Assembly: GCF_007846085.1 (NCBI RefSeq)
Contig: NZ_VOEJ01000008.1
Coordinates: 186,001-250,000, forward strand
Length of the DNA stretch: 64,000 nucleotides
Source: Mucilaginibacter pallidiroseus
GTDB taxonomy: Bacteria > Bacteroidota > Bacteroidia > Sphingobacteriales > Sphingobacteriaceae
Reading direction: 5' to 3'
Positions 1 to 64,000 of this stretch are shown in pieces. Each line of letters begins with the position of its first letter. Positions within the stretch are counted from its first letter, which is position 1. The position numbers and the translations under genes are program-made. The notes below the pieces were generated by a model. That model saw only the letters and a program-made list of their open reading frames with translations, was not told the DNA's origin and did not search any database.

Positions 1-223
1 GAGGTTTAATCCTTTGGTGTGGCACCTATAGCGCCGAGTGCGATTGTTAGTGTGCGCTTGTACAAAGCGTTTGCCCCGCCGGGGCAGATGCTAAACTGGA
101 GAGTTTAATGCTAAATCTTTAATACCAATGTCCCGATAGGGACTACCGCTTTGTAGCTTTTCATTAAGCAGTCCTACTTCGTGCCGCAGGTACGAAACTA
201 ATCTTTTTATTTAGCCAATCATA

Positions 224-318
224 CCGCGCAAACTCGCGTTAGCGATAGCAGCGGAAAGCACGTAAACGCAGCGTAGCGAAGTGCGGACTTGCAGCGGATA
301 GCGCGGGCCGACGGTAAC
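224..318. repeat. GC-rich structured repeat-like block
   Basis: About 95 bases, far richer in GC than the flanks. CCGCGC at the start is complementary to GCGCGG near 302, and the heptamer GCAGCGG is repeated directly. The internal cgcagcgtagcgaagtgcgg segment can fold back on itself. It has no open reading frame. By its look it is a REP-type dispersed element; copy number in the genome cannot be judged from here. Confidence 0.35.
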
Positions 319-462
319 GCCCAACGATAATAGCATCGAGCTGTTTTTTAAAGTGCTGAGCCTGCGATGAATATATACTTCAAAGCCACATACTTAGCCG
401 CTTGTACATATACGAGCCTCATTTTTATAAAAACTGCCTAAAAATCAATAATTAACATTGAA

Positions 463-499
463 ATTTCTTTTATGTATGAAAAATATATCCGTACCTTTG
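463..499 (+). promoter_or_regulatory. rpsA promoter, Bacteroidota type
   Basis: TACCTTTG at 492-499 matches the Bacteroidota -7 element TAnnTTTG exactly. A T-rich block (463-470) sits about 21 bases upstream where a -33 TTTG would be expected, but no perfect -33 is present. The start codon follows after about 42 bases and is preceded by an AGGAG ribosome-binding site near 526. Confidence 0.6.
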
Positions 500-541
500 C
501 AGTCCCAAACGAGTGTTGGGAAAAAGGAGTAAAATTAATTA

Positions 542-2527
542 ATGGCAAAAAAACAAGAAGCAGAAAAAGAATTAAAAGCTAAGGAAGCTGAACTGGGTAC
601 AGTGAACGCAACCGCAGAAAAAGAAACAATTGAGTCTGAAGCAGATTCAAAACTTATTGAAGACATCAAGTCACAAATCCTTGCTACCCCATCAGCAGAT
701 TTTGACTGGGATGCCGACGATAAAAAATTTGGTAACTACAGCGATAGCGACCGTGAGAAATTTGAGAAACTTTATGATGGCACTTTTAGCTCTATCACTA
801 AAGGAGAAATCATCTCTGGTACAGTTGTAAGCATCAATAATAAAGATGTTGTATTAAACATCGGATTTAAATCTGACGGTTTAGTATCAGTTTCTGAATT
901 CCGTGATACGCCTGACTTGAAAGTTGGCGATACAGTTGAAGTATTTGTTGAATCGCAGGAAGATGCTAACGGTCAGTTAGTGCTTTCACGCAAACGTGCA
1001 AAAACTCAAAAATCATGGGAGCGTATTAATTCGGCTCTGGACAATGATGAGATCATTACTGGTTTTGTTAAAAGCAGAACTAAAGGTGGTTTGATCGTAG
1101 ATATTATGGGCGTTGAAGCCTTCTTACCAGGTTCACAAATCGATATCAAACCGATACGCGATTATGATGTGTACGTTGGTAAAACAATGGAATTTAAAGT
1201 TGTTAAGATAAACCATGAGTTTAAAAACGTTGTGGTATCGCACAAAGTGCTTATCGAAGACGATTTGGAAAACCAAAAAACCGAGATCGTGGCCAAACTT
1301 GAAAAAGGCCAGGTATTGGAAGGTACAGTTAAAAATATTACTGATTTCGGTGTATTCATCGACCTTGGTGGCGTTGACGGCTTACTACACATTACTGACA
1401 TCTCTTGGGGCCGTATCGAGCATCCGCGTGAAGTATTGGCATTGGATCAAAAGATCAACGTTGTTGTTCTTGACTTCGATGACGAGAAAAAACGTATCGC
1501 TCTGGGCTTAAAACAATTAACTCCACACCCTTGGCAAAGCCTTTCTGAAGATATTCAGGTTGGTTCAAAAGTTAAAGGTAAAATTGTTACTGTTGCTGAT
1601 TACGGCGCATTCCTTGAAATCATCCCTGGTGTTGAAGGTTTGATCCACGTATCAGAAATGTCATGGTCTCAAAACCTGCGTAACCCTCAGGAATTCCTGA
1701 AAGTTGGCGACGAAGTTGAAGCTCAAGTTTTAACTCTTGACCGCGACGAGCGCAAAATGAGCTTAGGTATCAAACAATTAACTCCTGATCCATGGCAAAA
1801 CGCTGGCGAGAAATACGCCGTAGGTACAACTCACGTTGCTACTGTTAAAAACATGACCAACTTTGGTGTATTTGTTGAGCTTGAAGATGGTATTGATGGT
1901 TTAATCCACATCTCTGACTTATCATGGTCTAAAAAAGTAAACCACCCTAACGAATTTACTAAGGTTGGCGAAAAATTAGACGTAGTAGTTTTAGAGCTTG
2001 ATATCGATAACCGTAAATTGAGCTTAGGCCACAAACAGCTTGAAGAAAACCCTTGGGATACTTTCGAAACTGTATTCACTATCGACTCGATACATGAAGG
2101 TACAGTTATCAAAGTAACTGACAAAGGTGCTATCGTAGCTTTACCTTATGGTGTTGAAGGCTTCTGCCCAACCAAACACCTGGTTAAAGAAGACGGTAAA
2201 TCAGTTAAAGCTGAAGAAACTGCCGAATTCAAAATCATTGAATTTAACAAAGAAAACAAACGTATAGTGATTTCTCACTCACGTATATGGGAAGAAGCTC
2301 GTGCTGATGCTCGTGTACAAGAGTTTGAAAACCGTAAAAAAGAGGCAAAATCTGCTACTAACGCGGTGAAAAAAGTGAAAGAATCTGTTGAGAAATCAAC
2401 TTTAGGTGACCTTAGCGTTCTCGCTCAGTTAAAAGAGCAGATGGAAGGTGCTGAAAGCAAAGCGGCTAAAAAGCCTGCTGCTCCGGCAACGCCAGAAGCT
2501 GATGCAACAGAAGAAGGCGCTGAGTAA
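542..2527 (+). CDS. rpsA: 30S ribosomal protein S1
   Basis: Ribosomal protein S1, which binds mRNA on the small subunit and helps unstructured leaders enter the ribosome. The 661-residue product has six consecutive S1 (OB-fold) repeats at roughly residues 88-155, 168-235, 253-322, 340-408, 427-495 and 513-580; repeats 3 to 5 carry the typical GVFV/GLIHISD signature. An acidic, Lys/Glu-rich N-terminal extension of about 85 residues and an Ala/Glu-rich tail make it longer than the approximately 557-residue E. coli protein. The ATG at 542 follows a good AGGAG site. It is monocistronic, with its own promoter and a strong terminator. Confidence 0.96.
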   Translation: MAKKQEAEKELKAKEAELGTVNATAEKETIESEADSKLIEDIKSQILATPSADFDWDADDKKFGNYSDSDREKFEKLYDGTFSSITKGEIISGTVVSINNKDVVLNIGFKSDGLVSVSEFRDTPDLKVGDTVEVFVESQEDANGQLVLSRKRAKTQKSWERINSALDNDEIITGFVKSRTKGGLIVDIMGVEAFLPGSQIDIKPIRDYDVYVGKTMEFKVVKINHEFKNVVVSHKVLIEDDLENQKTEIVAKLEKGQVLEGTVKNITDFGVFIDLGGVDGLLHITDISWGRIEHPREVLALDQKINVVVLDFDDEKKRIALGLKQLTPHPWQSLSEDIQVGSKVKGKIVTVADYGAFLEIIPGVEGLIHVSEMSWSQNLRNPQEFLKVGDEVEAQVLTLDRDERKMSLGIKQLTPDPWQNAGEKYAVGTTHVATVKNMTNFGVFVELEDGIDGLIHISDLSWSKKVNHPNEFTKVGEKLDVVVLELDIDNRKLSLGHKQLEENPWDTFETVFTIDSIHEGTVIKVTDKGAIVALPYGVEGFCPTKHLVKEDGKSVKAEETAEFKIIEFNKENKRIVISHSRIWEEARADARVQEFENRKKEAKSATNAVKKVKESVEKSTLGDLSVLAQLKEQMEGAESKAAKKPAAPATPEADATEEGAE

Positions 2528-2560
2528 TCAGTTTGATCTTTAAAAGATTCGCATAATATA

Positions 2561-2592
2561 AAGCCCTCCCGATTTTTCGGGAGGGCTTTTTT
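2561..2592 (+). terminator. rpsA rho-independent terminator
   Basis: A perfect 12-bp stem (AAGCCCTCCCGA, 2561-2572, with its complement at 2577-2588) and a TTTT loop, followed by further Ts. It lies between the convergent rpsA and the minus-strand operon and may act on both strands. Confidence 0.92.
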
Positions 2593-2620
2593 GTTGAGCT
2601 ACTTTTTATATAATTAATGC

Positions 2621-3880
2621 TTAGCGGTTGTAAGGATATTCGTTTATCCAATGGAAGCCACGCGTCATCAAGCGGTTATTGTTACTATCCATATCTTTAA
2701 GCAAATCAAGGTTAAAATTGATGCCCTGGTAGTTACCGTCAAGCACCATTTTCCCTGCACTAAGTTGTTTAAAGCCAAATTTGTAATGAGGCACTTTGTC
2801 GTCGTCTACAAACAAAAATAGCTGCTTACTTGCCATATCCACATTGCACAAAAATCCCAAAGGTGCAAGGCCGCTACGCCCAAACACTGCTGAATCTTTA
2901 TTGATGGTTAGGCTCGTCCATTTAAACTGATCAATTGGCTTAACAATTTCATATTTGCCATATACCTTTTGCTGCTCGGTATAGGGCTTCATTTGTTTTT
3001 GGCGGTAAATACCCTGATAAATATTACCTGCCAGCACTTCGACTATAAAAAGGTACTTCACTACCGCTAGCGCTATATTTTGCCATTTGCTATATCGTGG
3101 TGCTTCCACTATTGCCGGGGCTACCGGCCTGTTCATTACAAAAAAGTTAAATAGCCTTTTAACGTCTTTAGCCAGCAAGAAAAGGCTTAAAACCACCAGC
3201 GTTGTCGACAGAATTTTAACCGGCACATCAAAGCAATAATTTACCATCATAATGTTTGCCGATACGGCAAGGGTAACCAACGCGCCAAATGTAGCCGTGC
3301 GTCTGAAAAATAAAAGTACGCCGCCCAAAACCTCGGCAAAGCCCATAAAATAATTGTAGCCTGCAGAGTAACCAAAGAATGTCCAGGCCAAACCCATTGG
3401 CGATGAAGCGCCATAAGTTTCCTCGAGGCGATAAGTGCCGGGGAACGGAAACTGCGTTTTAAAGATCTTGGCAAAACCATACATCACCATAGTGGTAGCC
3501 AAATAGTACCTGATAATTACTGAAACCCAATACAGCAGTTTGCTGTAGTTACGACGCTTATAATCGAGCGCCGACCATATCGCCGTTATAATTATGCTTG
3601 TAACAAGGGCGGATAGCAGCAACAGATAATTGAGTGTTGTGTCGCCACTGCCTGTTTGAAAAGGCTTTAAATCTCCGCTTAGCTGGTATAAATTCTTACC
3701 CAGCCAGTTGGCCAAAACCATAAACGGAATGGAGTAGATTTGATATGCCTGGTGAAAAAAGGGAAGGGGTATGCCGCCATTTGGGTTGAGCAGTATAACG
3801 GTCACCAAAAAAACAGAAAAGAACCTGAAAGCCAGTTTAGTTGCCCATAGCCAGGTTGTTGTATCACTTGTGTATTGCAT
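2621..3880 (-). CDS. DoxX-like integral membrane protein
   Basis: A 419-residue polytopic inner-membrane protein with about seven hydrophobic segments in its first 260 residues. The middle part (about residues 115-225: a YGFAKIF segment, then a MGFAEVLGGVLLFFRR segment) resembles the DoxX/MauE/VKOR-like four-helix membrane family, whose members are often linked to quinone or thiol redox chemistry. The C-terminal 150 residues are soluble and of unknown fold. It lies 8 bases downstream of the second MG2/plug paralogue, so it is probably the last gene of that operon. The family call is by resemblance; the function is unknown. Confidence 0.6.
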   Translation of the reverse strand: MQYTSDTTTWLWATKLAFRFFSVFLVTVILLNPNGGIPLPFFHQAYQIYSIPFMVLANWLGKNLYQLSGDLKPFQTGSGDTTLNYLLLLSALVTSIIITAIWSALDYKRRNYSKLLYWVSVIIRYYLATTMVMYGFAKIFKTQFPFPGTYRLEETYGASSPMGLAWTFFGYSAGYNYFMGFAEVLGGVLLFFRRTATFGALVTLAVSANIMMVNYCFDVPVKILSTTLVVLSLFLLAKDVKRLFNFFVMNRPVAPAIVEAPRYSKWQNIALAVVKYLFIVEVLAGNIYQGIYRQKQMKPYTEQQKVYGKYEIVKPIDQFKWTSLTINKDSAVFGRSGLAPLGFLCNVDMASKQLFLFVDDDKVPHYKFGFKQLSAGKMVLDGNYQGINFNLDLLKDMDSNNNRLMTRGFHWINEYPYNR

Positions 3881-3888
3881 TTTTTATT

Positions 3889-6660
3889 TTACTGTTTTAA
3901 TACCGCTTTTGGAGATATAGTTATGGATGTTGTTTTATAGCCGAAGTGTCCGTTAAAGTCCGCCCCTTGTACAGTAACGGTATATGTGGCAGGTTTATCG
4001 GCAGCGTAAAATGATATTGTTGCACGGCCGTCGCTATCTGTAAATACGTTTGGCTCCCAATGTATGGTTGATCGATAATCCGGTTCTGTTGTTTTGATAT
4101 TGGGGAGATAGCGTGGCCTGTAAAAGTCCATAGGTAATTGCATGGGTTGCGGACGATATACAAAGGTACCCACCGGCGATTTTTGTAAAGGCCCCTGCCC
4201 GCCCCGTGTGGTAATGACCAGGTATGCCACCACATCATTTATGGCCGCGATATAACCAGTGTAAATGGCTATTTTCTTGGTATCGCTAACCATAGTAGCC
4301 TGTAAATAATTATTAAGATGGTCATAAAAGGAGTTAGGCCCGCTGTAAACAAAGTTTTGCGATACGCCCCGCCCGTCAACAATAATATCTCTTAAAAAAT
4401 TTCCCTTGATAGAAAATACCCGATTTGCCGATAGTCTAAAAGGGCCACTGTAAAGGCCGGCACCACTGCCTGTAAGGTAATCAAATAGGGAAACCCTTTT
4501 GGCTTTTATCAATTCCTTTTCGCTTATTACTTGTTTAGGAGCAGCAAAAAAGCTACCTATCATCTTTGGCGATACTTTGCTTTTTATCACTACTTCATTA
4601 AGCAGTTCTCCTTTGATTTCCCCGGCTTTTATGCGCTCAAACTTTTTAGCCTGTTGCTGGCTAACAACCGCGTAATTTATCATTGTGCTATCCGGATTGA
4701 CTTGCCAAGGCATAATTTGGCGTGTTGGTAAGCTAACAAGTTTAGCCGGCTCAAAGTCGTCGAATTGCAGGTTTGATCCTGACGAGCCGCCCCGCTTTGT
4801 TCTGAGTTTAACAGTGTAGGCTGCAGTATCGCTGAGCGGTAAATCTGTGAATGCAAAGCGGCCTTGCTCGTCGCTAACAGTATCTAAAAGGAGAAGCTCT
4901 CCATTGTGGGCAGACATCAGCACAACTTTAACACCTGACGATGGTTTACCAAACAAACCCGTAACCTTACCTCTAACACCATTGTCGGTTTCAGCTATAA
5001 AACTTTGTTTAGTATTTGTGTTATCCCAATTAAATCCAACCCATCCTTGTGTTAGCAATAAATTATCTAAAGCTTTAACTGTTTCCTTGCTATTATCCTT
5101 AAAATACCAGGCTGCATTTTCAACGTACCCCTTCAAGTTGGCACTTAGCAGCATATGGCTAAAAATATTGTCTGAATATTTAGCCAGTTTTACAAGATCA
5201 TCGCTGGTAACGCTTACCGAGAGGTTTCCACGGACAGATTTTCCCATGTTGTCACTAACATGCAGATTGATAGCTATACTATCTTTTGGATGTAGCGTAG
5301 TGTTATTTGGGTGTATATCTATATTAAGTTTACCTGTCGGGTTGTCGATAAAAATCAGTCGTTGTGTTAATAGTTGATTGTTTGCGTTTAACAAAGCCAA
5401 TTGATTTATTCCTTTCCCAAGCCGGTTTTTAGGGATGCGAACGTTATAAAAACCATTCGTTAGCTCTATCTCTGTAGCATAGCAAACGGAGTCGCGTATT
5501 TGCGTTATAAAAACATAGTGATTCCTCGCCAAATCAGGTGTAGCTGAAACATACAGGTACACAGAATCAGGATTTACGGTATTCTCAACCCGCATAACAA
5601 TGCCTGACTCTTTTACTTTTGGCAACGTTATCCGCCTCGTATCTCCGTTTGGTGATGATAGTACGGCAGTATAGCTTTCTGCGGCATTTGGCACCAGCAT
5701 GAAACTGCCCATTCCAAATTTAGCTGATGAAAATTGTGTTATAGTTTCATTTTTGTTGTTTACAATTATGCCTTTTACATCCTTACCTAAGCCATCTGTA
5801 CCAACTGCCTTAAACGCAACCTTATTTAAAAGCCCGGCAACCAAATAGCCACCCTCAGGCAAAAATTGCACATCTATACTTTGAGGGATATCTAAATTTA
5901 GTGGAAATGTGATGTGTTGCCGTTGATTTTTAGCCTCACTGATATCTACCGAGATACCACTGCCTGTTCCTTCAGATTGCAACCTGAAACTGAATTTAAA
6001 TTCGCCATTTTGAGATGTTGTTAACCTGTTTTTTAAAATGGTTTTGCCGCTACCACTTACTTTTACTTCAAGAGGTTGGTTCGCAACAGCTAAATTGCCC
6101 TGCATGGTTTTAAGCCTTCCAGTTAACTCTATTTCGGTACCATCAGGTAAGTTTGTTAAGTTAACGGTATTTGTCAATAGCCACGATGAGTTTCCCGGCT
6201 TACCGATATAAAAGCGTGTAGTAAAAAAATTGTCGTACCCGAAATTTTGCGACCAACTGGTATATGCCCTTAAGGTATACGTGCCGTTATTGATGATGTC
6301 TTTTTCCAGCGGGATATACCCTTGCCCCGTGCCGGAAATCAAGGGTATAGTAATTTGTTGTATTAATTTACTACTGTCATTAATTAGCTCTACATGTAAT
6401 TTGGCGCTCTTAGATGTAGGCATGTTATCAGCAGCCATAACTATATAGGCTTTAAACCATACAGTGTCGCCTACGGCATAATAAGGTTTATCAAAATGGA
6501 GATAAATTTTTTCGGCCGGATGCTTATCGTAATATGCTTTGGTCTCAGCTATTAAATTTTTCAGCCCGTGGGCAGCATTGGGCTGCGCACGGGCTGAAAT
6601 TGTTATAGCAAGTGCAAGGATGAGTGCAATAAACTTAAAATAACAGCATTTTGCAGGCAT
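3889..6660 (-). CDS. Secreted MG2 / TonB-plug domain protein, copy B
   Basis: A 923-residue exported protein with a signal peptide (residues 1-25, ending SARA-Q). Near residue 47 comes the EKIYLHFDKPYYAVGDTVWFKAY signature of macroglobulin MG2-type beta-sandwich domains. A carboxypeptidase-regulatory-like beta domain follows at about residues 575-640, then a TonB-receptor plug-like segment (LLNEVVIKSK near residue 715, ending ITTRGG near 840). The C-terminal WEPNVFTDSDGRATISFY block (about 880) also recalls alpha-2-macroglobulins. No outer-membrane barrel follows the plug. It is a tandem paralogue of the gene at 6669-9428, 8 bases apart. The role is unknown; attachment to an outer-membrane or surface complex is an inference. 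Confidence 0.7.
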   Translation of the reverse strand: MPAKCCYFKFIALILALAITISARAQPNAAHGLKNLIAETKAYYDKHPAEKIYLHFDKPYYAVGDTVWFKAYIVMAADNMPTSKSAKLHVELINDSSKLIQQITIPLISGTGQGYIPLEKDIINNGTYTLRAYTSWSQNFGYDNFFTTRFYIGKPGNSSWLLTNTVNLTNLPDGTEIELTGRLKTMQGNLAVANQPLEVKVSGSGKTILKNRLTTSQNGEFKFSFRLQSEGTGSGISVDISEAKNQRQHITFPLNLDIPQSIDVQFLPEGGYLVAGLLNKVAFKAVGTDGLGKDVKGIIVNNKNETITQFSSAKFGMGSFMLVPNAAESYTAVLSSPNGDTRRITLPKVKESGIVMRVENTVNPDSVYLYVSATPDLARNHYVFITQIRDSVCYATEIELTNGFYNVRIPKNRLGKGINQLALLNANNQLLTQRLIFIDNPTGKLNIDIHPNNTTLHPKDSIAINLHVSDNMGKSVRGNLSVSVTSDDLVKLAKYSDNIFSHMLLSANLKGYVENAAWYFKDNSKETVKALDNLLLTQGWVGFNWDNTNTKQSFIAETDNGVRGKVTGLFGKPSSGVKVVLMSAHNGELLLLDTVSDEQGRFAFTDLPLSDTAAYTVKLRTKRGGSSGSNLQFDDFEPAKLVSLPTRQIMPWQVNPDSTMINYAVVSQQQAKKFERIKAGEIKGELLNEVVIKSKVSPKMIGSFFAAPKQVISEKELIKAKRVSLFDYLTGSGAGLYSGPFRLSANRVFSIKGNFLRDIIVDGRGVSQNFVYSGPNSFYDHLNNYLQATMVSDTKKIAIYTGYIAAINDVVAYLVITTRGGQGPLQKSPVGTFVYRPQPMQLPMDFYRPRYLPNIKTTEPDYRSTIHWEPNVFTDSDGRATISFYAADKPATYTVTVQGADFNGHFGYKTTSITISPKAVLKQ

Positions 6661-6668
6661 ATACTTGT

Positions 6669-9428
6669 TTATTGCGTTTGCCTTGGTTGTACTTTAATCT
6701 TGGATGTATAAACGCCAAACCGTCCGTTTAAATCCGTACCCTGTACATTTATGGTGTATGTGCCCGGTTTGTCGGCCGTATAAAAGGATAACGTTGCTTT
6801 TCCGTTAGCGTCAGTAACCATGTTAGGCTCCCAAAATATGGTTGAGCGAAGGTCGGGCTGGCCGGTGTTTTCGTTAGCTGCGTAGCGGGGCTGATAAAAT
6901 TTCCTCGTAGTTTGGAAAGGTAAAGGATGATATACATAAAGCCCCCTTGTTGGCTTTATCCATGGGCCGTGACCACCACGGGTAGTAATAAAAATTACGT
7001 TAATAACAGGGCCGTACAATTTGATGCTTTTAACGCTCGATGCAGGTACGTAATTTAAAAGCTCTTTTATGTATGCCATAGCTGCGCCGTTCATGGGGTC
7101 TGTAAAGAAGGTTCCAAACATTCCTTTCAAACTTATATTGTCAACAAAAATATCATCGACAGCTACTTGGTTTATCACGAAGCGCGAGTATCCCTGGTCA
7201 ACAGGCCTGCTTGAAATGTTATTTGCAAAAAACCTTGCTTCCCTAAAGCCTCTAAGCCTTATGTAAATTAAATCCATCAGCGTTTTATCGCCTGCGGCAA
7301 TCAATTCTTTTTCGTCAATGCCATCAATCTCCCTCAAAAAATTGTTATTAACCCTAACGTTCTTTTGGCCATTGATAATTACTGTTTCCAGTTGATTAAT
7401 GCCGTTAAAATTAGTTTTCCGTTTTTCGTGGAAAGCCTGGTTCTGGCTAAGTAAATAATTGTTTACAGTTGTATCATTTGATGCGTAAAGTGGTGCAAAC
7501 GGCTTTTGTACATCTGTATAAGCTGCGGGTTTAAAATCATCGATGGTAAACTTGGCGTTTGTATTTTTACCCTTACTGTTTTTAAGCCTGAAGGTATAAC
7601 CAATTGTATCTGAAATGGGCAGGTTATTAAAGGCAAAGTACCCATCTTTATTACTAACAGTATCCGCAAAAAAAGCCCCGCCGCCGGTGGCAACTAAATA
7701 AACTTTGGTATCAGCCACAGGCTTATTTAATAAATTGGTGAGTTTCCCTGTAATTCCGTTAGTAGGCTCGGCCGCGAAAACCGGCTCAGTTAAAGGCGCG
7801 GTTATTTTATCCCAACTGTAGCCAACCCAGGCCTGGGTAAGCATTAAATTATCCAGCTGCCTTTTTACCTCAAGAGTGGTATCTTTAAAATACCATGCAG
7901 GTGTTTCGATATTGCCTTTCAAATCTGAAGTAAGCAATAAGTTGCTCATAATGTTGTTGGCATATTGTTGCTGCGCAACCTGGCTATCATCCGTTACAGA
8001 AACGGAGAATGATCCTGTAACCGGCTTATTAAGTTTATCGGTTACAGATATCGTGAGAGCTACGCTGTCGCGTGTGCTGTATTTTGAAAGGCTTGGGGCA
8101 ACATTAATAGCCAAGTTGTCTGGTTGTTCAATAAAAACAGCACGTTCGGCCAATGGTTGCGCATCAGCGTTGAGTAACGAAAACCTGACAACGCCGGCAG
8201 GGAAAATATTTTTAGGAATACCAACGCTAAAACTGTTTTTATTAAAGGTTACCGGGGCCCCGTAAAAAACCTGGTCTCTGGATTGGCCTATCAGCATTGC
8301 TCCCTGTGGGATAGTGGTGTTGTTGCTGTTTAAATACACAAACACCGAGTCGCGATTGGTAACACTGTTGGCGCGCATAACCACTCCCGAAGATTCAAGG
8401 GCCGGTAGCGATACTGTTTTTTGCGTGCCGTTAAATTTTATAATTGCTTTATAAGTTTCTGCAGCCTGCGGTACAAATGAAAAGCTGCCTATACCTTTAT
8501 ATTGCGACTGCAATGTACTAACCGGTTTGTTTTTACTGTCGACAACTACACCTTCAACATCAACACCCAAGCCGTTTTGGCCAATGGCTTTAAAACCTAT
8601 ACGGTTATACAAACCCGCAACCATATTGCCACCTTCGGGCATAAATTGAAGATCAACTTCTTTATTTAAAGCGGGATATACCGGGATACTTGCAATTTGC
8701 TTTTTGCTTACAGCATCTCTGATTAGTACAACGACATTATCGGCATTTGCAGGTATGTTAAAATTCAAATCGATCTTCCCGTTGCTGCCGGTATTTTGCT
8801 TCGACGACGAAATTTTCTTACTTCCTTGGACTACCTGTATGTCGACGTTTTTCGATATGATAGGTTGTGCTTTTATGTTTGTAAAATCAATAGCCATACC
8901 AACGTTTGTGTTGGTACCCTGGGGTTTTATACTTTGCTTAGCATTAAAAAGCCAGCCATTGTTGCTTGCATCGCCAATATTAAATTGCTGATGAAAAAAA
9001 TACTCTTCCCCAAAATTACGTGTCCAGCTGGTGTAGGCACGGACAGTATAATTACCTTTCCATATAGTGGCAGAATCCATCGCCAAATATCCGGCTGCCA
9101 AACCATTGTTAACAGGTAAAGCAAATCTCTTAATTACCTGTGCGCTATCATTAAATAATTCAATGTAAAGTTTTGCGCTAAGCTTAGATGGCGCATTGCC
9201 CTGGCCATTTGTAACATATCCCTTAAACCAGGCTGTGTCATTTACAGCGTAGTAAGGCTTATCAAAATGCAGATATATTTTTTCTGAAGGCTTTTTATTA
9301 TAGAAGCTTTCAACTTGTTGAACTGTTTTTTTTACGCCTACCAAGACGTTACTTTGCGCTAAGGCGTTAAAAAACAGTGTTGTTAAAATTGATGGTAAAA
9401 AGATGCGCAATAAGGACGACTTTTTCAT
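6669..9428 (-). CDS. Secreted MG2 / TonB-plug domain protein, copy A
   Basis: A 919-residue protein with the same order of parts as its neighbour: a signal peptide (about 25 residues, ending NALA-Q), an MG2-type EKIYLHFDKPYYAVNDTAWFKGY motif near residue 50, repeated beta-sandwich segments, a regulatory-like beta domain around residues 565-635, a plug-like region (LETVIINGQK near 695 to ITTRGGHGP near 820) and a terminal STIFWEPNMVTDANGKA block. Length and motif order match copy B closely, but the plug region differs the most. It is the first gene of the three-gene minus-strand operon, with its own promoter at 9454-9461. Annotation pipelines often call such proteins TonB receptors, but they lack the barrel. 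Confidence 0.7.
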   Translation of the reverse strand: MKKSSLLRIFLPSILTTLFFNALAQSNVLVGVKKTVQQVESFYNKKPSEKIYLHFDKPYYAVNDTAWFKGYVTNGQGNAPSKLSAKLYIELFNDSAQVIKRFALPVNNGLAAGYLAMDSATIWKGNYTVRAYTSWTRNFGEEYFFHQQFNIGDASNNGWLFNAKQSIKPQGTNTNVGMAIDFTNIKAQPIISKNVDIQVVQGSKKISSSKQNTGSNGKIDLNFNIPANADNVVVLIRDAVSKKQIASIPVYPALNKEVDLQFMPEGGNMVAGLYNRIGFKAIGQNGLGVDVEGVVVDSKNKPVSTLQSQYKGIGSFSFVPQAAETYKAIIKFNGTQKTVSLPALESSGVVMRANSVTNRDSVFVYLNSNNTTIPQGAMLIGQSRDQVFYGAPVTFNKNSFSVGIPKNIFPAGVVRFSLLNADAQPLAERAVFIEQPDNLAINVAPSLSKYSTRDSVALTISVTDKLNKPVTGSFSVSVTDDSQVAQQQYANNIMSNLLLTSDLKGNIETPAWYFKDTTLEVKRQLDNLMLTQAWVGYSWDKITAPLTEPVFAAEPTNGITGKLTNLLNKPVADTKVYLVATGGGAFFADTVSNKDGYFAFNNLPISDTIGYTFRLKNSKGKNTNAKFTIDDFKPAAYTDVQKPFAPLYASNDTTVNNYLLSQNQAFHEKRKTNFNGINQLETVIINGQKNVRVNNNFLREIDGIDEKELIAAGDKTLMDLIYIRLRGFREARFFANNISSRPVDQGYSRFVINQVAVDDIFVDNISLKGMFGTFFTDPMNGAAMAYIKELLNYVPASSVKSIKLYGPVINVIFITTRGGHGPWIKPTRGLYVYHPLPFQTTRKFYQPRYAANENTGQPDLRSTIFWEPNMVTDANGKATLSFYTADKPGTYTINVQGTDLNGRFGVYTSKIKVQPRQTQ

Positions 9429-9453
9429 AAATGTGATAATGTTACAAGGTAAA

Positions 9454-9461
9454 CAAATTTA
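9454..9461 (-). promoter_or_regulatory. Promoter -7 element of the MG2/plug operon
   Basis: On the minus strand these bases read TAAATTTG, an exact TAnnTTTG match. The start codon at 9428 lies about 25 bases downstream, leaving a short leader. No -33 TTTG occurs at the expected 19-21 base spacing. Confidence 0.45.
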
Positions 9462-9631
9462 GGGGTTTATAGTAGGAGCTAAAAATCAGCCCAAAGTTTA
9501 ACGCACCTAACGTTTTTCATGAAATTTAGATGAAAAATATTTACAGTGGTAATTTTCAGAAATCTTTTCTGGTAGATTGCACCCTTTAACTTGAAAAGCA
9601 AAAGGCCGCCCAACAAAATCAAAATAATTTT

Positions 9632-9639
9632 TACCTTTG
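9632..9639 (+). promoter_or_regulatory. pyrR promoter -7 element
   Basis: TACCTTTG matches TAnnTTTG exactly and lies 18 bases upstream of the ATG at 9658. It contains the TTG that would otherwise extend the pyrR reading frame, which supports the downstream ATG as the true start. No -33 element is evident. Confidence 0.5.
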
Positions 9640-9657
9640 CCCAAATCCACCCAAACG

Positions 9658-10209
9658 ATGCAAAATCTAACGCTGCTGGACGGTCAGAAATTTCAAATCA
9701 CAATTCAGCGTTTATGCCGGCAATTAATAGAAAATCATAACGATTTTTCGGGCTCCGTTTTAATTGGCATCCAGCCAAGGGGCATTTATTTGGCAAAACG
9801 TGTGGCCGAAGAATTACGCAAAATACTTCCCGATAACAAAATAGAGCAGGGCGACCTGGACATAACTTTTTACCGTGACGACTTTCGGAGGCGAGAAAGC
9901 CAATTGGTGCCTAACCAAACCAAGATTGATTTTATTATTGAAGGCAAAAAAGTGATCATGATGGATGATGTTTTGTGGACAGGTCGTACCATACGGGCTG
10001 CTATGGATGCCATGCAGGCTTTTGGCCGCCCCGCAAAGGTTGAGCTGCTTACGCTGGTCGATCGCCGGTACTCACGACATATTCCGGTGGCTGCCGACTA
10101 TGTGGGTATCGAGGTGGATTCCATCGCATCGCAAAAAGTTGTAGTGAGCTGGAAAGAAACCGATGGTGAAGACAAGATCGTTCTGGTTTCGGAAAGTAAA
10201 GAAGAATAG
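9658..10209 (+). CDS. pyrR: PyrR bifunctional pyrimidine regulator / uracil phosphoribosyltransferase
   Basis: A 183-residue type I phosphoribosyltransferase of the PyrR family. The PRPP-binding loop VIMMDDVLWTGRT (about residues 100-112) is the family hallmark. PyrR makes UMP from uracil and PRPP and, in other phyla, binds pyr mRNA leaders to attenuate transcription. It lies directly upstream of pyrB, which fits a pyrimidine operon. The ATG at 9658 is chosen because an in-frame TTG at 9637 falls inside the promoter. No obvious PyrR attenuator is visible in the leader, so whether it regulates by RNA binding here is open. Confidence 0.92.
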   Translation: MQNLTLLDGQKFQITIQRLCRQLIENHNDFSGSVLIGIQPRGIYLAKRVAEELRKILPDNKIEQGDLDITFYRDDFRRRESQLVPNQTKIDFIIEGKKVIMMDDVLWTGRTIRAAMDAMQAFGRPAKVELLTLVDRRYSRHIPVAADYVGIEVDSIASQKVVVSWKETDGEDKIVLVSESKEE

Positions 10210-10227
10210 GGTCACGGTAATAACGAG

Positions 10228-10282
10228 CGTCATTGCGAGGTACGAAGCAATCTCCCGATAGATTAGCCTAAAGCGCAATGAT
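10228..10282. repeat. Degenerate REP-like repeat between pyrR and pyrB
   Basis: The segment starting CGTCATTGCGAGGTACGAAG is a repeat motif seen widely in intergenic DNA of Bacteroidota and other bacteria (recalled, not searched). TCATTGCG at 10230-10237 pairs with CGCAATGA at 10274-10281, as expected of a small inverted-repeat element. It adds roughly 50 bases to the spacer between two genes that should be co-transcribed. Confidence 0.5.
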
Positions 10283-10305
10283 ATGATTTTATAAGTAAAT
10301 ACAAA

Positions 10306-11229
10306 ATGGCTTTAAGCACACGGCATTTATTAGGTATTAAAGATTTAAACAGGGCAGATATCGAGCTGATATTTGAAACGGCCGATAATTTTAAAACGGT
10401 TTTAAATCGCCCGATAAAAAAAGTGCCTTCACTGCGCGATGTCACCATTGCCAATATATTTTTTGAAAATTCTACCCGTACCCGCCTTTCCTTTGAACTG
10501 GCTGAAAAAAGGCTTTCAGCCGATGTGGTAAACTTCGCAGCTTCGTCATCATCGGTAAGCAAAGGCGAAACCCTGATAGATACAGTGAATAACATACTGG
10601 CCATGAAGGTTGATATGGTTGTTATGCGCCATCCTTATGCCGGTGCGGGCATATTTCTATCCAAGCATGTAAAAGCACAAATTGTAAATGCCGGCGATGG
10701 TGCACATGAGCACCCTACACAGGCGCTGCTTGATGCTTTTTCGATCCGCGAACGCTACGGCGATGTTGCCGGTAAAAAGGTGGTTATCGTCGGTGATATT
10801 TTACACTCCCGCGTGGCGTTGTCAAACATACTTTGCCTTAAACAGCTGGGTGCCGAGGTTATGGTTTGCGGGCCTACCACGCTTATTCCAAAGTATATTG
10901 GCGCTTTGGGCGTAAAAGTTGAGCATGACCTGCTTAAGGCACTTAACTGGTGCGACGTTGCCAACATGCTGCGCATTCAGTTGGAGCGCCAGGATATCAA
11001 ATACTTCCCTTCGCAGCGCGAATACAGCATGCTTTACGGCTTAAATAAGCAGATACTCGATGGACTTGACAAAGAAATCACCATTATGCATCCCGGCCCT
11101 ATCAACCGTGGGGTGGAAATAACCAGCGATGTTGCCGATAGCAAGCAATCCATAATTCTTGACCAGGTTGAAAACGGTGTAGCCATCCGTATGGCGGTAC
11201 TTTACCTGTTGGCAGGCCAAGCCGTTTAA
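10306..11229 (+). CDS. pyrB: Aspartate carbamoyltransferase catalytic subunit
   Basis: Catalyses carbamoyl phosphate + L-aspartate to N-carbamoyl-L-aspartate, the committed step of de novo pyrimidine synthesis. At 307 residues it has the usual length. The carbamoyl-phosphate site STRTRLSFE is at about residues 53-61, HPTQALLDAF at about 134-143 and the aspartate-side MHPGPINRGVE near residue 264. No pyrI regulatory subunit is adjacent. It is preceded by pyrR and followed after 2 bases by an SDR gene, so the three are likely co-transcribed. Confidence 0.96.
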   Translation: MALSTRHLLGIKDLNRADIELIFETADNFKTVLNRPIKKVPSLRDVTIANIFFENSTRTRLSFELAEKRLSADVVNFAASSSSVSKGETLIDTVNNILAMKVDMVVMRHPYAGAGIFLSKHVKAQIVNAGDGAHEHPTQALLDAFSIRERYGDVAGKKVVIVGDILHSRVALSNILCLKQLGAEVMVCGPTTLIPKYIGALGVKVEHDLLKALNWCDVANMLRIQLERQDIKYFPSQREYSMLYGLNKQILDGLDKEITIMHPGPINRGVEITSDVADSKQSIILDQVENGVAIRMAVLYLLAGQAV

Positions 11230-11231
11230 GC

Positions 11232-12011
11232 ATGAAAAAGCTCGGCGGTAAAGTTGCATTGATAACAGGAACCGAGTCGGGCATTGGGCATGCCATAGCC
11301 GTTGAGTTTGCGCAACAGGGTGCTGATATTGTGATTACTTACCTGAACAATTCTGAGGCCGCTGCCGAAACCCTTTTGGCCGTGCAGCAAGCAGGTGCGA
11401 AAGGTGTAATAGTCCAGGTTGACGTAAGCAATGAGCAATCTGTCGATGCGTTATTTGATGCTGCACTTCAATACTTCCCTCAAATACATATTTTGGTTAA
11501 TTGCGCAGGTGTGCGCAGTACCGATAAATATATCCATGAAGTTAGCGTGGCCGAGTTTATGGCTACCCTTAACACCAATTTGGTGGGCACGTTTATGTGC
11601 AGCCGCAAGTTTATACAACACCGGCTGGCCAACGGTGGGCTGGGGCGTGTTATTAATATCAGCTCAGTTCATGAGGAGGTTGTGAGCCCCGGTAAGACTG
11701 ATTATTGCGCATCAAAGGCGGGCATACGCGGGCTAAGCCGTGCGCTGGCCATGGAAGTTGCCGATAAGCAAATCGCAGTAAATAATATTGCGCCCGGCAT
11801 GATTTTAACGCCAATGAACAAGCGCGCGTTCGAAGAGCCCGAGTACCGGAAAGCATTGGAGCAACGCATCCCCTCCAAAACATCGGGCATGCCGCAAGAT
11901 GTTGCAAAGGTGGCCGTGTTTTTGGCATCAGACGATGCCGCTTACATTACAGGCACCACGCAGGTTGTAGACGGCGGCCTTTCGTTGAGCAGGGCGCAGG
12001 GGGCTAAATAA
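11232..12011 (+). CDS. SDR-family oxidoreductase (classical, FabG-like)
   Basis: A 259-residue short-chain dehydrogenase. The cofactor motif TGTESGIG is at about residues 13-20, NCAG near 91 and catalytic Ser with YxxxK (YCASK) near 156-160; the C-terminus VVDGGLSLSRA is typical. The cofactor is NAD(P)H and the substrate cannot be read from the sequence. The start is 2 bases after the pyrB stop, implying translational coupling, although no pyrimidine role is evident. It resembles glucose-1-dehydrogenase or 3-oxoacyl-ACP reductase relatives. Confidence 0.85.
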   Translation: MKKLGGKVALITGTESGIGHAIAVEFAQQGADIVITYLNNSEAAAETLLAVQQAGAKGVIVQVDVSNEQSVDALFDAALQYFPQIHILVNCAGVRSTDKYIHEVSVAEFMATLNTNLVGTFMCSRKFIQHRLANGGLGRVINISSVHEEVVSPGKTDYCASKAGIRGLSRALAMEVADKQIAVNNIAPGMILTPMNKRAFEEPEYRKALEQRIPSKTSGMPQDVAKVAVFLASDDAAYITGTTQVVDGGLSLSRAQGAK

Positions 12012-12107
12012 GCTGCTGAAGCTCAAAGTTTCCTAAAGCCTCAGAAAACAATACTTCTATATAGCGGTTTGCAATCTGATAAGTTGCCAAGTCCGAATCT
12101 TATACGC

Positions 12108-13154
12108 ATGAATATTTTCCTGATACTCTTTACGGCGTTACTGCTCTCTTTTACCTTGTTGTCTGTTACCAAGAATCAATATTGGGTATTCAGGGTTTTT
12201 GACTATCCGCGATTGCAAAAACTGGTTTTATCTGTGGTTTGCGCGGCGTTAATCATCAGCTTTTACAACGGCGATGCTTTAGTGAAGTGGGGAATGCTGG
12301 TGCTGCTTTTAGCCAATATAATTTACCTTGCTACCCAGGTTTTACCCTTTACCCCGGTTGGCCGAAAGCAAGTTTTAAGGACCTTTACAGATAAGCCCGG
12401 CGATTCTATATGTGTTATGATAGCCAATGTTTATGAAGACAATACCAATAGCAAAGGTTGCCTTAACGAAGTGCATAAACATAAACCCGATGTGCTGTTA
12501 CTATTGGAGACCAATGCCCGGTGGGATAAGGAAACCAGCAGCCTTAGTAGTGATTACCCCCATAGTGTAAAGGTGCCTTTGGATAATACATATGGCATGC
12601 TTTTTTACTCGAAATTGCCGCTTAGGGATGCAAAAGTGAATTATTTGGTTGAAGATGATATTCCATCCATCAATACTAAAATAAAGTTGAGAAGCGGACG
12701 CGAGGTGGAGCTGTTTGCCGTGCATCCTACACCGCCTGTGCCAAATGAAAATCCGCGATCCACCGAACGGGATAAGGAACTGCTGATAGTGGCCGACATG
12801 GCAAAAGCATCAAAACTACCTGTTATTGTAATAGGCGACCTCAACGATGTGGCCTGGAGCTACACGACAGAGCTGTTCCTGAAAATGAGCGGCCTGTTGG
12901 ATCCTCGTCGCGGGCGTGGCTTTTTTAATACCTTTCATGCGCATTACCCTTTCCTCCGATTTCCGCTGGATCATGCTTTCATATCAACGGATTTTAAACT
13001 CAGGGGAATAAAGCGCCTGAATAACTTTAATTCAGATCATTTTCCTATCTATATCAACCTGCAATACGAAGCCCAGGCCGAGCATCAACAGCAGTCAATG
13101 CAACCCGACGCGGAGGATATTGAAATGGCCGAGGAAAAAATGGCGGCGGTGTAG
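12108..13154 (+). CDS. Membrane-anchored endonuclease/exonuclease/phosphatase family protein
   Basis: A 348-residue protein with three N-terminal transmembrane segments (about residues 1-80), then an EEP-fold catalytic domain. Visible landmarks are the metal-binding Glu in LLLLETNARW (about residue 130), HPTPPVPNENPRS (about 205-217), VIGDLNDVAWS (about 240) and the terminal SDHFPIYI with the catalytic Asp-His pair (about 310). This layout matches the YafD-like group. The substrate, nucleic acid or phospholipid/inositol phosphate, is not evident. The ATG at 12108 is preferred over an in-frame TTG at 12069 because it puts the hydrophobic helix at the N-terminus. Confidence 0.8.
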   Translation: MNIFLILFTALLLSFTLLSVTKNQYWVFRVFDYPRLQKLVLSVVCAALIISFYNGDALVKWGMLVLLLANIIYLATQVLPFTPVGRKQVLRTFTDKPGDSICVMIANVYEDNTNSKGCLNEVHKHKPDVLLLLETNARWDKETSSLSSDYPHSVKVPLDNTYGMLFYSKLPLRDAKVNYLVEDDIPSINTKIKLRSGREVELFAVHPTPPVPNENPRSTERDKELLIVADMAKASKLPVIVIGDLNDVAWSYTTELFLKMSGLLDPRRGRGFFNTFHAHYPFLRFPLDHAFISTDFKLRGIKRLNNFNSDHFPIYINLQYEAQAEHQQQSMQPDAEDIEMAEEKMAAV

Positions 13155-13176
13155 GGGTAATAAGAGCTAAAAATAT

Positions 13177-13821
13177 ATGGGCAAGAATTTTACTTTATTA
13201 ATTTTGATTTTACTTGTTAGCTTCAATGCAATAGCTCAAGACTTAAAACATTATCATGATAGTGAATTAGTAAAAGTTATGGATGGTTTTCAGTATGACT
13301 CAGCTAAAGTTTACAGCATTAACTGTCAATTTGATGATATTGCGCCGCTGACTATAAGTATTGATACGCCTGCGTTATATCTTCAAAAATATCACTCAAA
13401 TAGTTCTTTAAGTAAGGGTAAATTATTGAAAAGTAGGGATTCAAAACGATTGAAAAATCTAGTTAAGAATATTTGGAAGGACACTTATGCAGATGATCCA
13501 ATAGGAGTTTTTATTCCGGCGATCAGCGTAATTTTTTTTAAAGGGGATGAAATTGTTGGCAATTTAGAGTATAGTCCTGCTTCTTTAGGTTTGACTTTAC
13601 AAATCAGAAAAAAAACAACACTAATTAAAGAGGAGTATTGGTCTGTTGTTGGGTATAAAATGATATTGTATTTTGATAGCTTATGTAAAAGATATCAATT
13701 AGAATGTTGTGACCATGAAAAGAGTGTAAAGGCAATTTACCAACGAAACAAAACTGACTATGAACGAAGCAAAATAAAGTTGTCAATTAAACGTTTTCTT
13801 GACAATGGAAATCTGAATTAA
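13177..13821 (+). CDS. Exported protein of unknown function, AT-rich
   Basis: A 214-residue protein with a clear signal peptide (MGKNFTLLILILLVSFNAIAQ) and no family I recognise. Mature features are a Lys-rich middle stretch (SKGKLLKSRDSKRLK, about residues 83-97), several Tyr and Cys residues and a basic C-terminal end. The gene is visibly more AT-rich than its neighbours, with many AAA and TTA/ATT codons, which suggests recent acquisition or a fast-evolving orphan. It begins 22 bases after the EEP gene and converges on the amine oxidase gene 7 bases away. Confidence 0.7.
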   Translation: MGKNFTLLILILLVSFNAIAQDLKHYHDSELVKVMDGFQYDSAKVYSINCQFDDIAPLTISIDTPALYLQKYHSNSSLSKGKLLKSRDSKRLKNLVKNIWKDTYADDPIGVFIPAISVIFFKGDEIVGNLEYSPASLGLTLQIRKKTTLIKEEYWSVVGYKMILYFDSLCKRYQLECCDHEKSVKAIYQRNKTDYERSKIKLSIKRFLDNGNLN

Positions 13822-13828
13822 ACAATCC

Positions 13829-15142
13829 TCACTTTACCACCACCAAATCATTTATCTTATTGCCCACATCCAAGCCGCTGCTAAGGGCGGCTTCGACGGT
13901 GCCCATGGCGGTTCCGTTGTACAAATATTCACCGGCAAAATAAATGGTGTCTTCAATAGTTGTGTTTAGTAACTGCCGTGCCTGGGGCGCTTCAACGGTA
14001 TCGTAACCGTATGATCCGCGGGTAAAAGGGTCGGCGGTCCAGTTCATGATGCGCCGGGCTATCAGTTTGCCTTTCAGCGCTTCAATATCCAGCTTGTAAA
14101 TATTAGCTAATGATTGTAAGGCCTTTTCCAGGATATCCTGCTCGGACAAGTTCACCAGGTCGGCCGCCATTGGCCCGGCAACCCAGCCGGTAAGCACGTT
14201 CGATTCGTCGGGCGCTTGTGTCCACCAGGTAGGCACAACTTCGTCGCTGAACAAATAGCCCATTTGTTTAACGTCTTCTCCCGCTAACGCCTCCGCCTTT
14301 TTATCAAACCAAAAAGCGTCTGTAAACTCAAGCAGCAATTTGATAACCGAGCCAAAACCCATTTGCTGTATAGCTGAGGTGTAATTTTCAATCGCCGGTT
14401 CAAAAGTTATTGAAGCTTGTTCATTCATGGTTTGCAATACACCAAGGGGCATAGCTATAATCAGTTGAGCAGCTTGGTAAACTTTACCATCCTGCGTAGT
14501 AGCTTTAACAGCGCCTTTTTGCCATTTGATGTTCTTCACTACAGAACTCAACAAAATCTCCCCGCCATTTGCCTTTATCTCACTATTGAGATAATTAATT
14601 ACTGCACAATACCCGTTATCAACGCGGTATTGCGCATCCATATCCTCATTTTGCCATTCGTTGCGCATGGCAAAAGCACTGGCTTTGCGGGCGTCGGCTG
14701 TATCATAGCCCGACACATATTTCCATACGCCATCGCGTAGCGCAGCATATTTGTCACCGGGGAAATGCTGATCCAAAAAATCGGCTATATTGGTATCTTC
14801 CTGCAACTCTTCAAGGCGAGTTATCAGCAGGTCCCAATTATCAATAACCATGGCATTTTCATGGAATTGCCCGTTTTGGTAGCGCCACATTTCGCCGCTT
14901 GCTTGGCGGTACTCAATATTGGCCTCTTTAAGCAGCTGCAACGTAACGGGTAAATCGCCATGAATAAACTCGGCACCCAGCTCAATCTGGCTAAAAAATG
15001 AAGAATTGTTTATGGTGTAAATGCGCCCGCCGGTACGGTTGCGCGCCTCAAGCACGGTAACCTGCTTGCCGGCATTGGCAAGTGTTTTGGCAGCCATCAA
15101 GCCGGACGCACCGGCACCGATGATCAATACTGAATTTTTCAT
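13829..15142 (-). CDS. Flavin-containing amine oxidase family protein
   Basis: A 437-residue FAD enzyme of the monoamine oxidase/polyamine oxidase superfamily. The N-terminal dinucleotide-binding motif VLIIGAGASGLMAA leads to VLEARNRTGGRI (about residues 35-46). The C-terminal FAD-contact block FAGEYLYNGTAMGTVEAAL (about 405-423) is complete. It would oxidise an amine to an imine, releasing H2O2. No signal peptide is present, so it is probably cytoplasmic. The start at 15142 is chosen because an upstream in-frame codon at 15184 would add 14 residues before the Rossmann strand. The substrate is unknown. Confidence 0.87.
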   Translation of the reverse strand: MKNSVLIIGAGASGLMAAKTLANAGKQVTVLEARNRTGGRIYTINNSSFFSQIELGAEFIHGDLPVTLQLLKEANIEYRQASGEMWRYQNGQFHENAMVIDNWDLLITRLEELQEDTNIADFLDQHFPGDKYAALRDGVWKYVSGYDTADARKASAFAMRNEWQNEDMDAQYRVDNGYCAVINYLNSEIKANGGEILLSSVVKNIKWQKGAVKATTQDGKVYQAAQLIIAMPLGVLQTMNEQASITFEPAIENYTSAIQQMGFGSVIKLLLEFTDAFWFDKKAEALAGEDVKQMGYLFSDEVVPTWWTQAPDESNVLTGWVAGPMAADLVNLSEQDILEKALQSLANIYKLDIEALKGKLIARRIMNWTADPFTRGSYGYDTVEAPQARQLLNTTIEDTIYFAGEYLYNGTAMGTVEAALSSGLDVGNKINDLVVVK

Positions 15143-15153
15143 AGATAGGTAAT

Positions 15154-15185
15154 GCAAGATAAAGCTAATAGTTGTAAGCTGCAAA
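15154..15185 (-). promoter_or_regulatory. Candidate amine oxidase promoter
   Basis: On the minus strand, TTTG (15182-15185) is followed after 20 bases by TATCTTGC (15154-15161), close to the Bacteroidota TTTG-N19-21-TAnnTTTG pattern. The start codon at 15142 is 11 bases further on. Confidence 0.4.
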
Positions 15186-15292
15186 TTGCGGCTTTTGCAT
15201 AAACATATTTAAAGGACTTTATCTGCTTAGTAATGGTTTAAATAGATACTTTAGTAAAAACTAAACGGCCGCTTTGCGGTACAAACAATAGC

Positions 15293-17602
15293 ATGAAAAA
15301 CTATTTTAAGGTTGACGAGTGGAAGATCATTGAAGAAGGTTTTGATCCTGAATATAACAAGGTTGCCGAAAGTGTTTTTAGCCTGGGCAATGGCCGCATG
15401 GGGCAGCGTGCCAACTTTGAGGAAGCTTATAGCGGCGAAACCTTGCAGGGCAATTACGTTGCAGGTGTATATTATCCTGATAAAACCCGCGTAGGCTGGT
15501 GGAAAAACGGTTACCCCGAATACTTTGCCAAGGTGCTTAACGCCGCCAATTGGATAGCTATTGATGTTAAGATTGGCGATGAGCAACTCGATTTGGCGAA
15601 ATGCGAAATTATCGACTTTAGGCGTGAACTGAACATGAAAGAAGGCTACCTGAGCCGCAACATGGCTGTGCGAACCGCTTCAGGGAAAGAGCTTAGGGTT
15701 GAAAGCACGCGCTTTTGCAGCATTGTTGATGATGAGGCAGGTGCTATAGCTTACACCGTTACCGCATTTAACTTTGATGGCGTAATAACCTTAACAACGT
15801 TTATTGATGGAGATATTGCAAATGCCGATGCCAATTACGACGAAAAGTTTTGGGACGAAGTTAGTAAGCAAGTAAACGGCGACAGCGGCGTTTTGCAATT
15901 GCGTACCAAGAAAACAGGATTTGAAGTTGCTACCGCTATGAAGGTTTCCGTATTGCAGGGCGGGTATCCAATTAATTTCTCGGCCAATCCGGTACGAAAG
16001 GAAAAATACATTGGCCTGGAGATAAAGATAAACGCTACCCGCAACCAGCCGGTTACCTTGTTTAAATATGCAGCTAACCTGTCCTCGCAAAATTATGAAA
16101 AGCAGGAGCTTTCTGCAAAAGCGTTGGATACTGTAGAGCGCGTGAGTGAAAAGGGTTTTGCTATCATGTTAAAAGAGCAAGCCGAAGCATGGGCCGAGAA
16201 ATGGAAACACAACGATATTTTAATTGAGGGCGACGCTGCTGCACAGCAAGGCATCCGCTTCAATATATTTCAGCTTAATCAAACTTACACAGGGGAGGAT
16301 GATCGCTTGAACATTGGCCCTAAAGGTTTTACGGGTGAGAAATATGGCGGCAGCACTTACTGGGATACCGAGGCTTATTGCGTGCCGTTTTACCTGGCCA
16401 CTGCCGAGCAGAAGGTATCCCGCAATCTACTATTGTACCGTTATAAGCAATTGGGCAAAGCTATTGAAAATGCGCAGCTGCTTGGCTTTAAAAACGGTGC
16501 TGCCCTTTACCCCATGGTTACCATGGATGGTATCGAATGCCATAACGAGTGGGAAATAACTTTCGAGGAGATACACCGTAACGGGGCCATTGCCTATGCC
16601 ATGTTCAACTATGTACGCTACACCGGCGACGAGCAATATTTAACCGATTATGGATTAGAAGTGCTGATAGCCATATCCCGTTTTTGGGCGCAAAGGGTAA
16701 ACTGGTCCGCGCAAAAGGAGCTATATGTAATGTTGGGTGTAACTGGCCCAAATGAGTACGAAAACAACGTCAACAATAATTGGTACACCAGTACCATAGC
16801 AGTTTGGTGCTTGAAATATACGCTTGACGTTATTGAAAAGGTAAAGGCAAAAGATGCGTCAAAATACGCTGAACTCGCTGCCCGTATCAATTTTGATGAG
16901 CAGGCCGAAACGGATAAGTTTAAAGACATCATTGCAAAAATGTACCTGCCGTATGACGATGAATTGCAAATATTTTTACAGCAGGACGGCTTTCTGGATA
17001 AAGAACAGACACTGGTTAAGGATCTGCCCGAATCAGAACGTCCCCTGGTAAAAAAATGGAGCTGGGACAGGATACTGCGCTCGCCATTCATTAAACAAGC
17101 CGACGTATTACAGGGTCTTTACTTTTTTGAGGATGATTACGACCTCGAAACCATCCGCCGAAATTATGATTATTACGAACCGAGAACTGTTCATGAATCT
17201 TCATTGTCGCCGTGCGTGCATTCGATTTTAGCAGCCAAATTAGGCGATGTTGACAGAGCCTATGAGTTTTATTTGCGCACCTCGCGCCTGGATATTGATG
17301 ATTATAATGATGATACCGAGGATGGCTGCCACATTACGTCCATGGCCGGCACCTGGATGTCGGTAGTGCAGGGTTTCGGGGGCATGCGCGTTAAAAATGG
17401 GCAGTTGTTGTTTAACCCGCTGTTGCCGCCCAAATGGAACGCTTTTTCGTTTCATATCGGTTTCAGGGGCGTGCTGCTTAATATTAAAGTAAGTAAAGAG
17501 GCTGTTGCTATAACCAATACATCTGATAGGGATATCGAAGTATCGGTTTACGATGGACGTTATTTTATAAAAGCGAATAGCGAAGAAGTGATCAAAAAAT
17601 AG
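15293..17602 (+). CDS. GH65 disaccharide phosphorylase (maltose phosphorylase-like)
   Basis: A 769-residue glycoside hydrolase family 65 protein. The family cleaves alpha-glucosides such as maltose, trehalose or kojibiose with phosphate, giving beta-glucose 1-phosphate. The substrate-loop HNEWEITFEEIHRNG (about residues 418-432), the catalytic GPNEYENNVNNNWYT (about 484-498) and the phosphate-binding HESSLSPCVHS (about 631-641) are all present, and the first two are close to maltose phosphorylases. No beta-phosphoglucomutase gene is adjacent, although one usually accompanies such enzymes. It is the first gene of the alpha-glucan block. No signal peptide: cytoplasmic. Confidence 0.9.
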   Translation: MKNYFKVDEWKIIEEGFDPEYNKVAESVFSLGNGRMGQRANFEEAYSGETLQGNYVAGVYYPDKTRVGWWKNGYPEYFAKVLNAANWIAIDVKIGDEQLDLAKCEIIDFRRELNMKEGYLSRNMAVRTASGKELRVESTRFCSIVDDEAGAIAYTVTAFNFDGVITLTTFIDGDIANADANYDEKFWDEVSKQVNGDSGVLQLRTKKTGFEVATAMKVSVLQGGYPINFSANPVRKEKYIGLEIKINATRNQPVTLFKYAANLSSQNYEKQELSAKALDTVERVSEKGFAIMLKEQAEAWAEKWKHNDILIEGDAAAQQGIRFNIFQLNQTYTGEDDRLNIGPKGFTGEKYGGSTYWDTEAYCVPFYLATAEQKVSRNLLLYRYKQLGKAIENAQLLGFKNGAALYPMVTMDGIECHNEWEITFEEIHRNGAIAYAMFNYVRYTGDEQYLTDYGLEVLIAISRFWAQRVNWSAQKELYVMLGVTGPNEYENNVNNNWYTSTIAVWCLKYTLDVIEKVKAKDASKYAELAARINFDEQAETDKFKDIIAKMYLPYDDELQIFLQQDGFLDKEQTLVKDLPESERPLVKKWSWDRILRSPFIKQADVLQGLYFFEDDYDLETIRRNYDYYEPRTVHESSLSPCVHSILAAKLGDVDRAYEFYLRTSRLDIDDYNDDTEDGCHITSMAGTWMSVVQGFGGMRVKNGQLLFNPLLPPKWNAFSFHIGFRGVLLNIKVSKEAVAITNTSDRDIEVSVYDGRYFIKANSEEVIKK

Positions 17603-17603
17603 C

Positions 17604-17685
17604 TTTGTCATTCTGAGAAACGAAGAATCTGATTGCAAACATTTCAATCGGCGAGTAGATGCTTCACTGCGTTCAGCATGTCAAA
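17604..17685. repeat. Short inverted-repeat element between GH65 and GH13 genes
   Basis: An 82-base element with imperfect inverted ends: TTTGTCATTCTGA at 17604-17616 and TTCAGCATGTCAAA at 17672-17685. The TGTCATTCTGAG...CGAAGAATCT motif recurs in intergenic DNA of many Bacteroidota genomes (recalled). It fills almost the entire gap between two genes that should be co-expressed and could form a hairpin in the transcript. Confidence 0.55.
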
Positions 17686-17700
17686 TTAAAATATTGAAAA

Positions 17701-19413
17701 ATGTCAACCAACCATAAATTAACCATATATCAGTTACTGCCTCGTTTGTTTGGCAATACAAATACAACCAATAAATTTTACGGGTCGGTGCAGGAGAACG
17801 GGGTGGGTAAATTAAACCATATAACGGACACCGCCTTGCAATCGATAGCCGAAATGGGATTTAGCCATGTTTGGTACACCGGTGTTATCGAGCACGCTAC
17901 CATGACAGATTACTCAGCCATCGGAATAAAGCCCGACGACCCGGACGTGGTCAAGGGCCGGGCCGGTTCACCCTATGCTATCAAAGATTATTATGACATC
18001 GCAACTGATCTGGCTGTCGACGCGGAATTTCGTATCTCGGAGTTTAAAGAATTGGTTGGCCGTACCCACAAAAACGGCATGAAGGTAATTATAGACTTTG
18101 TGCCCAACCATGTGGCGCGTACCTACTCGTCTGACGTTAAGCCCGATGGCATGCGTGATATAGGTGAAGATGATGACACCAGCCTGGCGTTTAGTCCGCG
18201 AAGCGATTTTTACTACCTGCCCGGCCAGCACTTTGTTGCACCGGCTGAGTATAATCCCGGCGGCGATGAACTTACATCGTCATTAAAAGACGGCAAGTTT
18301 GACGAGTACCCGGCAAAAGCTACAGGCAACGATGTGTTCAACGCCGAGCCATCTGTAAACGATTGGTTCGAAACCATCAAACTTAATTATGGGATCGATT
18401 ATTTGAACGGCCGTGCTACCCACTTCTATCCCGTTCCCCCGTTGTGGAGCAAAATGCTGCATATTTTAACCTATTGGGCACAAATGGGTGTTGATGGTTT
18501 CCGTTGCGATATGATAGAAATGGTCCCAGTTGAGTTTTGGGCATGGCTCATCCCGCAACTGAAGGCGTCATTCCCCGGCCTGCTATTCATTGGCGAAGCA
18601 TATAACAGGGAGCAGTACCGCAACTATATACACAATGGTGGTTTCGACTACCTGTATGATAAGGTTGGCCTTTATGATACCATCCGTGGGCTTACGTGCA
18701 ATCACGATGGTGCCAATACCTGGCAAATAAATGCCGTAATTAACCATGATACCAAGGGTATAGACGATCACATGTTGCGTTTTATGGAAAACCATGATGA
18801 GCAGCGTATTGCAAGCCGTTTTTTTGCCGGCGATGCCATGCTGGCTATACCGGGCATGATTGTAAGCGCAACATTGTCTACCGGCCCGGTAATGATTTAT
18901 TCGGGGCAGGAGGTGGGCGAACCCGCCTTGGGTGCCAGCGGTTTTAGCGGCGATGATGGCCGCACCACCATATTTGATTACTGGGGCGTTCCCGAACTGC
19001 AGAAATGGGCCAACCATGGGAGTTTTGACGGTGGGCAACTATCTAAGCAGCAAGTGCAGCTGCGCAATTTTTACAGCAGCCTGCTAAACATCGTTAAAAA
19101 TAATGAGGCCATACACTCGGGCGAGTTTTATGAATTGATGATGGCTAACGAGCACCAGCCGGGCTTTGATACCATGCTGTACCTTTTTATTCGATATACT
19201 GCCCAAAGCCGCGTGTTGGTAGTAACTAACTTTAGTCGTAACTGCCGGGAACTTATTGTTGAAATGCCAGTTGATTTATTAGGCCGCCTGGACATGTCAG
19301 GTGCAACAAAGTTTACAGATTTGTTGAGCGGTATTACTTTTGAAACCGCTGATATTTATGATGGCGTAGCACTGCAAATTGAACCGTCAAATGGTTTAAT
19401 ACTGCGTTTCTGA
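17701..19413 (+). CDS. GH13 alpha-amylase family protein
   Basis: A 570-residue alpha-amylase-type (beta/alpha)8 barrel enzyme. The conserved regions are in order: IIDFVPNHVA (about residues 130-139), the nucleophile Asp in GFRCDMIE (about 267-274), the acid/base Glu in FIGEAYN (about 298-304) and the stabilising Asp in ENHDEQR (about 362-368). No signal peptide is seen, so it probably acts on internal maltodextrins or glycogen, supplying maltose to the neighbouring GH65 phosphorylase. Exact specificity (alpha-amylase, maltogenic or glucanotransferase) cannot be assigned. Confidence 0.88.
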   Translation: MSTNHKLTIYQLLPRLFGNTNTTNKFYGSVQENGVGKLNHITDTALQSIAEMGFSHVWYTGVIEHATMTDYSAIGIKPDDPDVVKGRAGSPYAIKDYYDIATDLAVDAEFRISEFKELVGRTHKNGMKVIIDFVPNHVARTYSSDVKPDGMRDIGEDDDTSLAFSPRSDFYYLPGQHFVAPAEYNPGGDELTSSLKDGKFDEYPAKATGNDVFNAEPSVNDWFETIKLNYGIDYLNGRATHFYPVPPLWSKMLHILTYWAQMGVDGFRCDMIEMVPVEFWAWLIPQLKASFPGLLFIGEAYNREQYRNYIHNGGFDYLYDKVGLYDTIRGLTCNHDGANTWQINAVINHDTKGIDDHMLRFMENHDEQRIASRFFAGDAMLAIPGMIVSATLSTGPVMIYSGQEVGEPALGASGFSGDDGRTTIFDYWGVPELQKWANHGSFDGGQLSKQQVQLRNFYSSLLNIVKNNEAIHSGEFYELMMANEHQPGFDTMLYLFIRYTAQSRVLVVTNFSRNCRELIVEMPVDLLGRLDMSGATKFTDLLSGITFETADIYDGVALQIEPSNGLILRF

Positions 19414-19746
19414 TGTAGCAAGAAGATTACACTGTTGCAGCCGCAATTTTGTGGAATATTTTTCCGGATGTGCGGAATTTACTTACCCGGTTTAAGAGGT
19501 ACATTTATCATTTACAGGCATATTTAATCGGTAGGTTATCAGTCTATGGTAGCTAAGTAAAATATATCGTGACAGTTAAGTATAAGTGTGCTCTAAACTA
19601 TTATCTTTTCCCGATAAAACCGATTTTCGGCTTCATTATAGCTTATAATTTAAAGCACTTTATTATTTATCGGCTAAAGTTTTTGCCCAAGTTTTTTAAT
19701 TTTGATTTGGGTTTCCCTTGCCCGCATTTGAATTATATGATTAATT
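19414..19746. other. Intergenic region with candidate GH31 promoter
   Basis: 333 AT-rich bases without a credible gene. TAATTTTG at 19697-19704 is an exact TAnnTTTG element placed 42 bases before the GH31 start; no -33 TTTG is correctly spaced. No terminator hairpin is seen after the GH13 gene. A 62-codon reading frame at 19569-19757 is probably chance. Confidence 0.45.
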
Positions 19747-22224
19747 ATGGAAAATAACGTACCCAATCCTAATCCGGAACTTTTAACGGCCAAGCTTTTA
19801 GAAGCCGATGAAACCATTGCGGATGAAGAATTTCACCATTTAAATAATCCCGCCGATGGAATTAAACCCATCGTTAAAAAATATCTTGGCGTTCCCAACC
19901 ATGCCAAACAGGTAGGCAATAAAATTTACTTTACAGATGGCGACGCCAGTGTTGAAGTAATAGTAGTAACCAAAGAAATTATTAGGGTGAGGCTTTCTCC
20001 GCACAGCGTTTTCCTGGAAGATTTCTCATACGCGGTACCGCAATTGCCAAATAAGCCTGTTGAGTTTACCTTACTGGAAACCGACCTTGAGTTTAGGGTA
20101 AGCACGGAAGCTGTTAACTGCCACATACGCAAGGCTGATTTCTTTATATCATTCTCTGATAAAGATGAGCATGTTACCAGCACCGATGCCGTGCCAATGC
20201 ACTGGGAAGAAAACACCCAGTTTGGTGGCTACTACGTTTTTTGCACCAAAACCTGCTATGATAAGGAAAGCTTTTTCGGCTTGGGCGATAAGGCTACGGA
20301 ACTTAACCTGCGCGGCAAGCGTTTAAAAAACTGGAATACCGATGCTTACTCATACAGTTTTAATCAGGACCCGCTTTATCGTTCAATCCCGTTTTACATC
20401 AGCGTAAATGAGAATATAGCGCACGGTATTTTCTTTGATAACACATTTAAGGCCTATTTTGATTTCGGCGCGGAAGACCGCACCAAGACCAGCTTTTTTG
20501 CAGACGGCGGCGAACTGCAGTATTATTACATCCACGGCCCGCATATGATGGATGTGGTTAAAAATTACCACCTGCTTACGGGCACCCACCCAATGCCGCC
20601 GCTTTGGGCGCTTGGCTATCACCAGTGCCGTTGGAGCTATTATCCAGAAAATAAGGTTAAAGTTATAGCCAACGGTTTCCGCCAGAACAGGATCCCGTGC
20701 GATAGTATTTACCTGGATATCGATTATATGGATGGCTACCGGTGCTTTACCTGGAGCCCCAAATACTTCCCCAACCCAAAAAAGATGATTGCAGAGCTGG
20801 CATCTGCAGGGTTTAAAACGGTTGTGATTATCGACCCGGGTATCCGTGTGGACGACAATTACTGGGTATTTAAAGAGGGTAAGGAAAAGAAATATTTTTG
20901 CCGTCGCAGCGACGACTACTTTATGGAGGGCCACGTATGGCCGGGCCGTTGCCAGTTTCCAGACTTTACCAACCCTGAGGTAAGGGCATGGTGGGGCGAC
21001 TTGTTTGATGATTTGGTTGAAACCGGTGTAGCCGGCGTTTGGAACGATATGAACGAGCCTGCTGTATTTGGCTCGGGCACTTTTCCTGACGATGTAAGGC
21101 ACCAGTACGATGGTTACCGTGGTTCGCACCGCAAGGCACATAATGTTTACGGGATGCAAATGGTAAGGGCTACTTATGAGGGCCTGCGCAAGCAAATGAA
21201 AAATAAGCGCCCTTTTACCATCACCAGGGCGGGTTACTCGGGCGTGCAGCGCTATTCATCTGTATGGACGGGTGATAACGTAGCATCATGGGAGCACCTT
21301 AAAATTGGTAACATCCAGTTACAGCGATTATCAACCTCGGGTATATCATTTTGCGGTACAGATATTGGCGGCTTTAGCGGCGAGCCTGATGGCGAGCTGT
21401 TTACCCGCTGGATCCAGATGGGAACATTTTCGCCATTTATGCGTGCGCACTCGGCAGGTGATACCAAGGAGCGCGAGCCATGGAGCTTTGGCGAACCGTT
21501 CACCAGCATCAACCGCAAATTTATTGAACTGCGTTACAGGCTTATCCCGTACTTGTACTCAGCGTTTTGGGAGCATCACCGTTATGGCTTCCCAATTTTG
21601 AGGCCTGTAGTAATGCATGAGCAAGGCGAGGTATCAAACCACTTCCGCCAGGACGAATTTACCTATGGCGATAAGATCCTGATTTGCCCGGTTCTGGATG
21701 CGGGCTTGCAATCGCGTAGGGTTTACCTGCCAAAGGGTAAATGGTACAACTGGTGGACACTCGAAATGGTTGAAGGCGGCAAAGAGCATGTAGTTGCTAC
21801 CCCGCTTGATATTATGCCAATATTTGTAAAAGCAGGCTCGGTTATTCCGGAATATCCTGTTATGCAATACACTGGCGAGCGCGAAATTGAGGAGGTAAAA
21901 CTGAATATTTACTACAGCGATTATGAGGTAAATTCTTTCCTGTTTGAGGATTACGGCGAAACATTTGCCTATGAGCAGGATATCTACCTCGAGAAAAAGT
22001 TTGTAGTAAACGGTGACGCCCAAAGGCTTACCATCAAGCAAACAATGGAAGGATTATACACGCCCCGCTACGAAGGCTATCACTTTAAAGTAAACGGCTT
22101 ACCGTTTGCACCTACAAAAATACTGGCCGATGGCAAGGAGATAACGGAGATAGCTGTAAATGCCGATAAGACTTATGAGTTTAAGTTCCCTAAAAACTTT
22201 AAGCACATCGAGATAATAAAGTAA
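19747..22224 (+). CDS. GH31 alpha-glucosidase
   Basis: An 825-residue family 31 glycoside hydrolase. The nucleophile Asp lies in WNDMNEPAVF (about residues 430-439) and the acid/base Asp in WTGDNVASWEHL (about 506-517), followed by GTDIGGFSGEP. An N-terminal beta-sandwich (GLGDKATELNLRGKRLKNWNTD near 176-197) and C-terminal beta domains complete the usual layout. It would release glucose from alpha-glucan or alpha-oligosaccharide ends. No signal peptide is present, which fits internal maltodextrin turnover with the neighbouring GH65, GH13 and branching enzyme. Substrate linkage is not resolvable. Confidence 0.92.
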   Translation: MENNVPNPNPELLTAKLLEADETIADEEFHHLNNPADGIKPIVKKYLGVPNHAKQVGNKIYFTDGDASVEVIVVTKEIIRVRLSPHSVFLEDFSYAVPQLPNKPVEFTLLETDLEFRVSTEAVNCHIRKADFFISFSDKDEHVTSTDAVPMHWEENTQFGGYYVFCTKTCYDKESFFGLGDKATELNLRGKRLKNWNTDAYSYSFNQDPLYRSIPFYISVNENIAHGIFFDNTFKAYFDFGAEDRTKTSFFADGGELQYYYIHGPHMMDVVKNYHLLTGTHPMPPLWALGYHQCRWSYYPENKVKVIANGFRQNRIPCDSIYLDIDYMDGYRCFTWSPKYFPNPKKMIAELASAGFKTVVIIDPGIRVDDNYWVFKEGKEKKYFCRRSDDYFMEGHVWPGRCQFPDFTNPEVRAWWGDLFDDLVETGVAGVWNDMNEPAVFGSGTFPDDVRHQYDGYRGSHRKAHNVYGMQMVRATYEGLRKQMKNKRPFTITRAGYSGVQRYSSVWTGDNVASWEHLKIGNIQLQRLSTSGISFCGTDIGGFSGEPDGELFTRWIQMGTFSPFMRAHSAGDTKEREPWSFGEPFTSINRKFIELRYRLIPYLYSAFWEHHRYGFPILRPVVMHEQGEVSNHFRQDEFTYGDKILICPVLDAGLQSRRVYLPKGKWYNWWTLEMVEGGKEHVVATPLDIMPIFVKAGSVIPEYPVMQYTGEREIEEVKLNIYYSDYEVNSFLFEDYGETFAYEQDIYLEKKFVVNGDAQRLTIKQTMEGLYTPRYEGYHFKVNGLPFAPTKILADGKEITEIAVNADKTYEFKFPKNFKHIEIIK

Positions 22225-22242
22225 GCATTCTGCGATTTTTAT

Positions 22243-22288
22243 AAGCCACAAAGTAAGCCGTAATAACGGCAGCCTTTGTGGCTTTTTT
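22243..22288 (+). terminator. Terminator after the GH31 gene
   Basis: AAGCCACAAAG (22243-22253) pairs perfectly with CTTTGTGGCTT (22274-22284), followed by a T run. A smaller GCCG/CGGC hairpin nests inside the loop. It separates the GH31 transcript from the branching-enzyme gene. Confidence 0.88.
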
Positions 22289-22350
22289 ATTTACAACCCG
22301 CGTGCTCAACGGCTTATGTTTATAATGCGCATTTAAATAAACATCTGCCG

Positions 22351-22379
22351 TTGTTGTATGTTCAATAATTATATATTTG
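22351..22379 (+). promoter_or_regulatory. glgB promoter
   Basis: TTG (22351-22353), then 18 bases, then TATATTTG (22372-22379): a near-perfect Bacteroidota promoter. It lies inside the longest possible reading frame of the next gene, which shows that the upstream ATG at 22358 cannot be its start. Confidence 0.65.
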
Positions 22380-22429
22380 ACATACACCAGTCGACCAATA
22401 ATACGGGCGTTGTAATGCGCTCCCTCTAT

Positions 22430-24607
22430 ATGGCAAAACAAACAAAAAAGGCCGAAGCATCTTTAGCCGAAACAAAACCTATCAAGACTCAAAAAGTAAG
22501 TAAAACTAAAGCCCCTAAGGCCGCGGTTTTCCCCGAGTCAGATAGTGTTAAGGTAGAAAAGCCGGTTGTTAAAAAAACCGCAGCGCGTAGGGATAAGAAA
22601 GCAGCCGTGGAGCCGGAAACATTGCCTGCACAAACTGTGCAATTAAGTGCCGTTGAACCATATAGCCGCTTTACCGAGTTTGATATCGACCTGTTTAGAG
22701 CGGGTAAGCATTACATGCTGTACGAAAAGTTTGGTTCGCACGTGGTGGAACATAAAGGTGTTGTAGGCACTTACTTTGCTGTTTGGGCACCAAACGCACA
22801 GTACATATCCGTTATTGGTAATTTTAACGGATGGACAAAACGCCAGCATTCGTTAAATTACCGTTGGGACTCGTCTGGCATATGGGAAGGTTTTATTCCT
22901 CATATAGGGGTAGGGGAAGTATATAAGTATCATATTCTTTCGTCAACAGGCGAGGATACCGAAAAAGCCGATCCGTTTGCTTTGCGTTGGGAACTGCCCC
23001 CGCAAACCGCATCAATTGTGGCTGATACGTATTACGAGTGGCAGGATGCCGGTTGGATGGCTAAGCGTTATCAGCATAACGCGCTTAACAAACCATACTC
23101 TGTATACGAGTTGCACATCGGCTCATGGGCGCGCAGCCCCGAGAGCCCCGATGAGTTTTTAAACTACAGGCAAATAGCAGATACGCTTGTGCCATACATA
23201 AAAGATATGGGCTTTACGCACGTGGAGTTTATGCCGTTGATGGAGCATCCATATTACCCGAGCTGGGGCTACCAGATCACGGGCTTTTTTGCGGCATCAT
23301 CACGCTATGGTACGCCGCAGGATTTGATGTATCTGGTTGAGGAATTGCATAAGGCAGATATTGGGGTAATACTTGATTGGGTGCCATCTCACTTCCCCGG
23401 AGATATACACGGATTGTATAATTTTGATGGTACGCACCTTTACGAGCATGCTGATACGCGCAAGGGTTTTCACCCAGATTGGAAATCATACATATTTAAC
23501 TACGGCCGCAACGAGGTACGTGCATTCTTGATAAGCAATGCCTTGTTTTGGCTGGAGCGGTATCATATTGATGGTTTGCGGGTTGATGCCGTTGCCTCAA
23601 TGCTGTTTCTTGATTACTCGCGTAACCACGGCGAATGGGAACCAAACGTTTTTGGCGGTAATGAAAACCTGGAAGCTATATCTTTCTTAAAAGAACTTAA
23701 CTCAACCGTATTCAGCAACTTCCCGGATGTGCAGACCATTGCCGAGGAGTCAACTTCGTTCCCGGGTGTGAGCAGGCCGGTTTATAATGGCGGCCTGGGC
23801 TTTGGCATGAAATGGATGATGGGTTGGATGCATGATACGATAGACTATTTTAAAACAGACCCTATTTATCGCCAGTATCACCAAAACGACTTTACGTTCA
23901 GCTTGATATACGCGTTTACTGAAAACTTTATGCTGCCTTTCTCGCACGATGAGGTGGTTTACGGTAAAGGTTCAATGATCAGGAAAATGCCGGGCGACGA
24001 TTGGCAGCGTTTTGCTAACCTGCGCCTGTTATATAGCTATATGTTTAGCCACCCTGGCAGCAAATTAATGTTTATGGGCAGCGAGTTTGCTCAAAGTTCC
24101 GAATGGAACTATCAAAACTCGCTTGACTGGCACCTGCTGCAGTATGAAAGCCATAATGGTATGAAAGAAGCCGTAAAAGCACTTAACCATTTATATCGTT
24201 CACAACCGGCTCTTTATGAGAAGTCATTCGATTGGAGCGGTTTTGAGTGGATAGATGCAAAAAACCTTAACGACTCGGTTTTGGCCTATGTGCGCAAAGG
24301 CGACAATAGCGATAACGACTTGTTAATTGTTTTAAATATGACCCCTGTTGTGCATGAGGGTTATCGCGTCGGCGTACCGCATGCCGGCACATGGCAGGAG
24401 GTGTTTAACAGCGACCAGTTAGCATATTGGGGTACGGGTGTTATAAACTACAACCCAATACCGTCCGAGCCCCAACCATGGCATAATAAGGAAAACTCTA
24501 TCATGATAACCACGCCGCCATTAGGCGCTGCAATATTTAAAAGGGTTTTGCCGGTAGCGGAAAAGCCGAAAGCAGTTAAAACAAAAAAGACTAAAGCAAT
24601 AAAGTAA
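22430..24607 (+). CDS. glgB: 1,4-alpha-glucan branching enzyme with basic terminal tails
   Basis: GlgB cuts alpha-1,4 glucan chains and re-attaches them in alpha-1,6 linkage. From the ATG at 22430 the protein is 725 residues: a Lys/Ala-rich tail (about 1-65), the CBM48-like module (FAVWAPNAQYISVIGNFNGW, about 115-134) and a GH13 barrel with nucleophile Asp in GLRVDAVASM (about 383-392), Glu in IAEESTSFPG (about 437) and FSHDEVVYG (about 504). The last 20 residues are again Lys-rich (KTKKTKAIK). The in-frame ATG at 22358 is rejected since a promoter lies downstream of it. No glgA or glgC is nearby. Confidence 0.92.
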   Translation: MAKQTKKAEASLAETKPIKTQKVSKTKAPKAAVFPESDSVKVEKPVVKKTAARRDKKAAVEPETLPAQTVQLSAVEPYSRFTEFDIDLFRAGKHYMLYEKFGSHVVEHKGVVGTYFAVWAPNAQYISVIGNFNGWTKRQHSLNYRWDSSGIWEGFIPHIGVGEVYKYHILSSTGEDTEKADPFALRWELPPQTASIVADTYYEWQDAGWMAKRYQHNALNKPYSVYELHIGSWARSPESPDEFLNYRQIADTLVPYIKDMGFTHVEFMPLMEHPYYPSWGYQITGFFAASSRYGTPQDLMYLVEELHKADIGVILDWVPSHFPGDIHGLYNFDGTHLYEHADTRKGFHPDWKSYIFNYGRNEVRAFLISNALFWLERYHIDGLRVDAVASMLFLDYSRNHGEWEPNVFGGNENLEAISFLKELNSTVFSNFPDVQTIAEESTSFPGVSRPVYNGGLGFGMKWMMGWMHDTIDYFKTDPIYRQYHQNDFTFSLIYAFTENFMLPFSHDEVVYGKGSMIRKMPGDDWQRFANLRLLYSYMFSHPGSKLMFMGSEFAQSSEWNYQNSLDWHLLQYESHNGMKEAVKALNHLYRSQPALYEKSFDWSGFEWIDAKNLNDSVLAYVRKGDNSDNDLLIVLNMTPVVHEGYRVGVPHAGTWQEVFNSDQLAYWGTGVINYNPIPSEPQPWHNKENSIMITTPPLGAAIFKRVLPVAEKPKAVKTKKTKAIK

Positions 24608-24616
24608 TACCGGCAG

Positions 24617-24808
24617 ATGAGCGGAAAATTTTTTATGTTGTATTTGGTGGGGGGTACGGTGGCCCTGGCGTTGCTAATATATGCCATAGTAACTGCCTAT
24701 CCCGATATTAATCATAGCGGTGCGCTATTTTATATTTTACCTACGCTTGCACTTTATTATATGGCTTTTAAAACTTATCATGCCAAAAAGGATAGCGAGT
24801 TGATGTAA
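24617..24808 (+). CDS. Small two-helix membrane protein
   Basis: A 63-residue protein with two hydrophobic segments (about residues 5-27 and 36-52) and a charged C-terminal tail (HAKKDSELM). It starts 9 bases after glgB and is probably co-transcribed. I do not recognise a family. The hydrophobic pattern and tight spacing support a real gene. Confidence 0.55.
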   Translation: MSGKFFMLYLVGGTVALALLIYAIVTAYPDINHSGALFYILPTLALYYMAFKTYHAKKDSELM

Positions 24809-24850
24809 TAACCCTGTGCCTGGTTAATAGTGCGAGTTTAAATATATAAA

Positions 24851-25750
24851 ATGTCAGTTTCGTTAGCCCCGGTAAAAAATACCATACCAAGCTACCCGCT
24901 GTTGAAGCTTGATGGCAGCGGCCCTTGCATGATACAGGTGCGCCGTGCCAATGGTATCGATGCGCACATCGAGCCGGCATTTTTGAAACCTCACCGTAAA
25001 GATTTTTACCTCTTTGTATTCTCGCAAGGTGGCGGCAGCAGGCACTGGGTTGATTTTATCCCATATACCGTAAGGCCCAATCACTTTTATTTTACGGTGC
25101 CACACCAGGTATTATTGAAAGAGGAAACGCAGCCGCTTAAAGGTTTCTCGGCCTGTTTTACCGAAGAGTTTTTACAGCTCGAGGAAAACCGTACCCTGCG
25201 CCGCCTGCCAATTATTCAAAATCCCGCATCGGCTCATGAGTTGGAGCTTAGCGATGCAGATATGGCCTACATTGGCGACGTGATGGATAAAATGGCAACA
25301 GAATATAAGCAGGGCGGCGATTGGCAAAACCAAATGCTTACATCATGGCTGCGTGTGCTGGTCATTTACCTTAGCCGTATTTATAATGAGCAATATGGCG
25401 AAACCCGCATTACCGAAAATTACTGCCACCTAAAGCACTTCCAGCAGCTTATAGCCCAACATTATGAAACCGTGCATAATGTGAATACTTATGCCGAACT
25501 GCTTAACCTTACCCCGGGCTACCTTAACGATGTGGTAAAACAACAAAGCGGCAAAACAGCTATTACACATATCCATAATCGTTTGGTTATGGAAGCAAAG
25601 CGCCGCCTGTTACACACCGACCTAAGCGTAAAACAAATTGCCGACGAACTTGGCTTCGAGGATGCTGCTTACTTTAACCGCTTTTTTAAACGGCTTACTG
25701 ATGCAACCCCAATAGCATACCGGCAGCAAATCCGCGAAAAGTACAGGTAA
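24851..25750 (+). CDS. AraC-family transcriptional regulator
   Basis: A 299-residue regulator. The C-terminal third has the double helix-turn-helix of the AraC/XylS family, ending in LSVKQIADELGFEDAAYFNRFFKR (about residues 258-281), the conserved second HTH. The N-terminal 150 residues form a cupin-like sensing domain, as usual in the family. The SDR gene 51 bases downstream on the same strand is its likely target. The effector is unknown. Confidence 0.9.
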   Translation: MSVSLAPVKNTIPSYPLLKLDGSGPCMIQVRRANGIDAHIEPAFLKPHRKDFYLFVFSQGGGSRHWVDFIPYTVRPNHFYFTVPHQVLLKEETQPLKGFSACFTEEFLQLEENRTLRRLPIIQNPASAHELELSDADMAYIGDVMDKMATEYKQGGDWQNQMLTSWLRVLVIYLSRIYNEQYGETRITENYCHLKHFQQLIAQHYETVHNVNTYAELLNLTPGYLNDVVKQQSGKTAITHIHNRLVMEAKRRLLHTDLSVKQIADELGFEDAAYFNRFFKRLTDATPIAYRQQIREKYR

Positions 25751-25789
25751 TGCCTTGGTAAGTACAACAGCTATTTTATAACACAACCG

Positions 25790-25797
25790 TAGTTTTG
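25790..25797 (+). promoter_or_regulatory. Promoter -7 element very close to the SDR start
   Basis: TAGTTTTG is an exact TAnnTTTG match ending only 4 bases before the ATG at 25802. If used, transcription would begin at or within the start codon, giving a leaderless mRNA. No -33 element is well spaced, so confidence is limited. Confidence 0.35.
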
Positions 25798-25801
25798 CTT
25801 C

Positions 25802-26527
25802 ATGGAAAAACAAACAGTATTAATAACCGGGGCCAATAAAGGAATTGGTTTCGAGTGTGCGCGCCAACTATTAAACGCAGGCTACCATGTGTTTTTAGGA
25901 AGCCGCGACGAGCAAAGAGGGGCAAAAGCCGTTGAACAGCTTAAGCAGGAAGGTTTAACAAACGTGGAGCTGGTGCTATTGAGCGTTACCGACGAGGAGT
26001 CGGTACAAAAAGCTTATGAGCAAATTTTGGCAAGCGCAGGTTCACTTGATGTATTGATCAACAATGCAGGTATCCCGGGCGGCTTTCCACAACAGGCGAG
26101 TAACACGCCCGACAGTACATTTAGAGAAGTATTCGAGGTAAACTTGTTTGGTGTAGCACGCGTGGTGCGCATACTTATGCCGCTGTTAAGCAAATCATCA
26201 AACCCAAGGATAGTTAACGTAACATCTGATCTTGGATCGCTCACTTTGCATAACGACCCAACCTGGGAGCACTACCAGGCAAAAACTTCAGTTTATGGTC
26301 CGTCGAAATCTGCTTTGAACGCATATACCGTTGCGCTTGCCCACGAGTTAAATGGCAAAGTAAAAGTAAACATGATAAATCCCGGCTATACAAATACCGA
26401 GTTTAATAACAACCAGGGGCCTAAAAGTGTAGAGGATGGCGCTAAGCCAATTGTTGAATATGCGATGATTGGCCCTGATGGCCCTACAGGTAAGTACATG
26501 AGCGATTATGGCCAATCGCCTTGGTAG
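25802..26527 (+). CDS. SDR-family oxidoreductase (carbonyl reductase-like)
   Basis: A 241-residue short-chain dehydrogenase with TGANKGIG (about residues 8-15), NNAG (about 87-90) and a catalytic YGPSK in the position of YxxxK (about 164-168). The NKGIGFECARQL N-terminus is typical of carbonyl-reductase-like, NADPH-dependent members. It sits directly after an AraC regulator, an arrangement usual for inducible detoxification SDRs. The substrate is unknown. Confidence 0.85.
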   Translation: MEKQTVLITGANKGIGFECARQLLNAGYHVFLGSRDEQRGAKAVEQLKQEGLTNVELVLLSVTDEESVQKAYEQILASAGSLDVLINNAGIPGGFPQQASNTPDSTFREVFEVNLFGVARVVRILMPLLSKSSNPRIVNVTSDLGSLTLHNDPTWEHYQAKTSVYGPSKSALNAYTVALAHELNGKVKVNMINPGYTNTEFNNNQGPKSVEDGAKPIVEYAMIGPDGPTGKYMSDYGQSPW

Positions 26528-26552
26528 GTGACTAGAGGTAAAATGGCGAAGG

Positions 26553-26597
26553 AAAGCGTGGCAATCTAACGTAATCATTTAGGTTGCCACGCTTTTA
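26553..26597. terminator. Bidirectional terminator between SDR and ppk2
   Basis: AAAGCGTGGCAA (26553-26564) pairs perfectly with TTGCCACGCTTT (26584-26595), flanked by A and T runs on the respective sides. It sits between two convergent genes and should work in both directions. Confidence 0.88.
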
Positions 26598-26613
26598 TGC
26601 ATATCTGCAGACA

Positions 26614-27492
26614 TTATTCTTGTTCCAACAGGCGTTTGGCTTCTTCAAGCTTTTCCAGTTCACCATGCGGCAGCTCAGGATATTTCAGGTTCAGATCTTT
26701 CAGTGTTTGTAATATGATGGACGATACGGCAATACGTGTAAACCATTTCTTGTCGGCGGGTACCACGTACCAGGGGCTGTCTTCGGTGCTTGTTTCTTTT
26801 ATCGCTTCTTCATAAGCATCCATGTAGTCACCCCATTTTTTACGATCCTGCAAATCGCCGAAGGCAAACTTCCAGTTTTTATCTTTTTCCTCGATACGTT
26901 TTAAAAAGCGCTCTTTTTGCTCTCCTTTTGATAGGTGGAGAAAGAATTTTATAATTATCGTTCCGTTCGCGGTAAGGTGTTTCTCAAAATTGCGGATACT
27001 CTCGTACCTGTTTTGCCAAAACTTTTTGCCTACGTCTTTCAAGTCGGTGATGCCTGGCAACTTTTCTTTTAACAAGTACTCGGGGTAAACCTTTGTAACC
27101 AACACGTTTTCGTAATGCGACCGGTTATGTATTCCTATGCGCCCACGCTCGGGCAGGGCTTTGTAGTGCCGCCATAAAAAGTCGTGATCGTAATCTTCGG
27201 CACTTGGTTGCTTAAAGCTAAAAACCTGGCAGCCCTGCGGGTTAAGGCCCGACATGGTATGCGCAATAGCACTGTCCTTCCCCGCAGCATCCATCGCCTG
27301 GAAGATGATGAGCAACGAGTGGCTATTGGCTGCATAAAGCTCGGTTTGCAGTTTAGCCGTATCCTCAATCAGGCTGGTTAATATATCTTCAGCCTCATCT
27401 TTTTTGTAGCCTGCAGTTTCGGCGGTATCGTGTTTGCTCAGCTTAAAGTCCTTTGTATCGGTAACTTTAAAACGCTTTATAAAATCTTTCAT
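26614..27492 (-). CDS. PPK2-family polyphosphate kinase
   Basis: A 292-residue member of the polyphosphate kinase 2 family, which moves phosphate between polyphosphate and nucleotides. The Walker A motif FQAMDAAGKDS is at about residues 64-74, followed by the HNRSHYENVLVTKVYPEY block (about 122-139) and the lid with KFFLHLSKGEQKERFLKR (about 182-199). The sequence resembles the single-domain proteins annotated as polyphosphate:AMP or nucleotide phosphotransferases; AMP versus ADP preference cannot be decided. A perfect palindrome lies 4 bases before the start codon. Confidence 0.9.
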   Translation of the reverse strand: MKDFIKRFKVTDTKDFKLSKHDTAETAGYKKDEAEDILTSLIEDTAKLQTELYAANSHSLLIIFQAMDAAGKDSAIAHTMSGLNPQGCQVFSFKQPSAEDYDHDFLWRHYKALPERGRIGIHNRSHYENVLVTKVYPEYLLKEKLPGITDLKDVGKKFWQNRYESIRNFEKHLTANGTIIIKFFLHLSKGEQKERFLKRIEEKDKNWKFAFGDLQDRKKWGDYMDAYEEAIKETSTEDSPWYVVPADKKWFTRIAVSSIILQTLKDLNLKYPELPHGELEKLEEAKRLLEQE

Positions 27493-27496
27493 ACGC

Positions 27497-27514
27497 TTTA
27501 TCTAAATAGATAAA
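27497..27514. promoter_or_regulatory. Perfect palindrome at the ppk2 start
   Basis: TTTATCTAAATAGATAAA: two 7-base arms around a 4-base centre, ending 4 bases upstream of the ppk2 ATG. It could be an operator or a leader hairpin that hides the start codon. Confidence 0.4.
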
Positions 27515-27569
27515 TGCTGCTAAAGGTTTTCAATTTTAAGTATTTGCGCTTTTGCAAGTCGCCTTAAAC

Positions 27570-27605
27570 GCAAAACGCCTCCCGGATACCCGGCAGGCGT
27601 TTTGC
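27570..27605 (-). terminator. Terminator after gapA
   Basis: GCAAAACGCCT (27570-27580) pairs perfectly with AGGCGTTTTGC (27595-27605), 17 bases beyond the gapA stop. The T tract on the minus strand is short, so it may work mainly by its stable stem. Confidence 0.75.
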
Positions 27606-27622
27606 AATATTAAAGCGGTTTA

Positions 27623-28621
<999 letters not shown>

Positions 28622-28625
28622 TTAA

Positions 28626-29474
28626 TTAATTTTTGCTTGAATAATATGATAACAAATTGTTTATAGGTGCTTTTACGATAGATGATATCTCGATTCCTTT
28701 CTCGGTAGCACACTCCTGAAGGATCTCCTTAAAATCTGATGCTACCGATCCTGCAAAGTGCACGGGGGCATCGGGATGTTGCTGGCGCAAAGGTACTAAG
28801 TATGTATCAAATAATTTAATAAACCCCGCTTTTATGACATTGCGAAGGTATGCGTCTCCAAGGTTATCGGCAAAGAAATCTGTAAAGGAGCTTAAAAACA
28901 GCGCAGGCTGCTTTTGGCGGTAAACTTTCTCAAGTAAAGTCTTTCGGTCGGCTGCATAACGCTGCTCAAACTGGCGCCTTATATTGGCCGGGAGCGTTTC
29001 GCTCATGTAGCCTTTTATGAGTTGCCTGCCAAGCCAGTTGCCAGATCCTTCATCAGCCAGAATATATCCTAAACCAAAGTTATTCGGCGTTACCTTCTTA
29101 CCATCATACCAGGCCGCGTTTGATCCGCTTGCGCAAATGCAAACTATGCCGGGGTTGTTGCCGCATGTGGCAATAGCCGCAGCCTCAATATCGTGCCCTA
29201 CATGTATTTTGGCAAACTTAAAAAAAGCGGCAAGCCCATCATGTATAACCTGCCTTAGCTCGTCTGACGATGCGCCGGCGCCATAAAAATAAATTCGCTT
29301 TATTTCCTCAGCGTGGTGTATAAGGTTGATGTTTTTGTTTAGCAGTTGCAGGATATACTTTTCATCATTAAAGTACGGGTTAATGGCTGCAGTATCAAAA
29401 GATGCTACTGTGCGGCCCTTATAAGATAGGCGCCAGCCGGCATTGTTGGATCCGCTATATACAACTGCTAACAT
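28626..29474 (-). CDS. BadF/BadG-type sugar kinase, probable N-acetylglucosamine kinase
   Basis: A 282-residue kinase of the ASKHA (actin-like ATPase) fold. YSGSNNAGWRL near the N-terminus replaces the usual DGGxTK phosphate-1 motif, CICASGSNAAW (about residues 112-122) is phosphate-2, and ADEGSGNWLGRQL (about 139-151) is the signature of N-acetylglucosamine kinase/BadF-type members. It lies 3 bases after pfkA and 7 bases before gapA, so it is translated as part of a glycolytic operon. Substrate assignment comes from family resemblance; the altered first motif is worth noting. Confidence 0.75.
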   Translation of the reverse strand: MLAVVYSGSNNAGWRLSYKGRTVASFDTAAINPYFNDEKYILQLLNKNINLIHHAEEIKRIYFYGAGASSDELRQVIHDGLAAFFKFAKIHVGHDIEAAAIATCGNNPGIVCICASGSNAAWYDGKKVTPNNFGLGYILADEGSGNWLGRQLIKGYMSETLPANIRRQFEQRYAADRKTLLEKVYRQKQPALFLSSFTDFFADNLGDAYLRNVIKAGFIKLFDTYLVPLRQQHPDAPVHFAGSVASDFKEILQECATEKGIEISSIVKAPINNLLSYYSSKN

Positions 29475-29477
29475 CTA

Positions 29478-30464
29478 CTATATTGAAAGGATTTCGGCCA
29501 TTTGCATCAAATCCTCTTCCAGTTTAAATGAGTGTTGTGTAAGTGCCTCTTCCAGATCGGTAAGTTTGATGTGGTTAGCCTCGAGGCCAACCATCATGCG
29601 AGATTTACCGGCAATTAACGCGTTGACTGCTGCAAAGCCCATGCGGCTTCCCAATATCCTGTCGAACGCCGATGGGCTGCCACCGCGTTGCAGGTGTCCA
29701 AGTACGGTAACCTTAATATCGTATAACTTAACCTGCTTTTTTACAGCCTCGGCAACATCATAAACACCGCCGCTTTTATCGCCTTCGGCAACAATTACTA
29801 TGCTTGAAGATTTTTTGTTATCGCGGCCTTTTTTAAGGTTCTCTATCAGGTTATCGATAGCGGTGGCACGTTCAGGCAACAGTATTGCTTCGGCACCGCA
29901 AGAAATACCTGCGCGCAGTGCAATAGCGCCCGAGTCGCGGCCCATTACTTCTATGAAGAAAAGGCGGTCGTGCGCATCGGCAGTATCACGTATCTTGTCA
30001 ATAGCATCAACAACCGTATTGGTTGCGGTGTCAAAACCAAGTGTGTATGTTGATCCGTAAAGGTCGTTATCAATAGTGCCCGGTACGCCCATTACGGCTA
30101 TATCAGGATATTTTTTTGAGAACCGCAACGCCCCTGTAAAGGTGCCGTCGCCGCCAATAACAACAAGTGCATCAATGCCTTGTGCTTTAATATTATTATA
30201 GGCTATTTCCATACCTTCTTCACTGCGGAAGGGCAGGCATCTTGCTGTTTTTAATATGGTACCACCTAAGTTTAATATGTTACTAACCGAGCGGTTATTC
30301 ATATCAAACATGTTGTTATCAATAAGCCCCTGGTATCCCTGGCGAACACCAACCACTTGTAAACCGTTGAAGATTGCTGTTCGTACTACCGCCCTGATGC
30401 ATGGGTTCATGCCCGGTGCATCGCCGCCTGAAGTAAGAACTGCTATTTTTGAAATTTTCTGCAT
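29478..30464 (-). CDS. pfkA: ATP-dependent 6-phosphofructokinase
   Basis: Phosphorylates fructose 6-phosphate to the 1,6-bisphosphate. The 328-residue protein has GGDAPGMN at about residues 13-20, GGDGTFTGA (about 104-112; Gly rather than Asp after GGD indicates ATP, not pyrophosphate, as donor), the catalytic GTIDNDLYGS (about 128-137) and MGRDSGAIAL (about 174-183). It is the first gene of the pfkA-kinase-gapA operon and is divergently arranged with the Nudix regulator. Confidence 0.96.
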   Translation of the reverse strand: MQKISKIAVLTSGGDAPGMNPCIRAVVRTAIFNGLQVVGVRQGYQGLIDNNMFDMNNRSVSNILNLGGTILKTARCLPFRSEEGMEIAYNNIKAQGIDALVVIGGDGTFTGALRFSKKYPDIAVMGVPGTIDNDLYGSTYTLGFDTATNTVVDAIDKIRDTADAHDRLFFIEVMGRDSGAIALRAGISCGAEAILLPERATAIDNLIENLKKGRDNKKSSSIVIVAEGDKSGGVYDVAEAVKKQVKLYDIKVTVLGHLQRGGSPSAFDRILGSRMGFAAVNALIAGKSRMMVGLEANHIKLTDLEEALTQHSFKLEEDLMQMAEILSI

Positions 30465-30541
30465 CTTTAAACAAGTAACAAATAAATTGTAGCTGCGAAT
30501 ATACTGTGTGAGATTTACACCATTAAATTTATTTATTATTT

Positions 30542-30570
30542 TTTGGATATGGATTATTCACATATCTTTA
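30542..30570 (+). promoter_or_regulatory. Nudix regulator promoter with overlapping inverted repeat
   Basis: TTTG (30542-30545), 17 bases, then TATCTTTA (30563-30570): one mismatch from TAnnTTTG. An inverted repeat GATATG/CATATC (30546-30551 and 30561-30566) lies between and partly over the two boxes, a suitable place for an operator controlling this gene and perhaps the divergent pfkA operon. Confidence 0.4.
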
Positions 30571-30595
30571 AACCTTATAAATCTAACACCCCACC

Positions 30596-31288
30596 TTGGA
30601 AGTAAAGTTACCTACATTTGACTCAGTTTTCTCTACAGACTGTGTAATATTTGGTTTTGAAGCCGGCGAATTGAAAATTTTGCTGATAGAGCGAAACGAA
30701 GAACCCTTTAAGGACTGGCTTGCGTTACCTGGTTACATTGTTGAGCAAGACGAAAGTATTGACGATGCTGCCGAACGTATTTTGTATGAACTAACCGGCC
30801 TGCGCGATTTGCACATGCAGCAGTTTCATACATTCGGTGAGGTTAACCGCCACCCGCAGGGTAGGGTTATTACTGTTGCATACTATGCGCTTATCCGTAT
30901 AAATGGGCAAAAAGAGGTACGCCCGGTAACACAGTACGCTAAGAAGGCTTTTTGGCACCCGGTAAATGAGCTGCCCAAACTGGCCTTTGACCACAGCGAG
31001 ATTTTCCAGACAGGGTTTAACAAAATTCGCCGCCGCCTCAATTATCAGCCTATCGCTTTCGAGTTACTGCCCGAGAAATTTACGCTTACACAACTACAAT
31101 CATTATACGAGGCCATCCTTAACAAAAAGCTGGATAAACGTAACTTTCGTAAAAAGATGCTGAGCTACGGATTCCTTAAAGAACTTGATGAAAAGCAGAA
31201 AGGGGTATCATACAGGGCCGCCAAGCTATACAAGTTCGACAGGCGCAAATACACCAAAATATTCCAGAACGATCTGACAGGCGAATAA
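30596..31288 (+). CDS. Nudix-domain transcriptional regulator (NrtR/AraR-like)
   Basis: A 230-residue protein with a Nudix fold (about residues 10-145) and a C-terminal winged-helix part (about 155-225: LTQLQSLYEAILNKKLDKRNFRKKM). In NrtR-type regulators the Nudix box has often lost catalysis and senses a metabolite; here PGYIVEQDESIDDAAERILYELTGL departs from the catalytic GX5EX7REUXEEXGU (Gln and Asp around the first Glu, no REUXEE), so it is probably non-hydrolytic. Bacteroidota relatives control sugar catabolism. The start is TTG at 30596; an in-frame stop (30584-30586) leaves no other choice. Confidence 0.82.
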   Translation: MEVKLPTFDSVFSTDCVIFGFEAGELKILLIERNEEPFKDWLALPGYIVEQDESIDDAAERILYELTGLRDLHMQQFHTFGEVNRHPQGRVITVAYYALIRINGQKEVRPVTQYAKKAFWHPVNELPKLAFDHSEIFQTGFNKIRRRLNYQPIAFELLPEKFTLTQLQSLYEAILNKKLDKRNFRKKMLSYGFLKELDEKQKGVSYRAAKLYKFDRRKYTKIFQNDLTGE

Positions 31289-31301
31289 CAGTAAAGTTAA
31301 T

Positions 31302-31742
31302 TTAGTTAGCCTTTTTGCTGCACTTAGAGCACAGGCCGCTGGCGTAAAGCGTAAAACCTTCGGCCTTAAAGCCTCCTGGTAAATTTAGTGCAGGTAGCGT
31401 AAGTTCATTTAAACAATACACGTTTTTGCAATTTGTGCAGTTGAAATGCACATGTTCGTCATGGTGTTTATGTGCGCCGCAATTCGAGTGGCATATGGCG
31501 TAGTTGGCAGTTCCGTTAAGGTCAAATACTTTATGGATAATGCCTTTTTCCTCAAACACGTTCAGGATACGGTAAAGCGTAACCCTGTCAATATCATGCA
31601 TCACACTTTCTAAATCTGGCTGTGAAGTTGCCGTATTTTTTGAATACATCATAGACAGCACGCGCAGCCTCGGCGCAGTTTTTTTTAACTGGTGCTTATC
31701 AAGCAAGTCCTCAAACTGATATGTTGTTTTAGCGTGTGTCAT
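31302..31742 (-). CDS. Fur-family metal-responsive repressor
   Basis: A 146-residue Fur/Zur/PerR-family regulator. The N-terminal winged helix contains HQLKKTAPRLRVLSMM and IDRVTLYRILNVFEEKGII (recognition helix, about residues 51-69). The C-terminal dimerisation domain is His/Cys-rich: HKHHDEHVHFNC, CTNCKNVYC and a terminal CSKC, supplying two CxxC pairs for structural zinc. It lies 32 bases after merC, so the two form an operon. ATG at 31742 is chosen over the in-frame TTG at 31748. Fe, Zn or peroxide response cannot be told from sequence; zinc is plausible. Confidence 0.9.
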   Translation of the reverse strand: MTHAKTTYQFEDLLDKHQLKKTAPRLRVLSMMYSKNTATSQPDLESVMHDIDRVTLYRILNVFEEKGIIHKVFDLNGTANYAICHSNCGAHKHHDEHVHFNCTNCKNVYCLNELTLPALNLPGGFKAEGFTLYASGLCSKCSKKAN

Positions 31743-31774
31743 TTGCAATTAAATATAATAAAAATCGCTTAACC

Positions 31775-32218
31775 TTAAATATTGGCCGGTGGATTTACAG
31801 TATCGTGCGAGTGTTTAATATGAAATACATTATTGGCAGAGTTGCATGTACCTATGTATTTATAGTTGATGAAATGTGCAACAGCTATTGTAATACCTCC
31901 AATTGGAACCACAATAGCTTCGGCAAGGCTGTTATGCCCAAACAAGTGTCCAATTAAAATGATGGCAAAACCGCTGATAAATAATGCAAACGGCAATAAT
32001 TTACGGTGGTGTTTAAAATAACCCGGCCAAATGGCACTAACGCCAACAACCATGGCAACACCTATCATAAACCATTCTATCCATCGGTTTGCTAAAAAAT
32101 CGAGGCCCAAAACAGGCAGGCTGCTAAAAAATACAGGTACAGCCGCGCAATGTATAGCGCATAGGGTAGATGCTGTCATCCCTATATTATCCAGTTTAAA
32201 AGCCCTTGATTTTTTCAT
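31775..32218 (-). CDS. MerC-domain membrane protein
   Basis: A 147-residue protein with four hydrophobic segments (about residues 12-35, 45-65, 73-92, 98-115). The CAIHC motif near residue 20 is the metal-binding cysteine pair of the MerC family of mercury/metal permeases. The tail carries two Cys/His clusters (TCNSAN, HIKHSHD). It is co-transcribed with the Fur-family gene, pointing to metal homeostasis rather than a mer operon, since no merA or merR is present. Confidence 0.82.
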   Translation of the reverse strand: MKKSRAFKLDNIGMTASTLCAIHCAAVPVFFSSLPVLGLDFLANRWIEWFMIGVAMVVGVSAIWPGYFKHHRKLLPFALFISGFAIILIGHLFGHNSLAEAIVVPIGGITIAVAHFINYKYIGTCNSANNVFHIKHSHDTVNPPANI

Positions 32219-32223
32219 CGCTG

Positions 32224-32231
32224 CAAATATA
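32224..32231 (-). promoter_or_regulatory. merC promoter -7 element
   Basis: On the minus strand this is TATATTTG, an exact match. It ends 5 bases before the merC start codon, so the leader would be extremely short or absent. Confidence 0.45.
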
Positions 32232-32241
32232 ATTATAAATG

Positions 32242-32335
32242 CAACAATATTTCATTTACTATTGTTTTAAGTGTCTTGCCAAGTGTGCTTGAGCTGTTTT
32301 ATGACGAAGTATCAACATTATTGCATTTACTTATT
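32242..32335 (-). promoter_or_regulatory. Pair of similar AT-rich sites upstream of merC-fur
   Basis: Two near-identical segments lie in the same orientation: CAACAATATTTCATTTAC (from 32242) and CAACATTATTGCATTTAC (from 32313). The first is also part of an AACAATA/TATTGTT inverted repeat (32243-32266). They precede the merC -7 element and could be operators for the Fur-family protein. The second overlaps the end of ppa. Confidence 0.35.
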
Positions 32336-32809
32336 TATCATTTCAACCGCGTCCTTCGCTGTAGCATGGCCTATCACTTTAAATTCCTTGCCGGCCAGTT
32401 TATTGTAATTGCCAAAAAATGCTTCAATCTCTTCCATTATGGCGGCAGGCAAATCGGCAATTTCATTTACTTGAGCAAAAAGGTGCGATACCACGGGTAC
32501 CCCAAAAAAGCGGTCGTTGCGCATGGTGCTGCCATCGCGCTCGGTTTGCTCAACTTTAATAGCGCCAACTATACGGCAATCTACCACGCAGCCCGGGAAA
32601 CCGGTTATCTCCGAAACAACCAGCACATCCAGCGGGTCGCCATCGCCACCCTTAGTGCCCGGTATAAACCCAAAATCAAACGGAAACACCATACCGGCGG
32701 GTAGTATTTTGTTTAGCTTAAATTTATCAAGCTTTGGCTCATAATCATATTTGTGGCCGCTGCCTTTAGGGCTTTCTATTATAACGGTAACCGGGTCCAT
32801 ATCTGCCAT
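32327..32809 (-). CDS. ppa: Inorganic pyrophosphatase (family I)
   Basis: Hydrolyses pyrophosphate to two phosphates, driving biosynthetic reactions forward. The 160-residue protein has the family I metal site GDGDPLDVLVV (about residues 50-60), IIESPKGSGHKYDY (about 10-23) and FPFDFGFIPGT (about 41-51). ATG at 32809 is chosen; an upstream in-frame GTG at 32857 would add 16 residues without counterpart in typical family members. A second ATG lies three codons further in. Confidence 0.93.
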   Translation of the reverse strand: MADMDPVTVIIESPKGSGHKYDYEPKLDKFKLNKILPAGMVFPFDFGFIPGTKGGDGDPLDVLVVSEITGFPGCVVDCRIVGAIKVEQTERDGSTMRNDRFFGVPVVSHLFAQVNEIADLPAAIMEEIEAFFGNYNKLAGKEFKVIGHATAKDAVEMINK

Positions 32810-32948
32810 ATTAAGTATGCTTAAAAGGGTGTCTTTTTTAAAAAGAATGATTGACACAGATTTGTTTGATGCGTTAAAAGCAACTTTTTTCGGCTTTTTT
32901 ATGTGCTTGTTATATCTTTACTTTCCCTTACAAACACCTATATCTATT

Positions 32949-34334
32949 ATGAAGTTCAGCGTTTTACTAAGCACATTTTTTTTAGCACTAGTATTAAAAG
33001 CGTCGGCGCAAACAACGCCTGACAGATATACCCAATTGCAGCAAAATTTTGTCGACTTAAAGTTTGGGATGTTCATACACTTTAATATTCCAACCTATGC
33101 TGATGCCGACTGGCCAGACCCGCAAGCATCGCCGGCATTATTCAACCCTAAAAAGTTAAACTGCGATCAATGGGCCAAAGCGGCAAAGTCTGCTAACATG
33201 ACCTACGGTTGCTTAACCACCAAACACCATAGCGGCTTTTGTATCTGGGACACCAAAACAACCGACTACAACGTGATGAACAGCCCCCTTAAAAAGGATG
33301 TTGTTAAAGAATATGTGGATGCCTTCAGGAAAAATAATTTGAAGGTAATGCTGTATTACTCGATATTGGATACCCACCACATGCTGCGTAAGGGGCATAT
33401 CACCCCCAATCATTTTGAGATGGTTAAGGCGCAGATAACAGAGTTATTAACCAAATATGGCAAAATTGAAGCACTGATAATTGATGGTTGGGATGCACCC
33501 TGGTCGCGCATATCATACGATGATATTTCCTTTGAAGACGTTTACATGCTGATAAAGTCTTTGCAGCCTGAGTGCGTTGTGATGGACTTAAACGGCGCCA
33601 AGTATCCTGGCGAAGGTCTTTTTTACAGTGATATAAAAACGTATGAAATGGGTGCAGGGCAGCGTATATCAAAAGAAACCAACCGCATGCCGGCCTTGGC
33701 CTGCTTGCCGTTGCAAAGCAGCTGGTTTTGGAAAACAAATTTCCCTGCTACAGCAGTTAAGGAGCCAGCCAAAATGGTGGCCGAGCTTAAATCATTAAAT
33801 GATGTTGATTGCAATTTTATACTTAACGTAGCGCCTAACCGCGACGGTGTGTTTGATGATAACGCAATTGCCGCTCTTAAAGAAATTGGCAAACAGTGGA
33901 GCCATGGCGGCCCCGCGCCAAAGCTTGCACCCACGGGCGCGCCAATTATATCAAGTAACCTGGCAAAAAATAAACCTGCAAATTCCAGCTGGAGCGACGA
34001 TATGGATATATCAGATTTTGCCAACGATGATGATTTCCAAACCTCCTGGCGCTCAAGCACCACGGTTGCCAAGCCGTGGTATGAAGTTGACTTTGGAAAA
34101 GACATTGCCTTTAATGCAATTACATTGACCGAGAAAGCACCTAACATTAAAACCTTCCATGCCGAATATTTGCAGAACGGCGTTTGGAAACCGCTTGCCA
34201 AAAATAATAACGCATCAAGAGTTAAAATTAACAGGTTTGATAGGGTGTACGGCAGCAAGGTAAGGGTGTGGATTGATGCTGCTGATAAGCAGGCATCTAT
34301 TGCCGAACTTGGCGTTTATAACGAACGCAGGTAA
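32949..34334 (+). CDS. Secreted GH29 alpha-L-fucosidase with F5/8-type C-terminal domain
   Basis: A 461-residue exported family 29 fucosidase. The signal peptide is MKFSVLLSTFFLALVLKASAQ. The catalytic barrel shows FGMFIHFNIPTYA (about residues 38-50), the CLTTKHHSGFCIWDT block (about 93-107) and the nucleophile Asp in ALIIDGWDAPW (about 174-184). A C-terminal beta-sandwich of about 130 residues (SWSDDMDISDFANDDDFQTSWRS, YEVDFGKDIAFNAITL) looks like a discoidin/F5-8 carbohydrate-binding domain. The ATG at 32949 is chosen because it starts the signal peptide. No SusCD pair is adjacent. Confidence 0.88.
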   Translation: MKFSVLLSTFFLALVLKASAQTTPDRYTQLQQNFVDLKFGMFIHFNIPTYADADWPDPQASPALFNPKKLNCDQWAKAAKSANMTYGCLTTKHHSGFCIWDTKTTDYNVMNSPLKKDVVKEYVDAFRKNNLKVMLYYSILDTHHMLRKGHITPNHFEMVKAQITELLTKYGKIEALIIDGWDAPWSRISYDDISFEDVYMLIKSLQPECVVMDLNGAKYPGEGLFYSDIKTYEMGAGQRISKETNRMPALACLPLQSSWFWKTNFPATAVKEPAKMVAELKSLNDVDCNFILNVAPNRDGVFDDNAIAALKEIGKQWSHGGPAPKLAPTGAPIISSNLAKNKPANSSWSDDMDISDFANDDDFQTSWRSSTTVAKPWYEVDFGKDIAFNAITLTEKAPNIKTFHAEYLQNGVWKPLAKNNNASRVKINRFDRVYGSKVRVWIDAADKQASIAELGVYNERR

Positions 34335-34421
34335 TTTCATGCCAAGGTAACAACAAATGGCTTATCAATAATTGTAAAAACCGTGACACCGCCTTTGCCG
34401 TTACTAACATCAACTGATAAG

Positions 34422-35762
34422 ATGATGGCGGGGCTTACCAAAAAACTTTACAAATACATATTGCTTGCTGTGTTGCTGGTTGTTGCCGGTAACACAGCTA
34501 AGGCATATTCCATATTGGCGCATGAGGCGGTTATTGATGCATCATGGCGTAGCGATATTGTGCCCCTGCTTAAAAAGAAGTATCCGAGCGCAACTTACGA
34601 CGAACTTTTGTTAGCACATTCGTACGCGTACGGTGGTAGCATAGTGGCAGATATGGGCTACATGCCTTTTGGCAATGGCTTTTTTACTGACCTGGTACAC
34701 TACGTACGCAGCGGCGATTTTATTGAAACGCTTATAAGCGAATCGCAAAATTTGAACGAGTATGCCTTTTCGCTTGGTGCGTTGTCTCACTACATGGCCG
34801 ATAAATATGGCCACTCGCTCTCAACTAACCGCAATGTGCCGATAGTTTATCCTAAGCTTAAGAAGAAATTTGGCGATGTGGTAACTTATGATGACGACCA
34901 TACATCACACAGCCGGATGGAGTTTGCCTACGACGTTTTGCAGGTAGGGCAGGGCAATTATACATCAGAGGCTTACCGCGATTTTATTGGTTTTAATATG
35001 GCCGTACCTGTTTTGGAACGCGCCTTTTACAAAACTTACGGGCAAAAGCTAAACACCATATTTTCGAACATTAATTCGTCAATTAACATGATGCGTTGGG
35101 GGGTACGTAATTTGTTCCCGGCCCTTACAAAGAATGCCTACAAAGCCAACCGGGCCGAGATCGAAGAAATGCACCCCGGTATTACCGTTAAAAAATTCAG
35201 ATACAAGATGAGCAGGCGTGCGTTTAACCTGCAATATGGTAAGGAGCGCAAGCACGGTAACTTTTTCTCGAAACTGGCTGCTGGCTTCATTAGCATATTG
35301 CCTAAGATAGGGCCGCTTAAAACGTTAAACTTTAAATCGCCGGGTGAAGAAGGGCAGCGACTTTTTGCCGAAAGTTTTGAAGCCATTGTGAAAAACTATA
35401 AGTCATCATTAAATGATGTGGACAACGGCAGGCTTGTATTGCCGGATATTGATTTTGATACCGGCCATGATACACATATTGGCGAATACCCGCTGGCAGA
35501 TAAAACATGGGCAAAATTAGTAGAGACCTTGCAGAAACAAGGATTTAAACACTTAAATCCGCCATTGCAGCAAAGCATTGCAAGCTTTTATAATGCAAGC
35601 GGCACCCCGGATATTTACCGCGACAAGCCCGAGTATTGGGCAAAGTTGAGTACAGCCTTGCAGCAAATGAAAGCTATGCAGCCAATAGCGCAGGCTGATA
35701 CACAGCCAGGTGATTCGATACAGCAAAACGGCAAAACCGATACACCCTCAAGTACAAATTAA
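34422..35762 (+). CDS. Exported zinc-dependent phospholipase C-like protein
   Basis: A 446-residue protein with a signal peptide (MMAGLTKKLYKYILLAVLLV, then AKAYS). ILAHEAVIDASW at the mature N-terminus, HSYAYGGSIVADMGY and SLGALSHYMADKYGHS (about residues 120-135) carry His/Asp residues in the spacing expected of the PF00882-type (S1/P1 nuclease-like) metal site. Substrate is unknown. The C-terminal 40 residues are Gln/Thr/Ser-rich and disordered. ATG at 34422 is preferred to the in-frame GTG at 34383. The stop overlaps the convergent PPTase stop in a shared TTAA. Confidence 0.72.
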   Translation: MMAGLTKKLYKYILLAVLLVVAGNTAKAYSILAHEAVIDASWRSDIVPLLKKKYPSATYDELLLAHSYAYGGSIVADMGYMPFGNGFFTDLVHYVRSGDFIETLISESQNLNEYAFSLGALSHYMADKYGHSLSTNRNVPIVYPKLKKKFGDVVTYDDDHTSHSRMEFAYDVLQVGQGNYTSEAYRDFIGFNMAVPVLERAFYKTYGQKLNTIFSNINSSINMMRWGVRNLFPALTKNAYKANRAEIEEMHPGITVKKFRYKMSRRAFNLQYGKERKHGNFFSKLAAGFISILPKIGPLKTLNFKSPGEEGQRLFAESFEAIVKNYKSSLNDVDNGRLVLPDIDFDTGHDTHIGEYPLADKTWAKLVETLQKQGFKHLNPPLQQSIASFYNASGTPDIYRDKPEYWAKLSTALQQMKAMQPIAQADTQPGDSIQQNGKTDTPSSTN

Positions 35763-36502
35763 ATATCGTAAAAGCTGATAGATGGAGCTATGTTAGCAAC
35801 GGCCAAAGCACCGGCATAGCCTTTAGTCACAGAAAAGGATTTTACTGTCCAGGCTTTACCAGAACCAAGCAAATCCGCATTTAAGTTGCTGATTCCATTC
35901 AATGATGGTGTATCGATTAAATGCTCGCCAAGGCCTTGCCCTGTGGCTTTTAGCAGCGCTTCCTTGCGTGTCCACAGTTTATAAAAGCGATTAGTTGACT
36001 CATTTTCCTTTATAAAATCACCCTCTGCTTGGCTGAAGTTATCAGGCAATATATCGGTAAAATCAAATTTAGGGTCGATATACTCAATGTCGCAACCAAC
36101 GGCGTGCTTAGACACGGCTATAAGTATCCAATCGCCGGAATGCGAAACGTTATAGTTTAGATTTTGCACGCCGGAATTGGCGATATGAGGCTTTTTGTTA
36201 TGGCTGAGGGCAAATCTTAAATCTTCAGGTTTAATATCAATGTAGCCACTTAAAATAGTCCGTTGATAGCCACGGCTTACTAAAAAGCGGTCGCGGTCTG
36301 CCTGGTGCAGGTATTTACTCCCTCTTTGTGCTTCGTCGGGTGTTAGAAGCCTTTTTAGATTTACAATTTCGTTAATGTGTTGGCTAATGCAAACACGCCA
36401 AAGATGAACGTCGGGATCGTTTAACAAGAAACCGTTAACCGGCATTTGCTGCCAGTCAACGGTTTCAAGATGTGCTATTGCAACGGATGCATTTTGTGGC
36501 AT
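35759..36502 (-). CDS. Sfp-type 4'-phosphopantetheinyl transferase
   Basis: Transfers 4'-phosphopantetheine from CoA to the conserved Ser of carrier domains, converting apo-NRPS/PKS to the active holo form. The 247-residue protein has the family motifs VGCDIEYID (about residues 134-142, metal-binding Asp/Glu) and FYKLWTRKEALLKATGQGL (about 171-189). It begins with an ATG sharing one base with the stop of the preceding NRPS (TGATG), so it is translationally coupled and almost certainly serves the three carrier domains upstream. A GTG three bases upstream is also possible. Confidence 0.93.
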   Translation of the reverse strand: MPQNASVAIAHLETVDWQQMPVNGFLLNDPDVHLWRVCISQHINEIVNLKRLLTPDEAQRGSKYLHQADRDRFLVSRGYQRTILSGYIDIKPEDLRFALSHNKKPHIANSGVQNLNYNVSHSGDWILIAVSKHAVGCDIEYIDPKFDFTDILPDNFSQAEGDFIKENESTNRFYKLWTRKEALLKATGQGLGEHLIDTPSLNGISNLNADLLGSGKAWTVKSFSVTKGYAGALAVANIAPSISFYDI

Positions 36503-39500
36503 CACTTCGCCTTTTTTGCGGCCCTGTCAAGGCAGCCTTGTAAAACTTCAGCAAAAATCTTATCGTTAGGCGCTTTAAAGAGGGTATTATGTTCGCCCGG
36601 TATTTTATGCACGTTAATGCCGCCAAGTGCATAAGGCTGCCAGCCCATGTACTCAAAATCGTCTACATAAAACGAGTGTACTTCGGCTCTAAAAAGCTCT
36701 ATTTCGAAGTTGTGCGGTTGCAGCGAATAATGTTTGGATGCCACATCATTTGCATGATCAATTTTATGCGAGTAGCCCGAAAAGCCAACCTGCTCATCAT
36801 TTTTATTTAGCCTCATGTTCCACCACACGCGGGTTACACCTCGTTTAAGTGCCTTGCTGCGGCGGCGTATGGTTTGTTCAAAACCTTCCTGGAAGGTTAA
36901 CGAATACCAAAGCCTGCGGCCAAAGTACATGGCGCGTTTTAAGTATTTAACAGGCAATGAGTCATAATGTGGCGAGCGGTACGCGTAGGTATCAAACATG
37001 CCAAGCATAATTACCTTTTTATTTAGTGCCTCCATTTGCTTGGCCATTTCCCAGGCAATTATTCCACCAAAGGAAAATCCTGCCAATGCATAAGGCCCAT
37101 TAGGGTTTTGCGCCATTATTGACGATACATAATGGGCCGCTATATCTTCAATGCGGTTAAGCGGTTCGTCAACACCGTTAAGTCCTTTGGCCTGCATGCC
37201 GTAAACAGGCTGGTCCGGGTCCATATTTATGGCGAGGGCATTAAACAACAATACGTTTAAGCCGGCACCGTGCACAATATAAATAGGTATTTTGCTACCC
37301 GTTGGCTTAATGGGTACAAGTGAATCCCAAACTATCGATCGGCCATCCATTTGCAGCATCAGCGATAGTTTTTCTACCGTGGAATTTTCAAATAAAATGG
37401 CAAGGGGCAGGCGTTTACCTGTTTCCTTTTCAATCTGAGCCATTACCTTCACGGCAATAAGCGAGTGCCCGCCCAATTCAAAAAAGTTATCATAAACGCT
37501 GATTTTATCCAGGTTCAGGAATGTTTTCCAGATATCTGTTACCAGTTTTTCAACGTCGGTACGCGGGGCTTGGTACTGCTTCACCACAGCTGCGGGCACA
37601 GGGCCCTGGCCAGCCAGCGCCTTTTTATCAACTTTACCGTTTGGCGTGAGCGGCATCTCTGTTATCACAACAAAGTTGTCGGGCACCATATAGTCGGGCA
37701 GCGACTTTTTAAGCTCGGTACGCCATTGGCTATTCATTTCCGGCGAGCCAATGCCGCCATTGTGCAATACCACGTAGGCAACCAACTTATCAACGCCGTT
37801 TGCATCCGGCTGGGCAATTACCACAGCCTGCTTTACACCGTCAAACTGCGATAGGTTATATTCAATTTCGCCGGTTTCTATACGGTAACCACGAATTTTT
37901 ACCTGCGCATCCATCCGCGATATGTACATCAGGTTACCATCTGCAGTAAACGTAGCGAGGTCTCCTGTGCGGTACATTTTTGCACCCGCAACGCCCGAGA
38001 ATGGGTCGGCTATAAACTTTTCATCGGTAAGGGTCTGCTGGTTGTGGTAACCTTTTGCAACGCCCTCTCCGTTAATGTAAAGCTCGCCGGCTACACCGGG
38101 TTTAAGCGGATTCAGAAACTTGTCAAGAATGTAAATGCCCGTATTGTCAATTGGCTTACCAATGCTGATAACCTTATCGGCAGCAGTAATCTGTTTGATG
38201 GTTGACCATATGGTGGTCTCTGTCGGCCCGTAAACGTTCCATAGTGAGCTGGCATGGTCAAGTATACGGGTAGCCAACTCCATAGGCAGGGCCTCGCCGC
38301 CGCAAATCACTTTTATCCGTTCCTTGTCCCAGCCCGATTCAAGCAAAATGCGCCATGTATATGGCGTAGCCTGCATTACGGTTATCTTATCATTACGTAT
38401 AATATCCAGCAACGCGCGGCCATCTTTCGCGGTAGCGCTATCAGCTAATACAATTTGCGCACCTGTTATAAGCGGTAAAAACAATTCCAGCCCGGCAATA
38501 TCAAAGCTGATGGTGGTAACAGCAAGTAATTTATCATCGGCAGTTAAGCCCGGTACCTTTTGCATGCTGTACAAAAAGTTAACCACGTTGTGATGCGCTA
38601 TTTTAACCCCTTTTGGCTGCCCGGTTGAGCCGGATGTGTACAAGATGTAAAGCAGATCGTTCGGCGATACTTTTACAGTCGGGTCGGTATCAGGCTGGCT
38701 ATCCAGTTGGCTCCAGATCTCGTTAAGCAATATTTCTTTCGCCTTTGATTCATAAACCCCGGCATATTTTTTTGAGGTGATTAAAATCACCGATCCCGAA
38801 TCTGCCAGCATGTAATTGATGCGGTTCATCGGGAAAATAGGATCAAGCGGGATGTACGTTGCGCCGGCCTTCATGATGGCCAATAAGCCGAACACCAACT
38901 CTGCCGATCTGTCGAGCGAAATGGCGACTTTATCACCCTGCTTTACGCCATTGCTTATGAGCAGCGCAGCCAGCTGGTTAGCTTTGCGATTGAGTTGCTT
39001 ATATGTATACTCCTCTGCTCCGAATTTTAATGCTATGCTATTCGGATATTTTGCAGCCGTTTCGCTGATGATTTGATGCAGTGGTTTTTCTTTGGGATAA
39101 TCAACCTTTGTATTGTTCCACTCGGCAAGTTGTTTAAACAATTCTTCCGAACGCATTAACGGCAGCTGGCCGATAGGCATATCTGGAGATTGTACCAGCT
39201 GTTTCAGTAAATGCTCAAACTCCTCCATCATCCGGTTGATAGACTCAACCTCGAACAATTGTGTATTGTACGACCATTCCAGCACCAGGTCGCCTTTATT
39301 ATCCGTAATGTTCAGGAAAATCTCAAAGGTTTCGTACTCGCGCGGATTGTTGATGTAACGATGCGTTAGGTTATAAAACTTAATGCCATCATCCATCCCA
39401 ATATCGATGTTAAACACCACAGGTACCAGTGGCAAACGTGATGCATCCCGGGGAATGTTCAGCTTTTTTAAAAGCGTACCAAAAGTGTATTGCTGATGCT

Positions 39501-40536
39501 CGTACGCATCCAATACCTGCCCTTTGCGGGTTTTAAGGTAATCAACAAATGATTTATCCGGTTTTGGGAAGCTGCGCAGCGCCAAAAGGTTTACGCAATG
39601 CCCTACAAGACCATAGTTACCTGTTGCTGATTGACCTGCAGATGGTAAACCAAGTATGATCTCGTCCTGCCCGGTTATTTGCTGCAGAAATACCTCGAAT
39701 GCGGCCATTAAGGTAGTAACAAAGCTACCGCCTGCTTTACGGCCCATAGCCTTCACATCAGCAACTAGTTTGGCATCTAAGGCAAAGTCGCAGCGCTGGC
39801 TTTTGAAAGTACGGAAAGCGGGGCGCGGGTTATCAACCGGCATATTAAGCAGGTGGCTGCTGCCGGCAAAATGATCGAGCCAGTATTTTTCCGTTTCACG
39901 CTGCGACAAATTTTCTGCCATACGAATTTCTTCTTTGGCGTAGTCGCTAAATTTTGGTGCAGGTGGCACATCGGGCGTTTGCCCCTGTGCAAAAGCAGTA
40001 TACAGTTTGCCCAGATCCTGCAGCATTATACCAACCGACCAGCCATCACAAACAATATGATGTGCCAGCATGGTTACATAGTGCTCATCACTGCTCAGCT
40101 TTAAAACTGAGGCCTTAAACAAGGGCCCGTTTACCAGATCGAGCGGTGTGATGGCGTTTTGACGGGTATAGTTTTTAAGAAACAGGATATGCTGGTCATG
40201 ATCCTGCGTGGAAAGGTCCTGGTAATCGATACTGATTTCCGGATTTTCGAGTACGAAAATGGTTTTACCGTCGGCACTAAAGGTGCTGCGCAGAGCCTCG
40301 TGCCTGTCGCTCAGGGCCTGCAATGCCTTAAACATGGCATCCTTATTAAAAGCGCCATTAAGGCGTACAGACACAGAATCATTATAGGCACAACTGGCAT
40401 CGGCACCACCTATAAGGCATGATGTCCAGATCTCGGCCTGCGACTCTGTTGCCGGGGCTATCAGTGAGATCTCCGGGCCCGCAAACGGGTCAAAATCTAC
40501 AGGGCTTACCTCGTAACTGAAGTTTTTAGTTTCCAA
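36502..40536 (-). CDS. NRPS, C-A-PCP-TE terminal module (glycine predicted)
   Basis: A 1344-residue terminal module. Condensation domain: about 20-450 with HHIVCDGW near 160. Adenylation domain: about 480-985 with YILYTSGSTGQPKG (about 630), VYGPTETTIW (about 768) and MYRTGDL/KIRGYRIE; pocket residues read by eye as D-I-L-Q-I-G-V-I-W-K, close to the published glycine code DILQLGLIWK. PCP: FFELGGHSL with the pantetheine Ser near 1022. Thioesterase: about 1090-1340 with GFSFGG (Ser near 1154) and a C-terminal GEHNTLF His. Start codon is TTG, preceded by GGAG, 3 bases after the upstream stop; no ATG is available for 60 codons. Confidence 0.93.
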   Translation of the reverse strand: METKNFSYEVSPVDFDPFAGPEISLIAPATESQAEIWTSCLIGGADASCAYNDSVSVRLNGAFNKDAMFKALQALSDRHEALRSTFSADGKTIFVLENPEISIDYQDLSTQDHDQHILFLKNYTRQNAITPLDLVNGPLFKASVLKLSSDEHYVTMLAHHIVCDGWSVGIMLQDLGKLYTAFAQGQTPDVPPAPKFSDYAKEEIRMAENLSQRETEKYWLDHFAGSSHLLNMPVDNPRPAFRTFKSQRCDFALDAKLVADVKAMGRKAGGSFVTTLMAAFEVFLQQITGQDEIILGLPSAGQSATGNYGLVGHCVNLLALRSFPKPDKSFVDYLKTRKGQVLDAYEHQQYTFGTLLKKLNIPRDASRLPLVPVVFNIDIGMDDGIKFYNLTHRYINNPREYETFEIFLNITDNKGDLVLEWSYNTQLFEVESINRMMEEFEHLLKQLVQSPDMPIGQLPLMRSEELFKQLAEWNNTKVDYPKEKPLHQIISETAAKYPNSIALKFGAEEYTYKQLNRKANQLAALLISNGVKQGDKVAISLDRSAELVFGLLAIMKAGATYIPLDPIFPMNRINYMLADSGSVILITSKKYAGVYESKAKEILLNEIWSQLDSQPDTDPTVKVSPNDLLYILYTSGSTGQPKGVKIAHHNVVNFLYSMQKVPGLTADDKLLAVTTISFDIAGLELFLPLITGAQIVLADSATAKDGRALLDIIRNDKITVMQATPYTWRILLESGWDKERIKVICGGEALPMELATRILDHASSLWNVYGPTETTIWSTIKQITAADKVISIGKPIDNTGIYILDKFLNPLKPGVAGELYINGEGVAKGYHNQQTLTDEKFIADPFSGVAGAKMYRTGDLATFTADGNLMYISRMDAQVKIRGYRIETGEIEYNLSQFDGVKQAVVIAQPDANGVDKLVAYVVLHNGGIGSPEMNSQWRTELKKSLPDYMVPDNFVVITEMPLTPNGKVDKKALAGQGPVPAAVVKQYQAPRTDVEKLVTDIWKTFLNLDKISVYDNFFELGGHSLIAVKVMAQIEKETGKRLPLAILFENSTVEKLSLMLQMDGRSIVWDSLVPIKPTGSKIPIYIVHGAGLNVLLFNALAINMDPDQPVYGMQAKGLNGVDEPLNRIEDIAAHYVSSIMAQNPNGPYALAGFSFGGIIAWEMAKQMEALNKKVIMLGMFDTYAYRSPHYDSLPVKYLKRAMYFGRRLWYSLTFQEGFEQTIRRRSKALKRGVTRVWWNMRLNKNDEQVGFSGYSHKIDHANDVASKHYSLQPHNFEIELFRAEVHSFYVDDFEYMGWQPYALGGINVHKIPGEHNTLFKAPNDKIFAEVLQGCLDRAAKKAK

Positions 40537-40539
40537 ATC

Positions 40540-43500
40540 CTACTCCGTTTTATGTTTAACCTGTAAAAACTTGCCGGGGTTTTGTTCATCTTTAATAAAC
40601 CAACCCGGGTTGCCTTCACTGTCCCGGCCAAGCTTTGCACCAGGCACGGGCGGCTGCGTTAAATCAACAGGGGCAGGGGCAATGGCAGCCGTTTTTGGTG
40701 CATTGTCAGTTTCGCCGGAATTATACGTTGGTATAAATCCTGCCTCATGAAGTTCTTTAACGCTCTCGCGGAATTTCTCAATAATGGTATCTATTTCGGC
40801 ATCGCCATGCGCATCTGTAATAAAGCAAGGGAAACCATCCATAATATGGATGCCCTTTAAACGCAGGTTGGTGAACAGCAATTCGCTGTATGGATACTCC
40901 TCATAAAATTTGGTTTTCCATAACGAGCCGAAGTGCGCTACATACATTGGCGTTTTGTACTCTTCCAAAATGCCGTTTATGGCGTTAGCCAGGCGGGTAC
41001 ATTTATCGGTTAAGCTTTGTTGCAGGGCAGGGCCGCGCTCTTTCATGTATAATAATGATGCCTTACAAGCGGCAAGTGCCAGTGGGTGCCTTACAAATGT
41101 GCCTGCAAAATAAGTAACGCCAGCCTCAGGGGTGGAGTTATCACCAAATTGCCAAAAGCCGCCATCAAGGGCATCCATAAATTGTTTTTTGCCTGCAATC
41201 ACACCTACAGGTAAACCACCTCCAATAACCTTACCATACGTACCAAGGTCAGCACGAATGCCGGTTATGGCTTGTATGCCACCGGGGTGCATACGGAAGC
41301 CCGTAATCACTTCATCAAATATCAAGGCAGTGCCTGCATCGGCAGTAATTGTTCTCAGTTCTTTCAGGAAATCAAGCGGCAAAAATTCCGGCCGGCGGCT
41401 TTGTACCACCTCAACCATAACGGCTGCAATTTCATCGGCGCGCTCTTTAATGATCCTAAGCGTTTCGTCGGTGCCGTAGTCGAGTATCAGCATGTTTTGT
41501 ACAGCCTCGGGCATAATCCCTGGAGCAGCCGGTACGGTTTTTAGTTTTTTGGTACCACGAACAATCACTTCATCCATAATACCATGGTACGAACCACTGA
41601 ACGCTACAATGATTGAACGGCCTGTTACGGTACGCGCTATGCGCATAGCACCCAGTACACCTTCGCTGCCGGTGCTGCAAAGTGCTGCACGGTCAAACCC
41701 GGTAAACTCGCATAAAAGTTTTGAAACTTCACCGGCAAGTTCATGCTGCGGGCCAATTTCGTAACCTTTCTCTAACTGATCGGCAATAGCATTCTTTACA
41801 ACGTCAGGCTGGTAGCCCAGCATGTTGGATCCAAACCCGTTTAAGGCATCAATATATTCGTTACCGTCAACATCCCAAAGGCGCGCGCCCTTTGATTTGT
41901 TTACCACTATTGGGTAAACAATTTCTTTTGTCAGCGGGCGGAACCCATTTACCACTCGCGGATCGGCCATGTAGGCGCGGTGCTGCTGGGTTTGTGACTT
42001 GCTTCTTTCAGTTTTTGCGGTATAATCGGCAATTACCTTATCAAGGTACGCCTGTTGTGTTTCGTTTAAGGTTTGTATGTTTTTTTCAATACGGGCTGTA
42101 GCACCAAAAGGCTTTTTAATCTCAATTAGCTCCTCGGGCGTTAAATCGGGCTGTAGTTCCTGCGGAGCTACCGGGGCTGTAACCTGCTCGTTTGTTACAA
42201 CCTCAGGAGCAACAGGTGGCGGTTGTAATTCTACCTGCGTAGTGCGCACTTGCGGCGCAGCAGCACCACCCTGCATGCTGGCTACCTGGCTTGCCAATAG
42301 TGATAGATGCTGCGCTATCATGTTAAGTGCCTGGTTACCGCCATCGTTATAAACCGGAGCAGGCGCGGGCTGATAAACAGGCTGCTGATAACTTGCCTGT
42401 TGATAAACAGGTTGCTGATAAACGGGTTGTGGCGCTGCTTGCTGCTGGTATACAGGCTGCTGCTGTTGCGGCGCCGCTGCTTGTGGTGCCGGTGCAGTTG
42501 GCTGATACTTATCGGCAGGTAATACCTGGTCCAGGTAAGTGGCCAGCTCGGCAAGGGAGCCATATTCTTCAAACAGCTTCCGGAAAGTAAGCGTTACGTT
42601 AAATTCTTTTTTAAGATTGGTTGCCATTTGTGTGAGCAGCAACGAATCAAACCCAATTTCGACAAAGCTGGTTGTTGGGCTATCGATGTCGATGCCTGAT
42701 GCATCTTCAAAGATATCCCTCAGCTTGTCAATCAACAGATCTTTTCTAACGGGCATAGTGATTAGTGTTTCTTTAGTGTTATCTATTAAAATTTCTGTGG
42801 GGGCTTCAAATGGAGGTGTAAGGGTGTTTATAGGCACAACCGGGTTAACCCAATAACGTTTACGATCGAAAGCGTAATTGGGTACAGTAACACGGCGGCG
42901 GTTTTGCCCTTCGTAAAAATTTTGCCAGTTGGGCTCGATGCCGTTGAGCCAAAGTTGGCCCAATGCGCGTATAACCGAACTGTATGTACTTTGTTCGTCG
43001 GTATTTACAATACCGGCAATGCTGGTTATGGCCTTGCCACCCGGCTGTTGTTTAACCAGGTTTGCCAGTACCGAGCCTGGGCCAACCTCGAGGGCTATGC
43101 GGCCATCATCTTCGGCAAGCACTTTGGCAACATCGGCAAACCTTACGGTATTACGCAGGTGCTGCGCCCAATATTGCGGGCTTGTGGCTTCGGCCTCTGT
43201 CATCCAGGTGCCGGTAATGGTTGATATAATAGGCTTTACCGGCGTGTTAAGCTTAATGCTTTTAACCACTTCTTCAAACGGGCCAACTATTCCATCCATC
43301 ATAGACGAGTGGAAGGCATGGCTGGTTTGCAGCACGCGGTTGGCAATACCTTTTTGGTTAAGCAGCTCAATAAAATTATTTACGTCGTTAACCGGGCCGG
43401 CGGCTACTGCTGCTTTGGCTCCGTTTAATACAGCTATGTTGAGTGTATCCGGTAGTATCTGCTTTAACTCATCCTCGCTCATCCGTACCGATACCATGCT

Positions 43501-46500
43501 TCCGCCCGGCGCATCGCTCACCATTTTGGCCCGGGTAGATACCAGCTTTACAGCATCAGGCAACGAAAATACGCCTGCCAAATGCGCACCGACAAACTCG
43601 CCAATGCTATGGCCGGTAAAAATTGCAGGTTCAATTCCCCATTGCATCCACAGCTTTGCCATAGCATATGATATGATAAACAGGGCGGGCTGGGTGTAGA
43701 GCGTATTTTTAAGTTTTTGATTTGCGGTATCGTCAACGTCGTCAGTAAATATTACGCTCAGAATATCCTGCTGAGGCGTGCCTTGCAATAAGTCGACACA
43801 CTCATTTACAGCAGTGGCAAAAACAGGTTCGTTGTTGTACAGCTCCCGACCCATATTTAAGTACTGCGCACCCTGACCGGGGAACATAAATGCAACTGAA
43901 GTAGCCTTGGTCTTTAATAATTTTGTGGCGGATTGATCTACGACCGCGTTTAGCTGAGATCGTAAGTCGGCTGTGGTATTTGCCACAACAAACCTGCGGT
44001 TATTAAAATCCTGATGGGTGGTTTGCAGGGTGTAAGCAATATCGGCAAGCGCATGTTTTGTATCTGCTAAATACGCAGATAGTTTTGCCTGATAGTTATC
44101 AACTGCCTTTTTAGTTTTGGCACTCCAGGTTATCAGCTGTACATCACGGCCGGGTTGTGAAGCCGGTATTTGTTGCAAATATTCCTCAAGCACAACATGT
44201 ACGTTTGTGCCACCTACACCGAACGAGCTTACGCCTGCTATGCGCTTATTGGCCTGCCAGTCGGTTAGTTGTGTGTTTACGTAAAACGGACTGCTCTCAA
44301 AATCAATATTAGGGTTTGCCTGTTTGTAGTTTAAAGAAGGCAGCAGTTTTTGGTGGTATAACGACAGCGTAGTTTTAATAAATCCCGCCACGCCTGCGGC
44401 CGCCGTTAAGTGGCCCATATTACTTTTAATAGAACCGATGGCGCAATATTGTGTTTGCTGCTGCGGGCCGAAAGCCATTGTCAAGCCTTCAATCTCTATC
44501 GGGTCGCCAAGTGAGGTGGCGGTTCCGTGGGCTTCCACGTAGCTGATATCTGTAGCAGAAACGCCTGCATTTTGGATGGCCATTGCAATACAGCCCGCCT
44601 GGCCCGTAGCGTTTGGCGCGGTGAAGCTGCCTTTGCCTGCACCATCATTATTTACGCCAACGCCTTTTATAACCGAGTAGATGGTATCGCCGTCGGCAAT
44701 AGCATCTTCCAATACTTTTAATACTACCACGCCGGCACCATCGCTGAATAGCGTGCCATCGGCATCGGCATCAAACGACCGGCAATGCCCGTCGCCGCTT
44801 AGCATGGTGCCCTGCTGGTACAGGTGCCCGCTGTTGATTGGCGATGTTATAGACGCACCACCTGCCAAAGCAACACTACACTGCCCGCTGCGAATGCTCT
44901 CTACCGCCTCAGCAATAGCTAAAAGCGATGTGGAACAGGCTGAATGTACGCTGATGGCCGGGCCCTTAAGGTTAAGCTCATAAGCTGTGCGGGTGGCCAC
45001 GTAATCTTTTTCATTTAAAGTGGTTACCAAAAAGCTGCCCACTTTATTTATCAGCTCCTGATTCGGAATAACGTTGTTGATGTAATAGGTATTAGCCCCC
45101 ACACCTGCAAACACGCCAATTAGGCCGTTGTATTTTGATGGCAGGTGGCCGCTATTTTCCAGCGCTTCCCAGGCTATTTCCAGGAAAATGCGCTGCTGCG
45201 GGTCCATCAGTTCGGCCACCTTAGGGTTAAGGCCAAAGAACATCGGGTCGAACTGGTCGGCATTATTGATAACCCCGCGGGCCTTTACATAATTGGGCGC
45301 ATTTTTTACAGCAGGGGGAATGTATGCATCCAGCTCAGCATCAGTAAAAAACTTGATGGTTTCGCGTCCTTCCGAAAGTATCGCCCAAAGCTCATCAATG
45401 GTGTCGGCACCCGGAAAACGGCCTGCCATGCCAATTACGGCTATATCGCCATTGCTGCTTTTAACGCGTAGCTTTGGTAGCTGCGTTTGGTTTGCCGTAT
45501 TTGCAGACCCATCCAGCAGCGCTGCAAGGCCTGCAACGGATGGAAACTGGTAAAGCTTTGTTATCGGCAGTATGTAGTTGTATTGCTTTTTAAGCGCAGT
45601 TACTGTCTTGAGACCCAAAAGAGAGTTACCGCCAAGCTCAAAAAAGTTGTCATCGATGCCTATTTGCTCAAACTGTAAAAGCTCCTGCCAAAGGGCTGCA
45701 ATTTGTTTTTGTGTTTTGGTTGATGCAGGCTTGTAAAGGGTAGCCAGATCGGGCCGTTTTTGCTCGGGCTTGGGGAGTGCATTACGGTCAACCTTACCGC
45801 TGGCGGTTTTGGGCAATACCGTTAGCCATACATAAGCCGACGGCCACATGTAATCGGGCAGCTTTTCTTCAAGGGAATTGCGTACCTGTGCTGTATTGGT
45901 TTTTCCATTTGCCGATACCAGGTAGGCCACTAGTCGCTTATCGCCGGGGTTATCCTCACGGGCGGTCACGACGGATTGCTGCACACCGTCCAGTTGGTTA
46001 AGAAGCACTTCTATCTCGCCAATTTCTACCCGGTTACCACGAATTTTTACCTGTGTATCCTTACGGCCCAGGTACTCGATATTGCCATCGGGCAAAATGC
46101 GGCAAAGGTCGCCGCTGCGGTAAACACGGGTAGTAACGCCTTGAGCGTTCTGCCAGTTATCTACAAACTTTTCGGCTGTGAGTTCGGGCCTGTTCAAATA
46201 ACCCAGGGCCAGGCCTGCGCCGCTTATGCAAAGTTCGCCGGTTGCGCCATCGGGCAGTTGTAACATCTGCTCGTCAAGTATACAAATGCCGGTGTTGGCA
46301 ACCGGCGTGCCGATGGTAGGCAAAGCCGGCCATGTGTTGGGTGCGCCCTCCAGCCTTAGCGATGTGCTGATAACGCTGGTTTCGGTAGGGCCGTACATGT
46401 TAAAAAATGCACATCCCGGTAAAGCCTCAAAAAAGCGAACTACCTTCGGCGTAACTTTTAATTGCTCGCCGGCGGTAATTACTTCTTTTAAAGCCTGCGG

Positions 46501-47307
46501 ATAAAATTGCTCAGCATCGGCAGTGTCTGTCAAATATTGCAGCGCTACAAACGGCAGGTTTAAGCGATTAATCTGCTCATTATCAATGTATGTAAGCAGT
46601 TTTAGCGGGTCTATACGGCTTTCATCATCAACCAAAACCAAAGTGCCGCCCATGCAAAGGGTGCCAAAAATTTCCATAACGGAAACGTCAAACACCAGGG
46701 GTGCAAACTGCAATGTGCGTGCACCTGCCGAGCTATCGGCGGTAACGGCTTTGTACCAGTTAATGAGGTTGATAACCCCTGAATGCCCTACGGCAACGCC
46801 TTTGGGCTTACCTGTTGAGCCGGAGGTGTAAATAATGTAGGCTACTCTTGTCTTAGCGCCATTAGTCAAATCATTATCCACGCTATGTTCAACGTCGGAT
46901 GGTAAAACTATTACGGGCAAACGTTCAAAAAGGTGTTGTTCGGCAGTAATGGCCAGGCAGGTATCAACACCCGAATCGGTAATGATCTGTTCCAGTCGCT
47001 CGGCAGGGTATGATGGGTCGAGCGGGAGATAGGCCTTGCCTGCCTTGTGTATGGCAAGCAGGCCCACGATAGTTTCAACGCAACGGTGTGTACTTACACC
47101 TACTGCCAATGCATTTGGCGTGGCTGCAACCAATGCTTTTGCAAGTGCAGCGGCTTTAGTATTTAGCTGTGCATAGGTAAGCGTATCATTGCCAAATTTA
47201 ACGGCTATAACATCAGGCGTTTGCCTGGCTTGTTCTTCAAATAAATGATGCAAAAACGCATCGTTTTCGCTCCCCGGTGTATACTGATTTGCTTGTAGTA
47301 AATCCAT
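40540..47307 (-). CDS. Hybrid NRPS-PKS, A-PCP-KS-AT-ACP-aminotransferase
   Basis: A 2255-residue megasynthase. A: about 20-520, lacking a preceding C domain, hence a loading module (IIYTSGSTGKPKG about 155, MYGPTETSVIS about 303; pocket D-V-M-N-I-A-M-V-I-K by eye, no confident match). PCP: FFELGGNSL about 556. KS: about 620-1050, active Cys in HSACSTS (about 790) and both His motifs. AT: about 1140-1430, GHSIGE (about 1232) and HAFHS (about 1332, malonyl type). ACP: GFDSLL (about 1554). A Gln/Pro/Tyr-rich linker (1595-1665) leads to a class III PLP aminotransferase (about 1790-2170; FDEVITGFR, catalytic Lys in YGKVIGGGLP). No ketoreductase, dehydratase or methyltransferase. Confidence 0.94.
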   Translation of the reverse strand: MDLLQANQYTPGSENDAFLHHLFEEQARQTPDVIAVKFGNDTLTYAQLNTKAAALAKALVAATPNALAVGVSTHRCVETIVGLLAIHKAGKAYLPLDPSYPAERLEQIITDSGVDTCLAITAEQHLFERLPVIVLPSDVEHSVDNDLTNGAKTRVAYIIYTSGSTGKPKGVAVGHSGVINLINWYKAVTADSSAGARTLQFAPLVFDVSVMEIFGTLCMGGTLVLVDDESRIDPLKLLTYIDNEQINRLNLPFVALQYLTDTADAEQFYPQALKEVITAGEQLKVTPKVVRFFEALPGCAFFNMYGPTETSVISTSLRLEGAPNTWPALPTIGTPVANTGICILDEQMLQLPDGATGELCISGAGLALGYLNRPELTAEKFVDNWQNAQGVTTRVYRSGDLCRILPDGNIEYLGRKDTQVKIRGNRVEIGEIEVLLNQLDGVQQSVVTAREDNPGDKRLVAYLVSANGKTNTAQVRNSLEEKLPDYMWPSAYVWLTVLPKTASGKVDRNALPKPEQKRPDLATLYKPASTKTQKQIAALWQELLQFEQIGIDDNFFELGGNSLLGLKTVTALKKQYNYILPITKLYQFPSVAGLAALLDGSANTANQTQLPKLRVKSSNGDIAVIGMAGRFPGADTIDELWAILSEGRETIKFFTDAELDAYIPPAVKNAPNYVKARGVINNADQFDPMFFGLNPKVAELMDPQQRIFLEIAWEALENSGHLPSKYNGLIGVFAGVGANTYYINNVIPNQELINKVGSFLVTTLNEKDYVATRTAYELNLKGPAISVHSACSTSLLAIAEAVESIRSGQCSVALAGGASITSPINSGHLYQQGTMLSGDGHCRSFDADADGTLFSDGAGVVVLKVLEDAIADGDTIYSVIKGVGVNNDGAGKGSFTAPNATGQAGCIAMAIQNAGVSATDISYVEAHGTATSLGDPIEIEGLTMAFGPQQQTQYCAIGSIKSNMGHLTAAAGVAGFIKTTLSLYHQKLLPSLNYKQANPNIDFESSPFYVNTQLTDWQANKRIAGVSSFGVGGTNVHVVLEEYLQQIPASQPGRDVQLITWSAKTKKAVDNYQAKLSAYLADTKHALADIAYTLQTTHQDFNNRRFVVANTTADLRSQLNAVVDQSATKLLKTKATSVAFMFPGQGAQYLNMGRELYNNEPVFATAVNECVDLLQGTPQQDILSVIFTDDVDDTANQKLKNTLYTQPALFIISYAMAKLWMQWGIEPAIFTGHSIGEFVGAHLAGVFSLPDAVKLVSTRAKMVSDAPGGSMVSVRMSEDELKQILPDTLNIAVLNGAKAAVAAGPVNDVNNFIELLNQKGIANRVLQTSHAFHSSMMDGIVGPFEEVVKSIKLNTPVKPIISTITGTWMTEAEATSPQYWAQHLRNTVRFADVAKVLAEDDGRIALEVGPGSVLANLVKQQPGGKAITSIAGIVNTDEQSTYSSVIRALGQLWLNGIEPNWQNFYEGQNRRRVTVPNYAFDRKRYWVNPVVPINTLTPPFEAPTEILIDNTKETLITMPVRKDLLIDKLRDIFEDASGIDIDSPTTSFVEIGFDSLLLTQMATNLKKEFNVTLTFRKLFEEYGSLAELATYLDQVLPADKYQPTAPAPQAAAPQQQQPVYQQQAAPQPVYQQPVYQQASYQQPVYQPAPAPVYNDGGNQALNMIAQHLSLLASQVASMQGGAAAPQVRTTQVELQPPPVAPEVVTNEQVTAPVAPQELQPDLTPEELIEIKKPFGATARIEKNIQTLNETQQAYLDKVIADYTAKTERSKSQTQQHRAYMADPRVVNGFRPLTKEIVYPIVVNKSKGARLWDVDGNEYIDALNGFGSNMLGYQPDVVKNAIADQLEKGYEIGPQHELAGEVSKLLCEFTGFDRAALCSTGSEGVLGAMRIARTVTGRSIIVAFSGSYHGIMDEVIVRGTKKLKTVPAAPGIMPEAVQNMLILDYGTDETLRIIKERADEIAAVMVEVVQSRRPEFLPLDFLKELRTITADAGTALIFDEVITGFRMHPGGIQAITGIRADLGTYGKVIGGGLPVGVIAGKKQFMDALDGGFWQFGDNSTPEAGVTYFAGTFVRHPLALAACKASLLYMKERGPALQQSLTDKCTRLANAINGILEEYKTPMYVAHFGSLWKTKFYEEYPYSELLFTNLRLKGIHIMDGFPCFITDAHGDAEIDTIIEKFRESVKELHEAGFIPTYNSGETDNAPKTAAIAPAPVDLTQPPVPGAKLGRDSEGNPGWFIKDEQNPGKFLQVKHKTE
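42346..42510 (-). repeat. Gln-Pro-Val-Tyr repeat linker inside the megasynthase
   Basis: About 55 codons encode a low-complexity stretch rich in Gln, Pro, Tyr and Ala with QPVYQ-type units repeated about six times. At DNA level this appears as repeated GTTGATAAAC/GCTGATAAAC units on the plus strand. It joins the ACP to the aminotransferase and probably acts as a flexible tether. Copy number could vary by slippage. Confidence 0.75.
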
Positions 47308-47536
47308 TAACTAACATTAGCAGCCAACGTTGCACAGCTATTAATTACAATTGGCTGGTTAAAAAATTATCGGATGAAAATAGTATTTTTTTGTAACAGA
47401 AACATCGACAATCACCCTAAAATTCATGAAAATTTCATCTTATAAGCTGCCCGACAACTTTTGTGTTTACCTTTTAATTAGTAAATTACTTTTTGTGGGT
47501 GTTTACGCTAAATGGCGAACTTAGTTTCACATCTTA
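47308..47536. other. Leader of the NRPS-PKS operon
   Basis: 229 AT-rich bases between the T9SS-type protein and the megasynthase. No exact TAnnTTTG promoter is present on the minus strand; the nearest is TAATTTTT around 47370. No terminator hairpin is seen between the two genes, so read-through from 49003 is possible. Confidence 0.4.
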
Positions 47537-49003
47537 TTATCTTACCAAACTAATATAACCTGATAATGGAACAGCGTTATAGGTGGTTTTTATTACGTAG
47601 TAATATGTTGCAGGCGGAAGCGGTTTGCCTTGTAAATTGCCGTCCCAGCCGTTTATATAACCTAATGAGTGGTACACAAGTGCGCCGTTGCGGTTAAAAA
47701 TATCTATAGTACATTGCGGGTAGGCAAGCAGGGCAATTATATTCCACCTGTCGTTAATGCCATCTGCGTTCGGGGTAAAGGTGTTGGGGATGACAAGAGG
47801 CTTTAAGGTAATGATCAGTATCTCATTAGATACGGCTGTTTGCGGCAGTATGCAGTTGCCGGGGGCTTTAACCTCGCATCGTACCTTGTCGCCAAGGGTT
47901 AATCGCGAAGAAGTAAAGGTGGGACTGTTTGTGCCGTCGGGCAGGCTATTTACATACCATTGGTAGCTGACACCAGTTTTGTATGATGCATTAGCGGTAA
48001 ACGTTACCGCTTGCCCATCGTTGATCACATTGTTAGCCGCGGAGGACGTAATAGATACCGAACTATTTATGATTGGCGTGCCGGTAATAACTATTTCATT
48101 TGATGTTGCATCTAACGTACCGCATGACGAGTAACTTACTACCTCGCACCTTACTACGTCATTGGTTTGTAGGGTTGAACTGCTAAACGTAGGCAGGTTA
48201 TCGCCCACTTTGCCGCCGTTTACAGTCCATTTGTATTCGGGAAAGGTACCTAAGCCGGTAACGGCGGCCTTAAAGCTCGTTTTTGCACCCAGGCATTCCA
48301 GGTCGTCATCAGAAGTTATAGCGATGGTTAACGAGCCCGGCTCAATTATCGACATAGCAATTGCATTGGAAATAATGGTTTGCGTTGTTCTGCAGCGGCT
48401 GGTCATGGTGACTGCGCAGGTAATCACGTCGCCGTTTTGTAATAAAGATGACGAAAATTGCCCCGGGGTATTGTTATTGTTACTTGCAGAATTACCGTTT
48501 ATGCGCCAAACGTATTTTAGCTGTATATCAGGGTCGTTGGTATTATATTCCACAGCTGTGCCAAGCTCGATAAATGCATTTTTGCATGCTGTTATACGGT
48601 TTTGATTGATGCCGTTAGAAAAGGAGTAAATGCTCACATTACCATCGAATTGTACAAAAGGTGCGCGTACGTCTATTTTATTTGATGCTACCTGCTCGCC
48701 GGTGTTAAGATCAGTTACCACACAATCAACAATGCTGCCAGGTGCTATAGCTAAGGAGTTATCGGCGTTAAATGAAGCGGTTGTCGCGTTAATAGGGCTG
48801 TTGTTCACCCGCCATTGATACCTGATATTTGGCCCAAGGCGGGTGACAACTGCGTAGAACCTTGCAAAGGTACCCGGACAGGGCGGATTGTTTTCGGCAG
48901 ATATGTTAACCGAACCAGCATTATCATGCTTAGGGGTAGCTTTGCAAACCAAGGTAAACACCAGGGTACATAGGCAAAGTGATAGCCACAGCAAGCGATA
49001 CAT
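47537..49003 (-). CDS. Secreted Ig-like repeat protein with gliding-motility/T9SS C-terminal domain
   Basis: A 488-residue surface or secreted protein. A signal peptide (about 1-23) is followed by four Ig/PKD-like repeats of about 90 residues, each with a YxWxVN core (YQWRVNN, YVWRING, YKWTVNG, YQWYVNS), paired Cys residues and an ending of the form ...CEV...SNEI. The last 85 residues (IPNTFTPNADGINDRWNI, then YYYVIKTT) are the gliding-motility-associated C-terminal domain that targets proteins to the type IX secretion system. It lies upstream of the NRPS-PKS genes on the same strand, 229 bases away. Adhesin-like function is an inference. Confidence 0.85.
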   Translation of the reverse strand: MYRLLWLSLCLCTLVFTLVCKATPKHDNAGSVNISAENNPPCPGTFARFYAVVTRLGPNIRYQWRVNNSPINATTASFNADNSLAIAPGSIVDCVVTDLNTGEQVASNKIDVRAPFVQFDGNVSIYSFSNGINQNRITACKNAFIELGTAVEYNTNDPDIQLKYVWRINGNSASNNNNTPGQFSSSLLQNGDVITCAVTMTSRCRTTQTIISNAIAMSIIEPGSLTIAITSDDDLECLGAKTSFKAAVTGLGTFPEYKWTVNGGKVGDNLPTFSSSTLQTNDVVRCEVVSYSSCGTLDATSNEIVITGTPIINSSVSITSSAANNVINDGQAVTFTANASYKTGVSYQWYVNSLPDGTNSPTFTSSRLTLGDKVRCEVKAPGNCILPQTAVSNEILIITLKPLVIPNTFTPNADGINDRWNIIALLAYPQCTIDIFNRNGALVYHSLGYINGWDGNLQGKPLPPATYYYVIKTTYNAVPLSGYISLVR

Positions 49004-49217
49004 GCAAACATTAAATTAAGGTAACGCTTAAAGATACGAATGTTGGCTAAATGGCAAAACTTTAATGTTTAACGGTTACTTAAAATGATAAGCCCTTAAG
49101 AAAAATAGCAACCATATGGCCGGGAAATGAGTATATGACGTTATAAACACGATTTTGCCCTAAAGTGAAATTAATAAATTAGAATTTATTTCATCTTTAC
49201 AGCACATTAGCATAAGA

Positions 49218-49805
49218 ATGAATAGATACGCCCAGATTACCCAATTCCTGCACACGTCGTCGCATTTTTATGCTATTGCCATAGGAATAGACAGTACTTA
49301 CTCGTACGTGAGCCCTAACTACGACCGTAATTTTAGCTTAGGCAAAGGCACGCTTAAAGGGCAGCATTTTTCGGTAACCCTGCATCCAGAGGATATACGC
49401 ATTTGTGAAGAGGTTGGTCCGAAATGTTTTGCAGACCCTGAGCGCCTTTTCCCGGCCACGCTGCGAAAGCACGACGGTAACGGTGGCTTTATTACAACGC
49501 AATGGGAAATGAGGGGCATGCTTGACGAGAACGGCTTGCCGAAGAGCATTTTTTGCATTGGCTATAACATTACCGAGTTTTTGGATACCCAGGCAAAACT
49601 TGATCAGGCTGCTTTGCAACTGGATGAGATTAGCTTTATACAGTCGCACGGGGTACGCCGGCCACTGGCAAACATTATGGGTATAGCCAAGTTATTGGAG
49701 CTGACCGAAGATGTAGATGAGATAAAGCAACTGACCCAAATGCTTACTGAGAGCGCCAATGAATTTGACGCCATAATTAACGAGATATCAAATAAGAAAA
49801 GTTAG
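49218..49805 (+). CDS. PAS-domain protein with orphan histidine-kinase H-box
   Basis: A 195-residue cytoplasmic protein. A PAS domain spans about residues 15-120 (ISFIQ helix after TEFLDTQAKLDQA). It is followed by a DHp-like helix with SHGVRRPLANIMG (about residues 140-152), resembling the H-box SHDLRxPLxxI of HisKA kinases, and a second helix, then it ends. No ATP-binding HATPase domain follows, and the next gene is on the other strand. It may be a phosphotransfer or scaffold protein, or a naturally shortened kinase. Confidence 0.78.
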   Translation: MNRYAQITQFLHTSSHFYAIAIGIDSTYSYVSPNYDRNFSLGKGTLKGQHFSVTLHPEDIRICEEVGPKCFADPERLFPATLRKHDGNGGFITTQWEMRGMLDENGLPKSIFCIGYNITEFLDTQAKLDQAALQLDEISFIQSHGVRRPLANIMGIAKLLELTEDVDEIKQLTQMLTESANEFDAIINEISNKKS

Positions 49806-49859
49806 GGCTGCCGTTTTACTGAGAAGTTGAGCTTTCTAATAAAGGATAGACAAACTTCA

Positions 49860-50105
49860 TCAGTCTTTAATTTTTATCCTTATCGGCCCTTTAATGTTAT
49901 CCACATCTATTGGTTCGCCTTTTTGGGTTATAACTACCTGCCCGCTTTTGTGCATCTCAACAGCAACTTTTCGCACATCGTCCATGTGCTTACGCCAATC
50001 ATCGGGGAAAAGTGCACGGGCAATTTCAGACGGGCATGTGCTTTTTTCTGCGCCACGCTCTTTCGCCATTGAAAGTGTCTTTTTTTCGATAATTGCTCTC
50101 TTCAT
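49860..50105 (-). CDS. DUF3253 domain protein
   Basis: An 81-residue protein that matches, by memory of the family pattern, small DUF3253 winged-helix-like proteins: CPSEIARALFPDDWRKHMDDVRKVA followed by GQVVITQKGEPID. Function unknown; the shape suggests nucleic-acid binding. ATG at 50105 is used in preference to an in-frame TTG at 50132. Confidence 0.72.
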   Translation of the reverse strand: MKRAIIEKKTLSMAKERGAEKSTCPSEIARALFPDDWRKHMDDVRKVAVEMHKSGQVVITQKGEPIDVDNIKGPIRIKIKD

Positions 50106-50233
50106 ACTTGGAAATATGTAATGACAGTACAATTTTCATTTTAGCAATATAAGTGCCGCTAAAATAGTGATTGCCGGATTGACGATGAATTACAAGTGAT
50201 AAGCATTACAAGCGTACAGCCTGAAGACATATA

Positions 50234-50265
50234 TTGTGGTTTTAACTATCATTGCGTTATATTTA
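50234..50265 (+). promoter_or_regulatory. Candidate carboxylesterase promoter
   Basis: TTG (50234-50236), 21 bases, then TATATTTA (50258-50265), one mismatch from TAnnTTTG. The start codon is 33 bases downstream. Confidence 0.45.
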
Positions 50266-50298
50266 CACATTGCCAATTGTAACCTATAAACCAACAAT

Positions 50299-51915
50299 AT
50301 GATTAGAAAAATTACCGTGCTAACATTAGCGGCTGTTTGCCTGCTAAAAGCTTCGGCGTTTTGCCAAAGCGATGACGCCATTAAAGCTGGCGAGGGTATT
50401 GCAGTTACTGCTACTACCAATGGTAAAGTGAAGGGCTACCTGCATAACAATATCTTCACTTTTAAGGGGATTCCTTACGCGCAGTCCGAACGATTCACGG
50501 CTCCGCAAAAGCCAAAGCCATGGACTGATGTAAGGAGTTCGATGACCTATGGCCCGGTATGCCCAACTGATCCAACCACAACTGTTAACGATCCGTTCGA
50601 GTTTGCATTTAACCATAACCTTGGCTACTCAAACGAGCACTGCCAAACGCTCAATGTTTGGACGCAGAAGTTAAACGATGGGAAAAAACGCCCAGTAATG
50701 GTATGGTTGCACGGCGGCGGTTTTACAGCAGGCTCGTCTATCGAATTACCATCGTACGATGGCGAAAACCTGGCTAAAAAAGGCGATGTCGTTTTGGTTT
50801 CGGTAAATCATCGTCTTAACGTTTTGGGATTCCTCGATCTATCGGCTTATGGTGAAAAGTATAAAAACTCGGGCAATGCAGGCCTTGCCGATTTAGTTGC
50901 TGCCCTGCAATGGGTTAAAGATAACATTGCACAGTTTGGAGGCGACCCAAACAACGTGACCATTTTTGGACAGTCTGGCGGTGGCGGTAAAGTTACCTGT
51001 ATGATGAATACGCCTGCCGCCAAGGGTTTATTTAACAAAGCCATAGTCGAAAGTGGCAGCTATATTACGTCATTTACAGATAAGGCTGTTTCACAAAAGG
51101 TAGCGGCAGCACTACTTGCAGAACTGCACCTTCAGCCTGCACAAGTAGATTCGCTACAGAAAATACCTTACGAGACATTGAACACGGCAAGCAAAAAAGC
51201 TATTGCCAAAGTAAGCGCTGATCTAAAAAAGGATGGACAGCCGGTTAACGTGGGCTGGAATGCAGTACTGGACGGTGAAATGTTCCCTTATCAGCCATCT
51301 GATGCTAAGGCTATGGAACTGGGTAAAAACATCCCGTTATTGGTAGGAACAACCAAAAATGAATTTGCCGCTTTTGCACCTACACCTAAAGATCTTACTA
51401 TGGATAAAGCAAAGGCTACACTATCAAAACGCTACGGCGCCAATACCGATGCTTATATCACAGCAGTAAAAGAGGCTTATCCAAACACTAACAAGCCGTC
51501 TGAGTATCTTGATATCGAGTTCGGCTTCCGCTCTTTGGCTATAAAACAGGCTGATCAAAAATCCGGCTTGGCGGGTGCAGCACCTGTATATATGTACCTC
51601 TTTACCTGGCAATCGCCCGTAAACGATGGCATGTATAAAGCGATGCACTGTATGGACATTGCCTTTCAATTTGATAACATTAAGCGTTGTGAAGAGATGA
51701 CCGGCGGCGGTAAAGATGCTTATGCACTTGCCTCAAAAATTAGCAGTGCCTGGATCAATTTTGCAAAAACGGGTAACCCTAATACGCCTAGTTTGCCTAA
51801 GTGGCCTGCTTATACAACGGCTAACGGCGCTACAATGATTTTAGATATAAAGCCGGAACTACGTAATCATCCCGATGCGGCGTTACTAAAAATTGCTTTG
51901 GCAACTGCGCGCTAA
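50299..51915 (+). CDS. Exported type-B carboxylesterase
   Basis: A 538-residue alpha/beta-hydrolase of the carboxylesterase/cholinesterase family with a signal peptide ending near residue 24 (ASAFCQ). The oxyanion-hole segment WLHGGGFTAGS is at about 135-145. The nucleophile elbow reads FGQSGGGGK (Ser about 222) instead of the common GESAGG. The triad Glu is in TTKNEFAAF (about 353) and His in MHCMDIAFQF (about 452). It hydrolyses esters; the natural substrate is unknown. Monocistronic, with its own terminator. Confidence 0.9.
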   Translation: MIRKITVLTLAAVCLLKASAFCQSDDAIKAGEGIAVTATTNGKVKGYLHNNIFTFKGIPYAQSERFTAPQKPKPWTDVRSSMTYGPVCPTDPTTTVNDPFEFAFNHNLGYSNEHCQTLNVWTQKLNDGKKRPVMVWLHGGGFTAGSSIELPSYDGENLAKKGDVVLVSVNHRLNVLGFLDLSAYGEKYKNSGNAGLADLVAALQWVKDNIAQFGGDPNNVTIFGQSGGGGKVTCMMNTPAAKGLFNKAIVESGSYITSFTDKAVSQKVAAALLAELHLQPAQVDSLQKIPYETLNTASKKAIAKVSADLKKDGQPVNVGWNAVLDGEMFPYQPSDAKAMELGKNIPLLVGTTKNEFAAFAPTPKDLTMDKAKATLSKRYGANTDAYITAVKEAYPNTNKPSEYLDIEFGFRSLAIKQADQKSGLAGAAPVYMYLFTWQSPVNDGMYKAMHCMDIAFQFDNIKRCEEMTGGGKDAYALASKISSAWINFAKTGNPNTPSLPKWPAYTTANGATMILDIKPELRNHPDAALLKIALATAR

Positions 51916-52215
51916 AATATTATAACAGGCCTTAATGTGCTTTGTATATAAACGACTCAAAAAAGAGCCTCTGACGTATTTGTCAGAGGCTTTATTTGTT
52001 TTACAGCTATTTTGATAAGTAGTCCATTAGTGCTTAATAATAGCTTGCTAAAACTTGATTAATAATTGTCTGATAACCAAGGCATTGTTGATAATAAATA
52101 TCTTTTTATAAAGCTTTAAAATAGAATTACGCGAGAAATTTCTATTCTGTTGTGTCCAACAATTGCTGCTAAAGCCTGTTGCCTTATAACATCAAAAATT
52201 ATCTAATAGGAAAAC
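51916..52215. other. Intergenic region, nothing beyond the terminator
   Basis: Apart from the terminator at 51967-51997 the 300 bases are AT-rich and hold no credible reading frame, RNA or clear TAnnTTTG promoter for the following SDR gene. Confidence 0.5.
51967..51997 (+). terminator. Terminator after the carboxylesterase
   Basis: GCCTCTGAC (51967-51975) and GTCAGAGGC (51982-51990) form a perfect 9-bp stem with a 6-base loop, followed by TTTATTT. Confidence 0.9.
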
Positions 52216-53115
52216 ATGTCAGAAACAACAAAGAAAAAACTAGAAAACCCTGCAGGCAAATATCCTGCACCACCGTTTGACAGGCAGCCGCAAGAAGTGC
52301 CCGGCCTTGCATCAAAAATGAAACCGCTGCCAGATCATGGTGAAGAGAGCTATAAAGGTTCGGGCAGGCTTGAAGGTCGTAAAGCTTTAATAACAGGCGG
52401 CGACTCCGGGATAGGCCGTGCCGCTGCAATTGCTTACGCACGTGAGGGTGCTGACGTAGTAATTAACTATCTTCCGGAAGAACAAAGTGATGCCGACGAA
52501 GTAATTGCTTTGATACAGGCAGCCGGACAGAAAGGTGTGGCTATTCCAGGAGATATTACTGATCCGGAATTTTGCAAAGAATTGGTTTCAACTGCTGTGT
52601 CTGAACTTGGCGGGCTGGATATTCTGGTGAATAATGCCGGCAGACAGCAAGCTATTGACTCTATATTGGACATTACGGAAGAGGGCTTTGATGCTACCAT
52701 CAAAACAAACATTTACGCGCCATTTTGGATAACTAAAGCCGCTTTGCCTCACTTGCCGGAAGGCTCGGCTATCATTGCAACAACATCGGTGCAGGCGTAT
52801 GATCCGTCTGAGAATCTTTTTGACTATGCACAAACTAAAGCCGCAAACGTAGCTTATGTAAAGTCGTTAGCAAAACAACTTGGGCCAAAAGGAATAAGGG
52901 TTAACGGAGTTGCGCCCGGCCCAGTATGGACACCATTACAGGTAAGTGGCGGGCAGCCTCAGGATGCAATAGAAAAATTTGGCTCGGTAACGCCTTTGGG
53001 TCGCCCTGGTCAACCTGCCGAGCTGGCCTCAATATTTGTACAATTAGCCGATGCTGACGCAAGTTACGCAACCGGCCAGGTTTATGGTGCAGCAGGTGGT
53101 AACGGCCATCCGTAA
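52216..53115 (+). CDS. SDR oxidoreductase, YghA/general-stress type
   Basis: A 299-residue short-chain dehydrogenase with the roughly 45-residue polar N-terminal extension (PAPPFDRQPQEVPGLASKM) that marks the YghA/Gsp39-like group. The cofactor motif TGGDSGIGR is at about residues 60-68, NNAG near 138 and catalytic YAQTK near 206-210. Such proteins are often induced under general stress. NAD(P)-dependent; substrate unknown. Confidence 0.87.
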   Translation: MSETTKKKLENPAGKYPAPPFDRQPQEVPGLASKMKPLPDHGEESYKGSGRLEGRKALITGGDSGIGRAAAIAYAREGADVVINYLPEEQSDADEVIALIQAAGQKGVAIPGDITDPEFCKELVSTAVSELGGLDILVNNAGRQQAIDSILDITEEGFDATIKTNIYAPFWITKAALPHLPEGSAIIATTSVQAYDPSENLFDYAQTKAANVAYVKSLAKQLGPKGIRVNGVAPGPVWTPLQVSGGQPQDAIEKFGSVTPLGRPGQPAELASIFVQLADADASYATGQVYGAAGGNGHP

Positions 53116-53136
53116 GCCAACAATTTAACTATCCGT

Positions 53137-53167
53137 GCCGGGCTGTGTATCAGCCCGGCTTTTTATT
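53137..53167 (+). terminator. Terminator after the SDR gene
   Basis: GCCGGGCTG (53137-53145), a 5-base loop and CAGCCCGGC (53151-53159), followed by TTTTTATT. Perfect stem. Confidence 0.9.
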
Positions 53168-53182
53168 AGCCGATAACATTAC

Positions 53183-54892
53183 ATGAAACAACCATCCATA
53201 TCCTCGCTTGCCGTTATAAGTGACAGGCACACCTGTGCTATTCTTGATAAAGAAGGTACCATAAGTTGGTACTGCCCCGGTGCATTTGATAGTGCCGCTC
53301 TTTTTTCTTCACTGATTGACGAGGCCAAAGCAGGCTTTTGGGAGGTCAGTAACCAAAACTTATCTTTTTTAAAACGCAAGTTTGCTGATAGGAGTAGCGT
53401 ACTGATTACAAGCTTTGAGGCGGCTGACAAGCAATTTACCTTGACAGATTTTATGCCTCTTGATAAACCCTACAAGGGCGTATGCCGCCAGTTTAATGAC
53501 GTGCCCCCGGACTTTAGCTGGAAAATTCGCCTGAGAGCAGATTATGGCTTGCAGACTGCTAAATTCACGCAAAAAAATCACAATACCATTCATTTATCAG
53601 ATGAAGGCATATGGTTGCATAGTGCACATGAGTTGACTATTGAAGGTGACGTTGTAAAGTGCTTTATTCCTGCCGGTGAAAGTTCATGGGCCGCTCTGAT
53701 TAATACAGATAAAATGGATGAAGGGGAGTTTAACGAGGCATTGTCATCTACGCTTAAATCATGGAAAGAAATTAAAGGACACGTAGACTATAGCGGCCCT
53801 TATGAGGCGGGAGTTCGCAATTCGTTACGGGCATTGCAGCAAATGGTTTACGAGCCTACGGGTGGCATTATTGCGGCACCGACTACAGGCTTGCCCGAAG
53901 TGATTGGCGGTAAAAGAAATTACGATTACCGTTACGTTTGGATGCGTGATGCCGCACTGATAACATCATCGTTGGTAGGCTTGGATACAGATGGCAAGGT
54001 TGAAAAAGCTTTCATGTCATTCGTTTCCGGCGCGATGATTAAAAATAACCAATCGCATGTATCGTGCTTTTATGGGATTGATCAAACTATTCGGAAGGAT
54101 GTGAGGTATTTGCCGTTGAGCGGATATGAAGGCAGCCGCCCGCTAATGGCCGGCAACACAGCAGCAGATCAGTTTCAATTGGATGCTGAGGCAAGCATCT
54201 TGTTGGCCTGTGGCGCTATATATGCCAAAACAGACGAGCGCCCCGCATGGGACACCGTAGAGTTGATTGCCGACTACATTTGCAAAAACTGGGAGCGAAA
54301 AGACAATGGGATATGGGAAGAAGAGCAGATACAGCACTATACGTCGAGCAAAGGCTTGGCGGCCCGGGCACTGGAAGTAATGGCTCAATACCAGGATGAT
54401 AAAGAAATTGCTGAACGGTGGCTTTATAATGCTGGCTTAATCCGGGACTTTATAGCGGCAAACTGCATTACAATATACGGAGCGTTTGCAGTACATGCCG
54501 GGTCTGAAGACGTTGATATATCATGCGCCTTGCTTGCATCTTTCGGCTTTGTTGATGCAAATGATAAACATTTGAAAGCTACAATAAATGCAATAGAGGA
54601 ACGATATAGCGACGGAAACCTTTATCGCCGCCATTTGATGGAGTTTGATTCTGCAAACGAGGGTGTTTTTTTAGCAGCAAGTTGTTGGATGGCCCACTAT
54701 TATGTACTTGCTAAAAACCCGGCTAAGGCCAGGTTAATATTAAGCGCAGTTCAAGATTGCGCTAACGACCTTGGTTATTTAAGCGAGGAATATGATGCCA
54801 AGGCAGGAGTCATGCTGGGTAATTTTCCGCAAACATTTGTGCATTCATCGTTCATTTGTGCAGTAAACGAATTAAAGAACTTTAATTCATAG
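53183..54892 (+). CDS. GH15 glucoamylase-type glycoside hydrolase
   Basis: A 569-residue family 15 protein of bacterial type (glucoamylase, glucodextranase or trehalase-like). An N-terminal beta-sandwich (about 1-200: VISDRHTCAILDKEGTISWY) precedes the (alpha/alpha)6 barrel, with YDYRYVWMRDAA (about 248-259), GIWEEE carrying the catalytic acid (about 376) and NEGVFLAASCWM carrying the catalytic base (about 492-503). No signal peptide: cytoplasmic. It starts 16 bases after the SDR terminator. Trehalose and maltodextrin cannot be told apart as substrate. Confidence 0.88.
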   Translation: MKQPSISSLAVISDRHTCAILDKEGTISWYCPGAFDSAALFSSLIDEAKAGFWEVSNQNLSFLKRKFADRSSVLITSFEAADKQFTLTDFMPLDKPYKGVCRQFNDVPPDFSWKIRLRADYGLQTAKFTQKNHNTIHLSDEGIWLHSAHELTIEGDVVKCFIPAGESSWAALINTDKMDEGEFNEALSSTLKSWKEIKGHVDYSGPYEAGVRNSLRALQQMVYEPTGGIIAAPTTGLPEVIGGKRNYDYRYVWMRDAALITSSLVGLDTDGKVEKAFMSFVSGAMIKNNQSHVSCFYGIDQTIRKDVRYLPLSGYEGSRPLMAGNTAADQFQLDAEASILLACGAIYAKTDERPAWDTVELIADYICKNWERKDNGIWEEEQIQHYTSSKGLAARALEVMAQYQDDKEIAERWLYNAGLIRDFIAANCITIYGAFAVHAGSEDVDISCALLASFGFVDANDKHLKATINAIEERYSDGNLYRRHLMEFDSANEGVFLAASCWMAHYYVLAKNPAKARLILSAVQDCANDLGYLSEEYDAKAGVMLGNFPQTFVHSSFICAVNELKNFNS

Positions 54893-55190
54893 TTTAAAAA
54901 CTACTCCTTTTAGTAGTACTGTAACAGCGACAAGTTGAGGCTATTATACAGCTCTTTTTAAAGAAGTGACTGTGATACAGTGCTTAAACTCAAATTATCG
55001 TTTTTGATTTAGTAATTAAATCAATTAGAGTTTTGGTTTACCAATCTTCATATCTGGGTTAAACGATAAATTACAAATTAAAATATTTATGTTTACTGAT
55101 TTTTGTGTGTAGGGAAGGCCGTATACGATGGTCAGCTTCACCAAATTATTCTGTTATACTTTATCTTTTCTAATCATCTAAATTCTATTT
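54893..55190. other. Leader region of the SusC/SusD operon
   Basis: 298 AT-rich bases. A small ACTACT/AGTAGT hairpin lies just after the GH15 stop (54900-54917) without a T run. No exact TAnnTTTG promoter was found before susC; TATCTTTT near 55161 is the closest. A 61-codon reading frame at 55103-55288 overlaps susC and is probably chance. Confidence 0.4.
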
Positions 55191-58100
55191 ATGATCAAAA
55201 CTTTACTAATTGGTATTGTTGTGCTTTTTTCATTCTCAAATATTTTTGCGCAAAGCAAAAATATAACCGGCAAGGTTACGGAAAATGAAACCAGTGCGGT
55301 ACTACCTGGCGTTACCGTTAATGTAAAAGGCACCACTATTGGTGTTGTTACCGATTTCGCGGGCCGATATTCAATAAACGTCCCATCGGGCACAAGTGTG
55401 CTGGTGTTTTCGCAAATTGGAATGCAACCAGCCGAAGTAAGCGTTGGCAATCAACAAACAATTAACATTCAACTTAAGCCGAATACCAGGCAACTAAAAG
55501 AGGTAATTGTTAACGCTATTGGTGTGGAAACGCAGCGCGATAAATTTGCGTCTTCTGTATCAACCGTAAAGGGTAAAAATATTGCCCAGAGCGGCGAAAC
55601 CAATCTGCTTACAGGCATGAGCAGCAAACTTTCCGGCGTTTTGATAACACGTAATGGGGGCGATCCCGGCTCAGGCGGCTATATCCAGGTGCGCGGGCAA
55701 AACACCATTAATGGTAATGCGCAGCCCCTGTTTATTATAGACGGCATGCCGGTAAGCAACTCAAATGATAATCTTGGTGCCGCAGCGGCAAACGGCATTG
55801 TGCAACAGTCACGCATCAATGACATTAACCCGGAAGACATTGAAAGTATGGAAGTGCTAAAGGGTGCTTCGGCTGCAGCTTTATGGGGAACCCGTGCTGC
55901 AAATGGCGTTATCATCATTAAAACTAAGCGTGGTAAAAACACCAATGGTAAATTGAACATCACCTATAAGTCAACCATATCATTTGATCGGGTAAACAAG
56001 TTACCACCATTACAATCTACATATGGCCAAGGTTCGGGCGGCTTTTATAACCAGGGTAATAAGGTAAGTTTTGGCGACTACATACCTTCACGCAGCGGCG
56101 GGGCAGATACTTACATTACCTCGCCAGGCGCCGCTGGCTACCAGGGCTATGTTACTTTTCCCGACGGATCACAACGCTACGCCATCCAATCCGGCAATGC
56201 AGCTAACCCCCACGGTGGCAAAAACTCCACCGAAACTTACAATCGTTACAACGATATTTTTCAGACCGGGCACTTTTGGGAAAATAACCTCACATTAAGT
56301 GGCGGCGATAGCAAATCCACTTTCTTAATGAGCTATGGTAACCTCAATCAGGATGGCATAGCAAAGGCATTCAGCAAGTACGGGCGTAATACCGCCCGGG
56401 TTAACGCAGCTACACAATTTAACAGCTGGTTGCGTGGATCGGCCAATATCGGCTATTCTAAAATCAACTCGCAACGCAACCAGGAAGGGGATAATGTTGA
56501 CGGTCTTATGCTTGGTGCAACACGTACCCCGGCAGATTTCGACAACCGATACTACACGGGCACGTACACAAGCGTTACCGGCGAGATGTTCCAAAATGCG
56601 CATGTATCGTACCGTAACCCTTTAGGTAAAGATTTGGGAACTATTTACGCAAACCCTGTTTGGAACTTATATAATAACCGCAATAGCAGTGATGTAGACA
56701 GGATTACCGGAACGCTTGAGCTAAGTGTTACACCTACCAATTGGCTTAATATAACCGGCCGCACGGGTATTGATAACTTTACAGATGACCGTACCGAGCG
56801 TTTTGCACGCAACTCGGCTACCTTTTTAAATGGCTATCTATCTAAAAACCTGTTGATGGAAAAGCAATTTAACAGCGATATTTTCGCAAGCGCCAACAAA
56901 ACCTGGAGCGATAATTTTAAGGGTACCTTGCTTGCCGGCTTTAATTACAACAACAGGCGACGCAGCACACGATCTGATGCTATATCAAACTTAATAGTTC
57001 CTACAGCACCGGATATATTGACCAACGCGCTTAACTCAAACCTGGTTGCCGGTAACACTACATCATTGATCCGCACTTATGCATACTATTTGCAAACAGA
57101 TGTGGAAGCGCTTGATATGTTTTACCTAACCCTAACCGGCCGTAACGAAAGTGCCTCTACGTTTGGAAATAAAACAAGTAGCAGCTTCTTCTTCCCATCA
57201 GCAGCACTGGCCTGGCAGTTAACAAAGCTTAAAGCTTTTAACCAGATATCTTTTCTTGAATTTGCTAAGTTGCGCGCTACCTGGGGGCAGGTGGGTATAC
57301 AACCGCAGCCTTATCAAAACTTCACGGTGTTTAGCCCTGCTGTTTATGGTGATACATTTACCCGCGGCCTTTCAGCTGCCAGCGCGCTATACGGAGGCGG
57401 CTACAGCCGCAGCTTTGTACAAGGCAACGACTATTTAAAACCTGAACGTAAAACAGAAACCGAGTTGGGCCTTGATTTGCGTATGTTTAAGAGCAGGGTA
57501 AATTTTTCTGCAACGGTTTATACAAACAAAACTAAAGATGTTATCCTCTCGCTTAACGTACCTAATGAAACAGGTTTTACCGTAAGGAATACCAATGCAG
57601 CCGTATTATCAAACAAAGGTATTGAGCTTGATGCCGGGGCAGATGTAATCAGTCAAAACGCTTTCCGCTGGAATGTATCTGCCAATTTTTCTGCCAACCG
57701 CAGCAAAGTAAACACCCTTGCTGGTGCTACAGTATACACCTTGCCCGATGCATTTTTAGGTTTGGCTTCGCTTATTCCTGGTCAGCCGTTTGGCGTGTTC
57801 TATTCTACTGACTTTCTTAAAGATGCGGCAGGCAAATACGTATTAGATAGCAACGGCTTCCCTCAGCCCGGTATCAGCAATGAAATTGTTGGTAACCCAA
57901 ATCCAAAATGGCAGGGCGGATTAGGCACAACTTTGTCTTATAAGAAAGTATCGCTATATGTGCTATTCAGCCGTGTTGCAGGAAATTCCATATTTAACGG
58001 AACCCGTGGCTCATTATACAGTATAGGTACGCATGGCGACCAAGGCAATACCGCTGTTGCACCTGCGGGTGGCGTGCGCGACGTAACCGGTGCTTTAATC

Positions 58101-58475
58101 CCGGCCGGTACGTCGTTCCAGGGTTATGTGACTGATTTTGGCGGCGGTCCTGTGGCTATCAATCAGGCGTGGTGGCAAGGGCGTGGCTCGGCAAGTAATA
58201 CTGCCTCATACAAACAGTTTGTTGAAGACGGCAGCGCTACACGTTTGCGTGAAGTTACCTTAACCTACACGCTTAACTCGCCGGCATTTCAGCGCTTTAC
58301 ACACCTTGAAGCCGTAGATTTTAGCATTACCGGAAGAAACCTTGTACTATGGACGAAATATAGCGGCGTTGATCCGGAGACTAACGTGACCGGGGCAGGT
58401 TTGTCGCGCGGGCAGGATTGGTTTAATAACCCTAACACCCGTTCATTCCTGTTCTCGTTACAAATCAGGTATTAA
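55191..58475 (+). CDS. SusC/RagA-type TonB-dependent outer-membrane transporter
   Basis: A 1094-residue TonB-dependent receptor. A signal peptide (about 1-20, ending IFAQ) is followed by the CarboxypepD_reg-like domain (KNITGKVTENETSAVLPGVTV, about 23-43), the plug with the SusC signature GDPGSGGYIQVRG and LFIIDGMPV, LKGASAAALWGTRAANGVI, and a 22-strand barrel ending in the usual aromatic C-terminus (FLFSLQIRY). It imports oligomers delivered by the adjoining SusD-like lipoprotein. No sigma/anti-sigma pair is adjacent. The substrate cannot be inferred from the receptor itself. Confidence 0.96.
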   Translation: MIKTLLIGIVVLFSFSNIFAQSKNITGKVTENETSAVLPGVTVNVKGTTIGVVTDFAGRYSINVPSGTSVLVFSQIGMQPAEVSVGNQQTINIQLKPNTRQLKEVIVNAIGVETQRDKFASSVSTVKGKNIAQSGETNLLTGMSSKLSGVLITRNGGDPGSGGYIQVRGQNTINGNAQPLFIIDGMPVSNSNDNLGAAAANGIVQQSRINDINPEDIESMEVLKGASAAALWGTRAANGVIIIKTKRGKNTNGKLNITYKSTISFDRVNKLPPLQSTYGQGSGGFYNQGNKVSFGDYIPSRSGGADTYITSPGAAGYQGYVTFPDGSQRYAIQSGNAANPHGGKNSTETYNRYNDIFQTGHFWENNLTLSGGDSKSTFLMSYGNLNQDGIAKAFSKYGRNTARVNAATQFNSWLRGSANIGYSKINSQRNQEGDNVDGLMLGATRTPADFDNRYYTGTYTSVTGEMFQNAHVSYRNPLGKDLGTIYANPVWNLYNNRNSSDVDRITGTLELSVTPTNWLNITGRTGIDNFTDDRTERFARNSATFLNGYLSKNLLMEKQFNSDIFASANKTWSDNFKGTLLAGFNYNNRRRSTRSDAISNLIVPTAPDILTNALNSNLVAGNTTSLIRTYAYYLQTDVEALDMFYLTLTGRNESASTFGNKTSSSFFFPSAALAWQLTKLKAFNQISFLEFAKLRATWGQVGIQPQPYQNFTVFSPAVYGDTFTRGLSAASALYGGGYSRSFVQGNDYLKPERKTETELGLDLRMFKSRVNFSATVYTNKTKDVILSLNVPNETGFTVRNTNAAVLSNKGIELDAGADVISQNAFRWNVSANFSANRSKVNTLAGATVYTLPDAFLGLASLIPGQPFGVFYSTDFLKDAAGKYVLDSNGFPQPGISNEIVGNPNPKWQGGLGTTLSYKKVSLYVLFSRVAGNSIFNGTRGSLYSIGTHGDQGNTAVAPAGGVRDVTGALIPAGTSFQGYVTDFGGGPVAINQAWWQGRGSASNTASYKQFVEDGSATRLREVTLTYTLNSPAFQRFTHLEAVDFSITGRNLVLWTKYSGVDPETNVTGAGLSRGQDWFNNPNTRSFLFSLQIRY

Positions 58476-58501
58476 TACATTTGATCTGCACTAAAATACA
58501 T

Positions 58502-59932
58502 ATGAAGAAATTTACTACAGTTATACTTATATCTGCTGCTTTCTCGGTTGGCCTGCTAAGCAGCTGCAAAAAAATATTTGAAAACCCCGATATCAATACC
58601 AACCCAAACGCGGTTACCAATGTAGACCTGCCGACGTTAATGGGCGGCACCATGTTGGGCGTAGGCCTTCTGCACGAGGATACGGATGTACGCATAGCGT
58701 CTATGTGGGCCGGCGAACTTAATGGATTGGCACGTGCACATTTGGGGTACGCACAATACATTGTATCAGCACAAAACTTTACGTGGAGCCCTTTATACCC
58801 GGTGGCCGGCCAGGCAAGATTGATGCAGTTGAAGGCCGACTCGATAGGCAACGCCTGGGGAAAAGGGATTGGCCAGGTGCTTGAGGCAATGGTTATAGCC
58901 AAAGCCACCGCGCTTTATGGCGACGTGCCTTACAGCCAGGCCTTTGATGCAGCACGCTACCCTACACCAGTGTTTGATAAGCAGCAAGATGTTTATACCG
59001 CGCTGCAAACTACGCTCGATAATACAATTACCAATCTATCTGCTTCAACTGGTTCGGCCTATCCGGCAAAAGATTTTATTTACAAAGGCGATGTTAAAAA
59101 GTGGTTGGCTGCCGCTAATACGCTTAAAGCACGCTTGTTCCTGCATACAGGCAACTATGCCCAGGCGGTACAATTTGCCCAGCGGGGTATAGCATCACCT
59201 GCAGCCGATGCGCTGATGCCTCACGGTACAGCTATAGGGGTTGACATAAACCAAAACTATGATTTTTTTGCAGTGTCGCGTATTGGAGATGCCGGTTTTG
59301 ATGGCGCTTACCTGCCCAAGCTGATGCAATCGCGCATTGGGTCTGCCAACACCAAAACAGATGAAACTGCTTTGTATAACTATTACTTTAAAAAGGGCCT
59401 TACCGCGACCAACAGCCTTGATGGTAACACTGTTGACGGTGCCTTTGTAAACAATGCCTCACAGCCGCTCATCACATATTATGAGAATCAACTGATCCTG
59501 GCGGAAGCACAAGCAAGGCTTGGACAATACAACGAGGCACTGAATGCCCTAAATAGCGTGCGGACAAATTTGAATAATGGCATAATCAACGGGCGCACAT
59601 TTGGTACCACCGGCCGCAAGTACGAGGCCTATACGCTTGCTGACTTTAGCCCATCGGGCCAGGCGAACAGTACAGGTTCCGGAAGTTTACAAGTAGCGCT
59701 GTTGTACGAGATTATTTCACAGCGTTACATCTGTTTCCTGATGCAATACGAGGCATTTAATGATTACCGCCGCCTTGCAAATGCTGTGCCGGTTGTTCAA
59801 TTGCCTATACCATTAAACACGGGTACTCAAAAACCACAACGCTTTATTTATCCGCAGGTAGAAATCAACACAAATCCAAATGTGCCGAAGCCGCTTGCTA
59901 ATCAATTTACAAAATTGCCCGTTTTCCAGTAA
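58502..59932 (+). CDS. SusD/RagB-type nutrient-binding lipoprotein
   Basis: A 476-residue outer-membrane lipoprotein. The signal peptide ends in a lipobox (GLLSSC, lipidated Cys at about residue 22). Tetratricopeptide-like helices follow, with SusD-family features such as NTLKARLFLHTGNYAQAVQFAQRGI (about 200-224) and ITYYENQLILAEAQARLGQYNEALNALNSVR (about 319-349). It resembles the SusD-like_2 subgroup. It starts 26 bases after susC; ATG at 58502 is preferred over an in-frame TTG at 58481. Confidence 0.94.
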   Translation: MKKFTTVILISAAFSVGLLSSCKKIFENPDINTNPNAVTNVDLPTLMGGTMLGVGLLHEDTDVRIASMWAGELNGLARAHLGYAQYIVSAQNFTWSPLYPVAGQARLMQLKADSIGNAWGKGIGQVLEAMVIAKATALYGDVPYSQAFDAARYPTPVFDKQQDVYTALQTTLDNTITNLSASTGSAYPAKDFIYKGDVKKWLAAANTLKARLFLHTGNYAQAVQFAQRGIASPAADALMPHGTAIGVDINQNYDFFAVSRIGDAGFDGAYLPKLMQSRIGSANTKTDETALYNYYFKKGLTATNSLDGNTVDGAFVNNASQPLITYYENQLILAEAQARLGQYNEALNALNSVRTNLNNGIINGRTFGTTGRKYEAYTLADFSPSGQANSTGSGSLQVALLYEIISQRYICFLMQYEAFNDYRRLANAVPVVQLPIPLNTGTQKPQRFIYPQVEINTNPNVPKPLANQFTKLPVFQ

Positions 59933-59958
59933 TCCGGAAGAACATTTAGTTGCTGATT

Positions 59959-61305
59959 ATGAAATTACATAGCCGGTTACCTGCCCTGGCAGATCGCGTG
60001 TCACTTAGATACTTTACCTTCATTGCACTATACTTTGCCGAGGGATTGCCGATGGGCATTTTATTTATTGGTATACCGGCCTGGATGGCCATGAACAACA
60101 AATCGGTAACGGAAATTGGTGCTTTTGACGTGGCCTGCGCCACGCCCTGGACGTTTAAGTTTTTTATAGCACCTATGATGGACCGTTACACATTTTTACC
60201 CATGGGCCGTAAGCGGCCCTGGGTAATTATTTGCCAAATAGGTTTGTTTATAAGCTTGCTGATGATGGCTTCCATAAAAGATCCGTTAAACAACCTGTCG
60301 TTACTGGTGGCCGGTGGTTTTTTGGTGTCGATTTTCGGTGCCGCACAGGACGCAGCCACTGATGGCCTGGCTGTAGATAACATACCCCCTGCGGAACAGG
60401 CTCGTGCCAACGCTTTTATGAGCGGTGCGCGAATGATAGGCAGCTCCTGCGCATTAGCACTAAGTACCTTATTGTTAGAGCGCTATAACTTCTTCGCTTC
60501 TACCGCTACAATAGGTGTAATGGTTGGGTTAGTTACGCTGGTGCCCGTTCTGATAAGAGAGCATCGCGAGGAGCGATTATTTCCATGGTCATACGGGCAG
60601 GCAAATAAAACCAACCAGGAAATCCAGATCAATAGTTGGGTAGAAATGTACCGGTCGTTGTATGCCGCCTTTAGTTTGAAAAATGCCTTTTTGCTGGCCT
60701 TGTTGTTATTCCTTTCTCAGGGCTCGTATAACTATTTTGAAAAGCTGCTGCCCATTTTTGCGGTTAAAGTTACCGGTTGGAGCCATGTTCATTACTCAAA
60801 CACCTTTGCCGTGGCCGACCTTACCGGCGGCGTTGCAGGCATTTTGCTTGGCGGCTGGCTTATTGAGCGCTTTGGGATGAAGCGCATGATATATTTATAC
60901 TTCTTTTTTATCTGCACCCAAACTCTGCTTTTAAGCACGTTAACACAATACTGGAAAGAGAGTAACTATTTGTATGGATATATTGTTGTATACCGATGGG
61001 TGAATGCGTTTGCAAAAATTGGCGTATTCGCTATTGCCATGCAATGCTGCTCGAAGCGGGTTTCTGCAAGCCAGTTTACCTTTTATATGACTATAGGCGC
61101 TGTAGGGTCAATGGTGGGTGCAGCGTTGATTAGTCCGGTTAAAAACAATTTTAGCTGGGAAATTTCTTTTATGTTTTTTGCTGTTATGATGGTGCTATGC
61201 GCCATAAATCTAAGGGCTTTAAATATCAAAAGATTGGAACAGCAAATTGAGGATATGGAAAAACAAGATCAAAATATCGAGCCACTTAAGCAAGAAGTAT
61301 ATTAA
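59959..61305 (+). CDS. AmpG-like MFS permease
   Basis: A 448-residue inner-membrane transporter of the major facilitator superfamily with about 12 transmembrane segments. The N-terminal ALYFAEGLPMGILF resembles the AmpG signature, and AAQDAATDGLAVD (about 114-126) matches AmpG-type acidic motifs. AmpG imports anhydro-muropeptides. It starts 26 bases after the SusD gene and likely carries the SusCD-imported ligand across the inner membrane. The stop codon overlaps the convergent glycosyltransferase stop in TTAA. ATG at 59959 is used; an in-frame TTG lies at 59950. Confidence 0.82.
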   Translation: MKLHSRLPALADRVSLRYFTFIALYFAEGLPMGILFIGIPAWMAMNNKSVTEIGAFDVACATPWTFKFFIAPMMDRYTFLPMGRKRPWVIICQIGLFISLLMMASIKDPLNNLSLLVAGGFLVSIFGAAQDAATDGLAVDNIPPAEQARANAFMSGARMIGSSCALALSTLLLERYNFFASTATIGVMVGLVTLVPVLIREHREERLFPWSYGQANKTNQEIQINSWVEMYRSLYAAFSLKNAFLLALLLFLSQGSYNYFEKLLPIFAVKVTGWSHVHYSNTFAVADLTGGVAGILLGGWLIERFGMKRMIYLYFFFICTQTLLLSTLTQYWKESNYLYGYIVVYRWVNAFAKIGVFAIAMQCCSKRVSASQFTFYMTIGAVGSMVGAALISPVKNNFSWEISFMFFAVMMVLCAINLRALNIKRLEQQIEDMEKQDQNIEPLKQEVY

Positions 61306-62135
61306 TACGGATTTTTAGATATGCTATTTTTTAGCTGCTCATCGGTAGGTTTGCTATAGACAGTTATCTCGTCATTCTCGTTGATAATGATAAGCCCCAT
61401 TTTCTCGAATGCCGATAGCCAGCGGCGCATTGGCAATACGCCCCATTTTTGCTTATAGCGAGTGGCATTTTCGATGATAGACTCAAAATAATTTAACGGC
61501 GGATCATACTTGTCATGGTACTGATGCAATACGCAGTCATTGACGAAGATCAGTTTAATATTTGCTTTATTAAACGTCATGGCAAAATCTGTATCTTCTG
61601 CTCCGTAGCCAATAAATGTTTCATCGAAGCAACCAATCTTCTGAAAAGTCGGCTTTTTAACGGCAAAGATTAATGACCAGAATTGCAGATGATTTACAGG
61701 CTGGCCGGCCGGTATGGTTTGACGCGAGGGGTGGGGAACAGCCAGTTGTTTTAACGCGGTAAAATCTCCGTTTTCAGGAACGTTACTCAGGTATAAAGGG
61801 TAGGCTGTAATGATTGCTTCTGCCGTAAGATGCGCCAGCATATTTTCAAATAACGTTGGCGATACAAGGCAGTCTACATCTATAAATATAACCTTATCAG
61901 TTTTTGTTGCAGCTATCCCTGCATTTCTTGCAGCAGCCAAGGGTAGATTATGAGTATCGTTAAAAAGGTGAAGATTTACATCTAAACTATCAGGTTTGAT
62001 AATACCATCCGTATTATCCATACAAATTACCTGTACATCAACCGGCAAAAGAGTAGATGCCTTGATGGATTCAAGCAGATTAGCCAGTTGCTTTCGCCTT
62101 CCTTTTACAATTGTAACTACGCTGAATTTATGCAT
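61302..62135 (-). CDS. GT-A family 2 glycosyltransferase
   Basis: A 277-residue family 2-like glycosyltransferase. SVVTIVKGRRKQLANLLESI opens the nucleotide-sugar fold, AARNAGIAATKTDKVIFIDVDC (about 88-109) holds the DxD metal motif, and GYGAEDTDFAMTF (about 192-204) is the acceptor-side galactosyltransferase-type motif. The start is ATG 62135, overlapping the upstream gene by 8 bases; a longer frame upstream would cover 127 bases of that gene. Last of a three-gene operon. Confidence 0.85.
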   Translation of the reverse strand: MHKFSVVTIVKGRRKQLANLLESIKASTLLPVDVQVICMDNTDGIIKPDSLDVNLHLFNDTHNLPLAAARNAGIAATKTDKVIFIDVDCLVSPTLFENMLAHLTAEAIITAYPLYLSNVPENGDFTALKQLAVPHPSRQTIPAGQPVNHLQFWSLIFAVKKPTFQKIGCFDETFIGYGAEDTDFAMTFNKANIKLIFVNDCVLHQYHDKYDPPLNYFESIIENATRYKQKWGVLPMRRWLSAFEKMGLIIINENDEITVYSKPTDEQLKNSISKNPY

Positions 62136-63153
62136 ACCAATCTTTAAGTCTTTTTGCAATTGTTTCGGGCGCTGATTTTTGAACCATACCAATATTTGAT
62201 GGCTTAAAATTTTTTGCTTCGGATAGCACATCCTGCCACTGTGTAGCGCTGAAATCCTCATGAGCTAACAGCGCGATGTTATTTTTGGCCAATACCTTTG
62301 CATGCACCTCCTGCTCATTGTAAGGCCTCGGCTCGGGTAGTAGAATCAAATGCTTGTTTAAGGACAATAGCTCGGCAATAGTGTTTTGGCCAGCGGCCGA
62401 TATTACTATGTCGCCAGAAATAGCCTTGCTGATATCGGCAACGCGCCCAAGCTGTTTGCAATTAGCAGCTAAATTATAAGTGCGTTTATTGCCGATGATG
62501 GTAAATGTGGTGCTATAATCGGCTGTAATATTTTTGAGTACTTGCTCGTCATAATTATCATAACCCAATAAAACAGTAACGTTATTAACTTCATTACACT
62601 CGACGTTGGGAAGATCGCGACCCGAATACTGAGATAGGTAGCCGCTGTAAAACGTTTTAGAGCCAAATTGATAGTCGTCCTGTTCTAATTTTTCCGGGAA
62701 GTGGGCAATAATATGATCAGCTAATTGATGGGCAAATACCTGCGTAGGGTCGTTCATAATATTTCCGGGCAGGTGTATCAAAACAACCGGCACGCCCATT
62801 CCGCGCACTATAATGGCCAGCTCGGGCAAACCGTCACAGTAAAAAGTTTTCGGTTGATATTGAATAATGGCATCAGCCAGTGCTTTTGCCCGGTTTGCCG
62901 GCTCAATGGCGTATGGAGTGACTTCAAAGGGCTTGGAAAAGGTGTGCTCGGGAATGTTGTAGCTGTCTGGATACTTCGGAGGTAGTTGCATTACCTCAAC
63001 CTCATGCTTACTACGGAGATAATTTGTAATGTCGCTATTGGTAGTTATGGCAATCACATTGAAGTATGCCGATAACGCCGGATAAAACATATTAAAAGTT
63101 GCCCTATGTCCGTTTCCATGTGCGTGCACAAAGTAAAATATAGCAGGCTTCAT
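62128..63153 (-). CDS. GT-B fold glycosyltransferase (GT28/MGT-like)
   Basis: A 341-residue glycosyltransferase of the MurG/UGT-like GT-B class. The N-terminal YFVHAHGNGHRATF (about 7-20) is the glycine-rich acceptor loop and ISAAGQNTIAELLSLNKHLILLPE (about 250-273) is the C-terminal donor-binding motif. It overlaps its upstream neighbour by 4 bases (ATGA) and its downstream one by 8. Sugar and acceptor are unknown. Confidence 0.8.
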   Translation of the reverse strand: MKPAIFYFVHAHGNGHRATFNMFYPALSAYFNVIAITTNSDITNYLRSKHEVEVMQLPPKYPDSYNIPEHTFSKPFEVTPYAIEPANRAKALADAIIQYQPKTFYCDGLPELAIIVRGMGVPVVLIHLPGNIMNDPTQVFAHQLADHIIAHFPEKLEQDDYQFGSKTFYSGYLSQYSGRDLPNVECNEVNNVTVLLGYDNYDEQVLKNITADYSTTFTIIGNKRTYNLAANCKQLGRVADISKAISGDIVISAAGQNTIAELLSLNKHLILLPEPRPYNEQEVHAKVLAKNNIALLAHEDFSATQWQDVLSEAKNFKPSNIGMVQKSAPETIAKRLKDWYA

Positions 63154-64000
63154 GAGTTACGCCTTTCTTGGACAGCGCGCTTATAAACGTTTACGTATGC
63201 TTCGGCCGTTTTTGTAACATCAAAGGATGCTGCGAAGGTTCTGCACTCTTCAGGGTTTACACTTTTAACAGCACCTAAAGGAGCCACGAGATCTTCCCAA
63301 TTATTCGAGTCGACGGCTATTGATACCCTTTCGTGTCGAAGTTCGGGCGGTATGGCGGTGTTAAACCCCACAACAGGCAAGCCGCTTGCAAGCATCTCTG
63401 CCGTACTCAGGCCAAAAGGCTCTTCCCAGGTGGCTGTTGCCAAAAAAGCCGAAGCACCAGCTACCAAATCACCCAATTTTTGTTGCGTAACGTGCGCGAT
63501 ATATTTAATGTTTTCGTTTAAGTGTGGTTTCACGGAGTCATTAAAATATGCATTGTCAAAAATTGCACCTACAATTTTGAGCGGTTGCTTTAAATGGTTT
63601 GCCAGGTTTATTGCTGCTTCAATATTCTTTTCTTTTGCAATACGGCCGCTCCATAACAAGTAGCCCTGTGCATTTTTGGGTTGCACTTTCCATCTCTCAA
63701 GTGGGATGCCGTTGAGTACGACCTCTAAATCCCGGCCAAGCGCTTTTTGCCATTGTTGGCTCATTCGGTTTGATATAGCGATGGGAGTAACAGGCGCATG
63801 TTTAATAAAAAACTTATACATCAACACGAACCTTTCTGTTGGTGGTAAGTGCAACGTAAGTACGGCAGGCTTGTTAAACAGTGCCCCAATGGCATATATT
63901 TCCGGAATGTATGAGTTGTAGTGGATAACATCGTATACACTTACATCAAAGATGCCATACTGTAAAGATTGAAAGTTCTGTTGCCCTTTTTCTTCCGTAA
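63150..64000 (-). CDS. GT4-family glycosyltransferase, 5' end beyond the window
   Basis: The reading frame stays open to position 64000, so the N-terminus is missing. The visible part (about 283 residues) begins with DVIHYNSYIPEIYAIG-type sequence, typical of the end of the GT4 N-terminal domain, then LLWSGRIAKEKNIEAA and EPFGLSTAEMLASGLPVVGF, the EX7E donor-site motif. An apparent start at 63854 is a TTG inside the protein. First known gene of the overlapping glycosyltransferase operon; probably exopolysaccharide or cell-surface glycan synthesis. Confidence 0.85.
   Translation of the reverse strand, partial: TEEKGQQNFQSLQYGIFDVSVYDVIHYNSYIPEIYAIGALFNKPAVLTLHLPPTERFVLMYKFFIKHAPVTPIAISNRMSQQWQKALGRDLEVVLNGIPLERWKVQPKNAQGYLLWSGRIAKEKNIEAAINLANHLKQPLKIVGAIFDNAYFNDSVKPHLNENIKYIAHVTQQKLGDLVAGASAFLATATWEEPFGLSTAEMLASGLPVVGFNTAIPPELRHERVSIAVDSNNWEDLVAPLGAVKSVNPEECRTFAASFDVTKTAEAYVNVYKRAVQERRNS

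What the first reader, a model, noticed from the sequence alone, without database searches (positions are those of the whole stretch)
3889..9428. Tandem secreted proteins joining MG2 macroglobulin and TonB-plug-like domains without a barrel
Two paralogues, about 920 residues each, have signal peptide, MG2-type domains, a plug-like region ending ITTRGG and a macroglobulin-like C-terminus. A plug without a barrel is hard to explain as a transporter; it could insert into, or compete for, partner TonB receptors, or use the plug fold for binding. The plug region is the most different between copies, suggesting divergent partners. A DoxX-like membrane protein is co-encoded.
Basis: partly seen in the sequence, partly recalled or inferred. 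Interest (0 to 1): 0.5.

Follow-up and report, generated by a model that had tools for sequence, protein, structure and literature searches.

The report
Macroglobulin-like proteins with borrowed transporter plug
Two neighbouring secreted bacterial proteins are built like immune-type macroglobulins but carry, where those keep their protease bait, the stopper of an outer-membrane nutrient channel; relatives that still have the chemical trap sit beside a channel gene that lacks its stopper, which suggests that the stopper works inside a partner protein.

Summary
The two ORFs are real (919 and 923 aa, 37% identical). They belong to a multi-copy Bacteroidota family: signal peptide, MG2, MG3, more macroglobulin domains, SusC-type NTE (CarboxypepD_reg), TonB-box-like motif, plug, MG7-like C-terminus. 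Neither window plug is found by Pfam, but their clade's profile matches SusC plugs (controls negative) and a plug-only model aligns to TonB-receptor plugs, with modest scores.

The main result lies in relatives. Of 41 thioester-domain (TED) relatives examined, 40 carry a SusC-like plug between macroglobulin domains, about where alpha-2-macroglobulins keep the bait region. All 40 have directly upstream, on the same strand, a SusC-like barrel gene without a plug; the one without plug has no such neighbour. A SusC transporter is thus split, its TonB box and plug sitting in a macroglobulin.

The window pair is a TED-less branch with strongly diverged plugs. In its genome all 21 SusCs over the cut-off include the plug region, and no plug-less SusC turned up. 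So 'plug acting in a partner barrel' is well supported for the relatives and only possible for the window pair. My searches of open-licence papers found nothing on this. Nothing was tested experimentally.

The parts
6669..9428 (-). copy 1 (919 aa): secreted macroglobulin-like protein with NTE and plug
   Evidence: ORF; Pfam; segment HMMs; model
9354..9428 (-). copy 1 signal peptide (residues about 1-25)
   Evidence: by inspection of the translation
8982..9293 (-). copy 1 MG2 (residues 46-149)
   Evidence: Pfam PF01835 29.2 bits, below cut-off 32.8; family HMM, which includes this sequence
8679..8951 (-). copy 1 MG3-like (residues 160-250)
   Evidence: family HMM
8112..8663 (-). copy 1 CORE macroglobulin domains (residues 256-439)
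   Evidence: family HMM; fold match
7794..8108 (-). copy 1 MG6-like (residues 441-545)
   Evidence: family HMM
7515..7760 (-). copy 1 NTE / CarboxypepD_reg (residues 557-638)
   Evidence: Pfam PF13620 25.8 bits, below cut-off 32.3; family HMM
7374..7391 (-). copy 1 TonB-box-like hexamer LETVII (residues 680-685)
   Evidence: pattern, written after seeing the sequences
6954..7418 (-). copy 1 plug region (residues 671-825)
   Evidence: family HMM; profile-profile match of the clade to SusC plugs
6687..6926 (-). copy 1 MG7-like C-terminal domain (residues 835-914)
   Evidence: family HMM; PF00207 16.8 bits, below cut-off 21; fold match
3889..6660 (-). copy 2 (923 aa): tandem paralogue of the same architecture
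   Evidence: ORF
6211..6525 (-). copy 2 MG2 (residues 46-150)
   Evidence: Pfam PF01835 33.3 bits, above cut-off
5899..6174 (-). copy 2 MG3-like (residues 163-254)
   Evidence: family HMM
5338..5883 (-). copy 2 CORE macroglobulin domains (residues 260-441)
   Evidence: family HMM
5005..5322 (-). copy 2 MG6-like (residues 447-552)
   Evidence: family HMM
4738..4983 (-). copy 2 NTE / CarboxypepD_reg (residues 560-641)
   Evidence: Pfam PF13620 33.9 bits, above cut-off 32.3
4585..4602 (-). copy 2 TonB-box-like hexamer LNEVVI (residues 687-692)
   Evidence: pattern, written after seeing the sequences
4180..4635 (-). copy 2 plug region (residues 676-827)
   Evidence: family HMM; plug-only model
3913..4152 (-). 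copy 2 MG7-like C-terminal domain (residues 837-916)
   Evidence: family HMM
2621..3880 (-). DoxX-type membrane protein, next gene in the same direction; linkage not seen at other family loci
   Evidence: PF07681 25.2 bits, cut-off 23.6

Best explanation
The family is a macroglobulin scaffold (MG2 to MG7) into which the N-terminal module of a SusC transporter (NTE, TonB box, plug) has been built, in the interval where alpha-2-macroglobulins carry the bait region. Shown: the domain order in window and relatives; in TED-bearing relatives a macroglobulin with thioester motif plus plug, encoded directly behind a SusC-like barrel gene that has no plug. Inferred for those relatives: the macroglobulin's plug closes the partner's barrel from the periplasm (both ends of a TonB-receptor plug face the periplasm; recalled), so the macroglobulin body and its thioester domain hang under the channel mouth. 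TonB pulling on the TonB box, or a ligand moving the plug, would then open the pore and trip the macroglobulin in place of protease cleavage of a bait; something that has come through could be caught covalently. Inferred for the window pair: secreted TED-less members of this design that cannot trap covalently, whose drifted plug has no dedicated SusC barrel and now serves as a docking or sensing module on the same scaffold, perhaps still touched by TonB. Separate odds: architecture 0.9; trans-plug in the TED relatives 0.65; docking/sensing plug in the window pair 0.4. The number below is for the statement as a whole.
For: Fold: Foldseek 3.6e-18 to a C4b chain, also TEP1, CD109, E. coli A2M; VIA Z 14.3, rmsd 9.3 over 297 residues, to E. 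coli A2M, model 47-916 on chain 384-1020. Profile of 56 members: SusC plug 9.9e-20; C3, C4 and A2M MG2 6.6e-5 to 0.0053. Pfam in 56 members: MG2 52, CarboxypepD_reg 42, Plug 32. Four TED relatives: TED, PF00207 and MG2 in 4 of 4, Plug in 3 of 4. Pairing: 41 TED loci (11 genera of one family, 4 of a second, one genome outside): 40 with plug, 40 of 40 of these with the barrel gene upstream on the same strand, gap 2-5 bp in 33 of 40. SusC-only plug HMM: 86.5-153.6 bits in the 40 macroglobulins, at most 2.2 bits in the 40 barrels. SusC model TIGR04056 (981 positions): barrel L085 matches 208-981, macroglobulin L083 matches from 58 (all below the family cut-off). Converse: barrel queries at 1e-60 hit 13 of 299 and 27 of 197 genomes; all but two are TED-plug genomes. 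TonB-box-like hexamer in 13 of 14 TED rows and 27 of 34 window-clade rows, shuffles 2.1 and 2.4. Deleting or replacing VDEVVV in SusC Bt1763 gave a growth defect on levan like loss of SusD (PMC7782687, passages).
Against: No interaction was tested; gene order is indirect evidence, and the 40 pairs are not independent. The window genome gave no TED relative and no plug-less SusC: all 21 matches over the TIGR04056 cut-off include the plug region (56 of 81 candidates scored). Window-clade plugs score median 1.6 bits against SusC plugs, none of 34 reaches 25, versus median 123.8 for 14 TED rows, so a fit into a SusC barrel is doubtful. No sign of special plug-barrel co-evolution: plug distances correlate with barrel distances at 0.69, other macroglobulin parts at 0.92-0.95; partial r 0.37, no better than MG2 0.38, MG6 0.48, CTD 0.44. 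The hexamer pattern was written after seeing the sequences, at least one window-clade hit (L034) lies outside the box position, and only 16 of 38 other TED-less rows have it. The bait-region correspondence rests on Pfam order, with PF07703 and Plug seen together in only one protein (L084), plus recalled A2M anatomy.
Confidence: 0.55

Rival explanations
1. In the window proteins the plug is only an exapted binding or structural fold: a periplasmic or surface macroglobulin-like scaffold with no tie to any barrel or to TonB.
For: Window-clade plugs scarcely resemble SusC plugs (0 of 34 at 25 bits or more); no plug-less SusC found in the genome; no barrel beside the gene at the syntenic loci L089, L090, L091, L097.
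Against: A TonB-box-like hexamer persists in 27 of 34 window-clade rows; the order NTE, box, plug is kept; the plug fold appears kept.
Confidence: 0.35
2. The window proteins use their plugs on barrels that have plugs of their own (one of the 21 SusCs, or another TonB receptor type), competing for the barrel or for TonB and so regulating it.
For: The genome has 21 SusCs; in TED relatives a free-standing plug is paired with a barrel; TonB-box-like hexamer kept.
Against: The drift of the plug argues against a fit into SusC barrels; no conserved barrel neighbour.
Confidence: 0.15
3. In the TED relatives the neighbouring genes are a fission product that works as an ordinary transporter: plug and barrel reassemble, and the macroglobulin is only a carrier of the plug without trapping activity.
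For: The two genes match complementary parts of one SusC model.
Against: The thioester motif P.GCFEQ is kept in 41 of 41, hard to explain without thioester chemistry.
Confidence: 0.2
4. The match to plugs is a chance resemblance of an alpha/beta insertion.
For: Singly, neither window plug matches; Foldseek gives no significant hit.
Against: Profile E 9.8e-10 with negative controls; 32 of 56 members match Pfam Plug alone; 49 of 50 listed structural matches are TonB receptors.
Confidence: 0.04

Closest known systems
Bacterial alpha-2-macroglobulins (E. coli ECAM; PF01835, PF07703, PF00207, PF07678)
   Same: MG2-to-MG7 scaffold in the window pair; TED relatives also have PF00207 and TED with P.GCFEQ
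   Different: SusC-type NTE, TonB box and plug lie before PF00207, about where A2M keeps its bait region (recalled anatomy); the window pair ends after MG7, without TED; few rows have a lipobox-like motif (2 of 86, crude pattern)
SusC/RagA TonB-dependent transporters (TIGR04056)
   Same: NTE, TonB box and plug in the same order; plug homologous to SusC plugs
   Different: No barrel on the same chain; in TED relatives the barrel is a separate neighbouring gene without plug
Separate 'Plug' protein of the T9SS translocon SprA (recalled, from no call)
   Same: A stopper protein acting on a large outer-membrane channel in trans
   Different: No relation to TonB plugs or macroglobulins is claimed; named only as what it might work like
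FecIR-type trans-envelope signalling (passages of PMC11658791)
   Same: Some split loci have an ECF sigma gene and a membrane protein beside the TonB-type barrel
   Different: Here the membrane protein itself carries a plug domain; its anti-sigma nature is inferred from position and by inspection

Membership tests
alpha-2-macroglobulin (window pair) | MG2 domain | tested here: met
   33.3 bits (cut-off 32.8) in copy 2; 29.2, below the cut-off, in copy 1; 52 of 56 members
alpha-2-macroglobulin (window pair) | A2M domain PF00207 (MG7) | tested here: inconclusive
   copy 1 16.8 bits, cut-off 21; none in copy 2; fold match reaches MG7
alpha-2-macroglobulin (window pair) | thioester domain with GCxEQ | tested here: not met
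   no PF07678 match and the chains end after the MG7-like domain
alpha-2-macroglobulin (TED relatives) | MG2, PF00207, TED with thioester motif | tested here: met
   Pfam in 4 of 4 scanned; P.GCFEQ in 41 of 41
alpha-2-macroglobulin (all) | protease-cleaved bait region | not testable with these tools
   needs biochemistry
SusC / TonB-dependent transporter (window pair) | plug domain | tested here: met
   only at profile level: E 9.8e-10; not by Pfam on single sequences
SusC / TonB-dependent transporter (window pair) | 22-stranded barrel on the same chain | tested here: not met
   no barrel family match; after the plug only about 90 residues of an MG7-like domain
SusC / TonB-dependent transporter (window pair) | functional TonB box | tested here: inconclusive
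   hexamers LETVII and LNEVVI at the right place; binding not testable
trans-plug pair (TED relatives) | plug-bearing macroglobulin next to a plug-less SusC-like barrel | tested here: met
   40 of 40 plug-bearing TED loci among 41 examined
trans-plug pair (window pair) | plug-less SusC barrel in the genome | tested here: not met
   21 of 21 matches over the cut-off include the plug region (56 of 81 candidates scored); barrel query one search gave no full-length plug-less match; other barrel families not examined
trans-plug pair (all) | physical plug-in-barrel complex | not testable with these tools
   no complex prediction or experiment on hand

The most novel reading that the evidence does not exclude
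A SusC transporter split in two: the barrel on one protein; TonB box and plug built into the bait position of a thioester macroglobulin. TonB or a ligand, rather than a protease, would trigger a covalent trap placed at the periplasmic mouth of an outer-membrane channel. In one bacterial family a sigma-linked membrane protein brings a second, competing plug for the same barrel. The window pair is a TED-less branch of this design.
Probability: 0.5. Interest if true: 0.92.

Novelty: new variant of a known kind. Interest (0 to 1): 0.74.

Why it matters
If right, activation of a macroglobulin need not depend on protease cleavage of a bait, and a TonB-dependent channel need not carry its own stopper; both are usual assumptions. 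It would give bacterial thioester macroglobulins a concrete place to act (the mouth of an outer-membrane pore) and offer a two-gene system in which a TonB-driven plug can be separated genetically from its barrel, so that how the plug opens and closes could be tested directly. For the window pair it gives a first account of a widespread, multi-copy group of 'MG2 plus plug' proteins.

Tried and rejected
A first SusC-plug HMM was contaminated: its 40 rows held a fragment of window copy 1 (L002), 14 plug proteins of the sigma-linked type and three unchecked ORFs (L043, L045, L066). The 41-bit score of copy 1 and the 8.7-bit score of copy 2, and the hhalign E 2e-20, are therefore withdrawn. One search repeated the tests with 22 rows from SusC proteins only (one gene in twice); the pairing result stood, and the single-sequence match of the window proteins vanished. 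The family's own PLUG HMM includes the window sequences and is no independent test of them.

Plug-less barrels beside TED-less members: candidates at L092 and L099 carry a divergent plug on reading; others were joined only through CarboxypepD_reg. DoxX as a conserved partner: not seen elsewhere. Co-evolution of plug and barrel from distances: not supported. Plug model with Foldseek: no significant hit; one of the 50 rows is not a TonB receptor. NCBIfam: nothing above cut-off for the window proteins. PDB by sequence with copy 1 alone: none. Viral contigs: 62 stretches, no relative. Loss or gain of TED: not settled, as the tree is unrooted and from a short search. Rows left out of that tree: 27 of the 41 TED loci, kept out as near-copies, and four cut TED pieces (L059, L061, L065, L067); fused ORFs with more than one unit were left out too.

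Literature: searches returned no paper; some returned 9 and 3 papers, none on this topic by their listings. led to two Bacteroidota BAM papers (passages only), in which the terms sought gave nothing on this combination; listing only, then passages of PMC7782687 and PMC11658791. One search did not find the recalled work on separately expressed FhuA plug and barrel.
Full report
WHAT IS THERE. Two tandem genes on the minus strand, 6669-9428 (919 aa, copy 1) and 3889-6660 (923 aa, copy 2), 8 bp apart, followed after another 8 bp by a DoxX-type gene at 2621-3880. The copies share 350 of 934 alignment columns. By domain, of aligned positions: MG2 50%, MG3 22%, CORE 40%, MG6-like 45%, NTE 41%, linker 28%, plug 34%, C-terminal domain 54%, so the plug is not the most divergent part. 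Four loci of the same genus (L089, L090, L091, L097) have one copy of the family beside the same neighbours (genes like those for ribosomal protein S1, PyrR and PyrB; names by inspection, from no call) and no DoxX homologue. The tandem copy and DoxX are thus local features.

FAMILY. In the window's genome copy 1 finds 12 match segments, which I read as six genes and a fragment. At E 1e-20 a match is in 83 of 101 genomes sampled from its bacterial family, at 1e-10 in 50 of 296 sampled from the phylum (both include the window's own). In 56 members scanned one by one Pfam finds MG2 in 52, CarboxypepD_reg in 42, Plug in 32 (E 0.01). A profile of the 56 matches SusC plugs of solved structures at 9.9e-20, and MG2 of C3, C4 and A2M at 6.6e-5 to 0.0053. 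Segment HMMs give the order MG2, MG3, CORE, MG6-like, NTE, plug, C-terminal domain; members of about 820 aa lack MG3; a few copies show no plug match.

FOLD. The model of copy 1 (12 sequences, pLDDT 63.8) matches macroglobulins: a C4b chain at 3.6e-18, TEP1, CD109, E. coli A2M by Foldseek; VIA Z 14.3, rmsd 9.3 over 297 residues, to E. coli A2M. The large rmsd means that domains are poorly placed. The plug alone of copy 2 (16 sequences, pLDDT 81) aligns to TonB-receptor plugs in 49 of 50 listed rows: Z 6.0 (4.1 A over 95) to a Fiu model, Z 5.0 (4.8 A over 100) to SusC BT2264, Z 4.9 (4.2 A over 99) to Bt1763. Such Z values alone would be weak; that the listed rows are nearly all one family gives them weight. 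By sequence the 14 window-clade plugs as a profile match 22 SusC plugs at E 9.8e-10, without the window rows at 7.5e-9; six other family segments give 0.06-0.34 and the reversed alignment 0.67. Singly neither window plug is detectable.

THE TED RELATIVES. Four relatives of 1506-1568 aa (L082-L085) continue after the MG7-like domain into a thioester domain: PF07678, PF00207 and MG2 in 4 of 4, Plug in 3 of 4. PF07703 is detected in L082 and L084; in L084 the plug lies between PF07703 and PF00207, the interval that in human A2M holds the bait region (recalled, not tested). L082, without plug, has two CarboxypepD_reg domains there. Two searches at E 1e-120 found such proteins in 12 of 299 genomes of one family and 29 of 197 of another; only two candidates per genome were scored. 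All but G465, cut by a contig end, were examined; with L082 that makes 41 loci. G465 too has a barrel match next to its macroglobulin fragment. The motif P.GCFEQ is in 41 of 41, the plug in 40 of 41. The loci are not independent: 11 genera in one family, 4 in the other, one genome outside.

THE SPLIT. All 40 plug-bearing loci have directly upstream, on the same strand, a gene of 806-996 aa for a SusC-like barrel; the gap is 2-5 bp in 33 of 40, extremes -86 (probably start-codon choice) and 82. The locus without plug has no such gene. With an HMM from SusC plugs only, the 40 macroglobulins score 86.5-153.6 bits and the 40 barrels at most 2.2. Three barrels were scanned against NCBIfam: all match the SusC model TIGR04056 below its cut-off, over positions 634-980, 592-981 and 208-981 (best stretches); the macroglobulin of L083 matches it from position 58, in a local match that runs on past the plug. 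Conversely the barrel queries at 1e-60 hit 13 of 299 and 27 of 197 genomes; 11 and 27 of these are TED-plug genomes (of 12 and 29), and the two others are matches in frames of 1077 and 1087 aa, the size of ordinary SusCs, whose plugs I did not check (two and four candidates per genome scored). The plug of L083 is up to 54% identical to plugs of ordinary SusCs in the window's genome.

TONB BOX. In SusC Bt1763, deleting or replacing VDEVVV gave a growth defect on levan like loss of SusD (PMC7782687, passages). A hexamer of this kind (for example LDEVVV) stands before the plug in 13 of 14 TED rows, 27 of 34 window-clade rows and 16 of 38 other rows; shuffles give 2.1, 2.4 and 3.2. The pattern was written after seeing the sequences, and at least one hit (L034) is out of place.

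A THIRD PLAYER. Upstream of the barrel, 25 of 40 loci examined encode another barrel-less plug protein (SusC-only HMM): 24 of the 29 loci of one family, and L083. The one full-length long form scanned carries plug, VWA and a T9SS tail; a 360-aa form carries only the plug. Several begin with a stretch that looks like an anti-sigma region and one membrane helix (inspection). An ECF sigma gene precedes on the same strand in 19 of 40 loci, in one more on the other strand (Pfam sigma domains in the two tested). In six loci the fetched stretch ends too early to tell, and one (L218) is only 1.3 kb. That two plugs compete for one barrel is speculation from this order.

THE WINDOW PAIR IN THIS PICTURE. 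On the joined macroglobulin domains the 14 TED rows are one side of a branch (SH-aLRT 96), and the window pair lies in a group of 34 TED-less rows (SH-aLRT 99, short search, unrooted). Similarity of the plug to SusC plugs falls from TED rows (median 123.8 bits, 14 rows) to other TED-less rows (52.5, 38 rows) to the window clade (1.6, 34 rows, none at 25 or more). The window's genome has 21 matches over the SusC cut-off, all including the plug region (56 of 81 candidates scored), and no TED relative. So the trans-plug reading is well supported where the barrel partner exists and only possible here. What persists in the window clade is the fold and, mostly, the TonB-box-like motif.

MECHANISM. 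Shown: architecture, motifs, gene pairing. Inferred: periplasmic macroglobulin body, plug-in-barrel complex, TonB or ligand trigger, covalent capture. Against it: plug distances correlate with barrel distances less (0.69) than those of other macroglobulin parts (0.92-0.95), and the partial correlation (0.37) is no better than for MG2, MG6 or CTD. Exchange of the plug with chromosomal SusC genes could explain this but was not tested.

PRINT. The searches returned no paper on this combination; the library holds open-licence papers only.

Noticed in passing
L083:677-2093, L226:1860-4706 and the stretch upstream of the plug-less barrel in 25 of 40 loci: A second barrel-less plug protein in the same locus: a likely anti-sigma-type membrane protein with plug (in one scanned form also VWA and T9SS tail), often behind an ECF sigma gene; in L083 it is a 156-aa protein with two plug-half repeats.
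   Followed up: partly
L016:11-5395; L017:6001-12709: Two or more units of the family fused in one open reading frame (1794 and 2236 aa).
   Followed up: no
L020:4772-6016; fused form in L086:6970-10716 and L088:4590-8210: A CarboxypepD_reg protein of 414 aa lies directly upstream of the family gene in one locus, and a CarboxypepD_reg region is fused to its N-terminus in two others: a possible partner of the TED-less forms.
   Followed up: partly
L258:1116-2450 (-) and L255:561-2498 (-), both in the window's genome: More barrel-less plug pieces: a protein with a plug half at its C-terminus, and one with plug fragments next to genes that look like an ECF sigma and an anti-sigma (inspection).
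   Followed up: partly
L082:6174-10880: TED-bearing relative without plug but with two CarboxypepD_reg domains in the same interval: possibly a state before plug capture or after its loss.
   Followed up: no
plugs of the macroglobulins in L083-L085 and L179-L215: The plug's distances follow those of the barrel poorly (r 0.69, other parts 0.92-0.95), as if plugs had been exchanged with other SusC genes.
   Followed up: partly
window 55191-58475 (+): A SusC-type receptor of 1094 aa with plug, matched by the family's plug HMM.
   Followed up: partly
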